NCBI GenBank assembly: GCA_021772915.1
Contig: JAJFLB010000024.1
Span: forward strand, 1-57,575
Length of the DNA stretch: 57,575 nucleotides
DNA from: Gammaproteobacteria bacterium
Lineage (GTDB): Bacteria > Pseudomonadota > Gammaproteobacteria > Xanthomonadales > SZUA-36
Direction: 5' to 3'
Of the stretch, positions 1-57,575 are shown one piece after another. Both the position numbers and the translations under genes were made by a program. The notes beneath the pieces are model-generated. The model was not told the origin of the DNA. It made no database searches and worked only from the letters and a program-made list of their open reading frames with translations. Within the stretch, counting starts at the first letter, position 1, and every line of letters begins with the position of its first letter.

Positions 1-211
1 CTCCCTGTCGCTCACGGTCCTGACAGCAGATACCCACCACAGCTTGTGTCCGTGAGGCCGTAGAACCAACTGACATCGGAGTATATGGCCTGCACTACAA
101 CCCGTCCCAGCCACGGGGGAGTGGGGTCTTGTCTCAGGACCGTGAGCGACAGGAAGTCGCGACCGAATCCCCATGGACGGGTTTACGATGTGTCCTTAGA
201 CAAGACCCCAC
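1..211. repeat. Nested inverted repeats at the left edge, possible mobile-element end
   Basis: Bases 5-23 (CTGTCGCTCACGGTCCTGA) are repeated exactly in inverse orientation at 134-152. With one mismatch the pairing continues to the window edge. A second inverted pair abuts it: GTGGGGTCTTGTCT at 121-134 and its complement at 198-211. No credible coding region covers 1-333. The 87-codon frame at 129-392 runs through both repeats and into the 3' end of the next gene, so I do not call it. The structure could be the end of a transposable element or a structured RNA whose rest lies outside the window. Between 212 and 333 I see nothing recognisable. Confidence 0.45.
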
Positions 212-333
212 ACTCACTTGGCGTACCGAAGCCGAAGCCATGTCCTCGCTAACCCCGAATCCCGCAGTCATAGCAACGGCTTCATTTCTGAACAGAGTTC
301 CCGGGTTACGTAGGACAGCAGTGGTCCTGATCC

Positions 334-1104
334 CTAATTGCGTGAAATCGCCTCCCAAAGACCACAAAGGTAGTAATAAAGCCGCTTTGTGAGTGCTAAC
401 AATTCCGGGTCCAAACCAGTTTTTCTTACCATTACCGAGTCGTCGACACCCCATTCGATACTCAGCGCGGCATAGTCCAACAGCACAAAACCATGGGCTG
501 CGTACTCCCAATCAATGAGGTACAGGCACTCCGGACAGCCAACAAAATTGGCGACCACCGGATCGTGGTGGCACAGTCCCATTTGTGCACCGCTGTCAAA
601 CAATTCCCCGACCACTGTGTACATAGGTTGGCGTATATCCTCCAGAGCAGGAGTTGACAGCTTTGGCCGCATTTCAATCATTTTCCAATACTGCTCAATG
701 TGAGCGGCATAGTCTATGGGGGGTGCATCCACGTCGAGGCCATGGCAGCGTTCCAGCAAACCGAACGCTTGCTCTAGAACAGACTCCTTCCTCGTGGGCT
801 CGGGGGGCAGGTGATTGTCAATAAAGGCACTGACGAGAAAACTGTTCTGTGAATCAATGTGCAGCAATGGTGGGGCGATGCCATTGTCACTGGCCGCGTG
901 CCAGATTGCAGCTTCCTGGCTACGTTTGGCTTCGGGCAGTAGTGTGTCCCGGCTATTGATGCGTAATACCATTTTTACATCACCGGCAGCCAGCAAAAAA
1001 CTGCGGTTGCTGCGTCCTCCACCCAGTGGCCCGGTGATCACGGGTCTGCAGCGCAGGTCGGCATTCCACTCGCGCCACGTATCGATAGCGGTTTCAGGCT
1101 GCAC
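334..1104 (-). CDS. thiK: Thiamine kinase-like phosphotransferase (APH/choline kinase fold)
   Basis: About 256 residues. It has the aminoglycoside-phosphotransferase/choline-kinase catalytic signature: HHDPVVAN supplies the HxDxxxxN loop and LIDWEYA supplies the metal-binding Asp. Near the N-terminus GPLGGGRSNRSFLL resembles the nucleotide-binding loop. Family members phosphorylate small alcohols. Because it is the last gene of an operon behind a TPP riboswitch, with a TonB receptor and a PnuT-like permease, the likely job is thiamine to thiamine phosphate, trapping imported vitamin in the cytoplasm. The start is GTG at 1104, overlapping the end of the permease gene by 11 bases, which suggests translational coupling. 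The substrate is inferred from context; choline kinase is the alternative. Confidence 0.75.
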   Translation of the reverse strand: MQPETAIDTWREWNADLRCRPVITGPLGGGRSNRSFLLAAGDVKMVLRINSRDTLLPEAKRSQEAAIWHAASDNGIAPPLLHIDSQNSFLVSAFIDNHLPPEPTRKESVLEQAFGLLERCHGLDVDAPPIDYAAHIEQYWKMIEMRPKLSTPALEDIRQPMYTVVGELFDSGAQMGLCHHDPVVANFVGCPECLYLIDWEYAAHGFVLLDYAALSIEWGVDDSVMVRKTGLDPELLALTKRLYYYLCGLWEAISRN

Positions 1105-1738
1105 TGGTTGTCCTGCTTATCCGGTAGTGATTTCGCCAGCTGATGTACCCCAAAACCGCAATGACGATGTAAGCGGCAAACAAAAGGGCCGTCAGACTCA
1201 GGCCGCGCTCGATGTACAGAGGTACCGAAACCGCATCAATAACGATCCAATAGAGCCAGTTCTGCAAGTACTTGCGCGCCACGAGATATGTCGTGAACAC
1301 ACTTGCCCAGGTGGTGAAGGAGTCAACATATGGCCAGGCGGCCTGGCTGTATTCACTAAGCAGATACCCGGAAATCCCGGTGAGTACCACGGTGGCGATG
1401 AGCATCAAGGAATGCTGCTGGTTTGACATGGACCTGATTGCAAGCCCTCCCGGATGCTGACTCTTCCCGTCAATGGCGGTAACGCCTCCCCGGGTCCATT
1501 GGCGCCACCCATAGACTGCCATCGCCATGTAGTAGACATTCAACACGGCGTCCATCAACAGACTGACATCCCAGAACAGGGCCGTGTAAATGGCCGTGCT
1601 GAGAAAAGCAAACAGCCAGCACAGGACATTTTCGCGGACCGCGAGCAACAGGTACGTGATGGCAAACACCACCGCAGTCATTTCCCAGACAGACATGGTG
1701 TGGGCGGTTTGCAATAAGGCTTGCAGCCAGTTGTCCAC
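1094..1738 (-). CDS. pnuT: PnuC-family permease, probable thiamine transporter PnuT
   Basis: A 214-residue, strongly hydrophobic protein with about seven membrane segments and the PnuC-family look: VLNVYYMAMAVYGWRQW and TTWASVFTTYLVARKYLQNWLYW, with a late WIVID segment. PnuC proteins carry nicotinamide riboside by facilitated diffusion. The PnuT subgroup carries thiamine and is typically TPP-riboswitch controlled and linked to a thiamine kinase, exactly the setting here. The chosen start is GTG at 1738, 14 bases after the receptor gene; ATG at 1696 (MSVWEMTAVVF) is an alternative. Transport followed by phosphorylation by the next gene would drive net uptake across the inner membrane. Confidence 0.8.
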   Translation of the reverse strand: MDNWLQALLQTAHTMSVWEMTAVVFAITYLLLAVRENVLCWLFAFLSTAIYTALFWDVSLLMDAVLNVYYMAMAVYGWRQWTRGGVTAIDGKSQHPGGLAIRSMSNQQHSLMLIATVVLTGISGYLLSEYSQAAWPYVDSFTTWASVFTTYLVARKYLQNWLYWIVIDAVSVPLYIERGLSLTALLFAAYIVIAVLGYISWRNHYRISRTTSAA

Positions 1739-1752
1739 TTGAATCAGATGCC

Positions 1753-3888
1753 CTACTGGAATTCGAATTTCACATCAATACCATATACGCGTGGTTCACC
1801 GAACTGACGGTAGACTTCATTGACATAAGCCTTGCGCGGGTCGTTGCCAAAAAACAAACCATGCACGGCGTAGTCCTTGTTAGCCAGGTTGCGCCCCCAG
1901 ATGCGTATCGTCGTGCTCCCCAGTTGGTATCCAAGGCTGGCATTGACCAGCGAATAAGCATCGATTTCCTGGTTGTGGTAATAGCCGTAGAAGCTGTCGC
2001 TACGTCCTTCGACTTCGAGGCGGGCGTAAAGCCGGTTGCCCAGATGGAACTTGCCGCCGATCGAGTATTGCCATTGAGGTGCTTTGGCCTGGTCCCGGTC
2101 CTCGACCACGGTAATGGTTGACAGGCTTGCTTGTCCTGGCTCACCCAGATCAACCACGGTGATCTCACCCACTTTTGAATTGAGCCAGCCGACACTGGCG
2201 AACAGCTTGACGCTCGCTGAGGCCTGGTAGTCCAGTTCCAGCTCCACACCGTAGTTGGTGCCACTGCGCACACTGTCCAGGTATCCCACCCAGAAAAAAT
2301 TCACATCATCCCAAATCCACGCTTCGAGCTGTGCGTTTTTCCTGTCCATATGAAACGCCGCCGCGCGCACAGCCAGCCTGTCGTCGAGGTAGCGACCCTT
2401 GATGCCAATTTCCTTGTTGAGCAGGCTTTCCCTGCCAAACTGTAAGCGGTCTTGCATAAAGGCCTGGAATTTGGGATCCATTAATGCGAAAACCGAGCTG
2501 GCTTCGGTATTAACCCCACCGGGTTTTACGCCACGTGAAATTGTCGTGTAGAGCAGGGTGCCACCATCCAGAACGTGTTGCAGTGTTAGCTCCCCGGTAA
2601 TGTAGTCCTCATCCGTCTTGCTGTTGAGACCATTGGTGTCGCTGTAATCGTCACTGAATTTCTCAAGACGCAAACCGCTGATCAGACGCCAGTTCGATTG
2701 GAAATCATAATCCACTTGACCGTAAATGGCGTAGCGCCGAGTCTCGTAGTCACTGTCAAAGCTGCCATAATACTGGCGATTGAATACCTCACTTCGGGAC
2801 TGGGCATAAATACCCGCCACCCAACTGAGTCGACCGTTATCCACCGACATCAAATGCGCATCCAGACCGAGGTTATCCCGGCTGCGGTCTTGCTCGTCGG
2901 TATTGGCAAACGGAAAACAAGCGGCTATGCCCGTGCAAATATCCGGGTTTGACCAGTCTTCGTCATAGCCAAAGCGGGTATCGACTTCGGACCAGCTGAG
3001 GATCGTTTCAAGTGCCGCGTGTTGGCTAATAGCCCAAAAACTCTTGCCGGCAATTGACAGGGATTGTTGTTGATCCCGCCCCGGTTCGTCCGACAGTGTG
3101 TGGCGGTTGTTGTCCAGTGAAAAGGCGTCATAACCATTGTCGATATCAACCCGTACAACGGTCAAATCGGCGTAACTACCCCCCTTGCCGAGCCAGCGTA
3201 GTTTTCCACGCAGACTGAATTCGTCAAGACCATTGGTATCATCGCGCCCCAGGTAGTCGTTGTGGATAAAACCATCACTCTTGTTTTGGCCTACCGCGAG
3301 CCGGCCCAGCAGATTATCCGCCAACGGCCCGCTGAGTGTGGCTGCGACATTCCAGCTGTTGAATTTACCCAAACCCGCCTGTGCGTCGCTGCTGGGATGC
3401 TCCGTGGGGTCATTGGAGCGAATATTGACCATGCCGGCCAGGGCATTGGTACCAAATCGGGTGCCCTGGGGGCCACGTAAAACTTCAACCTGTTGGATAT
3501 CCAGCATCACGGCGGCCGAGGCAATGCCATTCATATCCACATCATCGATCGTGACACCGACCGAGGGAAAGTACTTGGGGTCGACAAACTGCTCCAGGTC
3601 ACCGACACCCCGAACCTGAATAAAGCGTGCCCTTGATGCGCCCGACGAGAAATTGACATTGGGCAGAATATTGAGTGCATTTTCGAGGTGCCGCGCACCA
3701 CGGTCAAGCAACAACGCCTGTGGGATAACCGAGATGCTACCCGTGGTCTGCAACAACTGGGCATTTCGAAAACGAGCGGTAACGACGACCTCTTCCAACT
3801 CATCCTCGCTTTCGGGCTGTGCGCGCACAGCCGCAGGAACAAGGACCGTTGCCATCAGCAGTAACAAAACAAATATTCTGGTTAGCAT
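1753..3888 (-). CDS. TonB-dependent receptor, probable thiamine uptake
   Basis: A 711-residue outer-membrane receptor. Residues 1-23 form a signal peptide ending in VRAQ. A plug domain follows, with ALNILPNVNFSSGASRARFIQVRGVGD and VEVLRGPQGTRFGTNALAGMVNIRSNDP; the long C-terminal part is beta-barrel and ends in an aromatic residue region (GIDVKFEFQ), as outer-membrane barrels do. Members bring scarce ligands across the outer membrane using TonB energy. The AAGGAGGC-type ribosome site just before the ATG at 3888 is strong. A TPP riboswitch lies in its leader and the next two genes fit thiamine import and phosphorylation, so thiamine or a precursor is the likely ligand. The ligand is inferred; the receptor class is clear. 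Confidence 0.9.
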   Translation of the reverse strand: MLTRIFVLLLLMATVLVPAAVRAQPESEDELEEVVVTARFRNAQLLQTTGSISVIPQALLLDRGARHLENALNILPNVNFSSGASRARFIQVRGVGDLEQFVDPKYFPSVGVTIDDVDMNGIASAAVMLDIQQVEVLRGPQGTRFGTNALAGMVNIRSNDPTEHPSSDAQAGLGKFNSWNVAATLSGPLADNLLGRLAVGQNKSDGFIHNDYLGRDDTNGLDEFSLRGKLRWLGKGGSYADLTVVRVDIDNGYDAFSLDNNRHTLSDEPGRDQQQSLSIAGKSFWAISQHAALETILSWSEVDTRFGYDEDWSNPDICTGIAACFPFANTDEQDRSRDNLGLDAHLMSVDNGRLSWVAGIYAQSRSEVFNRQYYGSFDSDYETRRYAIYGQVDYDFQSNWRLISGLRLEKFSDDYSDTNGLNSKTDEDYITGELTLQHVLDGGTLLYTTISRGVKPGGVNTEASSVFALMDPKFQAFMQDRLQFGRESLLNKEIGIKGRYLDDRLAVRAAAFHMDRKNAQLEAWIWDDVNFFWVGYLDSVRSGTNYGVELELDYQASASVKLFASVGWLNSKVGEITVVDLGEPGQASLSTITVVEDRDQAKAPQWQYSIGGKFHLGNRLYARLEVEGRSDSFYGYYHNQEIDAYSLVNASLGYQLGSTTIRIWGRNLANKDYAVHGLFFGNDPRKAYVNEVYRQFGEPRVYGIDVKFEFQ

Positions 3889-3950
3889 AAAAGCCTCCTT
3901 AACAATGTGGTTAAAGAGACCCGGAAGGTGGAGAGATTGAACTAACAGCG

Positions 3951-4042
3951 CCCTATCCCTACGCCGGTATGATCCGGATCAGGTTCAAAGGGTTCGTCTC
4001 AGGCCAAACGGCCGCCCCTCAGGCATTCCCAACGGGAATGTA
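3951..4042 (-). promoter_or_regulatory. TPP (THI-box) riboswitch
   Basis: On the minus strand the leader contains the hallmark thi-box blocks: CTGAGA near 4000, ACCCTTTGAACCTGATC at about 3975-3994, and the closing block with GCGTAGGGA at about 3955-3964. These match the conserved core of the thiamine-pyrophosphate riboswitch (Rfam TPP). It lies about 60 bases before the receptor start codon. In gammaproteobacteria such elements repress when TPP is abundant, often by hiding the ribosome site. That would control the three-gene thiamine uptake operon. The exact outer stem limits are approximate. Confidence 0.95.
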
Positions 4043-4085
4043 CCGTTATTCTAACGCATAGTTCTCATGGGTTACATTCGATTCG

Positions 4086-5720
4086 TCATCTCTGCCCGGG
4101 CATTTTGCAAATTGCCATTGCGGCTTTGCGGGCTGTCAGAATACAACCGCTCAGAAATGTTCCCTCCAGTGACCTCTTCCCCGAAGCGCCGCCTCCGCCG
4201 AAGCCGGTTGCTTCACCTACGGCGTAAAGACCCGGAATGGCTTCGCCTGCCTCCGTCAAAACCCGCCCCTGTAAATCAGTCTGAATACCACCCAGGCTTT
4301 TGCGGCTGATGAAGTGCAGACGTATTGCCATCAGCGGACCATTCCTGCCACTGCCTATGGCCTTCATATTGCTGGTACGAAGCCTGTCGACTCGCCAGCG
4401 GCGAATTTCCTGGATGCGCGATATCTGTGGGTGTTGGTCGTGTAGTGACGGGTCTGCCAGGGCTCGATCATAGTCATCGGCCAGTTTGCACAACTGTTCT
4501 GCACTGATACGATCTTCCTTGCTGAGCTGATTCATTTTTGCGGCCAGTTCATCCCAGTTCTTTGCCCTGATGAAATCAGGGGACTCCGCTAACATCTGCC
4601 TCACCAGGCGTTTGTTACCCAACAGAATCTCTTTCAACACCTGTGTGAATCGTTGACCGAGTATGCCCGGGTTGTGTTGTGAGCCTGAAATGGCCAGCTC
4701 TTTGATGGCAATTTTCCAGTTCAATACCTGCCACGTGTAGGAGTGCCCAGCAACCTGTTCGCACATCTGCCGGGTGTCAAAACCGGTCACCATGGGTGCG
4801 GGTCCCAACTGCCGGCCATCAGGAGACAACCACAGCGATGACTTGCAGGGAATCAGACTCAACCCGTGGCCGTCGAAGTGCGGCTGTGGGTGTGGAATAC
4901 CGGCAGCGTAGTTCCACATGTTGTCCAGATGGGTCAATTGGCCGTCGAGCCTGGCGACTGAGTCGTGAATGACACCATCATTCAGCGGACTGGCGCCATT
5001 CAATATCCTGTGTGGTGGCCCGGCCCAATTTGCGGGCCAGTGTTTGCGTACATTTTCAACTGTACCGTTGATCCCCCCGGTTGCAACGATGGTATTTTCC
5101 GCCTGTACAGAAAATGGCTGCCCACTGGCCTTGTCGATGCCACGGCAGCCGGTTGTTGCACCTTCACGAGAGACGATGTCGCTTGCCTGGTGATCGTGCA
5201 GTACGACCAGGTTGTTGCGCTGTGGGTGCTGGAGCAATCGCGAAATCAGGGTTTCCGTTAACACCCGACCGGTACCCCACAGAATATGATAACGCGCGAC
5301 CGAATTACCCTTGATTAACTCGCCTCGTTCGACAAAATTCACTGCCGCCATGAATTTCAGACCCAGGCTCTTGAGCCATTCGTAAACCAATAAACGCGAT
5401 TCCTTGACGTAACAGTTTGCCCAGGCCAGTGGCCACTTATCATCGACACCGAGTTCACCGAACCGAATCCAGTCCTCCAAAGCCAGCGCTGGTGAGTCCT
5501 TTACCCCCATACGTCGCTGCTCTGGTGTGTCGATCAAGGCCATTCCACCAAAAGCCCACAGCGCAAGACCGCCAAAACGGTCATGGCTGTCAGCATCGAG
5601 CAACATGACCGATTGGCCACCATCCAGCAACTCCAGGGCGGTCACGATGCCTGCAATACCACCACCAATCACAAGATTCTGTGCCTGGTATTCGATTGGT
5701 CCGGACTGTGGGTTTTCCAT
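4086..5720 (-). CDS. FAD-binding dehydrogenase, KstD/fumarate reductase flavoprotein-like
   Basis: About 544 residues from ATG 5720 (an upstream TTG at 5747 is less likely). The N-terminal LVIGGGIAGIVTALELLDGG is a Rossmann dinucleotide-binding fold, followed by LLDADSHDRFGGLALWAFGGM. Near the C-terminus are GLYAVGEATGFGGGGASGKRSLEGTFLSGC and similar segments, typical of the flavoprotein family that contains 3-ketosteroid delta-1-dehydrogenases and soluble fumarate reductases. It should oxidise or reduce a C-C bond of an unknown substrate using FAD. No signal peptide, no heme domain. It is transcribed alone, divergent from the secreted protein at 5920. The substrate cannot be told from the sequence. 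Confidence 0.8.
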   Translation of the reverse strand: MENPQSGPIEYQAQNLVIGGGIAGIVTALELLDGGQSVMLLDADSHDRFGGLALWAFGGMALIDTPEQRRMGVKDSPALALEDWIRFGELGVDDKWPLAWANCYVKESRLLVYEWLKSLGLKFMAAVNFVERGELIKGNSVARYHILWGTGRVLTETLISRLLQHPQRNNLVVLHDHQASDIVSREGATTGCRGIDKASGQPFSVQAENTIVATGGINGTVENVRKHWPANWAGPPHRILNGASPLNDGVIHDSVARLDGQLTHLDNMWNYAAGIPHPQPHFDGHGLSLIPCKSSLWLSPDGRQLGPAPMVTGFDTRQMCEQVAGHSYTWQVLNWKIAIKELAISGSQHNPGILGQRFTQVLKEILLGNKRLVRQMLAESPDFIRAKNWDELAAKMNQLSKEDRISAEQLCKLADDYDRALADPSLHDQHPQISRIQEIRRWRVDRLRTSNMKAIGSGRNGPLMAIRLHFISRKSLGGIQTDLQGRVLTEAGEAIPGLYAVGEATGFGGGGASGKRSLEGTFLSGCILTARKAAMAICKMPGQR

Positions 5721-5919
5721 TGCAGTTATGGCCTGGGTTGAAGGCAAGCCCTTATTGTCCGGAAATTATAAGGCAACAGGCAAGCCCTGGGCTGCATACT
5801 GCACCGGTATCGGGTCAAGGACACGCCGGAAAAGATGGGTTAAACTAGTTCGAACGGGGAGAGGCGGGCGTCTTTCAGCATGCGCATTCAGGTTTTCTGG
5901 CTGCGAAATGGAGGTTGCT

Positions 5920-7188
5920 ATGCGAGTGTATCGTGGTCTCTGCGTTGTTCTCACAGCGGCATTTGTCTTGATCGCTGTCCCTATTTCCCAACCGCTACGG
6001 GCGGGCTCAACGGATTACCTGTGCGGTGACGGGTACTACCACTATTCGTGCAAGAATTACGATGGTTGGAAATGCCAGGATGGCAGGGTGGCGACAAGCC
6101 CGGGCAACTGTGTTGGGCACGGGGGAGTCGTCTCGCGTTTTCGGGCAATTTGCGGTGACGGCATAGGCGATATTGGAGAACAATGCGACCAAGGATCAAA
6201 CAACAGTGATAACAGGGCGAACGCCTGTCGAACCGATTGCCGGTTTGCTTATTGTGGGGATTACGTTAAGGATAATGGAGAACAATGTGACAGCCGTCAC
6301 GGCAACAGCAACAGCCCCAATAACTGTCGCGAGAGTTGCGCACTCCCGGTCTGCGGTGATGGCATCCGTGACGATGGCTCTTACGAGTCTATGGCATTTA
6401 ACGAGGAGTGCGATGATGGCAATGACAATGACCTCGACGGCTGCAAACGGGATTGCACATCCTGTGTGCAGTTGACCGAAAACATCGAGGTAAGCTCCAA
6501 TATCAAGCTTTGCGCCAAGGTGTTCAATGTTGCCGACTACGGCGATGAAGGGGTCATTATTGTCAAACGCCCCGGTGTAATCATTGACTGCGACGGAGCG
6601 ACGCTGATGGGCTCCGGTGTGGGGGCCGGTATCTTTGTGAAGATGAGTAATGACGTGGAGATAAGAAACTGCACGATTTCCGGTTATGCTGCCGGACTCA
6701 AGGCGGTTAACTCTCAAAACGTGTCCGTGCGGTGGGCCAACAATTTTGCCCTAAATACAAAAGCAATCGTGTTGGAGAACTCAAGCAGAAGCGTTACCCT
6801 TCAGAGCGGACAGCAAAACCCCGGCAAGTTGCCATCTACACAGCCTGCAAGACCAACAAACTCCGGTACACCGTCACGTAGCGTACCGCCCACCAGGGTC
6901 AAGACGGCACCCACGGTCAAGTCAGCACCCAGGGTCAAGACGGCTACCGTGGTTAAGATTCAGCCAAGAGGAAGGGTTGTTGTTGAAGGCAAACGGACCT
7001 ACCTGAGTGTGAATGTAGCCATTGCCAGCGCCGATATCTATGCCGGATCCCGGCGTCTCGGCAGATTACCCGGATCAAAGCGTCTCGATATCAGTCGCTA
7101 CGTTCCCAGAGCGGTGAAAGGGGTACTTGTGGTCCATTATTTTGATAGCAAGGGTGTTAAAACCATCCAGAAAATCAAGGTTAAATAG
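5920..7188 (+). CDS. Secreted Cys-rich repeat and beta-helix protein
   Basis: About 422 residues from ATG 5920, which follows GGAGG at good spacing; frames further upstream read through the neighbouring promoter. Residues 1-27 look like a signal peptide (VLIAVPISQPLRAG). Three or four repeats follow, of the type CGDGIRDDG...NEECDDGNDNDLDGCKRDC, matching the myxobacterial-type Cys-rich (DUF4215) repeat with Asp-rich, possibly calcium-binding loops and disulfides. Next comes a short parallel beta-helix/NosD-like stretch (PGVIIDCDGATLMG, VEIRNCTISGY), then a low-complexity TRVKTAPTVKSAPRVKTA linker, then a basic C-terminal domain. Likely exported and extracellular or surface bound. Role unknown. 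Confidence 0.8.
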   Translation: MRVYRGLCVVLTAAFVLIAVPISQPLRAGSTDYLCGDGYYHYSCKNYDGWKCQDGRVATSPGNCVGHGGVVSRFRAICGDGIGDIGEQCDQGSNNSDNRANACRTDCRFAYCGDYVKDNGEQCDSRHGNSNSPNNCRESCALPVCGDGIRDDGSYESMAFNEECDDGNDNDLDGCKRDCTSCVQLTENIEVSSNIKLCAKVFNVADYGDEGVIIVKRPGVIIDCDGATLMGSGVGAGIFVKMSNDVEIRNCTISGYAAGLKAVNSQNVSVRWANNFALNTKAIVLENSSRSVTLQSGQQNPGKLPSTQPARPTNSGTPSRSVPPTRVKTAPTVKSAPRVKTATVVKIQPRGRVVVEGKRTYLSVNVAIASADIYAGSRRLGRLPGSKRLDISRYVPRAVKGVLVVHYFDSKGVKTIQKIKVK

Positions 7189-7494
7189 GTGAGGAATTAA
7201 ATTGGGATTCGCAGCAGAGTAGTCTGGAAGGAGACTCGGCCCCATGAACGATTGAAGGGTTTCACTTCTCAGCAGGACCTATCACTCAAGCCAGCGATAT
7301 ACCGCGTGAGTGTACTTGTAAATCTTGGGCAAAGCTCGGGGTAAGAGCAGCGGTGGTGCACCAACCTGCGTTTTCCGTACGATGGTCTATAATTTCATTA
7401 GACATATATTTGGTAATTCAGCCATCGCTGTGACCGATTCAGCTTGGCGGGCAACTTTACAAAGGGCTTAAGACTAAGAGAGGAGATATTGGCT
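7189..7494. other. Intergenic region, nothing recognisable
   Basis: About 306 bases without a coding frame of convincing quality. I see an AT-rich patch at about 7385-7412 that could hold the promoter of the next gene, including a small inverted pair GTCTA/TAGAC, and the ribosome site AGGAGA just before 7495. No tRNA, terminator with U-run or repeat was found. Confidence 0.4.
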
Positions 7495-8040
7495 ATGAGA
7501 GTGAGCATCGCGAGAAAAACTATTTTGGTGTTGGCGCTACTGGGAGTTGGGATTGGACCCGGCATCGCCGGTGATAATAATGTAAAACTGATCGCCCACG
7601 CGCGGTCTGCGGCGCCCCCTTCCATAGGTGCCAACGCGACCGTGGTGATCAAGGGTGAAGTTGTCGCCAAGGGAAGTAACGGCTGGACCTGCATGCCGGA
7701 AGTGATGGCTGGAGATGGATCCGCTGTTTGTATTGATGCCACGTGGGGAGAAATGATGGCAGCCTTCGGAGCGAAAGCCGTATTCACGCCATCGGGTATT
7801 GGCATTTCATACATGTTGCAGGGTGATGCCGTCGGTGGCGGCGTCAGTAACTCCGACCCTTATCACAAGGATCCAAGGCACGCGGATGATTACACAGAAA
7901 CCGGGCCTCACCTGATGATCATCGCACCTAAAAAAATGCTCAAAGGTATGACCGACGATCCAGCGTCAGGTGGTCCATATGTCATGTGGAAGGACACCGA
8001 CTACGCACATATCATGATACCGGTAGACCGGAGCAAGTAG
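7495..8040 (+). CDS. Small secreted protein of unknown function
   Basis: About 181 residues from ATG 7495, which follows AGGAG at normal spacing; the longer frame from 7444 has no ribosome site. Residues 1-25 (ARKTILVLALLGVGIGPGIAG) are a signal peptide. The mature part has two cysteines (TCMPEV, AVCIDA) that could form a disulfide, and Met/Gly-rich segments such as GPHLMIIAPKKMLKGM and a final HIMIPVD. I do not recognise the family. The composition is that of a soluble periplasmic domain. It lies between the Cys-rich secreted protein and the cysteine synthase fusion, but no shared operon is obvious. Confidence 0.75.
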   Translation: MRVSIARKTILVLALLGVGIGPGIAGDNNVKLIAHARSAAPPSIGANATVVIKGEVVAKGSNGWTCMPEVMAGDGSAVCIDATWGEMMAAFGAKAVFTPSGIGISYMLQGDAVGGGVSNSDPYHKDPRHADDYTETGPHLMIIAPKKMLKGMTDDPASGGPYVMWKDTDYAHIMIPVDRSK

Positions 8041-8127
8041 CAGAGGATTGGTGGAGGTCCTTTACGTCGGCCGCGAGAGCGAGTGACCTAACATGGATAC
8101 TTAATAGGTGGGAGTAATCCAGGGTAT

Positions 8128-9633
8128 ATGACCGGACCATTGAAAAACATTCTCAGCGCAATCGGTGATACACCTGTTTTCAAGATAAGCAAGTTGTCGC
8201 CCCAAGGGGTCAATATCTACGTTAAAGCGGAAGGGTTCAATCCAATGGGCTCGGTCAAGGACCGCATGGCGCTTGCCACGATTGAAGCGGCCGAAGCAAG
8301 CGGAGAGTTAAAGCCCGGGCAAACCGTTATTGAAGCGACCTCTGGCAATACCGGCATTGGCCTGGCCATGGTCTGTGCGGTCAAAGGCTACCCCCTGGTC
8401 GTCACCATGGCCGAAAGTTTCAGTCTTGAACGGCGGAAAATTTTGCGTTTTCTCGGTGCCAAAGTCGTACTTACGCCGGCAGAGTTAAAAGGCACAGGAA
8501 TGCTGGCCAAGGCGGTCGAACTGGTTGCGAAACATGACTGGTTCCTGGTCAGGCAGTTTGAGAATGAAGCCAATGCCGACGCCCATACCCGCACCACCGC
8601 GGAAGAAATTCTGGCCAGCTTTGAGGGCATGCAACTGGATTACTTCGTGACCGGTTTTGGTACCGGGGGCACACTTAAGGGCACTAGCCGGGTGTTGAAA
8701 AAGAGGAGTCCCAACACGAAAGTCATCGTGTGTGAGCCGGATAATACGCAACTACTGGGCAGTGGTATACCGCAAGCCAGGGAGGCTGACGGCAGTCCGT
8801 CTGAAAGCCATCCTCACTTCCGACCACACCTGATACAGGGCTGGTCACCGGATTTCATCCCCAAACTAACCGAAGATGCCATTTCGGCGGGCTTGGTGGA
8901 CCAGGTTGTTCCCGTTGCAGGTGACAAGGCTTTGCGGTTCACCTGTGAACTGGCGCAGAAAGAGGGCATTTTCTGTGGTGTTTCCAGCGGTGCAACGTTT
9001 ACCGCGGCACTGGAAGTAGCAAAAACTGCTCCGGCTGGTAGTAATATTCTGTGTATGTTGCCGGATACCGGTGAGCGCTATCTGTCTACGCCGCTCTTCG
9101 ATGATATTGCGGTTGAGATGTCCGCAGCTGAATGGGAAGTGTCCCGCTCGACACCCAATTATCGTTTCGACGCCGCCACGACCGGCAAATCAGTAGCCGA
9201 GCCAGATAAGGGAGACGAGGCGCCAGTTTCCCTGGATGAGGAAGCACTGGAATTTGTAAATCAGGTCACTTCCAACGCCGAGGAGCCCGTTATCATGTTT
9301 GCTCTGGAATGGTGTGAGTTCTGCTGGTCTGTGCGCAAGTTGTTCGCCAAACTGGAAATACCCTACCAGGCTATCGACCTCGATTCAGTCAAGTACCAGG
9401 AGGGTGACCGTGGCGCCATGATCCGCGCTGTTTTGCTGGACCAGTTGGGTTCACCTACGATCCCGCAAATCTACATCGGCGGCAAGCATATTGGCGGGGC
9501 CACGGATCTTTTCGCGAACTACAATACCGGTGAGTTGGGTGAACGTCTGGCCCGGTACAACATCAGCATGAAGGAAATGCCAGAAGAGTTCGAACCTGCT
9601 TCCTTGCTTCCGGGTTGGTTGCACAAGCGGTAG
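8128..9633 (+). CDS. Cysteine synthase fused to a glutaredoxin
   Basis: A 501-residue two-domain protein. Residues 1 to about 320 are a fold-type II PLP enzyme of the O-acetylserine sulfhydrylase/cystathionine beta-synthase group: GSVKDRM with the PLP lysine K44, TSGNTG at 71-76, the GTGGT phosphate loop and late CGVSSGA. Residues about 370-480 are a glutaredoxin: WCEFCW with C396 and C399, then SPTIPQIYIGG with the cis-proline and a GG glutathione-site pair. The two cysteines are separated by EF rather than the usual PY. A likely task is cysteine or a related beta-substitution product formation coupled to a local redox or glutathione step. The fusion partner order (enzyme then Grx) is clear; the physiological substrate is not. 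Confidence 0.88.
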   Translation: MTGPLKNILSAIGDTPVFKISKLSPQGVNIYVKAEGFNPMGSVKDRMALATIEAAEASGELKPGQTVIEATSGNTGIGLAMVCAVKGYPLVVTMAESFSLERRKILRFLGAKVVLTPAELKGTGMLAKAVELVAKHDWFLVRQFENEANADAHTRTTAEEILASFEGMQLDYFVTGFGTGGTLKGTSRVLKKRSPNTKVIVCEPDNTQLLGSGIPQAREADGSPSESHPHFRPHLIQGWSPDFIPKLTEDAISAGLVDQVVPVAGDKALRFTCELAQKEGIFCGVSSGATFTAALEVAKTAPAGSNILCMLPDTGERYLSTPLFDDIAVEMSAAEWEVSRSTPNYRFDAATTGKSVAEPDKGDEAPVSLDEEALEFVNQVTSNAEEPVIMFALEWCEFCWSVRKLFAKLEIPYQAIDLDSVKYQEGDRGAMIRAVLLDQLGSPTIPQIYIGGKHIGGATDLFANYNTGELGERLARYNISMKEMPEEFEPASLLPGWLHKR

Positions 9634-9652
9634 TAGCTGATGCGGGTAAAAT

Positions 9653-9680
9653 TGGTGGGCCCAGTTGGACTTGGACCTAC
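9653..9680 (-). repeat. Second copy of a tRNA 3' end, att-like site
   Basis: These 28 bases match the 3' end (CCA, acceptor strand and T arm) of the tRNA-Ile gene at 11528-11604 with two mismatches and in the same orientation. Similarity fades after 9680, before the anticodon arm. This is what the distal end of an element integrated at a tRNA 3' end looks like. A decayed second tRNA copy is the alternative. Confidence 0.7.
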
Positions 9681-9748
9681 AACAAGGCCAAGTTTCAAGT
9701 GACTCCTTACCTGCTTGTACGGACTGTCGGGTAAATTGCTTATTTTCT

Positions 9749-9926
9749 ACTAATCCACAGTTTTGTCACTTTTCCTCCTATTTCTACTCTTTTCGTCACA
9801 TACCACTCACTAATCTATTGTTTTTGTCATACATTATTTTTTAATCTACACTTCTTATCGGACATCACTTACTAATCTATAGTGTTTGTCATATACTACT
9901 CACTAATCTACAGTTTTTGTTCATAC
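9749..9926 (+). repeat. Six-unit phased direct-repeat array before the Fic gene
   Basis: Degenerate units beginning at about 9749, 9779, 9809, 9840, 9871 and 9902 follow the pattern ACTAATCTAcaGTTTTTGTCATAC. Steps are 30, 30, 31, 31 and 31 bases, close to three DNA helical turns. Units 1, 3, 5 and 6 are best conserved; 2 and 4 are worn. The array ends 32 bases before the Fic start codon and must overlap its promoter. Helical phasing of identical half-sites suggests cooperative binding of a DNA-binding protein on one face. The Fic protein's own winged-helix-like N-terminus is an obvious candidate. Not a CRISPR: units are contiguous with no unique spacers. Confidence 0.8.
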
Positions 9927-9958
9927 AAGAGACCGCGAATAACACTAAGGAAAGGATC

Positions 9959-11449
9959 ATGGCAGAACTAAAATTTCCTTCGAGCGAGGACGCACAAAAG
10001 GCATCAAGGCTTTTTAGGAAGGGTGAGTGGTTTAGAATTCGCCAAGGAATTTACATCGATACACCCGACCCCGAAGAGATCACTAAAACACTAAATAATA
10101 ATTGGATGGAAGTTGCCTGCAATATTATTAATGGCCCGGTCGCTATAGCCAGGACAGCTGTTGAATTAAGACCAGCAGGGGGGAGACTATATTTTGTATC
10201 GAGTAATTTAAGAGCACATCGTGCAGTCGAAGTGGGACACCTAAAATTTGATATTTGGCCCGGTAACACTGACCTCGGAGTTGAGCAAATCAGCTTGGGA
10301 ATGAAACGAAGTAGCGCAGCTCGATATTGCTTGGAGAATTTGGCTTCGTCCAGAGGAGATGAGAACTCAAGGAAAACACTGGGCAATCAATGGGTGGAAT
10401 CGGAACTCGTGAAAGTCATTCGTCGAAGAGGAGAGGGGGCAATTAACGAATTGAGAGACGAAGCGAGAGGCTTATCAAGTGATTTAGGGCTTGAAAAAGA
10501 ATTTGAAAAGCTGAATGCAATGATCGCATCTCTATTAAGAACACACCCTGCCGAAGGAATATTACAAACACGGTCAGGCATTGCTGAAGCGAAAGGAGAG
10601 CCATTTGATCAGATTCGTTTAGAAAGGTTTAGAGGGCTCGGAGAGTACCTTGAAACAACAGAATTGACGAAAAATGACTACGAATACGACAAGGCAAGTT
10701 GGAGGAACTTAACATTTTTTGAAAGCTATTTCTCAAACTTCATAGAAGGGACGGAATTCACCTTGGAAGAAGCAGAAGAAATCGCTTTTGAAACGAGATT
10801 GATCTATGAAAGGCATCAAGACAGCCATGATATTTTGGCCAATATTGAGATTTCGGGTGATATGTCAGAGATGCATAAGGTCCCAGCCGATACGATTGAA
10901 CTAATTGACATTTTGAAAGTTAGGCATGGGCTTCTATTGGCAGAAAGACCAGACAAGAGACCTGGGGAATTCAAAGAAAAACCTAACAAAGCCGGCGGGA
11001 CGGATTTTGTGTTGCCTGAGCTTTTGGAAGGCACGCTGGTCCAGGGTTTTGACGTTTATCAGTCACTGCCTTTGGGGATGCCGAGAGCCATTTTTATGCA
11101 CTTCATGATTAGCGATATTCATCCATTCGATGATGGGAATGGAAGGTTATCCAGAGTCATGATGAACTCTGAACTAGTTTCAAGGGATCAACACAAGACG
11201 ATTATTCCCATTGTCCATCGAGAAAGCTACTTAAATGGGCTTAGGGCTGCGACGAGACAGGGGCGCTTCAGGACAATGGTAAAAGTTCTTCATCAAATGC
11301 AGTGCTACACGGCCTCTTTAGATTGGGGTGAGTATGGTGAGGTTAAGGCAGTTATCCAAGGGCACGCTGCCGACAAAGAACCTGATGAAGGAATAGCAAT
11401 ATTTAATAAGGTAATTGCAAAGTTAGGTGGTCATTATCCAGCCGGGTAG
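9959..11449 (+). CDS. Fic-family protein with N-terminal AbiEi-like region
   Basis: About 496 residues from ATG 9959, which has AAGGA at good spacing; the frame from 9917 would start inside the repeat array. Residues 1-60 (SRLFRKGEWFRIRQGIYI) resemble the winged-helix start of AbiEi-type antitoxins, with a further alpha/beta segment to about 130. The Fic domain has SNFIEG at 259-264, fitting the SxxxEG inhibitory helix of class II Fic proteins, and the complete active site HPFDDGNGRLSR at 388-399. Fic enzymes usually transfer AMP to a hydroxyl on a target protein. All catalytic residues are present, so an active but self-restrained enzyme is expected. It sits alone in a tRNA-bounded AT-rich islet behind a phased repeat array, suggesting autoregulation. 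Target unknown. Confidence 0.88.
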   Translation: MAELKFPSSEDAQKASRLFRKGEWFRIRQGIYIDTPDPEEITKTLNNNWMEVACNIINGPVAIARTAVELRPAGGRLYFVSSNLRAHRAVEVGHLKFDIWPGNTDLGVEQISLGMKRSSAARYCLENLASSRGDENSRKTLGNQWVESELVKVIRRRGEGAINELRDEARGLSSDLGLEKEFEKLNAMIASLLRTHPAEGILQTRSGIAEAKGEPFDQIRLERFRGLGEYLETTELTKNDYEYDKASWRNLTFFESYFSNFIEGTEFTLEEAEEIAFETRLIYERHQDSHDILANIEISGDMSEMHKVPADTIELIDILKVRHGLLLAERPDKRPGEFKEKPNKAGGTDFVLPELLEGTLVQGFDVYQSLPLGMPRAIFMHFMISDIHPFDDGNGRLSRVMMNSELVSRDQHKTIIPIVHRESYLNGLRAATRQGRFRTMVKVLHQMQCYTASLDWGEYGEVKAVIQGHAADKEPDEGIAIFNKVIAKLGGHYPAG

Positions 11450-11527
11450 TTGTGACCACTCTCCTCCCGAGGACTAAAGCGAAGGCTTACGCATCTGCAA
11501 AAAACGAATAAAATCAGTGTGAAAAAA

Positions 11528-11604
11528 TGGTGGGCCCAGTAGGACTTGAACCTACGACCAATCGATTATGAGTCGAGTGCTCTAACCAGCTGAGCTATGG
11601 GCCC
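11528..11604 (-). tRNA. tRNA-Ile2 (anticodon CAT, lysidine type)
   Basis: A full cloverleaf of 77 bases including the encoded CCA. The acceptor is GGGCCCA/TGGGCCC, the D arm GCTC...GAGC, the anticodon loop CTCATAA (anticodon at 11568-11570) and the T arm GTAGG TTCAAGT CCTAC. The TCATAATCGATTGGTC stretch and C4-G69/C5-G68 pairs fit the minor isoleucine tRNA whose CAU is modified to lysidine-AU by TilS, rather than elongator methionine tRNA. One anticodon-stem end pair is a C-T mismatch. Its 3' end serves as the apparent integration site of the Fic islet. Confidence 0.9.
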
Positions 11605-11669
11605 ATTGTGGAGCGGGATCTAGTGTACCTGTGACCGGTGAATTGGCAAAGCCATTAGCTTGTAGATAA

Positions 11670-11960
11670 TTACGAATTGTCGGTAGTTTCACTGTCTTCT
11701 GTTGTTACCTTTGCCGCACTTTCCGCTTTTTTGTAGCTTTGTATATGCTCCAGTGTTCCCCGGTATGCCGCCACGACCTTGTCAACACCTGTTGGCTCGA
11801 GCCCCCCTTCATTGCCTGCTGCTACAAAGGTTGCGTAAACGCCGGATGCTGCCATCAACGCAGCGGATATCACCGGCTCCTCAAAACTCTCTTGTTGCAG
11901 TTTGTTGGCCAGTTCCACAAACTGGGTTACGCAATGTTGGTGTTTCTCTGCGGCATCCAT
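11670..11960 (-). CDS. Small conserved protein, DUF3144-like
   Basis: A 96-residue soluble, mostly helical acidic protein: HQHCVTQFVELANKLQQE, then VISAALMAASGVYATFVAAG, then GVDKVVAAYRGTLEHIQSYKKAE and a charged, disordered C-terminus. The pattern resembles the DUF3144 family of small proteobacterial proteins, which is itself uncharacterised. No signal peptide or membrane segment. Single gene between the tRNA and the carboxypeptidase, with its own start ATG at 11960. Assignment is by general pattern and should be taken as tentative. Confidence 0.65.
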   Translation of the reverse strand: MDAAEKHQHCVTQFVELANKLQQESFEEPVISAALMAASGVYATFVAAGNEGGLEPTGVDKVVAAYRGTLEHIQSYKKAESAAKVTTEDSETTDNS

Positions 11961-12047
11961 TGGCTTAATCCTTCTGATTCAAATGATGCTGGGGATTATA
12001 GAGGTTTTGGGGATGTTTTGGGGTTCCCTCTGACCCAACCGGCAATC

Positions 12048-14645
12048 CTACGGACAGCTCAATCCGACGATGTTGGTCAGCCGGATGAGAGTTAAAACAC
12101 CAGACCCAAAACCCGGTTCAGTGCTGGTATAGGTGGCTGTGCCACCAAAACAGTCAAGCTCCAGCACCAACGTTCCCCAGGCGGGGAAGGTGACCAGGTC
12201 AGAATTGAAATCAGGTCCGAATACGCCACCTTTGGATGTCTGTATGTTGTCAAAGACGAGTTTGCCGTCAACTAGCTCGCCCACACCGAAAAACCACCGC
12301 CGGTTCCCGGCGGGATCGAAGCTGAACCAGTACACGACGATCCGTCCGTCCGCAAGAACTTCCACGTTAAAACCTTCACCGCTGTGGCTGAGGTCAAACC
12401 AGGAGCCACTCAGCAAGGCCAGCTCGCTTAGGGGTAAAAGCCTCGGGATTCCACAATCCAGACCCATCAGGGTGGTAATCCTGGCCAATTGCATGCGACC
12501 GTGACGGGTTCCAATGTGGTAACTCATACTGCCTTCGTCACAGCCTGACCAGATAAAACTGGCGGAACCAACCACTTCCCGTTTTACTTTTGAAGGATCG
12601 AAACCCGGACCGAATTCACCCCCCGATACACGGTAGAGTTCAGCGAACTCAACACGATTTCCGCGGATCTCTCCCAGGGCGACATACCAATCCTGGTTGC
12701 CTTCATCATCGTAGGTAAACCAGTACAGCACGACCCTACCATCGGCGAGCACTTCGAGCAGGAAACCCTCGCCGCTGCGTGAAAGATCGAACCAGGATGA
12801 CGTAATGCCAGCTTCCAGTAAAAACAGAGGTGGTACCACCTGGTCTGTTACCCGAAAAGAGATCGTTGAATCCTGGCCACCAACATCTGATTCAGCACCG
12901 TTGGAGTTTTCATAACGTGTCCACGACCCGTTCTGCCACCCAACTACGGTGCCGGGGTTGGTATCAGTAAACATACCCGTCATGTCAGATGCCATTAGCC
13001 TGAATGTAGCATCCGTGCCACCAGCGACCAGACTGCTGTTTAGTATGTCATCTGGCAAGTTAAAGGTAAGGTTTAATGAATCATCCTGGTAATACCTGTA
13101 CCCGTCAGGGGCGCCACCGGACTGATTAAGCCAGTCTGCACTTTCAAGGTTAGCGGTCAATTCCGTATTGTTGACAATGATGCCAGCATTGACGTCCAAA
13201 CCGCTGTCGGGTTGCCCGGGGAAGGCAACGACTTCACCGGCTTCACGCCAACGCATGGGTTTGTTAAAGGCCAACCAGAGACTATAACTGCGGTTGAGTT
13301 CCAGCGACTGGAGTTGATTGGTGTACAAAGAGCGGGTTTGACTATCGACGACATCCCATGCCGTTTCAAAAACGACGGCACCGGTGGTCGGGTCCACTAT
13401 GCGTAGCTCCTGGATACTCGGCGGCCCCGCCTGGCGGTAGTACGCCGCAGCAAACGACTGGGCCAGTTCTTCCCTTACTCTGCGGATTTCGGATTCGGGC
13501 AGAATAAACCCGTCATGGCCATTTTCGCGCAGACCGCCATAATCCGCACCACTGCCCGGCAACGGTGCATGAAAACTTTGTCCACCACTGGGCTCGACCT
13601 CCAGTGTCCAGGACGGTACCTGATAGGTATGGGTGAAGTATTCGTCGGTAGTACCAATGCCCTGATTAGCTGGTGTGTTAATAGCCGTGGTAAAGGCGTA
13701 CCACTTGCCGGCTGGGAATGCCCTGTGGTGGTTTGTAAAAGTGTTAAGCACCTGTTGCGTCTGGCGGCTTAGACGACTGTTGTTAGTACGTACCCAGAAA
13801 TTCACCAAGGAGAATGAATGTACATCGGTGTAGATTCGCAACTGGTCGATCGGGCCCAATTCCGCGGCCGTATCCAGGGCTTGTGTCTCACCCTCGGATT
13901 GCGGGGCGGTGCCGTGATGGACGATTGAGCTTACCAATCCTGAAGACCGACCTGGGTTGGTGGCCCAAAACGGTGCGTTGTTGCGGTTCAGGTCAATTCC
14001 ATTGAGATGATCCCCGATGGTGAAAAGGTCCTCATCCACATTGCGCATATTTTTGCGTCGCATTCGGCCGTCACGTGGTGAACCAAACGGATCATTGGGA
14101 TCAGTTTGTAAATAGTTAAGTGCGGGGGTGCGCTGCGTTTGCATAAACCCGTCGATGTTTAACGATGGGATTACAATCATGTTTACATTATCCCGCAGGT
14201 AATCGTAAAAATGATGATCGTTTTCGTGTAAGGCCAGTAACTCCAGAACACCGGTTACGACTTCGGGTGTCTGCCATTCGCGGGCGTGGATACCACCGTT
14301 GGTTAACATGGCTGGTTCCGGCAGACCGTCGATAGTCAGTTTGTCGTTATCACCCAGTCGATAGGCCCAGATGGTGCGTCCTGCAGAAGTCCTGCCAATG
14401 TCTTCAGCATGTACATAATCTGTCGTTGCAACCAAATCCTGGTGCCGTGTATGCAAACCCGCATAGGTTCGAAAACCGTCAAAGGGTAACGGGGTGTTTA
14501 CGGGTATGGGAACCGGGTAACCCAGCGCTATTTTGTTGGTTTCCGACGGTGCTCTGGTATTCACCCACTCGGTCAAAACCTGTGCGCCGGCGGGTCCGAT
14601 GGCAGACAGAACAAGTACCAAATAGCAAAGTAGTCTAATTTTCAA
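12048..14645 (-). CDS. Secreted M14 zinc carboxypeptidase with two C-terminal repeats
   Basis: 865 residues starting with TTG at 14645, preceded by GAGGTG at good spacing. Residues 1-21 are a signal peptide. The M14 metallocarboxypeptidase domain has HAREWQTPE (zinc ligands H120 and E123), LNRN at 219-222, YTDVHS (zinc ligand H276) and WTLEVE, with E349 as the probable catalytic glutamate, so the enzyme looks intact. It trims C-terminal residues of peptides outside the cytoplasm. After a linker domain, two copies of a roughly 105-residue repeat (SWFDLSRSGEGFLLEVLADG and SWFDLSHSGEGFNVEVLADG) end the protein, probably for binding or secretion. The start overlaps the stop of 14642-15697 in a TTGA, so both are translationally coupled. 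Confidence 0.9.
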   Translation of the reverse strand: MKIRLLCYLVLVLSAIGPAGAQVLTEWVNTRAPSETNKIALGYPVPIPVNTPLPFDGFRTYAGLHTRHQDLVATTDYVHAEDIGRTSAGRTIWAYRLGDNDKLTIDGLPEPAMLTNGGIHAREWQTPEVVTGVLELLALHENDHHFYDYLRDNVNMIVIPSLNIDGFMQTQRTPALNYLQTDPNDPFGSPRDGRMRRKNMRNVDEDLFTIGDHLNGIDLNRNNAPFWATNPGRSSGLVSSIVHHGTAPQSEGETQALDTAAELGPIDQLRIYTDVHSFSLVNFWVRTNNSRLSRQTQQVLNTFTNHHRAFPAGKWYAFTTAINTPANQGIGTTDEYFTHTYQVPSWTLEVEPSGGQSFHAPLPGSGADYGGLRENGHDGFILPESEIRRVREELAQSFAAAYYRQAGPPSIQELRIVDPTTGAVVFETAWDVVDSQTRSLYTNQLQSLELNRSYSLWLAFNKPMRWREAGEVVAFPGQPDSGLDVNAGIIVNNTELTANLESADWLNQSGGAPDGYRYYQDDSLNLTFNLPDDILNSSLVAGGTDATFRLMASDMTGMFTDTNPGTVVGWQNGSWTRYENSNGAESDVGGQDSTISFRVTDQVVPPLFLLEAGITSSWFDLSRSGEGFLLEVLADGRVVLYWFTYDDEGNQDWYVALGEIRGNRVEFAELYRVSGGEFGPGFDPSKVKREVVGSASFIWSGCDEGSMSYHIGTRHGRMQLARITTLMGLDCGIPRLLPLSELALLSGSWFDLSHSGEGFNVEVLADGRIVVYWFSFDPAGNRRWFFGVGELVDGKLVFDNIQTSKGGVFGPDFNSDLVTFPAWGTLVLELDCFGGTATYTSTEPGFGSGVLTLIRLTNIVGLSCP

Positions 14646-15697
14646 AGCCGCACCTCAGTGGTCAACTGGGCCCGGTCAGTATCCAGCGCCATCTGCGCAC
14701 GTTTCGCCGCAACCGAATTGCCTTCCGCAATATTCCGTAATGACTTGATGGTCTGCAGGTCAGGGCTTTGAGCCAGTGCCAGTGCCGCGGCCGAGCCCAG
14801 TTCCGGGTCAGCAAGATAATCCAGCAGGAGTTCTCGTGTCGCCTTGTCATGCCGTAATCGTGGCCACCACTGGGCAATAGCCAGCGCCGCATTGGTGGTG
14901 GGTGCGTGTTCAATGGCTTCAGCCAACAAGTCGGAAATTTCGACGGCTTGCAGCTGTTCGCTAAAACGTTGCAGTGCCGTCGCCAGACCTGCTCCCCGGC
15001 CGTCTATCAGTAGTTTCAACATGGCGTCATTGTCACCGGTTATGGATGCGGTCAGGCCGACCACGGCTGTCAATTCAGGTGCCTGGGCCAATTGCTCCAG
15101 GGCGGCATTTTGTACCACGGTCAGGGCCATGAGGTCGGCATACCGAAGGGAATCCATGTAACCCGATCGCACGTTGTGCATACCGGACTTTCGATAGTGG
15201 TCCACCAGCGTAGCGGGTTTGGTTATGAGTAATGACTCTGCCTCCAGCGACGACTGGTTTCGCAGCCAGCCATTTTCCACTCCGGCGGCTGCTGCCCGAA
15301 TGTTGAATAACGGTATCGATGCGCCACCATGATCCTCATGAGGCACCAGGGTGTGAGCCTGGAAGTTTTTTAGATGACTTACGACTCCGGCAGCCACGGC
15401 GGCGCGTGGCATGGTTGCCAAAGACTGCGTGAAACGATAAATCACCGCTTCGCGCACCGGTAGCGGCCAATCACTGCGGTTTGCAATCGAATGGAGGTTT
15501 TTGAGTGTGGATTCAGCATCGTTGAGCGTCGCAAGGTTACCGATTTCACGTACTGCCAGGTCGATATCAACCGCACGTACTGCCAGCATTGCACTGGTAC
15601 GGTCCCACTGCTCAGGTCGTCTCTGGTCATTTGCCCACGTGGTTTGCGCGAGGTGTGCCAGGACGAGAAATATATAAAATGACGGTGATCTAAGCAT
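14642..15697 (-). CDS. Secreted helical-repeat protein coupled to the carboxypeptidase
   Basis: About 351 residues from ATG 15697, which has GGAGGG six bases away; the longer frame to 15754 lacks a ribosome site. Residues 1-22 (SFYIFLVLAHLAQTTWA) are a signal peptide. The rest is Ala/Leu-rich alpha-helical with short recurrent units (LEQLAQAPELTAVVGL, YLADPELGSAAALALAQSP), like HEAT/ARM-type repeats. No catalytic motif is seen. The TGA stop overlaps the TTG start of the M14 carboxypeptidase, so the two are probably made together; a chaperone, inhibitor or scaffold for the peptidase is possible but unproven. Confidence 0.75.
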   Translation of the reverse strand: MLRSPSFYIFLVLAHLAQTTWANDQRRPEQWDRTSAMLAVRAVDIDLAVREIGNLATLNDAESTLKNLHSIANRSDWPLPVREAVIYRFTQSLATMPRAAVAAGVVSHLKNFQAHTLVPHEDHGGASIPLFNIRAAAAGVENGWLRNQSSLEAESLLITKPATLVDHYRKSGMHNVRSGYMDSLRYADLMALTVVQNAALEQLAQAPELTAVVGLTASITGDNDAMLKLLIDGRGAGLATALQRFSEQLQAVEISDLLAEAIEHAPTTNAALAIAQWWPRLRHDKATRELLLDYLADPELGSAAALALAQSPDLQTIKSLRNIAEGNSVAAKRAQMALDTDRAQLTTEVRL

Positions 15698-15776
15698 GGT
15701 GTTCCCTCCGGATACGCGCATGATACGAAATATTTCGACTCTAATCACTCGCAATCAAAGTCCGGTAGTAATGACC

Positions 15777-16169
15777 TCACAAATCGGGTTCGGTTTCTTT
15801 CAGCGCCAAATAACTTTTGGCATTGAACAGGCCGGTATAACCTTTTGAGTGGAGAACTGCCATGGCCTTGCCGACCCGGTTGCCACTGCGACAGTAGAGA
15901 ACGACCTGGCGTTGCTTGTTATTGCCAATGGCTGCCACCAGTGCATCGGTTTGCTCGTACTCAATATTGATGGCGCCGTCCAGGTGACCCTCCGCGAACT
16001 CCTCGGGGGTACGCACATCGATCAACAAAATACCACTCTCAATCATCGGCCAGGCTTGCCTGGCAATTTGGACGTCGCTGTTGTCTGCCAATGTGGGGCT
16101 GCCAAAGCACAACAATGAGACCAGTGCTAAGGTCACTTTGAATCGTGCTGATCGATGCTGCCTTTTCAT
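15777..16169 (-). CDS. Secreted single-domain rhodanese (PspE-like)
   Basis: 130 residues: signal peptide 1-28 (LALVSLLCFGSPTLA), then one rhodanese domain with IDVRTPEEFAEGHLDGAINI and the active-site loop YCRSGNRVG (C93). Domains of this kind move sulfane sulfur to thiophilic acceptors such as cyanide or protein thiols; periplasmic PspE is the closest described relative. It is a single gene in a tail-to-tail-free arrangement, between the carboxypeptidase pair and the HAD gene. Natural acceptor unknown. Confidence 0.85.
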   Translation of the reverse strand: MKRQHRSARFKVTLALVSLLCFGSPTLADNSDVQIARQAWPMIESGILLIDVRTPEEFAEGHLDGAINIEYEQTDALVAAIGNNKQRQVVLYCRSGNRVGKAMAVLHSKGYTGLFNAKSYLALKETEPDL

Positions 16170-16206
16170 TGTAATTTTCTCATCGTGGTTGCCGGTGGGG
16201 TGTATT

Positions 16207-16920
16207 TTACGCTGATTCTCGGGCTTTGGACCGTGCAGAGCCCCGTATTTTGAAGTCGGCCTGTACCGTGCTGGCGCCGGCCTGTCTCAAACGACGTGCC
16301 CGATCACCCTGGGCGATACCAATAAAACGCCAACCCAGCAAACGGCTGGCCTGCAAATCCCACTCGCCGTCACCAACATAGGTGAAAGCAGCACCCTCCG
16401 GTGAACCGCTTTGCAAGGTAGCTCGTGCCGCTATTTGCATAATTTCCGTGCGCGCAATGGCGTCATCCGAGCTTGCCATTGGTAGTTCAAACCTATCGAG
16501 CCCGGAGTATCGCATTTTAAACCTGGCGCTGTGTCCCCAGCCTCCCGTAGCGATCCCGGCAAATACATTCTCTCTGTCTTGCACGGCCTGCAACCAGTTT
16601 TCGACACCCGGCAGGGGCTGGAAGAGCTCTGGGTGTTCTTCTGCGCCGTTTCTCAGCAGTTGCAAAAAGAGTTTCCTTATCCATTCAACTTCACTTTCAG
16701 AGGGGGGGCGACCCACTCGGTGAGCGCACCATTCCGATAAAATTCCACTGTCTGTTATGTGCTCAAATTGCCGCAGGTCAGGTATCGTGTCAGCCACTTC
16801 AAAGCACGAGAAAACTGCCTGCCAATAACACTGGTCGTCGATTTGAGCACTCTGCATCAGGGTACCATCCAGATCCAGAATGAAAACCTGGTAACCACTT
16901 TTGGCCCATTGCCATAACAT
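16207..16920 (-). CDS. HAD-superfamily phosphatase
   Basis: About 237 residues from ATG 16920 (MLWQWAKSGYQVFILDLDGTL); longer frames run into the divergent gene. Motif I is DLDGT with nucleophile D16 and acid/base D18; motif II is ATGG; motif IV is YVGDGEWD. A helical cap lies between residues 25 and 95. This matches subclass IA phosphoglycolate phosphatase-like enzymes that hydrolyse small phosphomonoesters. The substrate cannot be predicted. It is divergent from the MBL-fold gene with starts 43 bases apart, so the two likely share a promoter region. Confidence 0.8.
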   Translation of the reverse strand: MLWQWAKSGYQVFILDLDGTLMQSAQIDDQCYWQAVFSCFEVADTIPDLRQFEHITDSGILSEWCAHRVGRPPSESEVEWIRKLFLQLLRNGAEEHPELFQPLPGVENWLQAVQDRENVFAGIATGGWGHSARFKMRYSGLDRFELPMASSDDAIARTEIMQIAARATLQSGSPEGAAFTYVGDGEWDLQASRLLGWRFIGIAQGDRARRLRQAGASTVQADFKIRGSARSKARESA

Positions 16921-16963
16921 TGTGCTATGTTGCCCGACCGGGAGAGAATTCGGAAGTCCTGAT

Positions 16964-17923
16964 ATGACTGAACATGATTGCATCAGTGTCGTTGAGTACA
17001 CCGGTGGAGTGCTGGCCGTCGACTCAGGCTTTGTTAGGGAACACATGGTTGCCTGCTATCTCCTGGAAGCAGAAACGGAGGTCGCCATCATCGAGGTTGG
17101 CACCAATTCCAGCACCCCCCGATTGATGAAGGTACTTGCGGCACGAGGCTGGCAACCCGAAGACGTGCGTTATGTGATTGTTACGCATGTGCATCTTGAC
17201 CATGCAGGTGGCGCGGGCAGCCTGATGCAGCTACTACCCAACGCGACCTTTCTTGTTCATCCCTACGGCGCCCGTCACATGGTGGATCCTGCCAGGCTGG
17301 AAGCCAGTGCACGTGCAATTTATGGGGATGAAGTGTTCGAACAAATCTATGGGAAATTGATACCCGTCGAGGAAAGCCGGCTACGCAAGATGGAGGACGG
17401 CGACACGGTTAAGCTGGGAAGCAGACAGCTGTTTTTTATGGACACACCCGGGCACGCTCGTCATCATTTTTGTGTGCACGATAACCTGACCAATGGGTGG
17501 TTTTGCGGTGATACTTTTGGCCTGTCCTACCGTGAGTTTGATACCCGCAAGGGTGCCTTTATTTTCCCCACTACAACTCCCATCCAGTTTGACCCGATAG
17601 CGGCGAAGGCGTCTATTCTAAAACTTGCCGCCACTCAACCGGAGCACATGTATCTGACCCACTATGGTCGAATTGATGATATTCCGGGGCTTGCCGAACA
17701 CTTGCTGGAAGGACTGGACACATTGGTTGGTTTCGCAGAGCAGCATCTACACGAGGCAGATCGAGCGCAAAAGATCGAGAAGGCCATCCAGGAATGGTTG
17801 TTGTCAGGCCTGGTTAAGCACGGGGTCAAGCTGTCATCGGAGAAATGTCTTGAATTGCTGCACACCGACCTCGTTTTAAATACGCAAGGCATTGACTTCT
17901 GGCTCGATCATCGCGATGGTTAA
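16964..17923 (+). CDS. MBL-fold metallo-hydrolase
   Basis: About 319 residues from ATG 16964. The metallo-beta-lactamase fold is marked by THVHLDHAGGAG (the HxHxDH dinuclear metal site), DTPGHARHHF, FCGDTFG and LTHYGR. A helical C-terminal extension of about 90 residues (LVGFAEQHLHEADRAQ) follows. Such enzymes hydrolyse thioesters, lactones or phosphodiesters; glyoxalase II-like and lactonase-like members share these motifs. Cytoplasmic, no signal peptide. The next gene begins 41 bases later on the same strand. Confidence 0.85.
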   Translation: MTEHDCISVVEYTGGVLAVDSGFVREHMVACYLLEAETEVAIIEVGTNSSTPRLMKVLAARGWQPEDVRYVIVTHVHLDHAGGAGSLMQLLPNATFLVHPYGARHMVDPARLEASARAIYGDEVFEQIYGKLIPVEESRLRKMEDGDTVKLGSRQLFFMDTPGHARHHFCVHDNLTNGWFCGDTFGLSYREFDTRKGAFIFPTTTPIQFDPIAAKASILKLAATQPEHMYLTHYGRIDDIPGLAEHLLEGLDTLVGFAEQHLHEADRAQKIEKAIQEWLLSGLVKHGVKLSSEKCLELLHTDLVLNTQGIDFWLDHRDG

Positions 17924-17964
17924 ACGCCTGTGAATGTACCCTATGAACGTCATGGAGCTCAGTT

Positions 17965-18357
17965 ATGAATGAACCTGAGACAACAAATCGCAGTACGCTG
18001 ATTCGAAGCGCTGTCACCTTTCAGCTCAAACTGATGGCAGACGGATTGCGTGATTTGGTACTGATGCCGGTTTCACTCTTCGCAACCCTGGTCGGGTTGT
18101 TTCGCGGTGGTCAGGAACCTGAACGGGAATTTGAGCAGGTTCTGGAACTGGGCCGCCAGACGGAGAAGTGGATCAACCTTTTTGGTAATCATGAGGTGCC
18201 TGCAGCGCCACGCAATATCGCCTCAATTGACGATATTTTTGTGCGCGTGGAAGATGTATTGAGAAAACAATACAAAACCGGCGGGACCAGTAAAAGTGCC
18301 CAGCTGGAGATTGAAGACGCCTTGCAGACGGCCCGGGAGTCAGTCCCCGATAAGTAG
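17965..18357 (+). CDS. Conserved hypothetical protein
   Basis: 130 residues, start ATG after AGCTCAGTT. It has one hydrophobic stretch (DLVLMPVSLFATLVGLFRGG) in residues 30-50, perhaps a membrane-associated helix, and a charged helical C-terminus (FVRVEDVLRKQY, AQLEIEDALQTARES). I do not recognise a named family, though similar short proteins occur in gammaproteobacteria. It follows the MBL gene closely and may share its transcript. Confidence 0.7.
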   Translation: MNEPETTNRSTLIRSAVTFQLKLMADGLRDLVLMPVSLFATLVGLFRGGQEPEREFEQVLELGRQTEKWINLFGNHEVPAAPRNIASIDDIFVRVEDVLRKQYKTGGTSKSAQLEIEDALQTARESVPDK

Positions 18358-18377
18358 TTCGATGGGTGTCCCTAAAA

Positions 18378-18812
18378 TCAGTAACTGCCAGTAATGTACT
18401 GGTTGAGTTGCTCTATTTCAGATTCTTTTTCATTCAGCAGGCGTTTTACCAGGTCGCCTATTGAGACCATCCCCAAAACCTTTCCATCCTGGACTACTGG
18501 CAGATGCCGGCAACGACATGTGGTCATGGTTTCCATGCACTGCTTGATCGAATCGGTGGGTTCGGCTGAGATCACTGGTGATGTCATGACATCACCGATA
18601 GGTGTTTCCTTCGAGGAACGGGACTGTAGAACGATTTTTTGCAGGTAGTCGCGTTCGGTAAAAATGCCGGAAATCGTATCGTCTTCCTGTACGAGAACGG
18701 CCCCGATGTTGACTTCCGCCATGAGGCTAATGGCGTCAAAAACAGAGTCTTCGGACTTGACCGACAGGACCATGGAACCTTTGCGTTCCAGTATTGCAGA
18801 GACTGTAGACAT
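18378..18812 (-). CDS. Tandem CBS-domain protein
   Basis: 144 residues comprising two CBS motifs: VFDAISLMAEVNIGAVLVQEDDTISGIFTERDYLQKI and TDSIKQCMETMTTCRCRHLPVVQDGKVLGMVSIGDLVKRLL, with a short charged tail. A CBS pair folds into one Bateman module that binds adenosyl ligands such as AMP, ATP or SAM and acts as an energy or redox sensor. Free-standing CBS pairs often regulate partners in trans. The start is ATG 18812. No partner is obvious here. Confidence 0.88.
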   Translation of the reverse strand: MSTVSAILERKGSMVLSVKSEDSVFDAISLMAEVNIGAVLVQEDDTISGIFTERDYLQKIVLQSRSSKETPIGDVMTSPVISAEPTDSIKQCMETMTTCRCRHLPVVQDGKVLGMVSIGDLVKRLLNEKESEIEQLNQYITGSY

Positions 18813-18879
18813 TGTTGTTGCCGTGATTGAACTGTTACTACTAGTTTAGCTCAGATTACTGATTATACAATAAATCAGC

Positions 18880-19161
18880 TTATTCCTGATCCTCATGTTC
18901 GGAAATTACGGTGTACTCAGCCTCCAGAACCTGACTGGTTGGGGCGGGCGTATCCTCATCCACATTTCGTTTGGATAAGTGACGTTTTATCCAGGCAACA
19001 CGCAACCAAATGGCCACACCTGCGATCAGGCCTACAGCTGCCACGACGGCCAGTGCAAAGACACCAATCATGAAGGCCCCTGCCACGGCGAACACAGCGA
19101 CGATAGTCGCCACGATTCGTGCTACTGGACTTTGTGGTGGTGGATTTATGTAATACGGCAT
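18880..19161 (-). CDS. Small inner-membrane protein
   Basis: 93 residues with two adjacent hydrophobic segments (VARIVATIVAVFAVAGAFMIGVF and AVVAAVGLIAGVAIWLRV, about residues 12-58), a basic stretch WIKRHLSKRN and an acidic tail. The positive-inside rule places the tail in the cytoplasm. Similar unnamed proteins are common in gammaproteobacteria. No function can be assigned. It is on the same strand as, and just before, the CBS-domain gene. Confidence 0.7.
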   Translation of the reverse strand: MPYYINPPPQSPVARIVATIVAVFAVAGAFMIGVFALAVVAAVGLIAGVAIWLRVAWIKRHLSKRNVDEDTPAPTSQVLEAEYTVISEHEDQE

Positions 19162-19291
19162 TTGCGGATAGGCTTATGAATATGGGTACAAACTTACATG
19201 TTGGGCCAATGATACACAGAAACAACGACCGGTCTGCATGTTACCCCAGTCACCGGGCGCAGAGCTGGGCCTTGCTGGAGCAATATGCGGG

Positions 19292-21130
19292 CTAAAAAAT
19301 CAAGTTGACCACGGTCAGCATAACGATCAGAAAGATGACCGACATGCCGCTACCTACCCGAACAAAATCCGCGACCCGATAACCACCGGGGCCGATAATC
19401 AGGGCATTGACCTGGTGTGTGGGGAGAATAAAGGCATTGGAAGTGGACAGGGCAACAATCAGTGCGTACATGGTGGGGTTGGCACCAATGGTCAAGGCGA
19501 TGCTGATCGCAATGGGTACCAGGATGGTTGTAGCACCTACATTTGACATGACCAGGGTAAACACCGTTGCCAGAACGGCGATTACGATCTGCACGGCGAT
19601 ATCGGGCATATTGCCCAGCAACACCAGGGACTGCTGGGCTATCCAGGCTGCCGTACCGGTCAGTTCCATGGCAAGACCGAGAGGAATCAGGCTGGCGACC
19701 AGGAAGACGGTTTTCCAGCTGACGGAATTGTAGGCCTCGTCCATAGTCAAAACGTTGGTCAGTACCATACCCAGCGCGCCGACCAGCAAGGCAATGGACA
19801 ACCTGAAATCTGTGAACACGATCATGCCGATTGAGATGGCAAAAAACAGCAGTGCATAGCCGACTTTCTGCGGTCGCTGTTCTTCTTTTGGGATGTCCGT
19901 GGCCACGATGAACTCCCGATCTTTTTGTAATGCGGATAAGTCCCGCCACGTACTGTGGCTAACCAGGCAATCGCCAGCTTCCAGAATCTGTTCGCGCACC
20001 TCCTCAGAGATGATGTTGCCTCGACGGTTAATGGCCAGCACGCTGATGCCAAAGCGCTTGCGCAAACGGGATTCGCCCACGGACTGGCCGATGATCTTGG
20101 CACCGGGTGAGATAACGACCTCGGAAATTCCAGCCCGGCTGGGATTGAACAATCCACCCAGGGTTCTAACCCGGGGCTGTAACCGGCAGTGATAATCAAG
20201 CGCAAAGCGACCGACTATGTCACGGGTACCCATCACCCCCAGAATGGTTCCGACCCAGATCATTTCATCGGCCGGTGGTGCCATGCGGGGTTCGTCTACA
20301 TCCCGGATGGCCAGTAGTCTGGGCGCATCGGGTATCTGTTCAGCATCGCCCACTTGCATCCCGACCAGGGGGCTGTCTACCGTTACCAGCAGTTCATAGA
20401 CATCACCTTCAATACCGTAGGTGTCAGCAAAGTACGTCTTGGTTCGTGCCGGTGCGCCGGAAGTTTCACTCTTGTTCTCTGGTAGCAACACCTTGCCAAT
20501 AGCCAGAAAATAAAGGATACCGGAAGCTAACAGGGCAAGGCCGACAGGAGCCACGTCAAACAGATCGAATTGACCCAGAGTCTCTGCGCCGGGTGGCAGT
20601 GACGCATTGGATGTCTGTATCAGGTCGTTTAGCAGAATGAGCGGGGATGAGCCCACCATGGTGATCGTGCCGCCCATGATGGCGCAAAAACCCATCGGCA
20701 TTAACAATCTTGACAGTGGTATTTCGGTGCGAACTGCAATACGAGAGACTACGGGCAGAAATAATGCAGTGGCACCGACGTTTTGCATCAAGCCCGATAT
20801 ACCGCCGACGGTACTGGATATCAGCGGAACAATTTTGCTGGCGGTCTTGCCACCAATTCGCAAAATGAAGGCCGCAACCACTGTCATCACACCGGTACGG
20901 TCCAGACCGGCGCCCAGTATCATGACGGCGATGATAGATATCACCGCGTTGGATGCGAAGCCGTTGAACAGTTGCTCTGCGGGCACCAGCCCCAGTAAAC
21001 CCAGCAGTACCATGACCGACAAAGCCACCATATCCACCCGGACGACCTCAAAGACGAACAAAGCAATGGTGATGACCAGTACGACCAGCACCAGCAACAT
21101 ATCACTTGTGAGGGTAAGGCTAGTCTCCAT
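19292..21130 (-). CDS. SLC13/DASS-type permease with two TrkA_C domains
   Basis: 612 residues. Five or six membrane segments, then two soluble RCK_C/TrkA_C domains at about 210-400 (ELLVTVDSPLVGMQVGD and SEVVISPGAKIIGQSVGES), then a second membrane half. Hallmarks are GLMQNVGATALFLPVVSRIA and VMSNVGATTILVPIAISIALTIG, the paired N-x-GATA-like hairpin segments of the ion transporter superfamily. Such proteins carry sulfate, phosphate or dicarboxylates with sodium; the exact ion cannot be read. Inner membrane. It starts at ATG 21130 and is co-directional with trmB and the ArsB/NhaD gene. Confidence 0.85.
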   Translation of the reverse strand: METSLTLTSDMLLVLVVLVITIALFVFEVVRVDMVALSVMVLLGLLGLVPAEQLFNGFASNAVISIIAVMILGAGLDRTGVMTVVAAFILRIGGKTASKIVPLISSTVGGISGLMQNVGATALFLPVVSRIAVRTEIPLSRLLMPMGFCAIMGGTITMVGSSPLILLNDLIQTSNASLPPGAETLGQFDLFDVAPVGLALLASGILYFLAIGKVLLPENKSETSGAPARTKTYFADTYGIEGDVYELLVTVDSPLVGMQVGDAEQIPDAPRLLAIRDVDEPRMAPPADEMIWVGTILGVMGTRDIVGRFALDYHCRLQPRVRTLGGLFNPSRAGISEVVISPGAKIIGQSVGESRLRKRFGISVLAINRRGNIISEEVREQILEAGDCLVSHSTWRDLSALQKDREFIVATDIPKEEQRPQKVGYALLFFAISIGMIVFTDFRLSIALLVGALGMVLTNVLTMDEAYNSVSWKTVFLVASLIPLGLAMELTGTAAWIAQQSLVLLGNMPDIAVQIVIAVLATVFTLVMSNVGATTILVPIAISIALTIGANPTMYALIVALSTSNAFILPTHQVNALIIGPGGYRVADFVRVGSGMSVIFLIVMLTVVNLIF

Positions 21131-21200
21131 TATTTGTTATCGTAACGTGGCAAGTAGTCAGGCTGCTAGTGTAGCTCAAAGTGGCAATAACCACGGCACA

Positions 21201-21881
21201 CTACGCCAGTTTTTCAAATAACATGTCATGAACTGCGTGACCCAGTCGTTCGCCACGCTGTTCGTACTTTGTGTAGGGCCGCCAGTCTGGTCGTTCACAA
21301 TAGTCACCGGTGGCCGAAAGATTGACAAAATCCGAACTCACCTGCAGTACCTCCAGCATATGCTCGGCATAGGCTTGCCAGTCGGTGGCCAAATGCAGAA
21401 TGCCGTGATTGGTGATGCATCGGGCCAGTTGGCTGACAAACTCAGGCTGGATAATACGTCGTTTGTGGTGGCGTTTTTTGGGCCACGGGTCCGGAAAATA
21501 TACACGCACACCAGCAAGACTTCCCGTTGCGATGCGTTGCTGGAGAAAAGGTACGGCATCGCCACAATAAAGTCGGACATTTGTCAGTCCATGACGTTGC
21601 AGTGCAAGCAACAGCTGGCCCACACCCGGCTGATGCACTTCGATACCAATGAAATTTCTATTCGCTTCTGACTGTGCCATCTGCCAGGTGGATGTGCCAT
21701 TACCAAATCCAATTTCTGCAATGACCTCTGCCGGTCGTCCGAACAGTTGGTCAAACTCAAGCACGGAATCCCCGTGCTCAATGCCAAATCGTGGCCACAA
21801 CTCACTCAGTGCGCGTTGCTGGGCCGGCGTTAGCCGGCCCTTACGTAGTACAAAGCTACGTATGGGTCGCCGCGACTTCAG
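21201..21881 (-). CDS. trmB: tRNA (guanine-N7-)-methyltransferase
   Basis: Forms m7G46 in tRNA variable loops using SAM. Motifs are AEIGFGNGTSTWQMA (SAM site), FIGIEVHQPGV, and YFPDPWPKKRHHKRR (catalytic signature), near full family length. ATG and GTG starts are absent in frame. The TTG at 21800 would delete the conserved IRSFVLRKGRLTPAQQRAL segment, which is present in frame upstream. The best fit is CTG at 21881, overlapping the stop of the preceding permease gene in a CTGA, the same geometry as the common ATGA coupling. That start gives about 226 residues. A non-canonical start is inferred, not shown. Confidence 0.85.
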   Translation of the reverse strand: MKSRRPIRSFVLRKGRLTPAQQRALSELWPRFGIEHGDSVLEFDQLFGRPAEVIAEIGFGNGTSTWQMAQSEANRNFIGIEVHQPGVGQLLLALQRHGLTNVRLYCGDAVPFLQQRIATGSLAGVRVYFPDPWPKKRHHKRRIIQPEFVSQLARCITNHGILHLATDWQAYAEHMLEVLQVSSDFVNLSATGDYCERPDWRPYTKYEQRGERLGHAVHDMLFEKLA

Positions 21882-23248
21882 TGTGTGGGTGACCCCGCGG
21901 AGGTGGATACGAGTGCAGCAGGATCATTATAGAAATCGAAGAAAAAGTAAAAAATAATACTACACACGATAAGGGTTGCAATCATCGCCGGGGTTCCGTA
22001 GCGGAACCAAATCCACGGCGTAATTGCCAGTGATGGATCATTTTCGCGTTTGGCCAGCCTTTCTGAAATCGTGACAATATAAACATTAGCAGTAGAACCA
22101 ATGTGAGTTCCATTTCCACCCATACCGACCCCGGCCGCCAGTCCCCACCACAATGGTGTGACATTGATGCCCTGTGCTTCCATACCCAATAAGATCGGAA
22201 TCATTGCGGCAGTGAACGGAATGTTATCAATGGCGGCAGACAAGATGGCGGCCACCCACAGCAACACAAGGGTGGCGGTCAACAGATCTTCCTGTACAAA
22301 AGGAACGATGTATTGACCCAGGTAACGTAAAAAACCACTGTGCTCTACACCACCGACAACGATAAACAGCGAGATGAAAAAGATCAGTAACGGAATCTCT
22401 ACATCTTCCATGGCGTGATCCATCTCGACTTTCCTGGCGATAAATACCAGCAAGGTCAGCCCCGCGGCTGACACCATCCAGGGCTCCCAACCAATTGAAT
22501 GGTGCACAGTAAACAGTACAACCATCAGACCGAGTACCAGCAGCGACTGATTCCACAGCTTGCGGTCTTTGTACACCGTTTCTTCGTGGAACTCCCCTTG
22601 TGGGTCGACCGCAAGGAATTTACGGAACAAAAAGCGCAGGACAAGCAAGACGGTAATCCAGGCGGCAAATGTCATTCCACCCATATGCACCACGAAGGTA
22701 TTGAAGTCGATGCCCTTGGCGGAGCCGATCATCAGGTTGGGTGGATCACCGACCAGCGTCGCCACGCCACCCGTGTCTGACAGCAGAGCAGCGGCCAGCA
22801 GGAATGGAATAGGTGTCACCTTCATGGCCCGCGCGATGAGGATAATCAGGGGACCAAAAATAACCACCGTCGTGACGTTGTCCAACAGCAGGGAGAGAAC
22901 GGTCACTGCGGTTCCGAGCAGTGTCATCAGCATGAATTGTCTGCCTTTGCTGATCCTGGCCATGTAATTGGCCATGGCCTCAAAGCCGCCGGTGGGGATC
23001 ATGATCGAGACAATCGCCATCATGCAACCCAGCAGGAATACAACGTTCCAGTCGATGGCCAGGACTGCCAGGTGGGAATCGTAAAACCCGTAATACTGTC
23101 CCACGATGATCATCATGAGAGCACCCATCATGGCAAATTTGGCGCGATGGAAACCGTGCAGTGTCTCGGTAAATATGCCGATAAAGGTAAAGGCCAGAAT
23201 GATTCCTGAAATCAGCATTGAGTCGTTCATGACAAGCATTTCTGTCAT
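21878..23248 (-). CDS. ArsB/NhaD-superfamily permease
   Basis: 456 residues with about eleven membrane segments. LDNVTTVVIFGPLIILIA and LLSDTGGVATLVGDPPNLMIGSA are the inverted hairpin signature of the NhaD/ArsB/P-protein group, and DNIPFTAAMIPILLG is the counterpart in the second half. Members are sodium/proton antiporters or anion transporters of the inner membrane. GxxxNIGG-type signatures that would separate NhaD from citrate/arsenite carriers are not decisive. The stop overlaps the inferred CTG start of trmB by two bases, so both genes are co-transcribed. Start ATG at 23248 with GGGAGA upstream. Confidence 0.82.
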   Translation of the reverse strand: MTEMLVMNDSMLISGIILAFTFIGIFTETLHGFHRAKFAMMGALMMIIVGQYYGFYDSHLAVLAIDWNVVFLLGCMMAIVSIMIPTGGFEAMANYMARISKGRQFMLMTLLGTAVTVLSLLLDNVTTVVIFGPLIILIARAMKVTPIPFLLAAALLSDTGGVATLVGDPPNLMIGSAKGIDFNTFVVHMGGMTFAAWITVLLVLRFLFRKFLAVDPQGEFHEETVYKDRKLWNQSLLVLGLMVVLFTVHHSIGWEPWMVSAAGLTLLVFIARKVEMDHAMEDVEIPLLIFFISLFIVVGGVEHSGFLRYLGQYIVPFVQEDLLTATLVLLWVAAILSAAIDNIPFTAAMIPILLGMEAQGINVTPLWWGLAAGVGMGGNGTHIGSTANVYIVTISERLAKRENDPSLAITPWIWFRYGTPAMIATLIVCSIIFYFFFDFYNDPAALVSTSAGSPTH

Positions 23249-23389
23249 TTTATGTGTCTCCCGGTGAGTTTGATCTGTCAGACGTTTGTAGTTATTGCCC
23301 CATTATGCACTGATAGACCAGATTATCTCAATGTAAACCGTCACGCCGTTTTGTAACAACAGATGCAAAGTATTCTCGACTGACGTACA

Positions 23390-23421
23390 ATATATCTCTT
23401 AATTCGAATAAAGAGATATAT
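23390..23421. promoter_or_regulatory. 32-bp near-perfect palindrome in the metK leader
   Basis: Arms ATATATCTCTT and AAGAGATATAT enclose a palindromic core ATTCGAAT; 30 of 32 positions are self-complementary. It ends 17 bases before the metK start codon and just before the GGAG ribosome site. Symmetry through the centre favours a dimeric repressor operator over a simple RNA hairpin. ArsR-type SAH sensors (SahR) are known to control metK/ahcY/metF genes in many proteobacteria and are a fair candidate. It could also fold as RNA. No known SAM or SAH riboswitch core is seen. Confidence 0.7.
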
Positions 23422-23438
23422 AGCTGGAGTTATTAACT

Positions 23439-24602
23439 ATGAGTAATTACCTGTTTACGTCTGAGTCCGTCTCAGAAGGCCATCCGGACAAGGTTGCAGA
23501 CCAGATATCGGATGCTGTTCTGGATGCCATTATTACCGAAGATTCTGCTGCACATGTGGCTTGCGAGACTTTCATCAAGACCGGTGTTGTTGTCGTAGGC
23601 GGTGAGATTACCACTAATGCCTGGGTGGACCTTGAATCAGTTATCCGCAAGGTGGTTGTGGAAATTGGCTACGACTCCTCAGACGTGGGTTTTGACGGTA
23701 ACACCTGTGGTGTGGTCAATATTATCGGCAAACAGTCATCAGATATTGATCAGGGTGTAAATCGAGATTCCCCGGAGCAACAGGGTGCAGGTGACCAGGG
23801 TTTGATGTTTGGATACGCCAGCAACGAAACCGACGTGCTGATGCCGGCACCGATTTATTACGCCCACGAATTGGTTAAAAAACAGGCCCACGTGCGCAGG
23901 GAGTCCGGTGGTGGTCAACAGCACTTGCGTCCGGATGCCAAGAGCCAGGTTACTTTCCGCTATCAGGACGACAAGCCCGTAGGGATTGATGCTGTGGTCG
24001 TTTCTTCCCAGCACCACGCAGATTCCACCCACGCGCAAATCAAAGAGCTGGTAATGGAGGAAATTATCAAGCCGGTATTGCCCGCAAACTGGTTGGATGA
24101 GAACACGAAATACCATATCAACCCGACCGGCCGATTCGAAATCGGCGGACCGGTTGGCGATGCCGGATTGACCGGTCGCAAGATAATCGTTGACACTTAT
24201 GGTGGCATGGCCCGCCACGGCGGTGGTGCCTTCTCCGGGAAAGACCCGTCCAAGGTGGATCGCTCTGCAGCCTATGCTTCGCGTTATGTGGCCAAAAATG
24301 TCGTTGCTGCGGGTTTGGCAGACCGTATTGAGATCCAGGTGTCGTATGCAATCGGTGTGGCCGAGCCCACATCAATTGGTATTGACACCTTTGGTTCGGA
24401 AAACATCCCTGCCGAGCGTATCGAGCAACTGGTGCGAGAGCATTTTGATCTTACCCCTTATGGCATTATCACGGCACTTGATCTGATTAAGCCTATATAC
24501 ACCCCGTTAGCGGCTTATGGCCACATGGGCAGAGAGGATTTGAACGTCAGCTGGGAAAACACTGACAAAGCGGACGAGTTGCGCGAAGCGGCCGGTCTTT
24601 AA
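23439..24602 (+). CDS. metK: S-adenosylmethionine synthase
   Basis: 387 residues, the normal length. [20 protein letters not shown] is the N-terminal ATP/methionine site; [38 protein letters not shown] and [20 protein letters not shown] carry the ATP and phosphate-binding lysines and loops of the family. It makes SAM from methionine and ATP in the cytoplasm. Start ATG 23439 with GGAG. It is the first gene of a tight operon with ahcY (17-base gap) and metF, together forming the activated-methyl cycle except for the methionine synthase. Confidence 0.98.
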
Positions 24603-24619
24603 ACGAAAGGAAAAGTGTA

Positions 24620-26050
24620 ATGAATGCAGTGATTGAAGAATTAGGCCGAGAGGATTACCACGTAGCTGATATCGGACAGGCTGGGTTTGGTCGTAAGGAG
24701 ATAGCCATTGCCGAAACGGAAATGCCTGGCCTGGTATCGGTTCGGGAAGAGTATGGTGAAGAACAGCCACTCAAAGGAGCCCGTATCGCCGGGAGCCTGC
24801 ACATGACCATCCAGACCGCAGTGCTGATTGAGACACTCAAGGAGTTGGGTGCAGAAGTCCGCTGGGCTTCCTGTAATATTTATTCTACCCAGGACCACGC
24901 AGCGGCAGCAATCGCTGCAGGTGGTACCCCGGTTTTTGCATTTAAAGGCGAAAGCCTGGATGAGTACTGGGAGTACACACACCGCATATTCGACTGGGGT
25001 ACAGGTGAAGGTGATGAAAATTTCGCCAACATGATCCTTGACGACGGTGGTGACGCAACCCTGCTGTTGTACCTGGGCGCTCAAGCCGAGCAGGATCCTT
25101 CAGTACTTGACAATCCGGATAGTGAAGAGCAGGTTGCGTTGTTCAATGCGATCAAGAAGCGGCTGAAATCGCGTCAAGGCTGGTATGCAAAAGCACTCTC
25201 AAAAATACAGGGTGTGACCGAGGAAACCACTACTGGCGTGAAACGTCTTTACGAGATGGCAAAAGAAGGGACCTTGCCATTTCCTGCCATCAACGTTAAT
25301 GATTCAGTGACCAAGTCGAAATTCGACAACCTGTATGGTTGCCGTGAGTCGTTGGTTGATGGCATCAAGCGCGCCACCGATGTGATGATTGCGGGTAAGA
25401 CCGCCGTTGTTGCAGGCTACGGTGATGTAGGTAAGGGATGTGCGCAATCGCTTCGTGGACTCGGGGCGACGGTGTGGATCACTGAAATTGACCCGATTTG
25501 TGCTTTGCAGGCGGCCATGGAAGGTTACCGTGTTGTGACCATGGAAGATGTCGTGGACAAGGCAGACATCTTCGTAACCGCCACCGGAAACTTTCACATT
25601 CTTACCCATGCTCACCTGGCGGCAATGAAGGACCAGGCTATCGTTTGTAATATTGGCCACTTCGACAATGAAATCGACGTAGCCAGCCTCAAGCAATACG
25701 AGTGGGAAAACATCAAACCTCAAGTTGATCACATTATTTTCCCGGACGGGAAGCGTATTATTCTGCTGGCCGAAGGACGCCTCGTAAACCTGGGTTGTGC
25801 AACTGGCCACCCGAGTTTTGTTATGTCCAATTCCTTTACCAACCAGGTACTGGCACAGATCGAGCTATGGAAGTACACCGATCGCTATGCGCATGAGGTT
25901 TATGTTCTGCCCAAACATCTGGATGAAAAGGTGGCACGTTTGCACCTGCAACGCATTGGCGCCAATCTCACCCGGCTGACTGATATACAGGCGGGCTACA
26001 TCAGTGTGGATGCAGACGGTCCCTACAAGCCGGACCATTACCGTTATTGA
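24620..26050 (+). CDS. ahcY: Adenosylhomocysteinase
   Basis: 476 residues. [14 protein letters not shown] and STQDHAAAA in the substrate half, and [22 protein letters not shown] as the NAD-binding loop. The C-terminal KPDHYRY ending is typical: the lysine and tyrosine contact NAD of the neighbouring subunit. It splits the SAM-methylation product SAH into homocysteine and adenosine, relieving inhibition of methyltransferases. The ribosome site AAAGGAAAA precedes ATG 24620. Middle gene of metK-ahcY-metF. Confidence 0.98.
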
Positions 26051-26900
26051 CAGATTACCAACAACTGGCAGGATACCCATTTCATTTGAGTTTTTCCCAC
26101 CGCGGTCTGGTGAGCAAAAACTCGTGCTTGATTCTACTTGGCAAAAGCTCTCAAGGCTTAACCCACGCTATTTGTCGGTTACCTTCGGCGCCGGTGGGTC
26201 TTCACCAGAGGCAACGATAGAGACCGTCGCCGAGCTGTTGGATCAAACAGACGTGCCGGTGGCACCGCATATATCGTGTATGGCCAAGAGCCGTGAGATG
26301 CTGCATGAATTGATTGGTTCCTACAAAGACGCTGGCGTCAAACGTCTGGTTGTGCTGCGCGGCGACCGGCCCGATGGAGTGAGTGGACCGGGGCCCTTCC
26401 AGTACGCCAGTGAATTGGTGAGGTTTGTACACGAGTCGTATCCGGACACATTTCATGTCGAAGTGGCCTGCTATCCTGAGTTCCATCCGGAGTCCGAGTC
26501 ACCTGAAACCGAGTTCAGGTACTTTAAAGAAAAAGTTGATGCGGGTGCCGACGGCGCCACGACCCAGTATTTCTACAACACCGATTGCTATTTCCAGTTT
26601 CTGGAAGATTGCGCACGCCATGACATCAATATTCCCATTACCCCCGGGGTGATGCCGATCACCAATTACAACAGCCTGGCGAGGTTTTCTGCCAACTGTG
26701 GTGCGGAGATCCCCCGCTGGATTCGGAAACGATTGGAACCTTTCGGTGACGATGCCGCATCGATCCGTGAATTTGGACTGGATGTGGTCACCAAGCTCTG
26801 CGAACGATTACTCGTGGGGGGGGCTCCCGGTTTACATATCTATACCTTGAATAGGGCCAACGCGACCATGCGTTTATGGCAAAGGTTAAATTACCTGTAG
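26010..26900 (+). CDS. metF: Methylenetetrahydrofolate reductase
   Basis: About 296 residues. [25 protein letters not shown] and GDRPDG are conserved in the MetF TIM barrel; [17 protein letters not shown] and [10 protein letters not shown] complete the flavin and folate sites. It reduces 5,10-methylene-THF to 5-methyl-THF for methionine synthesis using FAD. Conserved residues begin right after the ahcY stop, but no ATG or GTG lies there, so ATG 26010 (or GTG 26004), overlapping ahcY by about 41 bases, is used; an ATT at 26046 is an outside possibility. Last gene of the operon; its stop codon falls within a REP-like sequence. Confidence 0.95.
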
Positions 26901-26916
26901 GACCAACGAGCTTGCT
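26897..26916. repeat. REP-like element half, downstream of metF
   Basis: GTAGGACCAACGAGCTTGCT here and GTAGGACCGAAGAGCTTGCT at 36271 differ at two positions. Both begin within the stop codon region of a gene. The sequence is followed by a short GATTGG that can pair back with CCAA, giving a weak hairpin. It resembles the GAGCTTGCTC-centred REP elements of Pseudomonas. See also 36271-36362 and 53511-53540. Confidence 0.65.
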
Positions 26917-26984
26917 GGTGGGGATTGGTGCGTGCATGGAAACGCCATCCAGGCCATCATCTTTTGGAAAGTGGATAACAAGGT

Positions 26985-27509
26985 TCAGGATCGTAATTGC
27001 GCCCAGAATAAGCCGGCATAGATTTTCGGATCCAGCATAAGGCCTTCCGCCCGGCGGGCATCCAGCCACTGGTGGGCGCCTTCAAGCGGAACGTGGTGGA
27101 CGGTAATGTCCTCGTTGGCGTCGCCGCCACCTGGTCCCACACGTTCAAGACCGCTGGCAAAAAATATGGTGATCATTTCATCAACCATACCGGGTGTGCT
27201 GGGACAGCTTAGTAGTTCCTCCAGCTTTGCCGCACGATAGCCCGTCTCTTCTTCCAACTCCCTCTCGGCAGCCGTTCTTAACGCTTCACCTACATCGCCT
27301 GTGTCGCCCACAAGTCCTGCCGGTAACTCAATCACACGGCCGCTAACGGGGATGCGGTATTGTTCTACGAGAACCAATTCCAGTGCCGCGGTGACAGGAA
27401 CCAGGACGACGACAGCACTGGCGTTAGTGCGGTATGCAAACTCCCAGCCGTCGCGTTCCTTCAAGCCAAGATAGCGACCACAATAGTGATTTGTTTCGTT
27501 AATTGTCAC
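26985..27509 (-). CDS. NUDIX hydrolase, ADP-ribose pyrophosphatase-like
   Basis: About 174 residues from GTG 27509 (VTINETNHYCGRYL); ATG 27560 is an alternative but adds a Cys/Ala-rich tail with no clear match. The Nudix box lies in GDVGEALRTAAERELEEETGY with the REUxEE helix intact. ELPAGLVGDTG just before it is the loop common in the ADP-ribose/ADP-sugar pyrophosphatase subgroup. The likely reaction is ADP-ribose to AMP and ribose-5-phosphate, in the cytoplasm, with Mg2+ bound by the box glutamates. It is divergent from the beta-propeller gene. Confidence 0.82.
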   Translation of the reverse strand: MTINETNHYCGRYLGLKERDGWEFAYRTNASAVVVLVPVTAALELVLVEQYRIPVSGRVIELPAGLVGDTGDVGEALRTAAERELEEETGYRAAKLEELLSCPSTPGMVDEMITIFFASGLERVGPGGGDANEDITVHHVPLEGAHQWLDARRAEGLMLDPKIYAGLFWAQLRS

Positions 27510-27619
27510 TGAATTACCCGCTGCTCTGTTACACTGCGCCGATTGTATCCCTGTCGCCATTTTAACGGAACCAAACTCTGTTTGATGGTTCAAAGCTGCG
27601 GACCCTGAAAAGGATAAAC

Positions 27620-29032
27620 ATGTTGAACAAATTACCACTCATTCTGGCTTTGGCCACAAGTGTTTTTCTGACCAGTGTGACGTCGACGGCACAACTCAAA
27701 CCTGTCGAGGCACTACCGGAAAACGTTCCCGATCTGTTAGTCAAAATTAACGAGGCTTTCGTTGCCAAAAACTACCCGTTGTTTCGCGATGCCTTGATTC
27801 AATTGCACAAGCACCGGCCCGATAACAGTGACTATATGTATCAACTTGTCATTGCCCATGCATTGCTTGACGAAAAGCAACAGGCATATGACATGATGGT
27901 ACGCATGCAACAACAAGGGCTTGCCTACGACTTTACCAAGACAGACCAAACCGCCAACATTAGGGGAACCGAGGTATTCGATTATGTCAATGATCTGATG
28001 GTCATGGCTCAAGACCCTGTGGGCGAGGCTGAAGTGATACTGACCTTGCCTCAGGATGTTGCTTTTCCTGAAGCCCTTTCCTGGGACGAGACTCGGCAAA
28101 AATTCCTGGTAGGTACCATGGCTGATGGCAGCATACTTACGGTTGACAAGGAGGGTGAGGCTACCGAGTTGCTAAAAGCTGATGAAGAGAACGGCATGTG
28201 GGGGGTTATTGATATTCTTGTTGACCTGCAACGTAATCGTTTGTGGGTAAGCAGTGCAGCCACTCCCGGTTTTTCACGTTTCGACGTCATTGATCAGGGG
28301 CGTTCTGCCCTGTTTGAGTTTAACCTTGAGACGCTGGAGTTCATTCGCCGCTATCCGGTTTCTGTTGATGGTCAGCCGCATGCTTTGGGTAACATGGTAC
28401 TCACCTCGAATGGCGACATATACGTGGCGGATCGGGTATTCCCGATCGTGTACCGCAAGCTTGCAAATGAGCAAAAACTGGAAGCACTCATGGTTGCCCA
28501 GGATATGGTCAGCATGCGCGGGGTCGCCATGCAACCTGACGGGCGTATCCTCTATATCGCAGACCGAGAGATGGGCATTCTGGTGCTGGACCTTGAGGCG
28601 CGGCGCTCTGGCAAACTACTTGTTCCCGAAACCCTCAATCTTGGCGGGCTGGATGGTCTGTACTTGTGGGATAACCACCTGGTGGTTATCCAAAATGGAA
28701 TTAAACCGCAACGGGTCATGCGACTGGAGCTTGACGCTACTGGCACCAAGGTTGAAGCGATTCGGCCATTGGCCGTGGCCCAGCCCAATTTCGACTTCCC
28801 CAGTTTTGGTGTTTTGCGGGGGAAGAACCTGTACTACTTTGGTAACAGCCAGTGGCTGGGTAGTGGAAATAATGTAAAACCTATCACTGTACTGCGTACG
28901 TCAGTGGATGCCAGTGAGGACCTTGTTGGGCCGGATATGAGGAAATATCTTGAAGAGCGTGGCAAGAAACTTGAAGCGCGCAGCAAGAAACTCCAGGAGC
29001 AGGCGTCTAAGTCCGAGGAAAAGCAGCAGTAG
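27620..29032 (+). CDS. Secreted NHL/SMP-30-type beta-propeller protein
   Basis: 470 residues. Signal peptide 1-25 (LALATSVFLTSVTSTAQ), a short helical region of about 100 residues (TPR-like), then repeating blades: ALSWDETRQKFLVGTMADGSILTVD, NRLWVSSAATPGFSRFDV, NMVLTSNGDIYVADRVFPIVY and GRILYIADREMGILVLDL. Blades of this sort form a six-bladed propeller as in gluconolactonase/NHL proteins. The C-terminus is a charged coiled coil (EERGKKLEARSKKLQEQA). Periplasmic; enzymatic activity is not evident. AAGGA precedes ATG 27620. Confidence 0.78.
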   Translation: MLNKLPLILALATSVFLTSVTSTAQLKPVEALPENVPDLLVKINEAFVAKNYPLFRDALIQLHKHRPDNSDYMYQLVIAHALLDEKQQAYDMMVRMQQQGLAYDFTKTDQTANIRGTEVFDYVNDLMVMAQDPVGEAEVILTLPQDVAFPEALSWDETRQKFLVGTMADGSILTVDKEGEATELLKADEENGMWGVIDILVDLQRNRLWVSSAATPGFSRFDVIDQGRSALFEFNLETLEFIRRYPVSVDGQPHALGNMVLTSNGDIYVADRVFPIVYRKLANEQKLEALMVAQDMVSMRGVAMQPDGRILYIADREMGILVLDLEARRSGKLLVPETLNLGGLDGLYLWDNHLVVIQNGIKPQRVMRLELDATGTKVEAIRPLAVAQPNFDFPSFGVLRGKNLYYFGNSQWLGSGNNVKPITVLRTSVDASEDLVGPDMRKYLEERGKKLEARSKKLQEQASKSEEKQQ

Positions 29033-29048
29033 TTGGGGGTTTGCATGG

Positions 29049-29930
29049 TTATTTGCAGCGCAAGCACCGCCGTCTCAGCATCTGACCAAAATTCATTTCG
29101 TCAAACAGACGGTTGAGACAGGCTTCATCCGTTTCACCACGCGTAACCCCGGGGCTCTCAAGTGTTGAATGTACCTCGGTTTCGATACCGGTCAGACGAC
29201 GTGCCAGTTCTGCAGCGTCCCGGTGGTCATGCAGCTTCTTATGAAGGGTTTTGGCACCCCGGATACTGAGATGCTGCACTTCGTCCATTCGTTCCCAAAG
29301 GGCTTCCAGGTTTTCGAAGTGACTCAATAGCGCCGCAGCAGATTTTGGACCGACACCAGGAATACCGGGGATGTTGTCCACACTGTCACCTGTGAGGGCA
29401 AGAAAGTCGGCAATCTGTTCCGGAAAAACACCAAATTTGTCCTTGATTTTTGCCGGGTTGAGCTTTCGATCCCGGGTGAAATCCCACCAGGTATCGTTTT
29501 TCTCGATCAACTGGGTGAGGTCTTTGTCACTGCTGATAATGCAGACCGGATGCCCACGGTCCCGCCAGTGGCTGGCAAGTGTGCCGATCAGGTCATCTGC
29601 TTCATAACGGCTATCGGAAAAACATCTCAGGCCCATGGTTTCTGCTACCTCTCTGGCCCATTTGAACTGACGTTTTAATTCTTCCGGAGCGGGGTCACGG
29701 TTCGCTTTGTATTGCGGATAGATTTCATTGCGATAACTGGTTTCCAGTGACTCGTCAAACGCAATCCCAATGTGCTGCGCCCTGGTTCGCTCTAACAGAC
29801 TGCACAAAAAACCGGTAAAGCCATACACGGCGTTGGTCGGTTCGCCCTGGGAATTGACAAATTCATCCGGAATCGAGAACCAGGCACGAAACACATAAAT
29901 GCTGGCATCGACGAGGTATACGGGTTGCAT
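29049..29930 (-). CDS. 5'-3' exonuclease (FEN/Xni-like), free-standing
   Basis: About 293 residues from ATG 29930 (MQPVYLVDASIYVFRAW); ORFs can extend to 29957. It matches the N-terminal nuclease domain of DNA polymerase I and Xni: YKANRDPAPEELKRQF (with the arch lysine/arginines), RYEADDLIGTLA (metal-binding acids), IISSDKDLTQLI and LTGDSVDNIPGIPGVGPKSAAALL (helix-hairpin-helix). Such enzymes remove 5' flaps and RNA primers. No polymerase domain follows, and it has more length than E. coli Xni (about 250). It stands 28 bases downstream of an HNH gene on the same strand. Confidence 0.88.
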   Translation of the reverse strand: MQPVYLVDASIYVFRAWFSIPDEFVNSQGEPTNAVYGFTGFLCSLLERTRAQHIGIAFDESLETSYRNEIYPQYKANRDPAPEELKRQFKWAREVAETMGLRCFSDSRYEADDLIGTLASHWRDRGHPVCIISSDKDLTQLIEKNDTWWDFTRDRKLNPAKIKDKFGVFPEQIADFLALTGDSVDNIPGIPGVGPKSAAALLSHFENLEALWERMDEVQHLSIRGAKTLHKKLHDHRDAAELARRLTGIETEVHSTLESPGVTRGETDEACLNRLFDEMNFGQMLRRRCLRCK

Positions 29931-29958
29931 GGGTGAACCAGGGCTAACAGGCGCCACA

Positions 29959-30582
29959 CTAAGTTACCAACAACGATTGTCCCTGTTCGACACGTTTGCG
30001 TAAAACACTGTTACGAGGGAAGTGTGCGAGTAGGAAGTCCATCTGGTCAGCAAGGATTTGGCGTCCTTGCAAGTACACGTATTCTGCGTGAGTGGGGCAG
30101 AACGGGATGGCCAGTAACGCCATACCCGCTTGTTCCGGTGTCTGGCCTGCCTTGTGGTTATTGCACCGTTTGCAAGCCGTGACGACGTTGCCCCAACGAT
30201 CCTGTCCTCCCTGGCTTAGTGGGTGAACGTGATCCCTGGACAGGAGATAATTTGGAAATTGCTGGCCACAGTATAGGCACAGACCCTGGTCGCGCCGAAA
30301 CAGGGCTTTATTGCTCAGAGGGGGAACGTAATTTCGTGTAAACAAGTGTTTGTGCGGGTGCTGGCCTTCGGTAGCAATGATGGCATTGACACTGACAATA
30401 CTCTGGCAGCCGCTGTCGGCGTTGACACCGCCATGGATCTTGTAGAGCGTCTCTCCCAACGCATAGCAAACCTGATCAAGTGTGATCAGCCTGACTGCAT
30501 CCTGGTAACCAACCCACTCCAGAGGCATGCCGGATACATCCGTGCGTAGGACCCGTTGTTGTAAACCCATATTCTGTGTCAT
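29959..30582 (-). CDS. HNH endonuclease-family protein
   Basis: About 207 residues from ATG 30582. The HNH core is CLYCGQQFPNYLLSRDHVHPLSQGG...NVVTACKRCNNHKAG: two CxxC zinc pairs flank the RDHVHP histidines. The N-terminal 85 residues carry no domain I can name. This form (a C-x2-C HNH with long N-terminus) is widespread as a housekeeping-like protein in gammaproteobacteria. It would cut DNA with one metal ion. It is directly upstream of the FEN-type exonuclease, so the two nucleases may be expressed together. Confidence 0.8.
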   Translation of the reverse strand: MTQNMGLQQRVLRTDVSGMPLEWVGYQDAVRLITLDQVCYALGETLYKIHGGVNADSGCQSIVSVNAIIATEGQHPHKHLFTRNYVPPLSNKALFRRDQGLCLYCGQQFPNYLLSRDHVHPLSQGGQDRWGNVVTACKRCNNHKAGQTPEQAGMALLAIPFCPTHAEYVYLQGRQILADQMDFLLAHFPRNSVLRKRVEQGQSLLVT

Positions 30583-30778
30583 CGTTGTGACCGCAAAACT
30601 TGCTTGCACTGGTTGCTGTGCTAAGTTAACTCCAAATAGCTGTATATCGGGTTTCCGTGACAATCGCAAGCAAAATTTCCATCAAATCAGGATATGCTTA
30701 TCCCCGCCGCGTTTCATGGCTGCGAACCCGGAGCCGGTCAGCGTTGTCAGATTCGGATAGGTACATTTGGAGTTGGTC

Positions 30779-32134
30779 GTGAAATTAATATTACAGCGTG
30801 CTGTTGTCATGCTTGCACTGTCTTTGGTTACAGGCCACGTGATTGCTGTTTTACCTGCAGCTGTGGATGGCAAACTGTTGCCCTCACTGGCACCCGTACT
30901 CGAGGAGGTCACGCCGTCTGTGGTCAATGTGTACACGCAAACCCGTGTTCGTGTGCGCAGTCCGTTGCTGGATGATCCCATTTTCAGGCGTTTTTTCAAT
31001 GTCCCTGATATCCCACGTGAAAGAGTGTCACAAAGTCTTGGCTCGGGTGTCATTGTGGATGCCCAAAAGGGTTATGTGTTAACCAATAATCACGTGATTG
31101 CGCGCGCTGATGAAATTGCCGTGGGACTCAAGGATGGCCGTAACCTGGAAGCCAAATTAATCGGGACCGATCCCGATACTGACCTGGCCGTGATCCAGAT
31201 TCCCGCACAAGATCTCACCGCCCTGGCATTGGCAAACTCGGATCAGTTACTGGTTGGCGACTTCGTTGTTGCGGTAGGCAATCCCTTTGGCTTGGGTCAG
31301 ACCGTTACCTCCGGAATTGTAAGTGCGCTGGGCCGAACCGGTGTGCGGGGTCTTGAGTACCAGAATTTCATCCAGACGGATGCCTCAATCAACCCAGGGA
31401 ACTCCGGTGGTGCCCTGATTAACTTGCGGGGCGAATTGGTTGGTATCAACAGTGCGATATTCACACCCAGTGGCGGTAACGTGGGTATTGGATTTGCAAT
31501 CCCATCCTCCATGGCACGCTATGTAATGGACCAGTTGATTCGCTTTGGTGAAGTACGGCGTGGCACGCTGGGTTTGTTTGTCCAGGACCTGACCCCCGAG
31601 TTGGCTGGCGTATTTGACGTAAATGCAGGCAGTGGTGCGCTGGTTGCTGAAGTTTCCATAGAGTCTGCCGCAGCCACTGCCGGATTACAGCCAGGGGACG
31701 TGATCGTCAAAATGGCCGGGCGTGAGGTTGGCTCTGCGCAGGACTTTTTCAATGTCGAAGGCCAGTTGGCGCTCGGTGAGACACTGCAGATCGAGTTTTT
31801 GCGTGATGGTAAAGTCCGCCGGTCATCACTGGTTATACAATCGATCCGAAAACTTGAAGGCGTTGATCTTGACCGTCGCCTAAAGGGGGCACGATTTAGC
31901 GAGTTGAATGCCCGGCACAAGCAGGAGAATATCTCCGGGGTGTTACTGGAAGAGCTGGATCCGGGTAGCAGGCTTGCCCGAGAGGGGCTGGCTGAGGGTG
32001 ACATTGTCACGGGCGTGAACCGACGGCCGGTCCACAACCTGGTGGACTTCATTGCTGCGCTTGAAAAAACCCGCCGCCAAATTCTGTTACAGATCAGACG
32101 TCAGGGGCGGGCCTATGTCGCTCGTATTGACTAG
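30779..32134 (+). CDS. degQ: HtrA/DegQ-type periplasmic serine protease
   Basis: About 451 residues from GTG 30779, which has GGAG six bases before. Signal peptide 1-24. The trypsin-like domain shows the full catalytic triad: H105 in NNHVIA, D135 in DTDLAVIQ, S209 in NPGNSGGALI. Two PDZ domains follow (GTLGLFVQDLTPEL and VLLEELDPGSRLAREGL). DegQ/DegP-type enzymes degrade or refold misfolded envelope proteins. The active site is complete. Two PDZ domains match DegQ or DegP; DegS has only one. The assignment to DegQ rather than DegP is by length only. Confidence 0.9.
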   Translation: MKLILQRAVVMLALSLVTGHVIAVLPAAVDGKLLPSLAPVLEEVTPSVVNVYTQTRVRVRSPLLDDPIFRRFFNVPDIPRERVSQSLGSGVIVDAQKGYVLTNNHVIARADEIAVGLKDGRNLEAKLIGTDPDTDLAVIQIPAQDLTALALANSDQLLVGDFVVAVGNPFGLGQTVTSGIVSALGRTGVRGLEYQNFIQTDASINPGNSGGALINLRGELVGINSAIFTPSGGNVGIGFAIPSSMARYVMDQLIRFGEVRRGTLGLFVQDLTPELAGVFDVNAGSGALVAEVSIESAAATAGLQPGDVIVKMAGREVGSAQDFFNVEGQLALGETLQIEFLRDGKVRRSSLVIQSIRKLEGVDLDRRLKGARFSELNARHKQENISGVLLEELDPGSRLAREGLAEGDIVTGVNRRPVHNLVDFIAALEKTRRQILLQIRRQGRAYVARID

Positions 32135-32225
32135 TTTGTAATTGTCACGATGCAGTACACTAGGTCACACTACAACTTGGTAGTCACCTGGCTTACACTT
32201 GCACGTCCCCAAGATTGGTTTCCAC

Positions 32226-33593
32226 ATGCGTAGCCCCTTCAGTAGCACCGATAACAGCCTGCCACTTTACCCGGTGGACCCCGCCTGTTTCGACCAGTGG
32301 CTGGCGAAGGCGCCAAAGAAGCAGAGAAAATGGTTAGAAGCGCTGGATTTCCACGCACAACCCGGTGCTGTGTGTGGCTTGCCAGGCGATGATGGCGAAC
32401 TGCAGGCCTATATTTTTGGCATGGCAGACCAGGGCTGGTTGTATCAACTGGCAACGCTCCCACGACAGCTTGGGGCCGGTACCTACCGGTTGGTCTCGGA
32501 ATGGGGGCCGCAACAAAGACTGCAGGCCAGTCTTGGCTGGGGCCTGGCCTGTTACCAGTTCGAGTTATACAACAAGTCAAAAGTTGAGATGCCGCAGCTG
32601 GTCCTGGACGAAGACATTGCCTTACAGGCGCAAAGCTTGCTCAAAGCTCAGACTTTGGTACGTGACCTGGTTAATACACCGACTGAAGACATGGGGCCGG
32701 CACAGCTGGCGGATGCCATGCAGGCCGAGGCAAAGCACCTTGGCGCCAGCATGACGGTGGTCAAGGGTGAAGCGCTGCTGACGGAGAAATTTCCAGCTAT
32801 TCACGTTGTTGGGCGGGCTGCAAGCCGCGCCCCGCGGTTGCTTAAAATGGAGTGGGGAAAGACAGAGGATCCACTGCTGGTACTGTGCGGAAAAGGCGTG
32901 TGTTTTGATACCGGCGGGTTGAACCTCAAAACAGGCTCCGGCATGAGTTTGATGAAAAAGGACATGGGTGGTGCTGCACATGTTTTGGCGCTGGCTGGGC
33001 TGATCATTGAAGCACGATTGTCTGTACGCCTGATGGTGCTGGTACCAGCGGTCGAGAATGCAGTTTCCGGTAATGCCTATCGTCCTGGAGATGTCATCCC
33101 AACACGCAAGGGACTGAGCGTCGAAATTGGCAATACCGATGCTGAAGGCCGGGTCGTGCTAGCTGACGCATTGGCTTACGCCTGTGAACACGAACCTGAT
33201 CTGGTAATTGATTTTGCAACTCTGACCGGTGCCGCCCGAATAGCGTTGGGTGCCGATTTGCCACCTTTGTTCAGCAATGACATTGCCATTGCCCATGATA
33301 TTGTCGCCGCCGGGGAGCATGAGGAGGACCCGTTGTGGGTGATGCCGCTTTACCAGCCTTACCGGGACTTGCTGAAGAGCCAGATTGCTGACCTGAGCAA
33401 TGTTGGAAGTTCCAGCTACGGTGGGTGCATCACGGCAGCCCTGTTTCTAGAGTATTTCATCAGTGGGAAAACCGCCTGGGTGCACATCGATACCTTCGCC
33501 TGGAACCAGACGAGCCGACCCGGCAGACCGGCGGGTGGCGAAGCACTGGGACTCAGGGCAGTATTCAGGTACCTGCGCAGACGTTACGCTTGA
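32226..33593 (+). CDS. Leucyl aminopeptidase family M17
   Basis: About 455 residues from ATG 32226. The C-terminal catalytic half has GKGVCFDTGGLNLKTGSGMSLMKKDMGG (metal ligands K and D) and NTDAEGRVVLADALAYA (metal-binding E and catalytic R), both intact. It should release N-terminal residues from peptides in the cytoplasm as a hexamer with two divalent metals. The N-terminal half is more variable. Whether it is the PepA or PepB subgroup is unclear; PepA also binds DNA in some bacteria. It follows the protease gene 91 bases later but has no obvious common regulation. Confidence 0.9.
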   Translation: MRSPFSSTDNSLPLYPVDPACFDQWLAKAPKKQRKWLEALDFHAQPGAVCGLPGDDGELQAYIFGMADQGWLYQLATLPRQLGAGTYRLVSEWGPQQRLQASLGWGLACYQFELYNKSKVEMPQLVLDEDIALQAQSLLKAQTLVRDLVNTPTEDMGPAQLADAMQAEAKHLGASMTVVKGEALLTEKFPAIHVVGRAASRAPRLLKMEWGKTEDPLLVLCGKGVCFDTGGLNLKTGSGMSLMKKDMGGAAHVLALAGLIIEARLSVRLMVLVPAVENAVSGNAYRPGDVIPTRKGLSVEIGNTDAEGRVVLADALAYACEHEPDLVIDFATLTGAARIALGADLPPLFSNDIAIAHDIVAAGEHEEDPLWVMPLYQPYRDLLKSQIADLSNVGSSSYGGCITAALFLEYFISGKTAWVHIDTFAWNQTSRPGRPAGGEALGLRAVFRYLRRRYA

Positions 33594-33658
33594 TCTACCG
33601 GCTGCACCAGCCGGCCCAGATCGCTGGCAAAGACAAAATAAACAAGGTCAGACCAGTC

Positions 33659-34798
33659 TCAAAGCAACACAAAACTGGCTAAGGCGACAAAGGTTGTAGC
33701 AGCAATCAGCAGTATCAGGTAGCTGATTCCGATCAAACTGAATTTGGCCACCGTCATAAACCAGCCCTGCTGATAAACCACCCGCAATGAAATCAGAAAG
33801 TAGACGGGTATCCAGACACTGATAGCTATTGTCAACCACTCTGTGCCGGTTGTAGCAATCGTGTACCCAGATTGATTGAAGAGGTCACCAACCAGGTTGG
33901 TCAACAGCAATAGAATCAGGCTGACAAACAGAAATGAGTGGTTGTGCAAAGAGAAAATCAGGTGCTCGACGTAGTAACGCTTCGCAAACAGATACCAACA
34001 CTTCAAGATTAATGCGACCACCGGCAACAATATGAACATGGTGGCGGGAAGAATGTCGAAAACCTGCTCTACGATCAGGTTGGGGTTTTCGTTGATCTGC
34101 TCAGCCTTTCGTGGTGATCCTTCGATCTCGTCGTTGATGCGTTTATTGATCCAGTCCGGCAACCACCGGATGTCCACCGGGTTAGTGTCGCGGTCCCAGG
34201 GTTCATCATTGAACTGGAATCCGTCGGTATCCAGCTTGAAGCCGTCGTTTTCATCCGCCGCGTTAGCGGAAACACTTTCATGTTCGGCAAGGCCGGACTG
34301 GACCTTTTCGCGCAGGTCTGGTGGCAGTTCAGTTAGCGATTCTTCGAGCAGTTGTTGATGCGTTTCGTCACCGGGTCCGACCTGCGCAACATCCTCATGG
34401 CCGGTGCCACCTTTGTTGGTGTCGATCGCGTTCCCTGAGAGCAGTGCTGCCAACAGGAAAAAGAGGATGCTGGCAAAGATATATAAACGCATGGGTGGTG
34501 TATAACGAAAACGACGACCGGTCATGTAGTCTCGTGTCAGTCGTCCCGGCTTGAACAGCAGGGGTTTCATTGTGCGCATGAAACGCGAGTCCAGGTCCAG
34601 GAAGTCTTCCAGCAAATCTCGCACCAGGGCTGGAAAAAATCGCAGCAGGTTGCGATCAGGTTGACCGCAGTAGTAGCAAAACGGACCATTCAGGCCAGTG
34701 CCGCAGTTCAGGCAGTCGGCAGAGCCTGCAAGCTTTCTGTCTGCCAGTGTCAGCGCTGGGTCACCCACCGTTACCAGTGCAATATTCTCATTTGTCAT
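33659..34798 (-). CDS. DUF3667 membrane protein with zinc-ribbon N-terminus
   Basis: 379 residues. Residues about 30-50 are a zinc ribbon (CLNCGTGLNGPFCYYCGQPDRN). A conserved block DFLDLDSRFMRTMKPLLFKPGRLTRDYMTGRRFRYTPPMRLYIFASILFF follows, typical of the DUF3667 family, then a soluble acidic insert and four C-terminal membrane helices (ATMFILLPVVALILKCWYL, FLFVSLILLLLTNLV). Function unknown. Start ATG 34798 follows an AAGGAGT ribosome site. It is divergent from the MATE gene. Confidence 0.85.
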   Translation of the reverse strand: MTNENIALVTVGDPALTLADRKLAGSADCLNCGTGLNGPFCYYCGQPDRNLLRFFPALVRDLLEDFLDLDSRFMRTMKPLLFKPGRLTRDYMTGRRFRYTPPMRLYIFASILFFLLAALLSGNAIDTNKGGTGHEDVAQVGPGDETHQQLLEESLTELPPDLREKVQSGLAEHESVSANAADENDGFKLDTDGFQFNDEPWDRDTNPVDIRWLPDWINKRINDEIEGSPRKAEQINENPNLIVEQVFDILPATMFILLPVVALILKCWYLFAKRYYVEHLIFSLHNHSFLFVSLILLLLTNLVGDLFNQSGYTIATTGTEWLTIAISVWIPVYFLISLRVVYQQGWFMTVAKFSLIGISYLILLIAATTFVALASFVLL

Positions 34799-34903
34799 CT
34801 CAGTACTCCTTGCAAATCCTGGCCGGCATGCCTGCTCCTCACAGAAGGGGGTGCCAGACTTACACCCTCATGTACAATGCCTGCTTACGCCAGATTGTAG
34901 CCA

Positions 34904-36271
34904 ATGATCAGAACCAGTACACCAAAAAACCATCGCGCCGAAGTTCTGCGAACCTTGCATTTGGGAGCGCCAGTCATGGTGGGTCTTGTAGCCGGTTTCA
35001 GTATGAATTTTGTTGACACGGTAATGGCTGGCAGGTTGCCGCAACGGGAAATTGCACTGGCAGCCATTTCTACTGGTGGTGCAATATGGTCGGCTGCACT
35101 GATGTTCACACTGGGTCTGATGATGGCCGTGCAACCCACGGTGGCCCAACTCGACGGCGCCGGTAACAGACCGCAGGGTGGCGTAGTTGTCAGGCAGGGG
35201 TTTTGGCTGTCGCTATTGGTGGCCATTCCCTATGTGCTCATATTGATCTGGGGTGAAGTCGTATTTCGATGGATTGCAGTGGACTCCAGCATCACGGCCA
35301 CGGCAGTTGAATACCTGCGGGCACTGGCGTGGGGTGCCCCCGGTATCTGTTTGTTGCTGCTGCTGCGTTATTTCAGTGAGGGAGGTGGCCACACCCGACC
35401 CACCATGTATATCGGTTTACTCGGTGTGATGCTGAATATTCCACTCAACTATGTATTGATGTTTGGCAAGCTGGGTATGCCGGCGTTAGGTGCGCAAGGT
35501 ATCGGCTATTCCACCTCCATCGTAATCTGGCTGCAGTTAACCCTGATGTTTTTCATTGTGCGTTCGCATCGGCATTTCTGTGAATTCGAACTATTCGCCC
35601 GCTGGGACTGGCCACAATGGAAGCCGATTAAGCAGCTTCTGGTAATTGGGCTGCCCATCGCGGGGGGCATTTTCGTGGAAGGCAGCCTGTTTGTCGGGGC
35701 AGCCCTGTTGATTGCGCGTCTTGGTCCCCTGCCGGCTTCTGCCCATCTGATCGCGATCAATTTCTCCGCGTTGATGTTCATGGTGCCACTTGGTCTGGCC
35801 AGCGCGGTGACGACACGCGTGGGTAACGCGCTCGGCAGGGGAGAGCCTGCTGCCGCCAGATACGCCGGCCTCATTGGTCTTGCGATTGTGCTGGTAACAC
35901 AAACCTTCAGTGCCTCGCTGATGCTGTTTGTGCCCGAATTCATCGTCGGAATATATACTGACGATGCGGCTATTTTGTCAATCGCCGTGAGCTTGCTGTT
36001 TTTATCCGCGATCTTTCAATACGCCGACGGCATTCAGATTTGTGCCGCCGGGGCGCTACGAGGTCTCAAGGACACACTGGTTCCCATGTTCATCAATGTG
36101 TTGTCATACTTGTTGATTGGCTTGAGTGTTGGTTACTACCTGACCTTCAACAAGGCCATGGGGCCCGCCGGAATGTGGATCGGCATGATAGCCGGTTTGT
36201 CTCTTGGTGCTGTCTTGTTACTTAGCCGATTTATGATCCTGAGCTCACGTTTGGCCAGGGGACAGGATTAG
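34904..36271 (+). CDS. norM: MATE-family multidrug/cation efflux transporter
   Basis: 455 residues in twelve membrane segments. GAPVMVGLVAGFSMNFVDTVMAG, LGLMMAVQPTVAQLDGAGN, PLNYVLMFGKLG and IAINFSALMFMVPLGLASAVTTRVGNALG are the NorM/MatE signature helices. It exports cationic drugs or metabolites in exchange for Na+ or H+. Its substrate range cannot be read from sequence. Start ATG 34904. The TAG stop is the first part of the REP-like element that follows. Confidence 0.9.
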   Translation: MIRTSTPKNHRAEVLRTLHLGAPVMVGLVAGFSMNFVDTVMAGRLPQREIALAAISTGGAIWSAALMFTLGLMMAVQPTVAQLDGAGNRPQGGVVVRQGFWLSLLVAIPYVLILIWGEVVFRWIAVDSSITATAVEYLRALAWGAPGICLLLLLRYFSEGGGHTRPTMYIGLLGVMLNIPLNYVLMFGKLGMPALGAQGIGYSTSIVIWLQLTLMFFIVRSHRHFCEFELFARWDWPQWKPIKQLLVIGLPIAGGIFVEGSLFVGAALLIARLGPLPASAHLIAINFSALMFMVPLGLASAVTTRVGNALGRGEPAAARYAGLIGLAIVLVTQTFSASLMLFVPEFIVGIYTDDAAILSIAVSLLFLSAIFQYADGIQICAAGALRGLKDTLVPMFINVLSYLLIGLSVGYYLTFNKAMGPAGMWIGMIAGLSLGAVLLLSRFMILSSRLARGQD

Positions 36272-36362
36272 TAGGACCGAAGAGCTTGCTTATCGGGAAA
36301 ATCAAATGGGACAGTGTGTCCTTGTGATCAGGGTTCCCGAAGAGCAAGCTCTTCGGTCCTAC
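36271..36362. repeat. REP-like inverted pair downstream of the MATE gene
   Basis: Left copy GTAGGACCGAAGAGCTTGCT at 36271-36290 and a perfect inverted copy at 36343-36362, 52 bases apart. The right copy is also a hairpin by itself (CCGAAGAG, loop, CTCTTCGG). Similar 20-mers occur at 26897-26916. This is the arrangement of inverted REP pairs (BIME/REPIN-like) in Pseudomonas and other gammaproteobacteria. It lies between two convergent genes and may limit read-through. Confidence 0.75.
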
Positions 36363-36377
36363 ACTACACTAGCGTTC

Positions 36378-37046
36378 TTATGCGATCCGGGCCTTCAGTT
36401 GCTCCAGTTCCGCTTCAATTGATGGATCCGTGGGTAACTCTTCCGCGATCCAGGCATTGCTCGTCGGGCCTCCAAACTCGTAGGAATGGACCCGGGCTTC
36501 GAGTCTTTCCACCTGTGATTGCAGACGGTCAAAGCGGCCCATGGCGCGGCTAACTCTGCGCTCAGCGGGTGAAAGGGATTGCTCCGCATTGACCGCATGG
36601 CCGTTTGTCGGCCGGGATTTGCGGCTTTTGATATCCTTCAACTTGGATTTGGCTTCCGACAACTTACGTTTGAGGGTTACCACGTCAAATTCGAGTTGAG
36701 TCGTTCGCTCAGCAAGGCTTTCCGATTCGCTATCGGCAGTTTGAAGTGCCTGCTCAAGTTGCGCTTTGGCCTTCAACGCGGCCCGGGCCAGGTCGTCGCG
36801 ATCGGTTTCTACAGATTTTTCCGCCCGCTCTGTCCATTGTGCTATTTCCTTTTTGTAACGTTCTTGCAGGCGTTGCAAGTGTGTTTGCTCAGCGAGTAGA
36901 TCGGCACTGGCCAGACGGGCGTCTTCGGCGGCGTCTTCCATATCGCGGATAAGTGCCCGCAAAAGTTTCTCTGGATCCTCTGCTTTCTCAAGCAGTGAAT
37001 TGACGTTGGCGGCGATCACGTAACGTAAGCGAGAAAATGATCCCAT
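36378..37046 (-). CDS. pspA: Phage shock protein A, PspA/IM30 family
   Basis: 222 residues, almost entirely coiled-coil helix. MGSFSRLRYVIAANVNSLLEKAEDPEKLL at the start is the membrane-binding amphipathic helix, and ALIRDMEDAAEDARLASADLL follows in family register. PspA polymerises on inner membrane patches that leak protons and in enterobacteria also inhibits PspF. It starts at ATG 37046 after CAAGGAGAC. A sigma-54-type promoter is visible upstream. It is divergent from the sppA gene. No pspB/pspC neighbours are seen. Confidence 0.93.
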   Translation of the reverse strand: MGSFSRLRYVIAANVNSLLEKAEDPEKLLRALIRDMEDAAEDARLASADLLAEQTHLQRLQERYKKEIAQWTERAEKSVETDRDDLARAALKAKAQLEQALQTADSESESLAERTTQLEFDVVTLKRKLSEAKSKLKDIKSRKSRPTNGHAVNAEQSLSPAERRVSRAMGRFDRLQSQVERLEARVHSYEFGGPTSNAWIAEELPTDPSIEAELEQLKARIA

Positions 37047-37107
37047 GGTTCAGTCTCCTTGTTCATTAATTGGTTCAGGGCATTGTTAACAGGCTCTGTG
37101 TAACTAG

Positions 37108-37124
37108 ATGCAGAAATCGTGCCA
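37108..37124 (-). promoter_or_regulatory. Sigma-54-type promoter of pspA
   Basis: Read on the minus strand, 37124-37108 gives TGGCACGATTTCTGCAT. Compared with TGGCACG-N4-TTGCA, only one base (C for T before TGC) differs. The -24 GG and -12 GC pairs are intact at correct spacing. Transcription would start near 37098, about 50 bases before the pspA start codon. This is as expected for PspF-activated psp promoters. An enhancer site for PspF was not identified. Confidence 0.85.
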
Positions 37125-37317
37125 TGGGGTGAAACGTTTTCAAAAACAGTGAATTAGGATATAAATGGCAGCTGAGCAGGGCTGGGAAGTGGTTTTTTTG
37201 ACAAACTGTTGGCGGTTTTGCCTGGAAGTAACCCGGCAAACCCGTGTGACCTTCGGCCGATTGTGGTTAGCAGTCACTGTCAATACAATAGCCCACAGTT
37301 TAATCACTGGCGATAAC

Positions 37318-39165
37318 ATGGCTAATGAGCGTCCATTCTTTTTGAGACTTGCGTTGGGTGCCTGGCACTTCATTAATGGCAGCAGAAAGGTTTTTCTGAA
37401 CCTGCTTTTTCTGATCCTTCTTTACATGATTTATGTCGTACTTCAACCACCTGATACGTTTCGTCTAAAACCCGAATCGACACTGGTGGTGCGGCCGTAT
37501 GGGAATGTCGTGGAGCAGTACACGACCACGCCCATGGATCGAGCATTGCAGGAAGCAACCGGCCAGGACAGGAATGAAACCCGTTTGCGGGATATGCTCG
37601 AAGTCATTCATCGTGCCGCCGGCGATAGCGCTATTAGTCAATTGGTAATTGATCCTTCTTACATGTGGAGTATCGGGTTGGCGGCATTGCAGGATCTGAG
37701 CAATGCTTTGGATAAATTCAGGTCCACCGGCAAGATGGTGATAGCGGTGGCGGACAATCTCGGGCAGCAGCAGTATTATCTGGCATCACTTGCGGACGAA
37801 ATCTGGCTGAACCCTGATGGAATGGTCTGGTTGGAGGGTTATTCAGACTACCGTCACTTTTATCGTGAAGGATTGGAAAAGCTGGCCGTGGAAATCAACC
37901 TTTTCCGGGTAGGCAAGTACAAGTCGGCGATGGAGCCGTATGTTCGTGATGACATGTCAGAAGAGGCCAAGGAAGCCGGCAGGTCATGGCTTGGCAATTT
38001 GTGGCAACAGTACCTTGAGGGCGTAGCTGAGCATCGAGGCCTCATGTTGCTGTCACTACAGGACGCAATCGACGATTTGCCCAGCAATATTGAGGCAATC
38101 GGCGGAAATTTTGCGCGATATGCCATGGATTTGGGTTTGGTGGATCGACTGATGACCGCACCTGAGGCCCGTCTGGAACTGGCCCGGCGTGGTACCGCAG
38201 ACCGGGCAGGTGACAGCTACCGTGCTGTTGGCATGCAGGATTATCTCGACCTCACCAGGAGGAAATCGAGCTTCAACAACGGCAAACATATCGCCATCGT
38301 AATCGCCGAGGGTGAAATCGTCAGTGGGAGTCACCCGCCCGGCCGTATCGGCTCTATTTCCACGGCAGAACAACTTCGTCGTGCCGCCCGCAACGAGGAG
38401 GTTGCCGCCGTGGTGTTGCGCATCAACAGTCCGGGTGGGGAAGCGCAAGCTTCCGAATCTCTGCGTCTGGAGTTACAGCAGGTCAGGGACGCCGGAAAAA
38501 AGGTGGTTGTATCCATGGGCAATGTTGCCGCTTCCGGGGGTTACTGGATGTCAATGGCCGCGGATGAAGTCTGGGCCAGTCCGGCAACCATCACCGGCTC
38601 AATTGGTGTGTTTGGAATGTTGCCCACCTTCGCTGGCACGCTCGACAAGATCGGTGTACACACTGATGGGTTCGGGACTACAGAATTAGCAGGAAAAATC
38701 AGGTTGGACCGATCGTTGGATCCGGATATGGCACGTGTACTCCAGTCCTCCACGGAAAGGACATATCAGCAGTTTATCAACCTGGTCAGGGTTGCCCGCA
38801 ACAAGAACACCAAAGCGGAAGTTGAAAAGGTTGCGCAGGGTCAGGTGTGGAGTGGCGAGCAGGCACTGGCCCACGGATTGGTCGATAAAACCGGAACATT
38901 TCAGGATGCCATTGAAGCCGGCGCGCGTATTGCAGGTTTGGGTGACAACTATCAGCTGGACTGGATTGAACCCAAGAGGTCAAACCTCGATAAATTTTTG
39001 ACGGAATTCCTTGCCGGGGCAGTTGCCAGGATGGACCTGTCAATCAGCACACCGGCCAGACTACCAGTATCCTGGTTACAAAATATGTTTGACGATTTGC
39101 AGTTTATTGCGACGCGGGAAACCAAGTTCACAATTGCCGCACACTGCTTGTGTGATCTTCAATAG
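37318..39165 (+). CDS. sppA: Signal peptide peptidase SppA, 67K type
   Basis: About 615 residues from ATG 37318 (MANERPFFLRLALGAW), close to the E. coli length; the frame back to 37165 is unneeded. One membrane anchor near residues 20-40 (VFLNLLFLILLYMIYVVL). Two duplicated peptidase S49 halves: the first has GKYKSAMEP with the probable lysine K202, the second has GNVAASGGYW with serine S406, which together form the Ser/Lys dyad as in E. coli SppA. It cleaves leftover signal peptides in the inner membrane. Divergent from pspA; both serve envelope upkeep. Confidence 0.95.
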   Translation: MANERPFFLRLALGAWHFINGSRKVFLNLLFLILLYMIYVVLQPPDTFRLKPESTLVVRPYGNVVEQYTTTPMDRALQEATGQDRNETRLRDMLEVIHRAAGDSAISQLVIDPSYMWSIGLAALQDLSNALDKFRSTGKMVIAVADNLGQQQYYLASLADEIWLNPDGMVWLEGYSDYRHFYREGLEKLAVEINLFRVGKYKSAMEPYVRDDMSEEAKEAGRSWLGNLWQQYLEGVAEHRGLMLLSLQDAIDDLPSNIEAIGGNFARYAMDLGLVDRLMTAPEARLELARRGTADRAGDSYRAVGMQDYLDLTRRKSSFNNGKHIAIVIAEGEIVSGSHPPGRIGSISTAEQLRRAARNEEVAAVVLRINSPGGEAQASESLRLELQQVRDAGKKVVVSMGNVAASGGYWMSMAADEVWASPATITGSIGVFGMLPTFAGTLDKIGVHTDGFGTTELAGKIRLDRSLDPDMARVLQSSTERTYQQFINLVRVARNKNTKAEVEKVAQGQVWSGEQALAHGLVDKTGTFQDAIEAGARIAGLGDNYQLDWIEPKRSNLDKFLTEFLAGAVARMDLSISTPARLPVSWLQNMFDDLQFIATRETKFTIAAHCLCDLQ

Positions 39166-39581
39166 TTTCTTTGAGTGGGGTCCGGCAGGCCGGAATGTAG
39201 TAACCAGCGCTTCGTGTTTGCGTCGTATTTCCAATATTGTTCGTTGGTAATCGTGCGTTCGCGGGCCTGATTCTTGTTGAACATTTTGATTTCTACAAGT
39301 TGTTTGAGACCGCTGCCACCATCCACGAGAACAGATGACCGCGTCACGTATTGTGTAACTCGAAACAAACGCAATCTATCCAGTTCCAGTCGTGTTACGG
39401 GATGCTCCTGTCGGTATTGCGGTGCGATGAAATTTGTTGCGGCATCCCATTGGGCCCAGCGCACGGTAACTTCGTATTGTTTCAGTGTCTCAGTCAAACC
39501 CTGGGTCTCCCTGGTTTGCGGGCAGGCGGTGAGCAGAAGTGTCATACCGGTTAATAACAGGGTGCGCAGGGTCAGTTTCAT
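39159..39581 (-). CDS. Small lipoprotein of unknown function
   Basis: About 140 residues from ATG 39581 (MKLTLRTLLLTGMTLLLTAC); the longer frame to 39836 overlaps the Kazal gene. The lipobox LLTAC puts the acylated Cys at residue 20. The mature part is soluble, with pairs of aromatic and charged residues (YEVTVRWAQWDAATNFI, RLELDRLRLFRVTQY, YDANTKRWLLHSGLP). I do not recognise a family. Its stop overlaps that of sppA tail to tail. It probably shares a transcript with the Kazal lipoprotein, 16 bases upstream. Confidence 0.75.
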   Translation of the reverse strand: MKLTLRTLLLTGMTLLLTACPQTRETQGLTETLKQYEVTVRWAQWDAATNFIAPQYRQEHPVTRLELDRLRLFRVTQYVTRSSVLVDGGSGLKQLVEIKMFNKNQARERTITNEQYWKYDANTKRWLLHSGLPDPTQRNY

Positions 39582-39597
39582 AAGATCACTCACACTC

Positions 39598-39861
39598 TCA
39601 GTTGTTTTGCTTTGATTTGCATGTCCCTGGTGTATTGCCGGGGACACCCGCGCCACGGGCGCTGCAGGCATTGCTATAGGTTTTACCATCACAACCACAC
39701 ACGGGATCATATTGCATTGTGCAGGCAACGGGCTGTGCGGGTAGTGTGATTGTGCATTGCTCGGTTCCTCCCGTTTCGTCCGGGGGAATGGTGCACCCAC
39801 CGAGTAATACTGCAAGAAAAAAATGCAGCCCCACATCTGTCAAACGGGACCTAGCCCGCAT
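39598..39861 (-). CDS. Kazal-type inhibitor lipoprotein
   Basis: 87 residues. N-terminal [10 protein letters not shown] is a lipobox, acylated Cys near residue 23. The Kazal domain is [29 protein letters not shown]...C with the usual C-x-C-G-x-x-Y spacing of the serine-protease inhibitor fold. It may inhibit a foreign or self protease at the surface. Its ATG (39861) is inside the left terminal repeat of the 39852-40112 element, so the insertion could supply the start; GTG 39834 is an alternative. Six cysteines plausible for disulfides. Confidence 0.8.
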
Positions 39862-40112
39862 ATTTCACCAGTATCCTGGATGATGGCGCCGGCCAGATGC
39901 GACTGGATGCCGAGCTGGACTGAAGGCCATAGCCGTAGCTATGGCCTGATGGAAGCTCAATTCCGGTCGTATCTGGACAAGCCAGGGCCGGGATAGGTAT
40001 TGGGCCGGGTACAAAGTGTACCTGGGGATTTGTTTGTAAATATGTCATTTAATTCAATTGATTCATTTGTTCGCGGTGAGGCCCATTACCGGCTGGTGAA
40101 ACATGCGGGCTA
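39852..40112. repeat. Palindromic element, copy A
   Basis: About 261 bp bounded by terminal inverted repeats TAGCCCGCATATTTCACCAG (39852-39871) and TAGCCCGCATGTTTCACCAG on the other strand (40093-40112), 19 of 20 identical. An internal hairpin GGCCATAGC/GCTATGGCC sits in its centre. A core at about 39981-40030 (GGGCCGGGATAGGTAT...) is shared in the same orientation with copy B at 41409-41650. Its right end forms the stop codon of dgkA; its left end holds the ATG of the Kazal gene. No transposase. Minus-strand open frames in both copies are similar but I do not consider them genes. Confidence 0.75.
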
Positions 40113-40481
40113 AGCATAAAATCTGGTCCAGATCATGCTCAGCCAGCTGGTCGCAATCATGATATGGCAAAACAGGACCGCAGCAGAACCCATGTCCTTG
40201 GCTCTGCCGGAGAGCATGTGTCGCTCCGCACCAATCCGGTCAACCGTGTTCTCCACGGCGCTGTTCAAGAGTTCGACGATGAGTAGCAGAAACAGCGGCA
40301 ATACCAACAACAACCACTCTATAATTGTCCGTGCCAGCCAGACCGACAGGGCAAGCAGAACGATCACTAAGACGATGTCCTGTCTGAAAGCAGCTTCGTG
40401 CTGCCAGGCGTCGCGTATACCACGCATCGAGTTTCTTGCCGCCGAAGTAATCCGGCCGATACCCTGGAGCCCTGACTTCAT
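40110..40481 (-). CDS. dgkA: Diacylglycerol kinase
   Basis: 123 residues, three membrane helices after an N-terminal amphipathic stretch. Motifs: RITSAARNSMRGIRDAWQHEAAFRQD and LLIVELLNSAVENTVDRIGAERH, which include the conserved active-site glutamates and asparagine of the prokaryotic DgkA family. It phosphorylates diacylglycerol with ATP and recycles lipids from membrane-derived oligosaccharide or LPS modification. The C-terminus is a third helix. Start ATG 40481. The TAG stop lies in the terminal repeat of copy A. Confidence 0.95.
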   Translation of the reverse strand: MKSGLQGIGRITSAARNSMRGIRDAWQHEAAFRQDIVLVIVLLALSVWLARTIIEWLLLVLPLFLLLIVELLNSAVENTVDRIGAERHMLSGRAKDMGSAAVLFCHIMIATSWLSMIWTRFYA

Positions 40482-40644
40482 TTACTGAGTCCTCGTAATA
40501 TGGTCGCGTACTGAAGCAAGGTTTTCCAATCTGTACCTGGTTAGGCCAGTGCGCAGCTTAACCGTTTCTCCAGCAACTGGTATTATGCGTAAGCTGGCCG
40601 GTAACAACAATCCGGTTGGGGTAAATCTGGAGTCAGATACCGAA

Positions 40645-41412
40645 ATGCTTAAAGTCGCCAGTTGGAATGTTAATTCACTGAATGTCCGATTGCCCCACGT
40701 GCTGGCATGGTGTGACATCGCCCAACCCGATGTTCTTGCCCTGCAGGAAACCAAGCTGACCGATGACCGTTTTCCCAAGGAAGAATTGTTGGAAGCAGGT
40801 TATCACAGTGCGTTTTCAGGGCAGAAAACTTATAACGGTGTTGCCGTACTGAGCCGCGAGCCGGCCACCGACAGGGTGACAGATGTTGATGGACTGGACG
40901 ACCCGCAGCGACGGATCCTTGCTGTCACGGTGGGTGATGTGCGAATTATCAACTTATATGTCGTGAACGGCATGGAGGTCGGTTCTGATAAATTCGCGTA
41001 CAAACTACACTGGCTGGAACAGGTGACGCAATGGATTAACGATGAAACTCAACGCTTTGACAAAGTCATTGTTCTGGGTGATTTCAATATCGCACCGGAT
41101 GACCGCGATGTCCATGATCCGGAGTCCTGGCAAGGAAAGATACTCTGTAGCACTCCCGAACGGGCTGCGCTACAACGGATACTTGATACGGGCCTTTCGG
41201 ATACGTTCAGACTGTTTGACCAGGCAGAAAAGAGCTGGAGTTGGTGGGATTACCGCATGGCTTCTTTCAGGCGCAACATGGGTTTGCGGATCGACCTCGT
41301 GTTGGCTTCGGCGACCCTGGCAAAGGTGTGCAGTGCGGCCTATATAGACAAAGAACCGCGTCGCCAGGAACGGCCATCAGACCACACCCCGGTTGTAGCG
41401 GAGTTTTACTAA
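40645..41412 (+). CDS. xthA: Exodeoxyribonuclease III family
   Basis: About 255 residues from ATG 40645 (MLKVASWNVNSLNVRL). ALQETKLTD, GDFNIAPDDRDVHDP, RIDLVLAS and RPSDHTPVVAEFY are the endonuclease/exonuclease/phosphatase (EEP) signatures of ExoIII: metal Glu in ETK, catalytic Asp and Asn in GDFN, and the active-site HxP. It cuts at abasic sites and degrades from blunt 3' ends. Length and motifs match XthA. Divergent from dgkA. Its TAA stop is the first base triplet of the terminal repeat of copy B. Confidence 0.93.
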   Translation: MLKVASWNVNSLNVRLPHVLAWCDIAQPDVLALQETKLTDDRFPKEELLEAGYHSAFSGQKTYNGVAVLSREPATDRVTDVDGLDDPQRRILAVTVGDVRIINLYVVNGMEVGSDKFAYKLHWLEQVTQWINDETQRFDKVIVLGDFNIAPDDRDVHDPESWQGKILCSTPERAALQRILDTGLSDTFRLFDQAEKSWSWWDYRMASFRRNMGLRIDLVLASATLAKVCSAAYIDKEPRRQERPSDHTPVVAEFY

Positions 41413-41650
41413 CCCACATATCGTACCAGTATCCCGGAGAAGGTGAGAGGACGTAAGGCCGTGAAACGGCCGAGAAGCTGGCCTGGGCCATCGGGAACCG
41501 ATCGAGAGACTGGTCTGGCCAGGGCCGGGATAGGTATCGGGCCGGGTATAAAGTGTAACTCGGGATTGATCAATAAATTCGCCGTTGAGTTCAACAGAGC
41601 CACATACGTGAAGTGAGGCCCTATACCGGCTAGTGCGATATGTGGGTTAG
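41409..41650. repeat. Palindromic element, copy B
   Basis: About 242 bp with a perfect 15-bp terminal inverted repeat, CTAACCCACATATCG at 41409-41423 and its complement at 41636-41650. The core at about 41518-41565 closely matches copy A in the same orientation, while the middle differs and contains its own small hairpins (GGCCGTGAAACGGCC). The left end is used as the xthA stop codon (TAA) and the right end as that of the glutaredoxin fusion gene (TAA). Copies A and B thus bracket dgkA-xthA as direct repeats. Confidence 0.78.
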
Positions 41651-42576
41651 CCCTTATAACGTGGAACGGCGGGGTCTATGTGTTGTGACCAGGCGTCAAT
41701 TCCACCTGTGACATTGCTCACATTTTCAAAACCCAGCTTTCGAAAATGCTCGGCAGCTACCTGGCTGCGCTGGCCTGTGTGGCATATGAAGGCCAAAGCC
41801 GTATCTTTGGGCATGCCTTCTACCTCTGCCATGGTGTCGCCATCCATCCTTCTGGCAGCTTCAATTGATGCCTGTGCGCGCTCATCACTGCCACGTACAT
41901 CGATCAGTATTATTTTATCCTCTTCAAGCACTTGCTTGAGTTCATCCACCGTCATCTGGTTAACCGCTCGAGGTGCTTGCGGCAGGCTGATGCTCAGACC
42001 TTCACCTTCTATTGTTTCTGTCCAGTCGATCACGGCACCACTTGCCCGTTGGGCTGAAACCACGTCGAAAAGAAGCGTGATGCCGTTGGCCTCAACCTTG
42101 ATTTCATGACCCTCTGCTGGTGCCAGGTCGAACTGTGACTGCCAACCGGCGTCTACTCTGAAATGTAAACCGATCCCGTCATTACCCGCTATGGCTTCCA
42201 GAATCTTCCCTGCAGCGGCATCGGTGATGGTGATTTCCGGTGGCGTAAGATCCGGAGCCTCGATACCCAGCATTTCATGAAGCTCACCATTGTTGAACAT
42301 GGCTGTCACGATATCGCACCCACCCACCAATTCCTTGTTGATATATAACTGAGGAATTGTAGGCCAGTTACCAAATTCCTTGATGCCCTCACGTATGTCC
42401 TGGTCTTGCAGGACGTCTACACTGGAGTAGTCATTCAGAATGGAATCAAGCATGCCTGTGGTTTTTGCTGAAAACCCGCACATAGGTGCCTGCGGTGTTC
42501 CTTTCATAAACAGGACGACACGGTCCTGCTGCAAAAGTCCTTCAATCTTTTCACGGGTGCTGTCGTTAAGACTCAT
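41647..42576 (-). CDS. Grx4-type glutaredoxin / A-type-like / rhodanese fusion
   Basis: About 309 residues from ATG 42576. Domain 1 (1-105): monothiol glutaredoxin with APMCGFSAKT (CGFS, C33) and WPTIPQLYI, as in Grx4, which binds Fe-S clusters with glutathione. Domain 2 (about 109-198): EITITDAAAGKILEAI...VVSAQRASGAVIDW resembles the A-type carrier fold but has no cluster cysteines. Domain 3 (about 205-305): rhodanese with LIDVRGSDERAQ and CHTGQRS (C265), a persulfide carrier loop. Known components of cluster trafficking are combined in one chain: scaffold, carrier-like platform and sulfur donor. Each domain's family is clear; joint function is inferred. Confidence 0.9.
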   Translation of the reverse strand: MSLNDSTREKIEGLLQQDRVVLFMKGTPQAPMCGFSAKTTGMLDSILNDYSSVDVLQDQDIREGIKEFGNWPTIPQLYINKELVGGCDIVTAMFNNGELHEMLGIEAPDLTPPEITITDAAAGKILEAIAGNDGIGLHFRVDAGWQSQFDLAPAEGHEIKVEANGITLLFDVVSAQRASGAVIDWTETIEGEGLSISLPQAPRAVNQMTVDELKQVLEEDKIILIDVRGSDERAQASIEAARRMDGDTMAEVEGMPKDTALAFICHTGQRSQVAAEHFRKLGFENVSNVTGGIDAWSQHIDPAVPRYKG

Positions 42577-42700
42577 AAGGTGCGATTCCAATACTTTTCA
42601 GGTGACGCATTACATGGGGTTTGGACAAAAGTTTCTCAAGGCTCATCACTACGGGCAACCGGTCAAGCTTGTGGATTCCAGCCACTGGTTGCCGGCTTGA

Positions 42701-43264
42701 TCAGAACAACGAAAACGGCGATTTTGATGCGCCACCGCTTCGATCACCTCGGCGTCTGCGCCGCATGCGCGAATGTAATTGTTGTCGGCGTTCTTCCAGC
42801 CAGTCGGATCTTTGTGGTGTAGGGGTTTCCTCTCCACGGCGACTGACCTCGGATGTTCGAAAGACCACAAACTCTTTATAAGCCTGGATTTCGTGTTCAA
42901 GTTCCCGGCACACGATTTCGACCATGATGGCATCGTCCAGGAATCCCAGGCATGGAATATCATCAGGGATCAAATCTTCGGGTTCGGAAAAGTACGACAG
43001 GGCAGCAAGCACGCGTTGGTGGTCGTCATCCGCCAGCCCCCAGTTCTTGTCTCCAACCATGGCTACCAGACCTTCCAACTGACTCATGCGGTCACGGATG
43101 AAATCTGCAGCATCAGACTGGCTTATTTGCCCTAGTAGCTGTTGTGCTTTTTCGACGATGTCTTCCTGGGATGCTCCTTTGGATTTCTTGCACGCACGTA
43201 GCATGACCTCGCGAAATTGATCAAGATCTGACTGGCTGAGTTCAAAACTAATATGTAAGGACAT
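42701..43264 (-). CDS. YkvA/DUF1232-family protein
   Basis: 187 residues. The core is DDDHQRVLAALSYFSEPEDLIPDDIPCLGFLDDAIMVEIVCREL, the DUF1232 signature (YkvA family; LIPD...GxxDD). The N-terminal half is helical and the C-terminal end is a strongly basic tail (RMRRRRRGDRSGG) that might bind nucleic acid or membrane phosphates. Function unknown. Start ATG 43264 with AGGA upstream. It is co-directional with the LEA14-type and ABC genes. Confidence 0.8.
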   Translation of the reverse strand: MSLHISFELSQSDLDQFREVMLRACKKSKGASQEDIVEKAQQLLGQISQSDAADFIRDRMSQLEGLVAMVGDKNWGLADDDHQRVLAALSYFSEPEDLIPDDIPCLGFLDDAIMVEIVCRELEHEIQAYKEFVVFRTSEVSRRGEETPTPQRSDWLEERRQQLHSRMRRRRRGDRSGGASKSPFSLF

Positions 43265-43283
43265 GCGTGGTTCCTGCTGTCAT

Positions 43284-43766
43284 TTATCGAAAATGTCCTG
43301 GTCGCCCTGGGACCGGGAAGAGGTGACCCTCATGCTGAAAGCGCAATCTGCCATCGTTCCTGGAGCTGATTGACCCTTCCAGTGAATAAGGCAGGCTTTT
43401 GATGTCACCACTTTGCAAGCTATCGAGCAACGCTCTGCCGGACTCGCTCTCTTGAAGTTCCACGGTCCAGGTTTCGGTGCCATTGGCTGCGATGTTGGTT
43501 TCTGCCGGACCAGTATAAGCGAGCAGATCGTCATCCTTGACTATAAGGCTGAAGTTAATGCTTATTGTATCGAGTGGCACACCATTGAGATTACGCATAC
43601 TCAATTGCAAGGTAATGCCGTTGCTGGTGCGGCTGAGATCGTTCATGCGCACAATGGGGGCTGCGCCGCGTATCACGTTGGCACCACAGGCTGCGCAAAG
43701 CATCACTACCAGAAGAACAAGTGCCAATCCCAATTGTCGTTTATGTTTCATTGATATTTGTTTCAT
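43284..43766 (-). CDS. LEA14-type (LEA2) lipoprotein
   Basis: 160 residues. Lipobox LLVVMLCAAC makes this a lipoprotein. The mature domain (NLNGVPLDTISINFSLIVKDDDLLAYTG...ETNIAANGTETWTVEL) fits the LEA14/WHy fold (LEA type 2), a single beta-sandwich that may bind lipids or membranes. Two starts are possible, ATG 43766 and ATG 43751; both overlap the end of the preceding ABC gene. It is therefore the last or next-to-last gene of that transporter operon. Confidence 0.75.
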   Translation of the reverse strand: MKQISMKHKRQLGLALVLLVVMLCAACGANVIRGAAPIVRMNDLSRTSNGITLQLSMRNLNGVPLDTISINFSLIVKDDDLLAYTGPAETNIAANGTETWTVELQESESGRALLDSLQSGDIKSLPYSLEGSISSRNDGRLRFQHEGHLFPVPGRPGHFR

Positions 43767-44745
43767 CGTAAAGGTGACATCTTACGCAATGTGACCCCCG
43801 CATGTTTTGATTTTTGTACTTGATCTCGATCCTTGCGGGTTCTGACTGACCGCAAACAGGCATCACTTCTGCACAACCGGCGGAATAGACACAGGCTGAT
43901 GGCCGATGGTTTGTTATGCCATCCGGGTTCAACTGCTGCTGATGATTCAGAACGGGTGACGGTTCATCCAAACTGGCGAGTGACAACAATAACCTGGAAT
44001 AAGGATGAGCCGGTTGACTGAAAAAAGTGTCTGCCGGTGCCTGCTCGAGTAATTGACCCCTGTACATCACGGCGACTCCGTCAGCGATCTGCCGGATTAC
44101 CGCAAGGTCGTGGGAAATAAACAGAAAAGCGATGCCATACTCCGCTTGCAGGGTCTGGATTAACTGTAGGATTTGCGCCTGTACAGAAACGTCAAGGGAA
44201 GAAACTGCCTCGTCTGCGATGACCAGATCCGGCTTTGTGACCAGTGCCCTCGCAATGGCAATTCGCTGTTTCTGACCGGTTGAAAACTGATGTGGGTAAT
44301 GGTGCAGCACATCGTGGTCAAGACCTACTGTGAGCAAGATTTTCTTCACCTTGCGTGACCGCTCGGTGGGACTACCAATGGCAAAGTGTTGCAGTGGCTC
44401 CAGTAGGGACTCGGCCACCGTACGTTTGGGGCTGAGTGACCGGGATGGCTCCTGGAAAACTATTTGTATGCGCTGTCGGGCTGCCATAAGTTGCTGTGAT
44501 TTCATCCGGTGGATATCTTCACCCTTAAACAGAATCTCACCACCATCTGCCTGAACAAGCCGCAGAATGGCCCGGGCTACACTGCTTTTTCCGGCCCCCG
44601 ATGCGCCCACCAGACCGAGTGTCTGCCCCTTTAAGACACTGAAGCTGACGCGGTCAACAGCGATCTGTCTCCGGTCGCGGAAGCTTATGGAAAGATTCCG
44701 CAGTTCAAGCAATGGGTGTGCCGGGTGGGTGCGCTGAGAAGTCAT
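43741..44745 (-). CDS. Oligopeptide-type ABC transporter ATPase (F-like)
   Basis: 334 residues. Walker A GASGAGKSS, signature STGQKQRIAIARAL with STGQK in place of the common LSGGQ, Walker B LVIADEAVSS, and the H-loop SHDLAVI are all present. The C-terminal oligopeptide-transport extension has four cysteines (SACVYSAGCAEVMPVC...CVRC), as in OppF/DppF-type ATPases. It energises the transporter as a partner of the next ATPase. Start ATG overlaps the stop of the D-like gene by four bases (ATGA). Confidence 0.9.
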   Translation of the reverse strand: MTSQRTHPAHPLLELRNLSISFRDRRQIAVDRVSFSVLKGQTLGLVGASGAGKSSVARAILRLVQADGGEILFKGEDIHRMKSQQLMAARQRIQIVFQEPSRSLSPKRTVAESLLEPLQHFAIGSPTERSRKVKKILLTVGLDHDVLHHYPHQFSTGQKQRIAIARALVTKPDLVIADEAVSSLDVSVQAQILQLIQTLQAEYGIAFLFISHDLAVIRQIADGVAVMYRGQLLEQAPADTFFSQPAHPYSRLLLSLASLDEPSPVLNHQQQLNPDGITNHRPSACVYSAGCAEVMPVCGQSEPARIEIKYKNQNMRGSHCVRCHLYDETNINET

Positions 44746-45713
44746 GGCATTGGCCTGAAACAGGCAACGGTCCGGCCATTATCGGATTCAGGTTCGGGGG
44801 CAGTGTGCCGGCATTGCGCAATAGCTCGATCGCACCGCGGAGCAAAATGGCAACCTGGGGGCAGGTCTGTCAGCGCCGGAACCTGGCCAGCAATCGCATT
44901 GATCGGTGGTGGTCGGGTAGCACTTAATTTTGGAATGCACCCCAGCAGGCCCGCACTGTATGGATGGCGGGGGTGAGAAAATAAACTTTCGGGGTCCGTG
45001 GACTCCAGCAAGCGACCACAATACATCACCAGCACCGTGTGACAACATTGCCTGATGATGTTCAAGTCGTGGCTGATCAGCAAGATTGCGGTCTTGTATT
45101 CTGTTTGCAGTCTTTTGAGTTGTTGCAGGATCATTAGCTGCGTGCTGACGTCCAGGGCGGTCGTGGGTTCGTCAGCGATCAAAACCGCCGGTTTGCAGAC
45201 GGTCGCCATGGCAATCATCGACAATTGCCGCATGCCGCCGGATAACTCGTGTGGATAGGCCGCTGCTATCTTCTCAGGCTGGCTGAATCCAACCAGTTCA
45301 AGTGATTCCAGCATGGTTTGCCGACACGCTTTCCTGCCACTGATACCATGGCGATGGACAGTGGCAGCTATTTGTTGCCCAAGCGTAAATACGGGATCAA
45401 GTGCTGTAGCAGGTTGCTGAAAAACCATACTGATGTCCTGGCCCAGGACACGCCGCCGCTGTGCGTGGTTGAGAGCAGTGAGATCTTCGCCATTGAGCAT
45501 AATCCCGGCAGACCGGATCGTCATACCCGTTGCCGGCAACACGCCCAGGATGGCCAGTGCCGTCATGGACTTGCCACAGCCGGATTCCCCCACCAGGCCG
45601 GTAGTTTCTCCGGCGTTGATACTAAAGCTGACACCATCGAGCAATTGGTGAGGACCATTGCTGGAGTCAATCGAGAGGTTGAGGTCCCTGACTTCTAGAA
45701 CCGCCGTGTTCAC
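44742..45713 (-). CDS. Oligopeptide-type ABC transporter ATPase (D-like)
   Basis: 323 residues. Walker A GESGCGKSM, signature LSGGMRQLSMIAMA, Walker B LIADEPTTALDVS and the H-loop SHDLNII are intact. The C-terminal extension PGCHFAPRCDRAIAQCRHTAPEP carries the conserved oligopeptide/nickel transporter Cys motif (CxxxC). Forms the nucleotide-binding pair with the F-like ATPase. Both starts and stops overlap neighbours by ATGA, a sign of tight co-translation. Confidence 0.93.
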   Translation of the reverse strand: MNTAVLEVRDLNLSIDSSNGPHQLLDGVSFSINAGETTGLVGESGCGKSMTALAILGVLPATGMTIRSAGIMLNGEDLTALNHAQRRRVLGQDISMVFQQPATALDPVFTLGQQIAATVHRHGISGRKACRQTMLESLELVGFSQPEKIAAAYPHELSGGMRQLSMIAMATVCKPAVLIADEPTTALDVSTQLMILQQLKRLQTEYKTAILLISHDLNIIRQCCHTVLVMYCGRLLESTDPESLFSHPRHPYSAGLLGCIPKLSATRPPPINAIAGQVPALTDLPPGCHFAPRCDRAIAQCRHTAPEPESDNGRTVACFRPMP

Positions 45714-46546
45714 GAGACGGACCTGCGTTTGTCCATCGCATCCTGCAGGCTGTCTGCCAACAGATTAAACCCCACCAGTAACAGAAAAAGCGCAATGCTC
45801 GCTGCTGCAAAATTCCCAAAATGTCCCGCCAGCACCTCTTGTGAGCTTTCCGCCAGCATCAGACCCCAACTAACTCCGTTTTGTATGCCCAGCCCCAGGA
45901 AGCTGAGAATCACCTCTGTTTTGATGGCGGCAACAAATACAATGGTGGCCTGCACCAGCACGATGTGGGATGTGTTTGGCAACACGTGCCGGAAAATTAT
46001 GGTTCTAGGGGGCAGTCCGATGGCGCGGGCGGCCTCAACAAACTCCCGTTGTTTGAGACGTATTACTTCACCCCGGATGATGCGTGCTGTGGTTGTCCAG
46101 AACGTAATAACCATCGCCAGGTGCATGGCCCAGCGATTGCCCTGAAGTGCAAATGCAATGGCAGCTGCAAAAAGATAAAACGGAATTGAGTCCAGCACAC
46201 CCTTGACCCACAAAATGAGTTCATCCAGCCAGCTCGATCTGAACCAGCCAGCGAGGGCCCCCAACACCGTACCCAGTAAAGTGGAAAGAATAGTGACGCT
46301 GAGACCGACCTCAAAGGCGGTTGCTGAGCTGAATAGTGTGCGTTGCAGGATATCCTGACCCAAAAGGTTGGTGCCGAACCAGTGTGTGCTACTGATACTT
46401 TCCCAACGTCCTCCGCTGACCACCGCCCAACTCTGACCCAGTAAGCCGCTCCAGACCAGCAGGGCGGCCAGGGCAAAAACTGCAATGATGTAGAAACCAA
46501 GCATGCCATAGCCATCAGATCTGAGCCGCTGCCAGACCGATTCCAT
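45710..46546 (-). CDS. ABC transporter permease (DppC-like)
   Basis: 278 residues with about six membrane segments. EFVEAARAIGLPPRTIIFRHVLPNTSHI is the EAA loop that docks with the ATPase. SAATAFEVGLSVTILSTLLGTVLGALAG is a typical early helix pair. One of two inner-membrane permeases of the oligopeptide-type importer. It shares one base of stop and start with the DppB-like gene (TGATG). Confidence 0.92.
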   Translation of the reverse strand: MESVWQRLRSDGYGMLGFYIIAVFALAALLVWSGLLGQSWAVVSGGRWESISSTHWFGTNLLGQDILQRTLFSSATAFEVGLSVTILSTLLGTVLGALAGWFRSSWLDELILWVKGVLDSIPFYLFAAAIAFALQGNRWAMHLAMVITFWTTTARIIRGEVIRLKQREFVEAARAIGLPPRTIIFRHVLPNTSHIVLVQATIVFVAAIKTEVILSFLGLGIQNGVSWGLMLAESSQEVLAGHFGNFAAASIALFLLLVGFNLLADSLQDAMDKRRSVS

Positions 46547-47499
46547 CAGGACCTGGCCACCCTTGGGTCAACCACTTTATAAAGAAAATCGTTAACGGTA
46601 AGTGCCAGCGCAAATAACACACCGGTCAAACCGATGACGGCCTTGAGCACCGGTTGGTCGCCACTGGTAATGGCATCAAATGTTACCTGGCCGATTCCAG
46701 GTATACCAAAATAGCTTTCCAGTAGCAGACTGCCGGAAATGAGCACCAAAGGGACTGAAAACATCAGGCGTGTGAGTATGGGAACCAGGCTGTTTTTGAG
46801 GACGTGTTTTAGCATCAGCTCATAGGGCGTTGCGCCGTATGCCTTTAAGGCGTGGATGTGCTCTCGCTCAGATTCATCCGCAATGATTGCCCGGTAATAA
46901 CGTGTGTTGTAACCCAGGGTCACCAGCACCAGTGCCAGCGTTGGTACGGTTACATAAAATAAGTACGAAGCCAGACCATCGACCTGCCAGCCGCGCACCG
47001 GGAACAGGTTGAGCCCATGGGGCGTGCACAGCAGGACTTGCAATCCAATAATAATAATCAGGAAACTGACGCTCATGCCTGCAACAGAAGCACCCGTGAC
47101 CAACCTGTCCAGCCAGCGTCCACGGTACCAGACCGCCAGCATCCCGAGAATCAGACCCAGGCCATTGCCCAATACAAAGCCAGGTACCACCAGCAGCAGC
47201 GAAATCGGCAGGCTGCGTGCGAGCATTGAAGACACTTTTTCGCCGCTGGAATCAGACAAACCAAAGTCCAGTGTCACCAGCTCCCGCAGATATGAGCCGT
47301 AACGAAGCAGGAATGACCGGTCGTAGCCCAGTGCATGCCTGACTTCGGCAATTTGTTGTTCGGTTGGATTCTTGCCAATGAGTTCATAGGTCTTGTCAGG
47401 ACCGAAATGGACCATTAGCAAGAAACTGATGAAGGTCACGCCCAGCACCAATGCCGTGCCAAATAACAACCTGCGGACGAAATAAGGCAGTTTATTCAT
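46546..47499 (-). CDS. ABC transporter permease (DppB-like)
   Basis: About 317 residues from ATG 47499 (MNKLPYFVRRLL). Six membrane segments; the coupling loop is EREHIHALKAYGATPYELMLKHVLKNSLVPI. Standard BPD_transp_1 permease of the DppB/OppB type, early residues FGTALVLGVTFISFLLM. Its start overlaps the stop of the substrate-binding gene by eight bases, so it is read from the same message. Confidence 0.93.
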   Translation of the reverse strand: MNKLPYFVRRLLFGTALVLGVTFISFLLMVHFGPDKTYELIGKNPTEQQIAEVRHALGYDRSFLLRYGSYLRELVTLDFGLSDSSGEKVSSMLARSLPISLLLVVPGFVLGNGLGLILGMLAVWYRGRWLDRLVTGASVAGMSVSFLIIIIGLQVLLCTPHGLNLFPVRGWQVDGLASYLFYVTVPTLALVLVTLGYNTRYYRAIIADESEREHIHALKAYGATPYELMLKHVLKNSLVPILTRLMFSVPLVLISGSLLLESYFGIPGIGQVTFDAITSGDQPVLKAVIGLTGVLFALALTVNDFLYKVVDPRVARS

Positions 47500-49288
47500 G
47501 GGTTTGTAAACTATCTTCCAGATCAACAAAGCGCAAGAAATAACCACCAAGAAATGACCGATCCGGTTTCATAATGACCTTTTTGTCCCACAGAAACAGC
47601 AATGTCCTCGCGATACCGGTAATACTGACGCAATCATTCATCAGTAGTTGGTTCATCTGCCGGTAAATTTGTGTCCGTTCAGTCGACTCGTTCAGGGCCG
47701 TGCTGGCCTCGTACAGGCGGTTGTATTCAGAGTTATTGTAATTGGCTGAATTAGATCCAGGGGCGGCGTTTGGCCCATAGTACAACTGCATGTTGTTTTC
47801 AGCATCGGGGTAATCCATCGTCCAGCTGCTATTGATCAAAGCCACCTTTCCCTGCGAGTAGGCACGCTGGTAATCGCCGTAAGTAGCAAATACCAGGGGG
47901 CGAATTTTGTCGGCGGGGTAACCCATGTCCATCATGAAATTACGAAATTGCTCAAAAATCTGCCTTTCCGTCACACTGTTCGGAAAACCGTATTCAAGTA
48001 CTGGCAGGTTGTCCGCTTGCCAGTCGTTTACCCGTAGTAATTGCCTGGCACTCTCCAGGTCACGTTGTATGTAGCCGGCGTCAGCTTCCGGATCGAATTC
48101 AGGCACCGAAGGGGGCAGGACGCCCGGGAATACGTGGCCGATATCGTAAAAGAATATTTCGTTTCTTTTTTTCCAGTCAAAGGCCTTGATCATGGCGCAG
48201 CGTAATGCATGGTTACGGCGGTTTCTTTCGGGGTCAGGATGGTAACCAATGCGCTGGTCGGCCATGTTGAAATTGGTATAAATGAAGCCCGCTTCGGAGG
48301 CTGCCTCGAATTGATAAATATCTTCATGCTGTGAACTCAGGATGGGTGGATTGCGCTGGCTCAGGACATTGTCGAACTGGCTAACCGGGACCTTGATGAA
48401 ATCAATTTCCCCGGCTGAAAAGGCGTTCCAGCGAGCCGCGTCTTCTGTCACGAATTCAATTTCCAGCCGATCAACAAAAGGTGGAACCTTGTTTTGCAGG
48501 TCCTCCAGCCCGACTTCACCCTGTGTTTTCTGATCATAGCCTTCATCTTTCAGGTCGAAGGGTTCCTGGCGGAAATTAGTGTTCCTGGCCAACACTGCGC
48601 GCGTGCTGTTGCGACTGATCAATCGAAATGGACCAGATCCCACTGGGTGACTGGATAGTTGCTGCCCGTATTTCTCCACCGCTTCCCGGGGTACGACTGC
48701 GGCAAAACCCTGTGTCAAGGTATGTATCAACTGTGGGAAAGGGCGTGTCAAAGTTATCTCTATGGTGTAATTGTCCAGTGCACGCAATCCGGATACTTCC
48801 TGGTCATAATCAGAGCCTTCGGCTTTCCAAAGGTCCAAACCCAGAATGCGGTCCTGCCATAGCCATGCCCCCTGGGCACGGGAACTCGGGTGAAAATGCC
48901 GTTTGATGGAATAAATGAAGTCCATTGCTTTGAGTTCCCGGCCAAGCCCTCCTGCAAAGACCGGGTCGTCAATAAAATGCACACCTTTTTTGATCTCAAT
49001 GGTCAACCGTAAACCATCGTCTGAAATCTCCGGCATGGCAGTGGCCAGATTGGGTTGCAACTGATATGGGCGGGCAAGATACTTGTAGCGGTAAAGCGTG
49101 TCGTAGAGATTAACTACCAGGAACTTGCTGTATAAGGAAGCCGCCTGGGCTGGGTCAAGCGAAGCCGGCGCGCCATCCATGGCGTGTCTGTAGACTTTGC
49201 TTGTCGTAACCTCGTCAGGATCCCCAGGGCTGCAAGCAACTGACAGAAGCAGGGTCAGCAGAATTACGCACTGGGTTGTCTTAGGCAT
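47492..49288 (-). CDS. Substrate-binding lipoprotein, SBP family 5
   Basis: 598 residues. Lipobox LLLSVAC (Cys19) followed by an acidic stretch, then a long SBP_bac_5 domain: SLDPAQAASLYSKFLVVNLYDTLYRYKYL near the N-terminus, YSIKRHFHP and VGSGPFRLISRN in the middle. Similar proteins bind oligopeptides, nickel or small glycans; the substrate cannot be told. Tethered to the membrane, it delivers ligand to the permeases. First gene of the five-gene import operon plus the LEA14 gene. Start ATG 49288, 24 bases after the mlaA stop region. Confidence 0.9.
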   Translation of the reverse strand: MPKTTQCVILLTLLLSVACSPGDPDEVTTSKVYRHAMDGAPASLDPAQAASLYSKFLVVNLYDTLYRYKYLARPYQLQPNLATAMPEISDDGLRLTIEIKKGVHFIDDPVFAGGLGRELKAMDFIYSIKRHFHPSSRAQGAWLWQDRILGLDLWKAEGSDYDQEVSGLRALDNYTIEITLTRPFPQLIHTLTQGFAAVVPREAVEKYGQQLSSHPVGSGPFRLISRNSTRAVLARNTNFRQEPFDLKDEGYDQKTQGEVGLEDLQNKVPPFVDRLEIEFVTEDAARWNAFSAGEIDFIKVPVSQFDNVLSQRNPPILSSQHEDIYQFEAASEAGFIYTNFNMADQRIGYHPDPERNRRNHALRCAMIKAFDWKKRNEIFFYDIGHVFPGVLPPSVPEFDPEADAGYIQRDLESARQLLRVNDWQADNLPVLEYGFPNSVTERQIFEQFRNFMMDMGYPADKIRPLVFATYGDYQRAYSQGKVALINSSWTMDYPDAENNMQLYYGPNAAPGSNSANYNNSEYNRLYEASTALNESTERTQIYRQMNQLLMNDCVSITGIARTLLFLWDKKVIMKPDRSFLGGYFLRFVDLEDSLQTHE

Positions 49289-49312
49289 TCCGATAGATGA
49301 CTCTACCCGGCC

Positions 49313-50041
49313 CTAGGGGTCTTCTTCGAGGTAGAGATCGTAGTCATCCAGTGGTGGATCACCGTCGTAGATTTCGAAGCGCCGGTTTTGCAGCCAGACA
49401 TCACGCATAAGTATGTACGGATCATAAGCCTGTTCCAGTTCAGCATCCTGGTCCAGAAAACGTGCTCGTTGATCTATGCCGCGTGCGACCAGTGGCCACC
49501 ATTGGTTTTGTTCACGGGCATAGATACCCACCGGGTGATAATAACTGTCCGCCACACGACCGATGCCATCCCTGAGTGTCGATGGACCAAAAAACGGCAG
49601 CATAAAATAACGGCTTTTTTCATATCCCCAGGTTGCCAGTGTCTGGCCAATGTCTTCGTCATAAAATGGTATACCCATTTTGGTGGCTACATCGAAAAAA
49701 CCCAGCAGGCCAATGGTCGAATTGATCAGAAAACGACCTATGGTGACACCGCTTTGTTTGAATTTGCCCTGTAGTGCGGCGTTCGCGAGAGTGACTGGAG
49801 CATCCAGGTTTCTGAAAAAATTGCCGACACCGCGCTGCACCGGATCGGGTGTGATTTTGTCGTAGCCAACCGCGATGGGCCGCACGATCTTGTCCAGGCC
49901 TTCATTAAACCTGTACACCTTGCGGTTATAACCCTCCCAGGGGTCGTTCTCCGGATCCGTGTGTTGATTTTGTGTTCCCGCACAAGCGGAAAGTAGCAGA
50001 CTGCAAAGAACAGCAGACATTAATGCAGTTGTGTTTTTCAT
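49313..50041 (-). CDS. mlaA: Phospholipid-binding lipoprotein MlaA
   Basis: About 242 residues from ATG 50041 (MKNTTALMSAVLCSLLLSAC), lipobox at Cys 20. Family blocks: DPWEGYNRKVYRFNEGLDKIVRPIAVGYDKI, NFFRNLDAPVTLANAALQGK, FLINSTIGLLGFFDVATKMGIP and FFGPSTLRDGIG. MlaA sits in the outer membrane as a ring next to a porin and lifts misplaced phospholipids from the outer leaflet. In E. coli mlaA is separate from mlaFEDCB; here it is the last gene of the same operon. Confidence 0.95.
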   Translation of the reverse strand: MKNTTALMSAVLCSLLLSACAGTQNQHTDPENDPWEGYNRKVYRFNEGLDKIVRPIAVGYDKITPDPVQRGVGNFFRNLDAPVTLANAALQGKFKQSGVTIGRFLINSTIGLLGFFDVATKMGIPFYDEDIGQTLATWGYEKSRYFMLPFFGPSTLRDGIGRVADSYYHPVGIYAREQNQWWPLVARGIDQRARFLDQDAELEQAYDPYILMRDVWLQNRRFEIYDGDPPLDDYDLYLEEDP

Positions 50042-50042
50042 G

Positions 50043-50663
50043 TCAATCCGCAAGCTCCAGCTCGCCTTCGCTCAAACGTGCGATGACACTGTCGATTCCG
50101 TTAGCCCGGACATCGGGCATGATCTGGTTGCGGTAGGTCGTTACATAAGAAATTCCCTCCACAATTACATCAAAGGCCTTCCATCCATCCGGGGTCATAT
50201 GAAAGGCGTAGTCGATGGGTGCAAAACCTCCCTTGGGTAGCTGAACCCGGGTACGCACACGCGTAAGTTTTTCATTTAGCTCCCCCTTTAGAGGCAATAC
50301 CTGCAGTTGTGAGCTACTGCGAAATTCGAGTAGCCCTTTTGCATAGCGGCTGACCAGCAACTCGCTCATTGTTGCTGCGAACTCATTAATTTTCTCACTG
50401 TCAATGCCCCGCCCGGCGCGACCCAGAATAAGACGGGCAGAATAGCGTGTATCGATTAATGGCATCAGATCCGTGCGCACGAGGGCTTCCAGCGCCGAGG
50501 TGTCGGCGGTGTATTTCTCCAGGTTCCTGTCAACCTCGGCGAAAATATGGCTTGCGGTGTCTTCCAGCAGTGTGTCGGGATCTATCCCTTGTCCCTGGGC
50601 AATGCCATCAACACCGAACGCCATGAAGACTATCAACAGCAAAATTCTGGTGTACTGGTTCAT
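50043..50663 (-). CDS. mlaC: Periplasmic phospholipid carrier MlaC
   Basis: 206 residues. Signal peptide residues 1-23 (ILLLIVFMAFGVDGIAQ). Conserved blocks LMPLIDTRYSARLILG, FAATMSELLVSRYAKGLLEF, VRTRVQLPKGGFAPIDYAFH, WKAFDVIVEGISYVTTYRNQI match the Tol-Tol-Ttg2D/MlaC family with a hydrophobic lipid cavity. It moves phospholipids between MlaA and MlaFEDB. Start overlaps the mlaD stop (ATGA). Confidence 0.95.
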   Translation of the reverse strand: MNQYTRILLLIVFMAFGVDGIAQGQGIDPDTLLEDTASHIFAEVDRNLEKYTADTSALEALVRTDLMPLIDTRYSARLILGRAGRGIDSEKINEFAATMSELLVSRYAKGLLEFRSSSQLQVLPLKGELNEKLTRVRTRVQLPKGGFAPIDYAFHMTPDGWKAFDVIVEGISYVTTYRNQIMPDVRANGIDSVIARLSEGELELAD

Positions 50664-51130
50664 TCACTGGTCTCCTTGGAGCTGTTGAACAAATACTTAC
50701 TGATCAATGATTCAAGAATTACGGCAGATTGGGTGAGCAGAATCTGATCGCCATCAGACAATGCATCCATGGCGCCACCGGGTTCCAGCCCGATATAACG
50801 GTCCCCCAAAATACCGCTGGTGAGAATCGAAGCGCTGGAGTCGGTGGGGATGTCAGAGAACTGCCGGTCGATCCATATTTCAACGACTGCTTCAAATGTT
50901 ACGGGGTCAAGCTCAATGTATTTTACCAATCCGACCGCCACACCACCGATCTTGACCGGTGCGCGCAATTTCAGATTGCCAACATTGGTAAATTTGGCGG
51001 TTACGCTGTAAGTGTCACTTCCAATACGTACCCCGTAGTCTGTCGCCTCAGTGGCCAGCCAAAACAGGGCCGCAATACCCATCATCAAAAAAATCCCTGA
51101 GGAAAGCTCTACCTTGTAATTTGCACGCAT
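50660..51130 (-). CDS. mlaD: MCE-domain lipid transporter MlaD
   Basis: About 156 residues from ATG 51130. One N-terminal membrane anchor (GIFLMMGIAALFWLA) and one MCE domain: TYSVTAKFTNVGNLKLRAPVKIGGVAVGLVKYI, ending GILGDRYIGLEPGG. A C-terminal helix VILESLISKYLF could line the hexamer channel. In E. coli MlaD hexamers sit on MlaE. Upstream is mlaE with a gap of 55 bases. Confidence 0.95.
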   Translation of the reverse strand: MRANYKVELSSGIFLMMGIAALFWLATEATDYGVRIGSDTYSVTAKFTNVGNLKLRAPVKIGGVAVGLVKYIELDPVTFEAVVEIWIDRQFSDIPTDSSASILTSGILGDRYIGLEPGGAMDALSDGDQILLTQSAVILESLISKYLFNSSKETSE

Positions 51131-51185
51131 GTTAATTCCTGTCAAACCGTGAAGATTGCTGGCCGTTTATGCACTATCCGATGCA

Positions 51186-51956
51186 CTACACCAGAAACGA
51201 CGTCATGAAAAAATCAAAAATAAGCACCATCACTGAGCTCAGTACTACAGTCCGGGTGGTGGCAGTTCCTACTCCCTCACCGGTGGGTTTTGCGTAATAA
51301 CCAAAGTACACCGCTATCAGGCTGACCAGTCCTCCAAATACCACGCTCTTCCAGAACCCACCCATGAAGTCCTTACCAAACAAAATACCGGTCTGCAATT
51401 TGCTCCAGAAAATTCCAGCGTCCATACCCCAAACGCCAATGGCGAACACGACTGCTCCCAGGATGGCAAAGGCATTGAACATGGCGGTGAGCAATGGAAG
51501 TGATAAAAAGCCGGCCAGAAAACGAGGCAATGCAATCCGCTGTACTGGATCGATCGCCATCAGTTGCATGGCATCAATCTGACTGGTGGCCTTCATCAGG
51601 CCAATTTCAGCAGCAACTGAAGTACCGGCCCGGCCTGCAAAAAGCAAGGCGGTCAGTACCGGACCCAACTCCCGAAAAAGTGATTTGCCGACCAGCAAAC
51701 TGACTTGTTCAGACGCGCCAAACTGTTGTAACGCATTAATGGCTTGCAGGGCGAGAACCATGCCGACAAAAAAACCGCAGATCATGATGATGACAAGCGA
51801 GCGGGCGCCTACCAGGTAGGTCTGCTGTAATACACTCATCAAAAGCGCAGGGCCCGGACGGATGCCGGCCAACATCCGGAACAAAAAAAATCCGCAGTGC
51901 CCCATCTCCGCGATGCCTTGCAGTGGTCTCAATTTCTTGACGTTATCAGTTGGCAT
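51186..51956 (-). CDS. mlaE: ABC permease MlaE
   Basis: 256 residues with about six membrane helices. The signature RAGTSVAAEIGLMKATSQIDAMQLMAIDPVQRIALPRFLAGFLSLPLLT is the conserved MlaE/TTGD/YrbE region. Inner membrane core of the phospholipid retrograde transporter. Start ATG 51956 two bases after the mlaF stop. No STAS-domain mlaB gene is present between mlaC and mlaA or elsewhere in the operon. Confidence 0.95.
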   Translation of the reverse strand: MPTDNVKKLRPLQGIAEMGHCGFFLFRMLAGIRPGPALLMSVLQQTYLVGARSLVIIMICGFFVGMVLALQAINALQQFGASEQVSLLVGKSLFRELGPVLTALLFAGRAGTSVAAEIGLMKATSQIDAMQLMAIDPVQRIALPRFLAGFLSLPLLTAMFNAFAILGAVVFAIGVWGMDAGIFWSKLQTGILFGKDFMGGFWKSVVFGGLVSLIAVYFGYYAKPTGEGVGTATTRTVVLSSVMVLIFDFFMTSFLV

Positions 51957-51958
51957 GG

Positions 51959-52804
51959 TCAGCTTGATTGAGCGGCTCCGCCGCCTTGGTTTTGCTGGTA
52001 CTTAAACGATATGGGACCCTCAACCCGGCCATTCATGAACTGGTCTACGGATGGGTCGCTACTTTTGGTTAGCAACTGTGGACTGCCCTCGGCAATCAGT
52101 TTTGCGGATGCAAGAATATAACAGTGGTCAACCAGCTTTTTCATCTGTGCCACGTTGTGCGTAACAATGACACTGGTCAACCCCAGTTGGTCATTGGTTT
52201 CTCGAATCAACCGGCCTATGGTGGACATGGCAATTGGATCCAGACCGGTCATTGGCTCATCGAACAGAACGATTTCAGGGTTCATGATGACTGCACGCGC
52301 CAACGCCACACGTCGTGCCATTCCTCCGGACAGGCTATGTGGCATCAGCTCCTGCGTGCCACTCAAGCCCACGGAATCCAACTTTTCCATGACCCGATCA
52401 GTGATGTCCTGCTCTGATAATTTGGTATGTTCTCGGAGTGGTGTAGCGACGTTTTCAAACACTGTCAGGTCAGTGAACAAGGCGCCATTTTGCAGTAGGA
52501 CACCAACCCCTTTCCGGAATTTGTAAAGATCACGATGCGACATGGCCGAGACCAGCTCTCCGTTGACCTCTATGCTGCCGTCGGCTGGTTGTAACTGCCC
52601 GGTTATCAGCCGCAGGATGGTCGTTTTACCCACGCCGCTCGGACCCATAATTGCCACGATGCTGCCACGCCTGATTTCCATGCTGACATCATCGAGTACC
52701 ACGTTGCCATCGCGATGAAATACAAGGTTGTTGATGCAAATTATAGGGTCGTGCAAGCTATTTTCCCGTTGCCAGCTAACGCTGTCTCCGTATTCCCGTT
52801 TCAT
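51959..52804 (-). CDS. mlaF: ABC ATPase MlaF
   Basis: 281 residues. Walker A GPSGVGKTT, signature LSGGMARRVALARAV, Walker B IVLFDEPMTGLDP, H-loop THNVAQM. The MARRVALARA form of the signature helix is diagnostic of MlaF-type ATPases. It energises MlaE. The start ATG 52804 is the first of the operon mlaF-E-D-C-A, about 90 bases downstream of the terminator of the ncRNA at 52891-53308. Confidence 0.95.
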   Translation of the reverse strand: MKREYGDSVSWQRENSLHDPIICINNLVFHRDGNVVLDDVSMEIRRGSIVAIMGPSGVGKTTILRLITGQLQPADGSIEVNGELVSAMSHRDLYKFRKGVGVLLQNGALFTDLTVFENVATPLREHTKLSEQDITDRVMEKLDSVGLSGTQELMPHSLSGGMARRVALARAVIMNPEIVLFDEPMTGLDPIAMSTIGRLIRETNDQLGLTSVIVTHNVAQMKKLVDHCYILASAKLIAEGSPQLLTKSSDPSVDQFMNGRVEGPISFKYQQNQGGGAAQSS

Positions 52805-52890
52805 GCGGTCAAAACTACTGACCGCTACATGGCTGGGTCTATTTCAGAAGGTTCCGGGTAATTGTAGTATGAATTGGGTCTTCTACGGGC

Positions 52891-52923
52891 AAAAAAAACG
52901 AGGGAGGCTTGCGCCTCCCTCGT
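52891..52923 (-). terminator. Rho-independent terminator of the GGA-rich RNA
   Basis: Perfect 11-bp stem ACGAGGGAGGC / GCCTCCCTCGT around a GCAA loop, followed on the minus strand by eight U. It ends the RNA at 52891-53308 before mlaF and separates the two transcripts. Confidence 0.93.
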
Positions 52924-53308
52924 CGTGAAAGTGTAGGAACTCCGCTTATGGTGGACTGCAGATCCTCCTAGGCCTTTCCAACTTCGTCCAGTTCCGATCT
53001 GTTCCGCCCTTCGGTTTCTGGTCGCGAGCCTTCCTCCCGCTTTTATTTATCGACGCATTTCGCGTCTATCTCAAGGAACCGCGTATTCCTCTCGAGCCAC
53101 CCTTATGGTACGACCGCTTCTTTTGGCAGAACCCGGTCCGGGTGACGCGCCCTGTACCACCTGGGCGCTGTCCGTTTTCCTCCACCCTCTCCACCTTCAG
53201 GCGGGTCGGCCTTCCGGTAGACTCGCTCTCCGTCCGATGCTGGTCTTTCGACCACCTCCGTCCTTCCTGCGACTCCAACCTTTCGGTTGGTGGGCTTCGT
53301 ATAACGGG
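52891..53308 (-). ncRNA. GGA-rich structured RNA, CsrB/RsmZ-like candidate
   Basis: About 415 bases with no convincing protein frame. I count about 22 GGA triplets on the minus strand, versus about six expected by chance. Many are in hairpin loops or between stems, for example AGGAAGG in GCGGG...CTCGC near 53025-53041. Stable hairpins include CCAACC GAAA GGTTGG, GCGCCC...GGGCGC and GACGC...GCGTC. It has a sigma-70-type promoter at 53315-53343 and an 11-bp terminator with a U-run at 52891-52923. Long GGA-decorated RNAs of this length with their own terminator act as CsrA/RsmA sponges in gammaproteobacteria. RNase P, tmRNA and SRP signatures are absent. Identity is inferred. Confidence 0.55.
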
Positions 53309-53314
53309 GGAACT

Positions 53315-53343
53315 AAGTTACTCCCGAAAAACGCAATTGTCAA
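53315..53343 (-). promoter_or_regulatory. Sigma-70-type promoter of the GGA-rich RNA
   Basis: TTGACA at 53343-53338 and TAACTT at 53320-53315 on the minus strand, separated by 17 bases. The -35 is perfect; the -10 is weak. Transcription would begin near 53308. About 40 bases further upstream, TGTGA and TCACA at 53385-53402 form an inverted pair with an 8-base gap, a possible activator site (not a standard 6-base-gap CRP site). A canonical GacA/UvrY box was not found. Confidence 0.6.
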
Positions 53344-53510
53344 AGCCTCATAAGCGGTAGTTAGATTGTTTTTCTCATCGTGTGTGTGAGTAAGAAATCA
53401 CAAGTTCATGAATAAGAAAACATCTTAAAAAATGACTGTTTTTTCCTTTGCGACAAAGCGAGTAAAATTGATTAAAAATAATGCTAAATAAATTTCCGGA
53501 TATGCAAATA

Positions 53511-53540
53511 CAAAACCGACGAGCAAGCTCGTCGGTTTTG
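53511..53540. terminator. Hairpin terminator with GAGCAAGCTC core
   Basis: Perfect 13-bp stem: CAAAACCGACGAG, loop CAAG, CTCGTCGGTTTTG. It lies 22 bases after the stop of the gene at 53562-54233 on the minus strand and has short T-runs at both ends, so it can act in either direction. The core GAGCAAGCTC is the same as in the REP-like elements at 26897 and 36271. Confidence 0.8.
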
Positions 53541-53561
53541 TAAATCATCTCTGGTGAAATG

Positions 53562-54233
53562 TTAGATCATTTCCACCAGCAGATACAGAACAATCGTTAG
53601 CAGAAAGCCACTGCTAACGACACCTTTGACCGTGGTGAATGGGCCGGTTTTTCCCACCACGCCATTGAGTGCCAGCACAGCTATCAGTCCGAATACAACG
53701 GCCAGCGTAGCAGCGCTTGCCTGGTGAACCGAAGTCCCGAGCTGAGGCAGGTGCACGGACGAGGCCATGAAGAATAACATCGGGATCGAGAACAGCGTAT
53801 TGGTCCGTGAAGCCAGACCGGCCTTGGCCAGTGCGGTGCCAGCATCGGGCAAGGCATCGCCACCTGCTGCGACCTGTTGAGCCGAGGCGATGACGACCTT
53901 CTGGTTAGGCCAGATAATCAGCCACACGTTGAGGAACATGATCGTACCCATGACAGCACCAATCATGATGCCCATACCGCTGAGATGTTTGAGATAGATC
54001 AGGTAGGCACCACTCAAAAACGTGAGCATTGCTGCCCACCGGAACCACCACAGTGCGCGGGGTACCATTTTCTGGATGACGTCGCTCTTGGCGCCACCAT
54101 CAGCTTCCTTGAAATACTCTCCCTGGATGAAGTTGAAGTAATACAGCAGTCCTATCCAGGCAACGCCGGCCAATAAGTGGGCCCAACGCAACAGAAAGGC
54201 TAAAGAATTTTCACTAAGTAATGCAAGTTCCAC
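53562..54233 (-). CDS. PuuD-like membrane protein
   Basis: 223 residues, six membrane segments. FLLRWAHLLAGVAWIGLLYYFNF and ALWWFRWAAMLTFLSGAYLIY resemble the membrane part of urate hydroxylase PuuD (DUF989), with conserved His and Trp residues, but no cytochrome c domain follows. PuuD oxidises urate; whether this protein does is unclear. Start GTG 54233 with GGAGG eight bases before. It is transcribed alone and ends at the hairpin at 53511-53540. Confidence 0.7.
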   Translation of the reverse strand: MELALLSENSLAFLLRWAHLLAGVAWIGLLYYFNFIQGEYFKEADGGAKSDVIQKMVPRALWWFRWAAMLTFLSGAYLIYLKHLSGMGIMIGAVMGTIMFLNVWLIIWPNQKVVIASAQQVAAGGDALPDAGTALAKAGLASRTNTLFSIPMLFFMASSVHLPQLGTSVHQASAATLAVVFGLIAVLALNGVVGKTGPFTTVKGVVSSGFLLTIVLYLLVEMI

Positions 54234-54403
54234 GTTCGAACCCTCCCTCTTTGAGGTTAATGTGATGGATGTGGGGACGGCAACACCGTCCCCTATAGGG
54301 TACAGCAGTTTTGGTCATTTCGAAATCAGCTATTTATGTATCAAGTTGAGGCGGGAATCTATAAAATCTGAAGTGCAATGATTTTCCCGGAGACGGAACA
54401 CAA

Positions 54404-55405
54404 ATGCAGCAGGTATTGACAGACTCCAAGACGGAAAAACGGGCGTCAGCGTATCCGTTTCCATTGGATGCCGTCATCCTGGCTGGTACTCATCAGAACC
54501 CCAAAAGACTGGTCTGCGGCCGCAACAAGGCATTTCTCAGCATTGCCGGGAAATCACTGTTGCGCTACGTGGTGGATGCACTGCTGGGAGCTGAGAGCAT
54601 AGGCCAGGTATTCGTGGTTGGACCTGCCGATGAATTGCAGAAAGAACTGACCGGTTTATCTTCCCGCGTCAGGCCCATCGCCCAACGCGGGAAAATGCTG
54701 ACCAATTGCTGGGCAGGTATTGAGGCGTCAGAGGCCCGCCATAGGGACGATCCCGACCTGGACGTGAAAGACAGGCCGTTACTGATAATTTCTTGTGACT
54801 TGCCACTGATCACTTCCCGGGCAGTAGATGACTTTGTTGCACGTTGTGCGCGTCTGGACAATGAATCAAATCCGCCGGCGGCCATGTTGGCGGGTGTGGT
54901 CGATGAACCCGGGGTAAGTCCGTTTCACCCGAGCGGTGACACGCTGGGGATCAAACGGCCATTTGTGGAACTCGCGAGTGGGCGATTAAGGCTTGCAAAC
55001 ATCTATGTCGCCCGGCCGCGAAACATGTCTCATCAGGAATTCCTGCAAACCGGTTTTTCATATCGCAAGGCCAAAGATTGGCGCAATGTCGTGGCCTTGG
55101 TCTTTAGCTTCTTCAGACGACCCCATGGATGGCATTCCGCGTGGATGACCATGCGTATTCAGCTCACCCTGATGTTGTCAAGCGGTAAGGGGCGGTTGTA
55201 CTGGCGTCTGAAGGCCGGCAATACCCTGGGACGCGTGGAAAAATGTCTCAGTGAAGTATTGGGCGGAACGGTTCGAGTTGTCGTGTCGCCATTTGGTGGG
55301 CTCAGTCTGGATGTAGACGATGAGGAGGACTTTCATGTGATTGATACCCGTTATCAGGATTGGGCAGCAATCACAGCGGCCGTTAAACCCGAATTAACCC
55401 CCTGA
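54404..55405 (+). CDS. MobA-like NTP transferase
   Basis: 333 residues. PFPLDAVILAG...GRNKAFLSIAGKSLLRYVVDALL is the NTP-transferase N-terminus (MobA/GlmU-type Rossmann-like fold; G-x-G loop and KA lysine), and PLLIISCDLPLITSRAVDDFV has the metal-binding Asp of the family. C-terminal part is longer than in MobA and not recognised. It transfers a nucleotide to a sugar phosphate, molybdopterin or lipid precursor. ATG 54404 with GGAGACGGAA before it. The 3' end overlaps the dctM fragment. Confidence 0.75.
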   Translation: MQQVLTDSKTEKRASAYPFPLDAVILAGTHQNPKRLVCGRNKAFLSIAGKSLLRYVVDALLGAESIGQVFVVGPADELQKELTGLSSRVRPIAQRGKMLTNCWAGIEASEARHRDDPDLDVKDRPLLIISCDLPLITSRAVDDFVARCARLDNESNPPAAMLAGVVDEPGVSPFHPSGDTLGIKRPFVELASGRLRLANIYVARPRNMSHQEFLQTGFSYRKAKDWRNVVALVFSFFRRPHGWHSAWMTMRIQLTLMLSSGKGRLYWRLKAGNTLGRVEKCLSEVLGGTVRVVVSPFGGLSLDVDDEEDFHVIDTRYQDWAAITAAVKPELTP

Positions 55406-55601
55406 CCCGCTGACAGCACCGCACCAACTGCATCGTGAGGAAACCGGGTAACAGTCCGGCCAGAAACAGGCTTTCGATGGGCGCCTCAGCCACAACGCCA
55501 TACAAAATCAGTGGCAGGGCAGGGGCGAACAGTAAACCTAGACTACCAGCCGAAGTGACCAGCCCCAGATTAAATTTTTCCAGGTACCCCGCTTGCTGCA
55601 T
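55383..55601 (-). pseudogene. dctM (TRAP transporter large permease) fragment
   Basis: The 72 codons translate to AGYLEKFNLGLVTSAGSLGLLFAPALPLILYGVVAEAPIESLFLAGLLPGFL, an internal segment (about one sixth) of DctM-type TRAP permeases, which are about 430 residues long. Sequence upstream (55602-55740) is the repeat array and the Fic leader, and nothing follows after 55383 except the NTP-transferase end. Both ends are missing. It is a remnant left at the border of the Fic locus. Confidence 0.8.
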
Positions 55602-55645
55602 GGGCTAATTTTATCCGTCCACTGGGGCACGTTAGAACACAAAAG

Positions 55646-55723
55646 CCTACTATTAGCTAGACATCATACCCTATAAATGATACAACTGAATAACCTATAA
55701 TACGTAGAGCAAGAAAACCTATA
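55646..55723 (+). repeat. Four-unit 24-bp-period repeat before the second Fic gene
   Basis: CCTACT at 55646, then CCTATA at 55670, 55694 and 55718: exactly 24 bases apart, the last three flanked by A/T-rich sequence. The array ends 17 bases before the Fic start codon and overlaps any promoter. Like the 31-bp array at 9749-9926 it precedes an AbiEi-like/Fic gene, but the sequence and period differ. Possible operator array for autoregulation. Confidence 0.7.
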
Positions 55724-55740
55724 GAAAGAGAGTGACCAGA

Positions 55741-57297
55741 ATGGCAACACCTTCAGAAAAACTGGTTGAATCCCTTCAGACTTTAAGAGAGCTGCAAGAG
55801 CGCGGGGTTGTGGCGATAAAATCTCGTGACTTGAGCCGGACCCACCGGGAGCGCCTGATCAAAAACGGGTTTTTGAAGGAAGTCATGAAGGGTTGGTATA
55901 TCCCTTCACGCCCGGATGAGGCTTACGGAGACAGCACCGCATGGTATGCCACATTCTGGGATTTTTGCGAAGCCTATTTGAGTGAGCGATTTGATAATAA
56001 TTGGTGCTTATCTCCGGAACAGTCTATATCCCTTCATACCGGCAATCGAACGGTACCAAACCAACTGCTCGTACGAACTCCGAAAGGGGGCAATAAACCA
56101 ACAACACTACCGCATGGGACGTCCATTTTTGACGTTCGTTACACAATGCCAAGGGAAGATGAAATCGTTACCAAAGACGGTTTACGTCTTTATTCGGTGC
56201 CTGCTGCTCTTGTGGCCTGTCCAGAACATTTATTCCGGCAGGCATCTACGGACATACGCGCTGCCGTGGCAACGGTAAAGGACGCCTCGGATGTACTGGC
56301 AATTCTGCTTGAAGGCGGACACAGCACGATTGCCGGGCGATTAGCTGGTGCCTTCCGGAATGCTGGACGTGACCGGATTGCAGATCAAATCGTAAGAACA
56401 ATGAAAAGTGCCGGATACGCGGTGTGGGAATCCGACCCGTTTGAAAACAGACCACCGATCATACTGGATACGCGGGAAGCTTCTCCGTATGTCAACCGCA
56501 TCCGCCTGATGTGGGCAGAAATGCGAGGGCCAATAATTGAATGCTTTCCGTCAGCTCCCGGCCTGCCTGAGAATATCAATGCGTACCTCAAGCATGTTGA
56601 GGATATTTACGTCACCGATGCCTATCATTCACTGTCGATCGAAGGCTATCGCGTGAGTGCAGAGTTAATTGAACGAGTGCAAAGCGGCAATTGGAATCCG
56701 GATGATGATGAGAATGACCGGGAGCACCGCAATGCCCTGGCTGCACGTGGTTACTGGCAGGCTTACCAGGTCATGCAGGAAAGTCTTGGAAAGATTCTGC
56801 GTGGCAGCAATCCGGGAACTGTCGTAGATGTTGACCACAGCATATGGTACGGGGAACTATTTGGGCCAGGCGTGACAGCGGGCATTATTAGTGCCGTCGA
56901 TCTTGCAGGCTACAGAACCGGCCCGGTTTATATACGCCGTTCTATGCATGTGCCTCCGCCAAGGGAAGCGGTCCGTGATTGCATGCCAGCGTTATTTGAG
57001 CTTTTGAAAAATGAGCCCGAACCGTCGGTTCGCGTTGTCCTCGGACATTTTATATTTGTCTACATTCATCCTTATGTAGATGGCAACGGGCGCATGGGAC
57101 GCTTTTTAATGAACACGATGTTAGCAAACGGCGGCTATCCGTGGACTGTTATTCCAGTTGATGAACGAAATGCTTATATGGCTGCATTGGAAGTCGCCAG
57201 CGTGGGTCAAAACATAATCCCGTTTGCTGAATTTCTATCAAGATTGGTAGATGATGGTCTGAAAGGGAGGTCAATTCTCGAAATTCCGTCTGCATAA
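55741..57297 (+). CDS. Fic-family protein with AbiEi-like N-terminus
   Basis: About 518 residues from ATG 55741 (GTG 55732 is also possible). Residues 5-60 (ELQERGVVAIKSRDLSRTHRERLIKNGFLKEVMKGWYIPS) match the winged-helix opening of AbiEi-type antitoxins, with an alpha/beta region to about 230. The Fic domain has SLSIEG at 297-302 (SxxxEG, class II inhibitory helix) and HPYVDGNGRMGR at 443-454 with Y in place of F, all catalytic residues present. It would AMPylate an unknown target. Lower GC than the genes to the left; the next gene starts 23 bases after its stop. Confidence 0.88.
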   Translation: MATPSEKLVESLQTLRELQERGVVAIKSRDLSRTHRERLIKNGFLKEVMKGWYIPSRPDEAYGDSTAWYATFWDFCEAYLSERFDNNWCLSPEQSISLHTGNRTVPNQLLVRTPKGGNKPTTLPHGTSIFDVRYTMPREDEIVTKDGLRLYSVPAALVACPEHLFRQASTDIRAAVATVKDASDVLAILLEGGHSTIAGRLAGAFRNAGRDRIADQIVRTMKSAGYAVWESDPFENRPPIILDTREASPYVNRIRLMWAEMRGPIIECFPSAPGLPENINAYLKHVEDIYVTDAYHSLSIEGYRVSAELIERVQSGNWNPDDDENDREHRNALAARGYWQAYQVMQESLGKILRGSNPGTVVDVDHSIWYGELFGPGVTAGIISAVDLAGYRTGPVYIRRSMHVPPPREAVRDCMPALFELLKNEPEPSVRVVLGHFIFVYIHPYVDGNGRMGRFLMNTMLANGGYPWTVIPVDERNAYMAALEVASVGQNIIPFAEFLSRLVDDGLKGRSILEIPSA

Positions 57298-57320
57298 TTA
57301 CTGAGGTGGTGAGAATATAA

Positions 57321-57575
57321 GTGAAACAAATGCCATTCATCAATGAGCTAATGGTTAAATTCGAAAAGTACTGGATGCCATTTACCCTGTTGTTAATTTT
57401 TGGGTTAGCAATTAGTTCATATTTAACAATTAAACAGACCAATGAGATAGATGAGGATGAGGTCGTACTAAGTGCGGAGGATACAGTTGGAACGGACCCC
57501 GTTCCAACTGCCCAAACTTCCAGCATCGCGAACCGCGATTTAACCCGATCTTCTTCTTTGTCACAAGAAATTCAA
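57321..57575 (+). CDS. Single-pass membrane protein, cut by the window edge
   Basis: An open frame of 85 codons from GTG 57321 to the window end (an ATG lies at 57330). The start is preceded by GGTGGTGAG. Residues about 19-35 (MPFTLLLIFGLAISSYL) are a membrane anchor; the rest is acidic and Ser/Thr-rich, likely outside the cytoplasm. It follows the Fic gene closely on the same strand and may belong to its unit. The family is not recognised, and the C-terminus is missing. Confidence 0.65.
   Translation, partial: MKQMPFINELMVKFEKYWMPFTLLLIFGLAISSYLTIKQTNEIDEDEVVLSAEDTVGTDPVPTAQTSSIANRDLTRSSSLSQEIQ

What the first reader, a model, noticed from the sequence alone, without database searches (positions are those of the whole stretch)
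9653..11604. tRNA-flanked islet carrying only a Fic gene and a repeat array
The tRNA-Ile 3' end is duplicated at 9653-9680 in the same orientation (26 of 28 bases), and the AT-rich segment between holds only the array and one Fic gene with no integrase. Such minimal islands imply mobilisation in trans or loss of the mobility gene.
Basis: partly seen in the sequence, partly recalled or inferred. Interest (0 to 1): 0.75.

Follow-up and report, generated by a model that had tools for sequence, protein, structure and literature searches.

The report
tRNA-flanked Fic gene with 31-bp operator array
A small, probably inserted DNA segment beside a transfer-RNA gene carries one probable self-regulating Fic enzyme gene, and the row of repeats in front of it is probably the enzyme's own binding site, since many distant relatives keep such repeats at the same 31-base spacing.

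Summary
Observation confirmed. The 3' 31 nt of tRNA-Ile(CAU) (11528-11604, -) recur in direct orientation at 9653-9683 (28/31). Between them lie an intact 496-aa Fic gene and a repeat array, 43% G+C against 53% outside, with no integrase match.

The islet reading is partly supported. No ortholog was found in nine congeners. Similar tRNA-Ile 3' copies occur in 6 of 36 other genomes, one with a single-gene islet. No relative gives a clean empty site, and no integrase could be assigned.

The array is probably not a mobility part. Two orthologs (72-73%) share only array plus gene (1.69 kb), on contigs without a tRNA. Diverged homologs in Pseudomonadota and Bacteroidota have upstream direct repeats of different sequence but 31-bp spacing: 16 of 23 protein clusters pass the strict score, against 1 of 54 control Fic genes.

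Best explanation: a class II (self-inhibited) Fic enzyme with an AbiEi-like N-terminal region that represses itself by binding sites three helical turns apart. Binding, repression and target are inferred. Autorepressing Fic proteins are known; I saw no report of this arrangement, in listings and passages only.

The parts
11528..11604 (-). tRNA-Ile(CAU) gene; its 3' end is the tRNA-side repeat
   Evidence: ARAGORN (labelled Met); three best E. coli matches annotated tRNA-Ile
9653..9683 (-). direct copy of the tRNA 3' 31 nt (28/31), the far-side repeat, att-like
9750..9933 (+). array of six degenerate repeats, 30-31 bp apart, unit roughly CTAATCTACAGTTTTTGTCATA; proposed operator of the fic gene
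   Evidence: the same period stands upstream of the orthologs and of most homologs
9947..9955 (+). purine-rich, ribosome-binding-site-like stretch before the fic ATG
   Evidence: read by eye from the sequence
9959..11449 (+). fic: 496-aa protein; AbiEi-like N-terminal region (about 1-186) and class II Fic domain with S259xxxE263G264 and HPFDDGNGRxxR (388-399)
8128..9633 (+). flank: cysteine synthase-glutaredoxin fusion; ends 19 nt before the far-side repeat; elsewhere in the relatives read
11670..14645 (-). flank: DUF3144 gene and M14 peptidase; next to this tRNA in the seven congeners with a full-length copy

Best explanation
(1) A DNA segment of about 1.9 kb was inserted at the 3' end of tRNA-Ile(CAU), probably by a tyrosine recombinase, leaving the tRNA whole and a now diverged 31-nt copy of its 3' end at the far side (inferred from anatomy and from similar duplications in other genomes). 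(2) Its cargo is a self-contained unit: a repeat array plus one gene. The gene encodes a class II Fic enzyme (inhibitory motif within the same chain; shown by sequence) with an N-terminal AbiEi-like region, presumably DNA-binding (weak profile matches). (3) The protein binds the repeats, which stand on one face of the DNA about three helical turns apart before its gene, and so represses its own gene (inferred from conserved position and spacing with changing sequence, from rarity of the pattern at Fic genes without this N-terminal region, and from autorepression by CccR and AbiEi). When repression or self-inhibition is lifted, the Fic domain would AMPylate a cellular target and arrest growth, as a stress- or phage-responsive toxin (inferred; target unknown).
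For: Insertion: 28/31 repeat; lower G+C; no ortholog in 9 congeners; eight 3'-end copies of 39-51 nt and about 90% identity or more in 6 of 36 other genomes, one forming a single-gene islet in G020; an integrase-like ORF about 60 nt downstream of this tRNA in G040 ('integrase' rests on similarity to an ORF named by eye and weakly matching a profile-supported one). Unit: L107 and L108 share only 1.69 kb (array, gene and 5 nt; 86.6%), and no tRNA is found there. Operator: best spacing is exactly 31 in 15 of 23 clusters; the score at 30-32 is 10 or more in 16 of 23 and 8 or more in 20 of 23, against 1 and 6 of 54 control Fic genes and, at spacing 31, 2 and 2 of 107 upstream regions of other ORFs. 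Mean score is 13.4 at 31 and 4.1 at other spacings. Position: strict scores in 1 of 21 regions further upstream, 0 of 23 inside the gene, 2 of 23 downstream. Domains: S259, E263, G264 and the HPFxDGNGRxxR residues invariant in 12 of 12; AF2 model pLDDT 77.6 matching FICD and Fic structures; single AbiEi models match up to 6 of 17 N-terminal regions.
Against: No empty site found. The far-side repeat is shorter and more diverged than the copies in other genomes, so it could be an older scar. No integrase is assigned. Three of 23 clusters fall below score 8 (L158 7, L248 6, L162 4), and four more score only 8-9, which 5 of 54 controls also do. Of six clusters found only after the pattern was seen, three are clear (L164, L165, L166), two borderline (L171 p 0.033, L163 p 0.066) and one negative (L248). 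The window's own AbiEi match is weak (E 0.014, 15.9 bits against a cut-off of 25). The N-terminal region brought no relevant solved-structure match by profile, and a model of it alone was unusable (pLDDT 42). The promoter scan finds 5 sites in the islet region against 3.3 in shuffles. A second promoter-independent regulon test found no other motif copies, and the pattern used recovers only 2 of the 6 array copies. Nothing shows binding, repression, AMPylation or toxicity.
Confidence: 0.6

Rival explanations
1. The 9653 copy is an older scar (a decayed tRNA duplicate or the end of a lost island), and fic with its array reached this spot by another route; the two repeats do not bound one inserted element. 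(This concerns part 1 only and does not exclude the operator.)
For: The copy is 31 nt at 90%, while the copies counted in other genomes are 39-51 nt. The tRNA-distal flank is rearranged against relatives. The two orthologs lie on contigs without a tRNA.
Against: The copy lies in the orientation and position expected of a far att site, the lower-G+C segment fills the space between the repeats, and other genomes show the same kind of duplication.
Confidence: 0.27
2. The array is part of the islet's mobility: arm-type integrase sites or a transfer origin used in trans.
For: It lies close to the far-side repeat, and no integrase match lies on this contig.
Against: It accompanies the gene in orthologs on contigs without a tRNA and, at the same spacing, in distant homologs on plasmids and in genomes. 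It is rare at control Fic genes.
Confidence: 0.04
3. The array binds another host factor (a silencer or a separate regulator), not the Fic protein itself.
For: A+T-rich DNA attracts silencers (recalled); autobinding is not shown.
Against: Repeat sequence differs between clusters while spacing stays near 31, across two phyla, which fits a self-encoded binder better; the signal is rare where the match does not reach the N-terminal region.
Confidence: 0.12

Closest known systems
CccR of Yersinia pseudotuberculosis (PMC9755527, passages read)
   Same: Class II Fic with inhibitory S/TxxxEG motif and a DNA-binding domain; represses its own gene by binding its promoter; toxic by AMPylation
   Different: HTH is C-terminal (residues 276-380); its operator is one inverted repeat with a 26-bp gap, not an array of direct repeats at 31 bp; it is a secreted effector. 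Its sequence was not asked for or compared here
CbFic2 of Coxiella burnetii and SoFic (PMC10628234, passages read)
   Same: Class II Fic with an HTH; in CbFic2, DNA binding is proposed to promote dimers and deAMPylation; PADLOC's SoFic model matches the Fic part
   Different: HTH C-terminal with N-terminal DUF4172; no specific operator known for CbFic2; the window protein scores 20 bits against the SoFic equivalog cut-off of 550
AbiEi antitoxins of AbiE type IV systems (PMC3985639 passages; PMC7319586 abstract)
   Same: N-terminal DNA-binding domain followed by a second domain; autorepress at repeats in their own promoter; AbiEi models match this N-terminal region weakly
   Different: Separate antitoxins paired with a nucleotidyltransferase toxin; operators are inverted repeats; here the region is fused to Fic and the repeats are direct
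tRNA-targeted genomic islets (general knowledge)
   Same: Insertion at a tRNA 3' end with a direct copy at the far side
   Different: One long gene, no integrase, no proven mobility

Membership tests
tRNA-associated genomic islet | Direct repeat of the tRNA 3' end at the far side, same orientation | tested here: met
   28/31, unique in the window
tRNA-associated genomic islet | Cargo absent from close relatives at this site | tested here: met
   No ortholog in 9 congeners of 77-98% completeness; five of seven sites read have other genes after the tRNA, two end within 252 nt
tRNA-associated genomic islet | Empty site with both flanks joined in a relative | tested here: inconclusive
   tRNA-distal flank not syntenic in any relative read
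tRNA-associated genomic islet | Own integrase | tested here: not met
   No phage-integrase profile match on this contig; minimal islets may lack it
Class II Fic enzyme | Fic motif HxFx(D/E)GNGRxxR and S/TxxxE(G/N) N-terminal to it | tested here: met
   Invariant in 12 of 12; Pfam Fic
Class II Fic enzyme | AMP transfer to a protein | not testable with these tools
   needs an assay
SoFic equivalog | Score over the curated cut-off | tested here: not met
   20.4 bits against 550
SoFic/CccR-type Fic | HTH domain C-terminal to the Fic motif | tested here: inconclusive
   About 97 residues follow the motif, without a Pfam match; no structural test of that part was made
AbiEi family | AbiEi profile match over the curated cut-off | tested here: not met
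   Window: Pfam AbiEi_4 15.9 bits against 25; homologs better, best E 4.6e-7 with PADLOC models
AbiEi family | Binds repeats in its own promoter | not testable with these tools
   repeats present; binding not assayed
Toxin-antitoxin pair | Separate cognate antitoxin gene beside the toxin | tested here: inconclusive
   No second long ORF between the repeats, but short ORFs up to 111 aa were not scanned

The most novel reading that the evidence does not exclude
The array is a DNA antidote as well as an operator: by holding several Fic molecules side by side in register it keeps them in the self-inhibited or deAMPylating state, and loss or dilution of the array (for example when phage enzymes attack DNA, or when a mobile copy is lost) frees active Fic. 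A one-gene toxin would then have a row of DNA sites as its antitoxin, maintained across two phyla by a fixed 31-bp spacing.
Probability: 0.1. Interest if true: 0.85.

Novelty: new variant of a known kind. Interest (0 to 1): 0.5.

Why it matters
The islet alone is ordinary. What is useful is that the unexplained array becomes a testable rule: many Fic enzymes with an N-terminal AbiEi-like region carry phased direct repeats, 31 bp apart, directly upstream, in two phyla. This predicts how these enzymes may control themselves without a partner antitoxin; the CccR authors write that nearly nothing is known about functions and activity modulation of class II Fic proteins (PMC9755527, passage). It gives ready substrates for binding and activity tests, and shows how to tell gene-owned repeats from mobility repeats in small islands.

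Tried and rejected
Array as att arms or transfer origin: rejected, because it stays with the gene on contigs without a tRNA. CRISPR-like array: not pursued; the copies are degenerate, without constant repeat and unique spacer. A second tRNA copy further left marking a larger island: none. A clean empty site through cysK and two neighbouring genes in relatives: none found beside the tRNA. Other genes under the same motif: one 3-mismatch match elsewhere, as many as the control gives; the pattern recovers 2 of 6 array copies. Phage records: 1 weak partial match among 50,697. Viral contigs: none with the three-sequence alignment or with one Phocaeicola protein; with the wider alignment 80 of 170 relatives kept, from a capped scan, nine of them long matches. 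N-terminal part modelled alone: unusable; both jobs were then used. Papers: searches; I read passages of three papers and one abstract; the rest are search listings, not opened. For direct repeats with Fic or AbiEi, one search found no paper, searches listed 5 and 12 by co-occurring words, none opened except the CccR passages, so absence from print is not established.

Limits of the repeat statistics. Start codons were chosen by nearness to the aligned start and some may be internal. The first 23 loci include those in which the pattern was first seen by eye: 17 score 8 or more and 14 score 10 or more at spacing 31. Of the 14 loci taken later one was too short; shuffle p is at most 0.033 in 10 of 13, but several are near-copies of each other or of the first set. 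For one search, 9 of 37 loci were dropped (8 near-copies or partial, 1 too short), leaving 28, of which 25 and 20 pass the two cut-offs; for, 2 of 25 clusters were unusable. Controls are 54 of 71 viral-contig loci whose match did not reach the N-terminal region; 17 fell out for no motif-bearing ORF, too little upstream DNA or duplication; they come from one collection and were not checked for a diverged N-terminal region. In one search, 2 of 107 upstream regions of other ORFs scored 10 or more and I did not trace which. The cut-offs 8 and 10 were chosen after seeing the first set.

Full report
Observation. The window holds one tRNA, 11528-11604 (-), anticodon CAU; the three best E. coli matches are annotated tRNA-Ile. 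Its 3' 31 nt recur at 9653-9683 in the same orientation with 3 mismatches, and no shuffle gave such a second match. No further copy lies in the window. Between the repeats are a degenerate array of period 31 and one long ORF, a 496-aa Fic gene. G+C is 42.5% inside and 52.5% outside. No phage-integrase profile match lies on this contig.

Site in relatives. The order M14 peptidase, DUF3144, tRNA is kept in the seven congeners with a full-length tRNA-Ile(CAU) of at least 88% identity. What follows the tRNA differs: in two the contig ends 149 and 252 nt on, in five other genes follow, and the fic ortholog is absent. Across all nine congeners, 77-98% complete, no match reaches E 1e-50; weaker Fic-domain matches occur in four, the best at 29% identity in G006. 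G002 and G009 have, some kb downstream of the tRNA, relatives of the window's genes at 334-3888, TonB-receptor- and PnuC-like by eye, so the window's stretch from 3.9 to 11.5 kb differs from these relatives. Cysteine synthase-glutaredoxin lies elsewhere in the six relatives read, and its 3' flank there shows no tRNA fragment (one flank only 132 nt long). So no clean empty site is at hand. Copies of the tRNA 3' end of 39-51 nt, about 90% identical or more, occur eight times in 6 of 36 other genomes. In G020 the copy lies 1.3 kb downstream of the tRNA, with one ORF of 340 aa between, rhodanese-like by eye. In G040 an integrase-like ORF lies about 60 nt downstream of the tRNA. The window's genome has seven integrase-profile matches, one below the cut-off; no tRNA was found in the loci fetched around them.

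The array belongs to the gene. Two orthologs, 73% and 72% identical, lie in another genus of the family; the genome-collection scan returned two loci with the same identities and contig lengths. By blastn they share 1.69 kb, the array and gene plus 5 nt, at 86.6%, and nothing else but a repeat match inside the array. No tRNA is found on those contigs of 12.8 and 9.2 kb. Each has a repeat array of about the same period directly upstream.

A family rule. Full-length homologs at about 30-45% identity were taken from plasmids, whole genomes and viral contigs. They are rare: besides the window, 3 of 397 genomes sampled in the order, 4 of 397 in the phylum sample and 7 of 368 in the class sample at the strict cut-offs used. 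Most have direct repeats directly before the gene. The repeat sequence differs from group to group but often begins TTAA and carries GTC, GAC or TCGC about ten bases on (by eye). In 23 clusters at 60% identity the best spacing is exactly 31 in 15 and 30-32 in 17; 16 score 10 or more and 20 score 8 or more. Among 54 control Fic genes 1 and 6 do. Of the other spacings only 41, one helical turn more, rises above background (6.7 against 4.1). Regions further upstream, inside the gene and downstream show little: 1 of 21, 0 of 23 and 2 of 23 at the strict cut-off. Without the window's cluster, 15 and 19 of 22 remain. Against the rule: L158, L248 and L162 score 7, 6 and 4; L135, L138, L161 and L163 only 8-9; and of six clusters found after the pattern was seen, three are clear, two borderline and one negative.

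The protein. The Fic motif HPFDDGNGRxxR and the inhibitory motif SxxxEG N-terminal to it are kept in 12 of 12 homologs, D391 apart; this is class II as defined in PMC9755527 (passage). The model (8 sequences, pLDDT 77.6) matches FICD and Fic structures. Single AbiEi models match up to 6 of 17 N-terminal regions (best E of any 4.6e-7) and Pfam AbiEi_4 matches 4 of 17 (best E 9.5e-5); the window's own match is weak. PADLOC places the Fic core nearest to the candidate defence family PDC-S04, a name and not a tested function. Annotated neighbours of plasmid homologs include HipA, VapC, RhuM and ParA.

Mechanism. [quoted passage not shown] By analogy, the N-terminal region here should bind the direct repeats and repress fic. 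Thirty-one base pairs are about three turns, so copies face the same side. That the protein binds, represses, AMPylates or poisons is inferred.

Verdict. Observation confirmed; the islet is likely but unproven; the array is most probably the gene's operator, a new variant of a known kind.

Noticed in passing
window 55732-57297: A second Fic-like ORF (521 aa) at the right end of the window matches the Fic core weakly (35%, E 2.6e-8).
   Followed up: no
L106 (G000:C35), 6919-11783: A tRNA-Lys gene in the same genome has a 47-nt, 83% match to the tRNA-Ile 3' end about 4.8 kb downstream, with no integrase-like ORF found between; in G004 a tRNA-Lys beside the same genes by eye has an integrase-like ORF next to it and a copy 4.4 kb away.
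   Followed up: partly
L081, L083, L084, L101, L104, L117, just after the tRNA 3' end or its copy: Sequences with ACATAGGTAACAC-like motifs follow the tRNA end in several genomes; they look like an insertion-sequence end, by eye.
   Followed up: no
L091 (G020:C182), 5073-6503: A sister islet at tRNA-Ile(CAU): 51-nt copy at 94%, one rhodanese-like ORF, no integrase-like ORF found.
   Followed up: partly
L139, L155, L156, L161, L164: A second repeat spacing of 41 bp, one helical turn more than 31, occurs in several homologs.
   Followed up: partly
L161, 1053-1129: Of 25 homolog loci scanned one has a tRNA: tRNA-Phe near the fic 3' end, but with the gene on the tRNA's 5' side, so not an islet arrangement like the window's.
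   Followed up: partly
L155, L162: Two homologs hold an internal stop codon, so the gene may be decaying there.
   Followed up: no
L108, about 4077-4319: Near-identical repeats of about 42 bp, about three copies by eye, directly downstream of the ortholog's stop.
   Followed up: no
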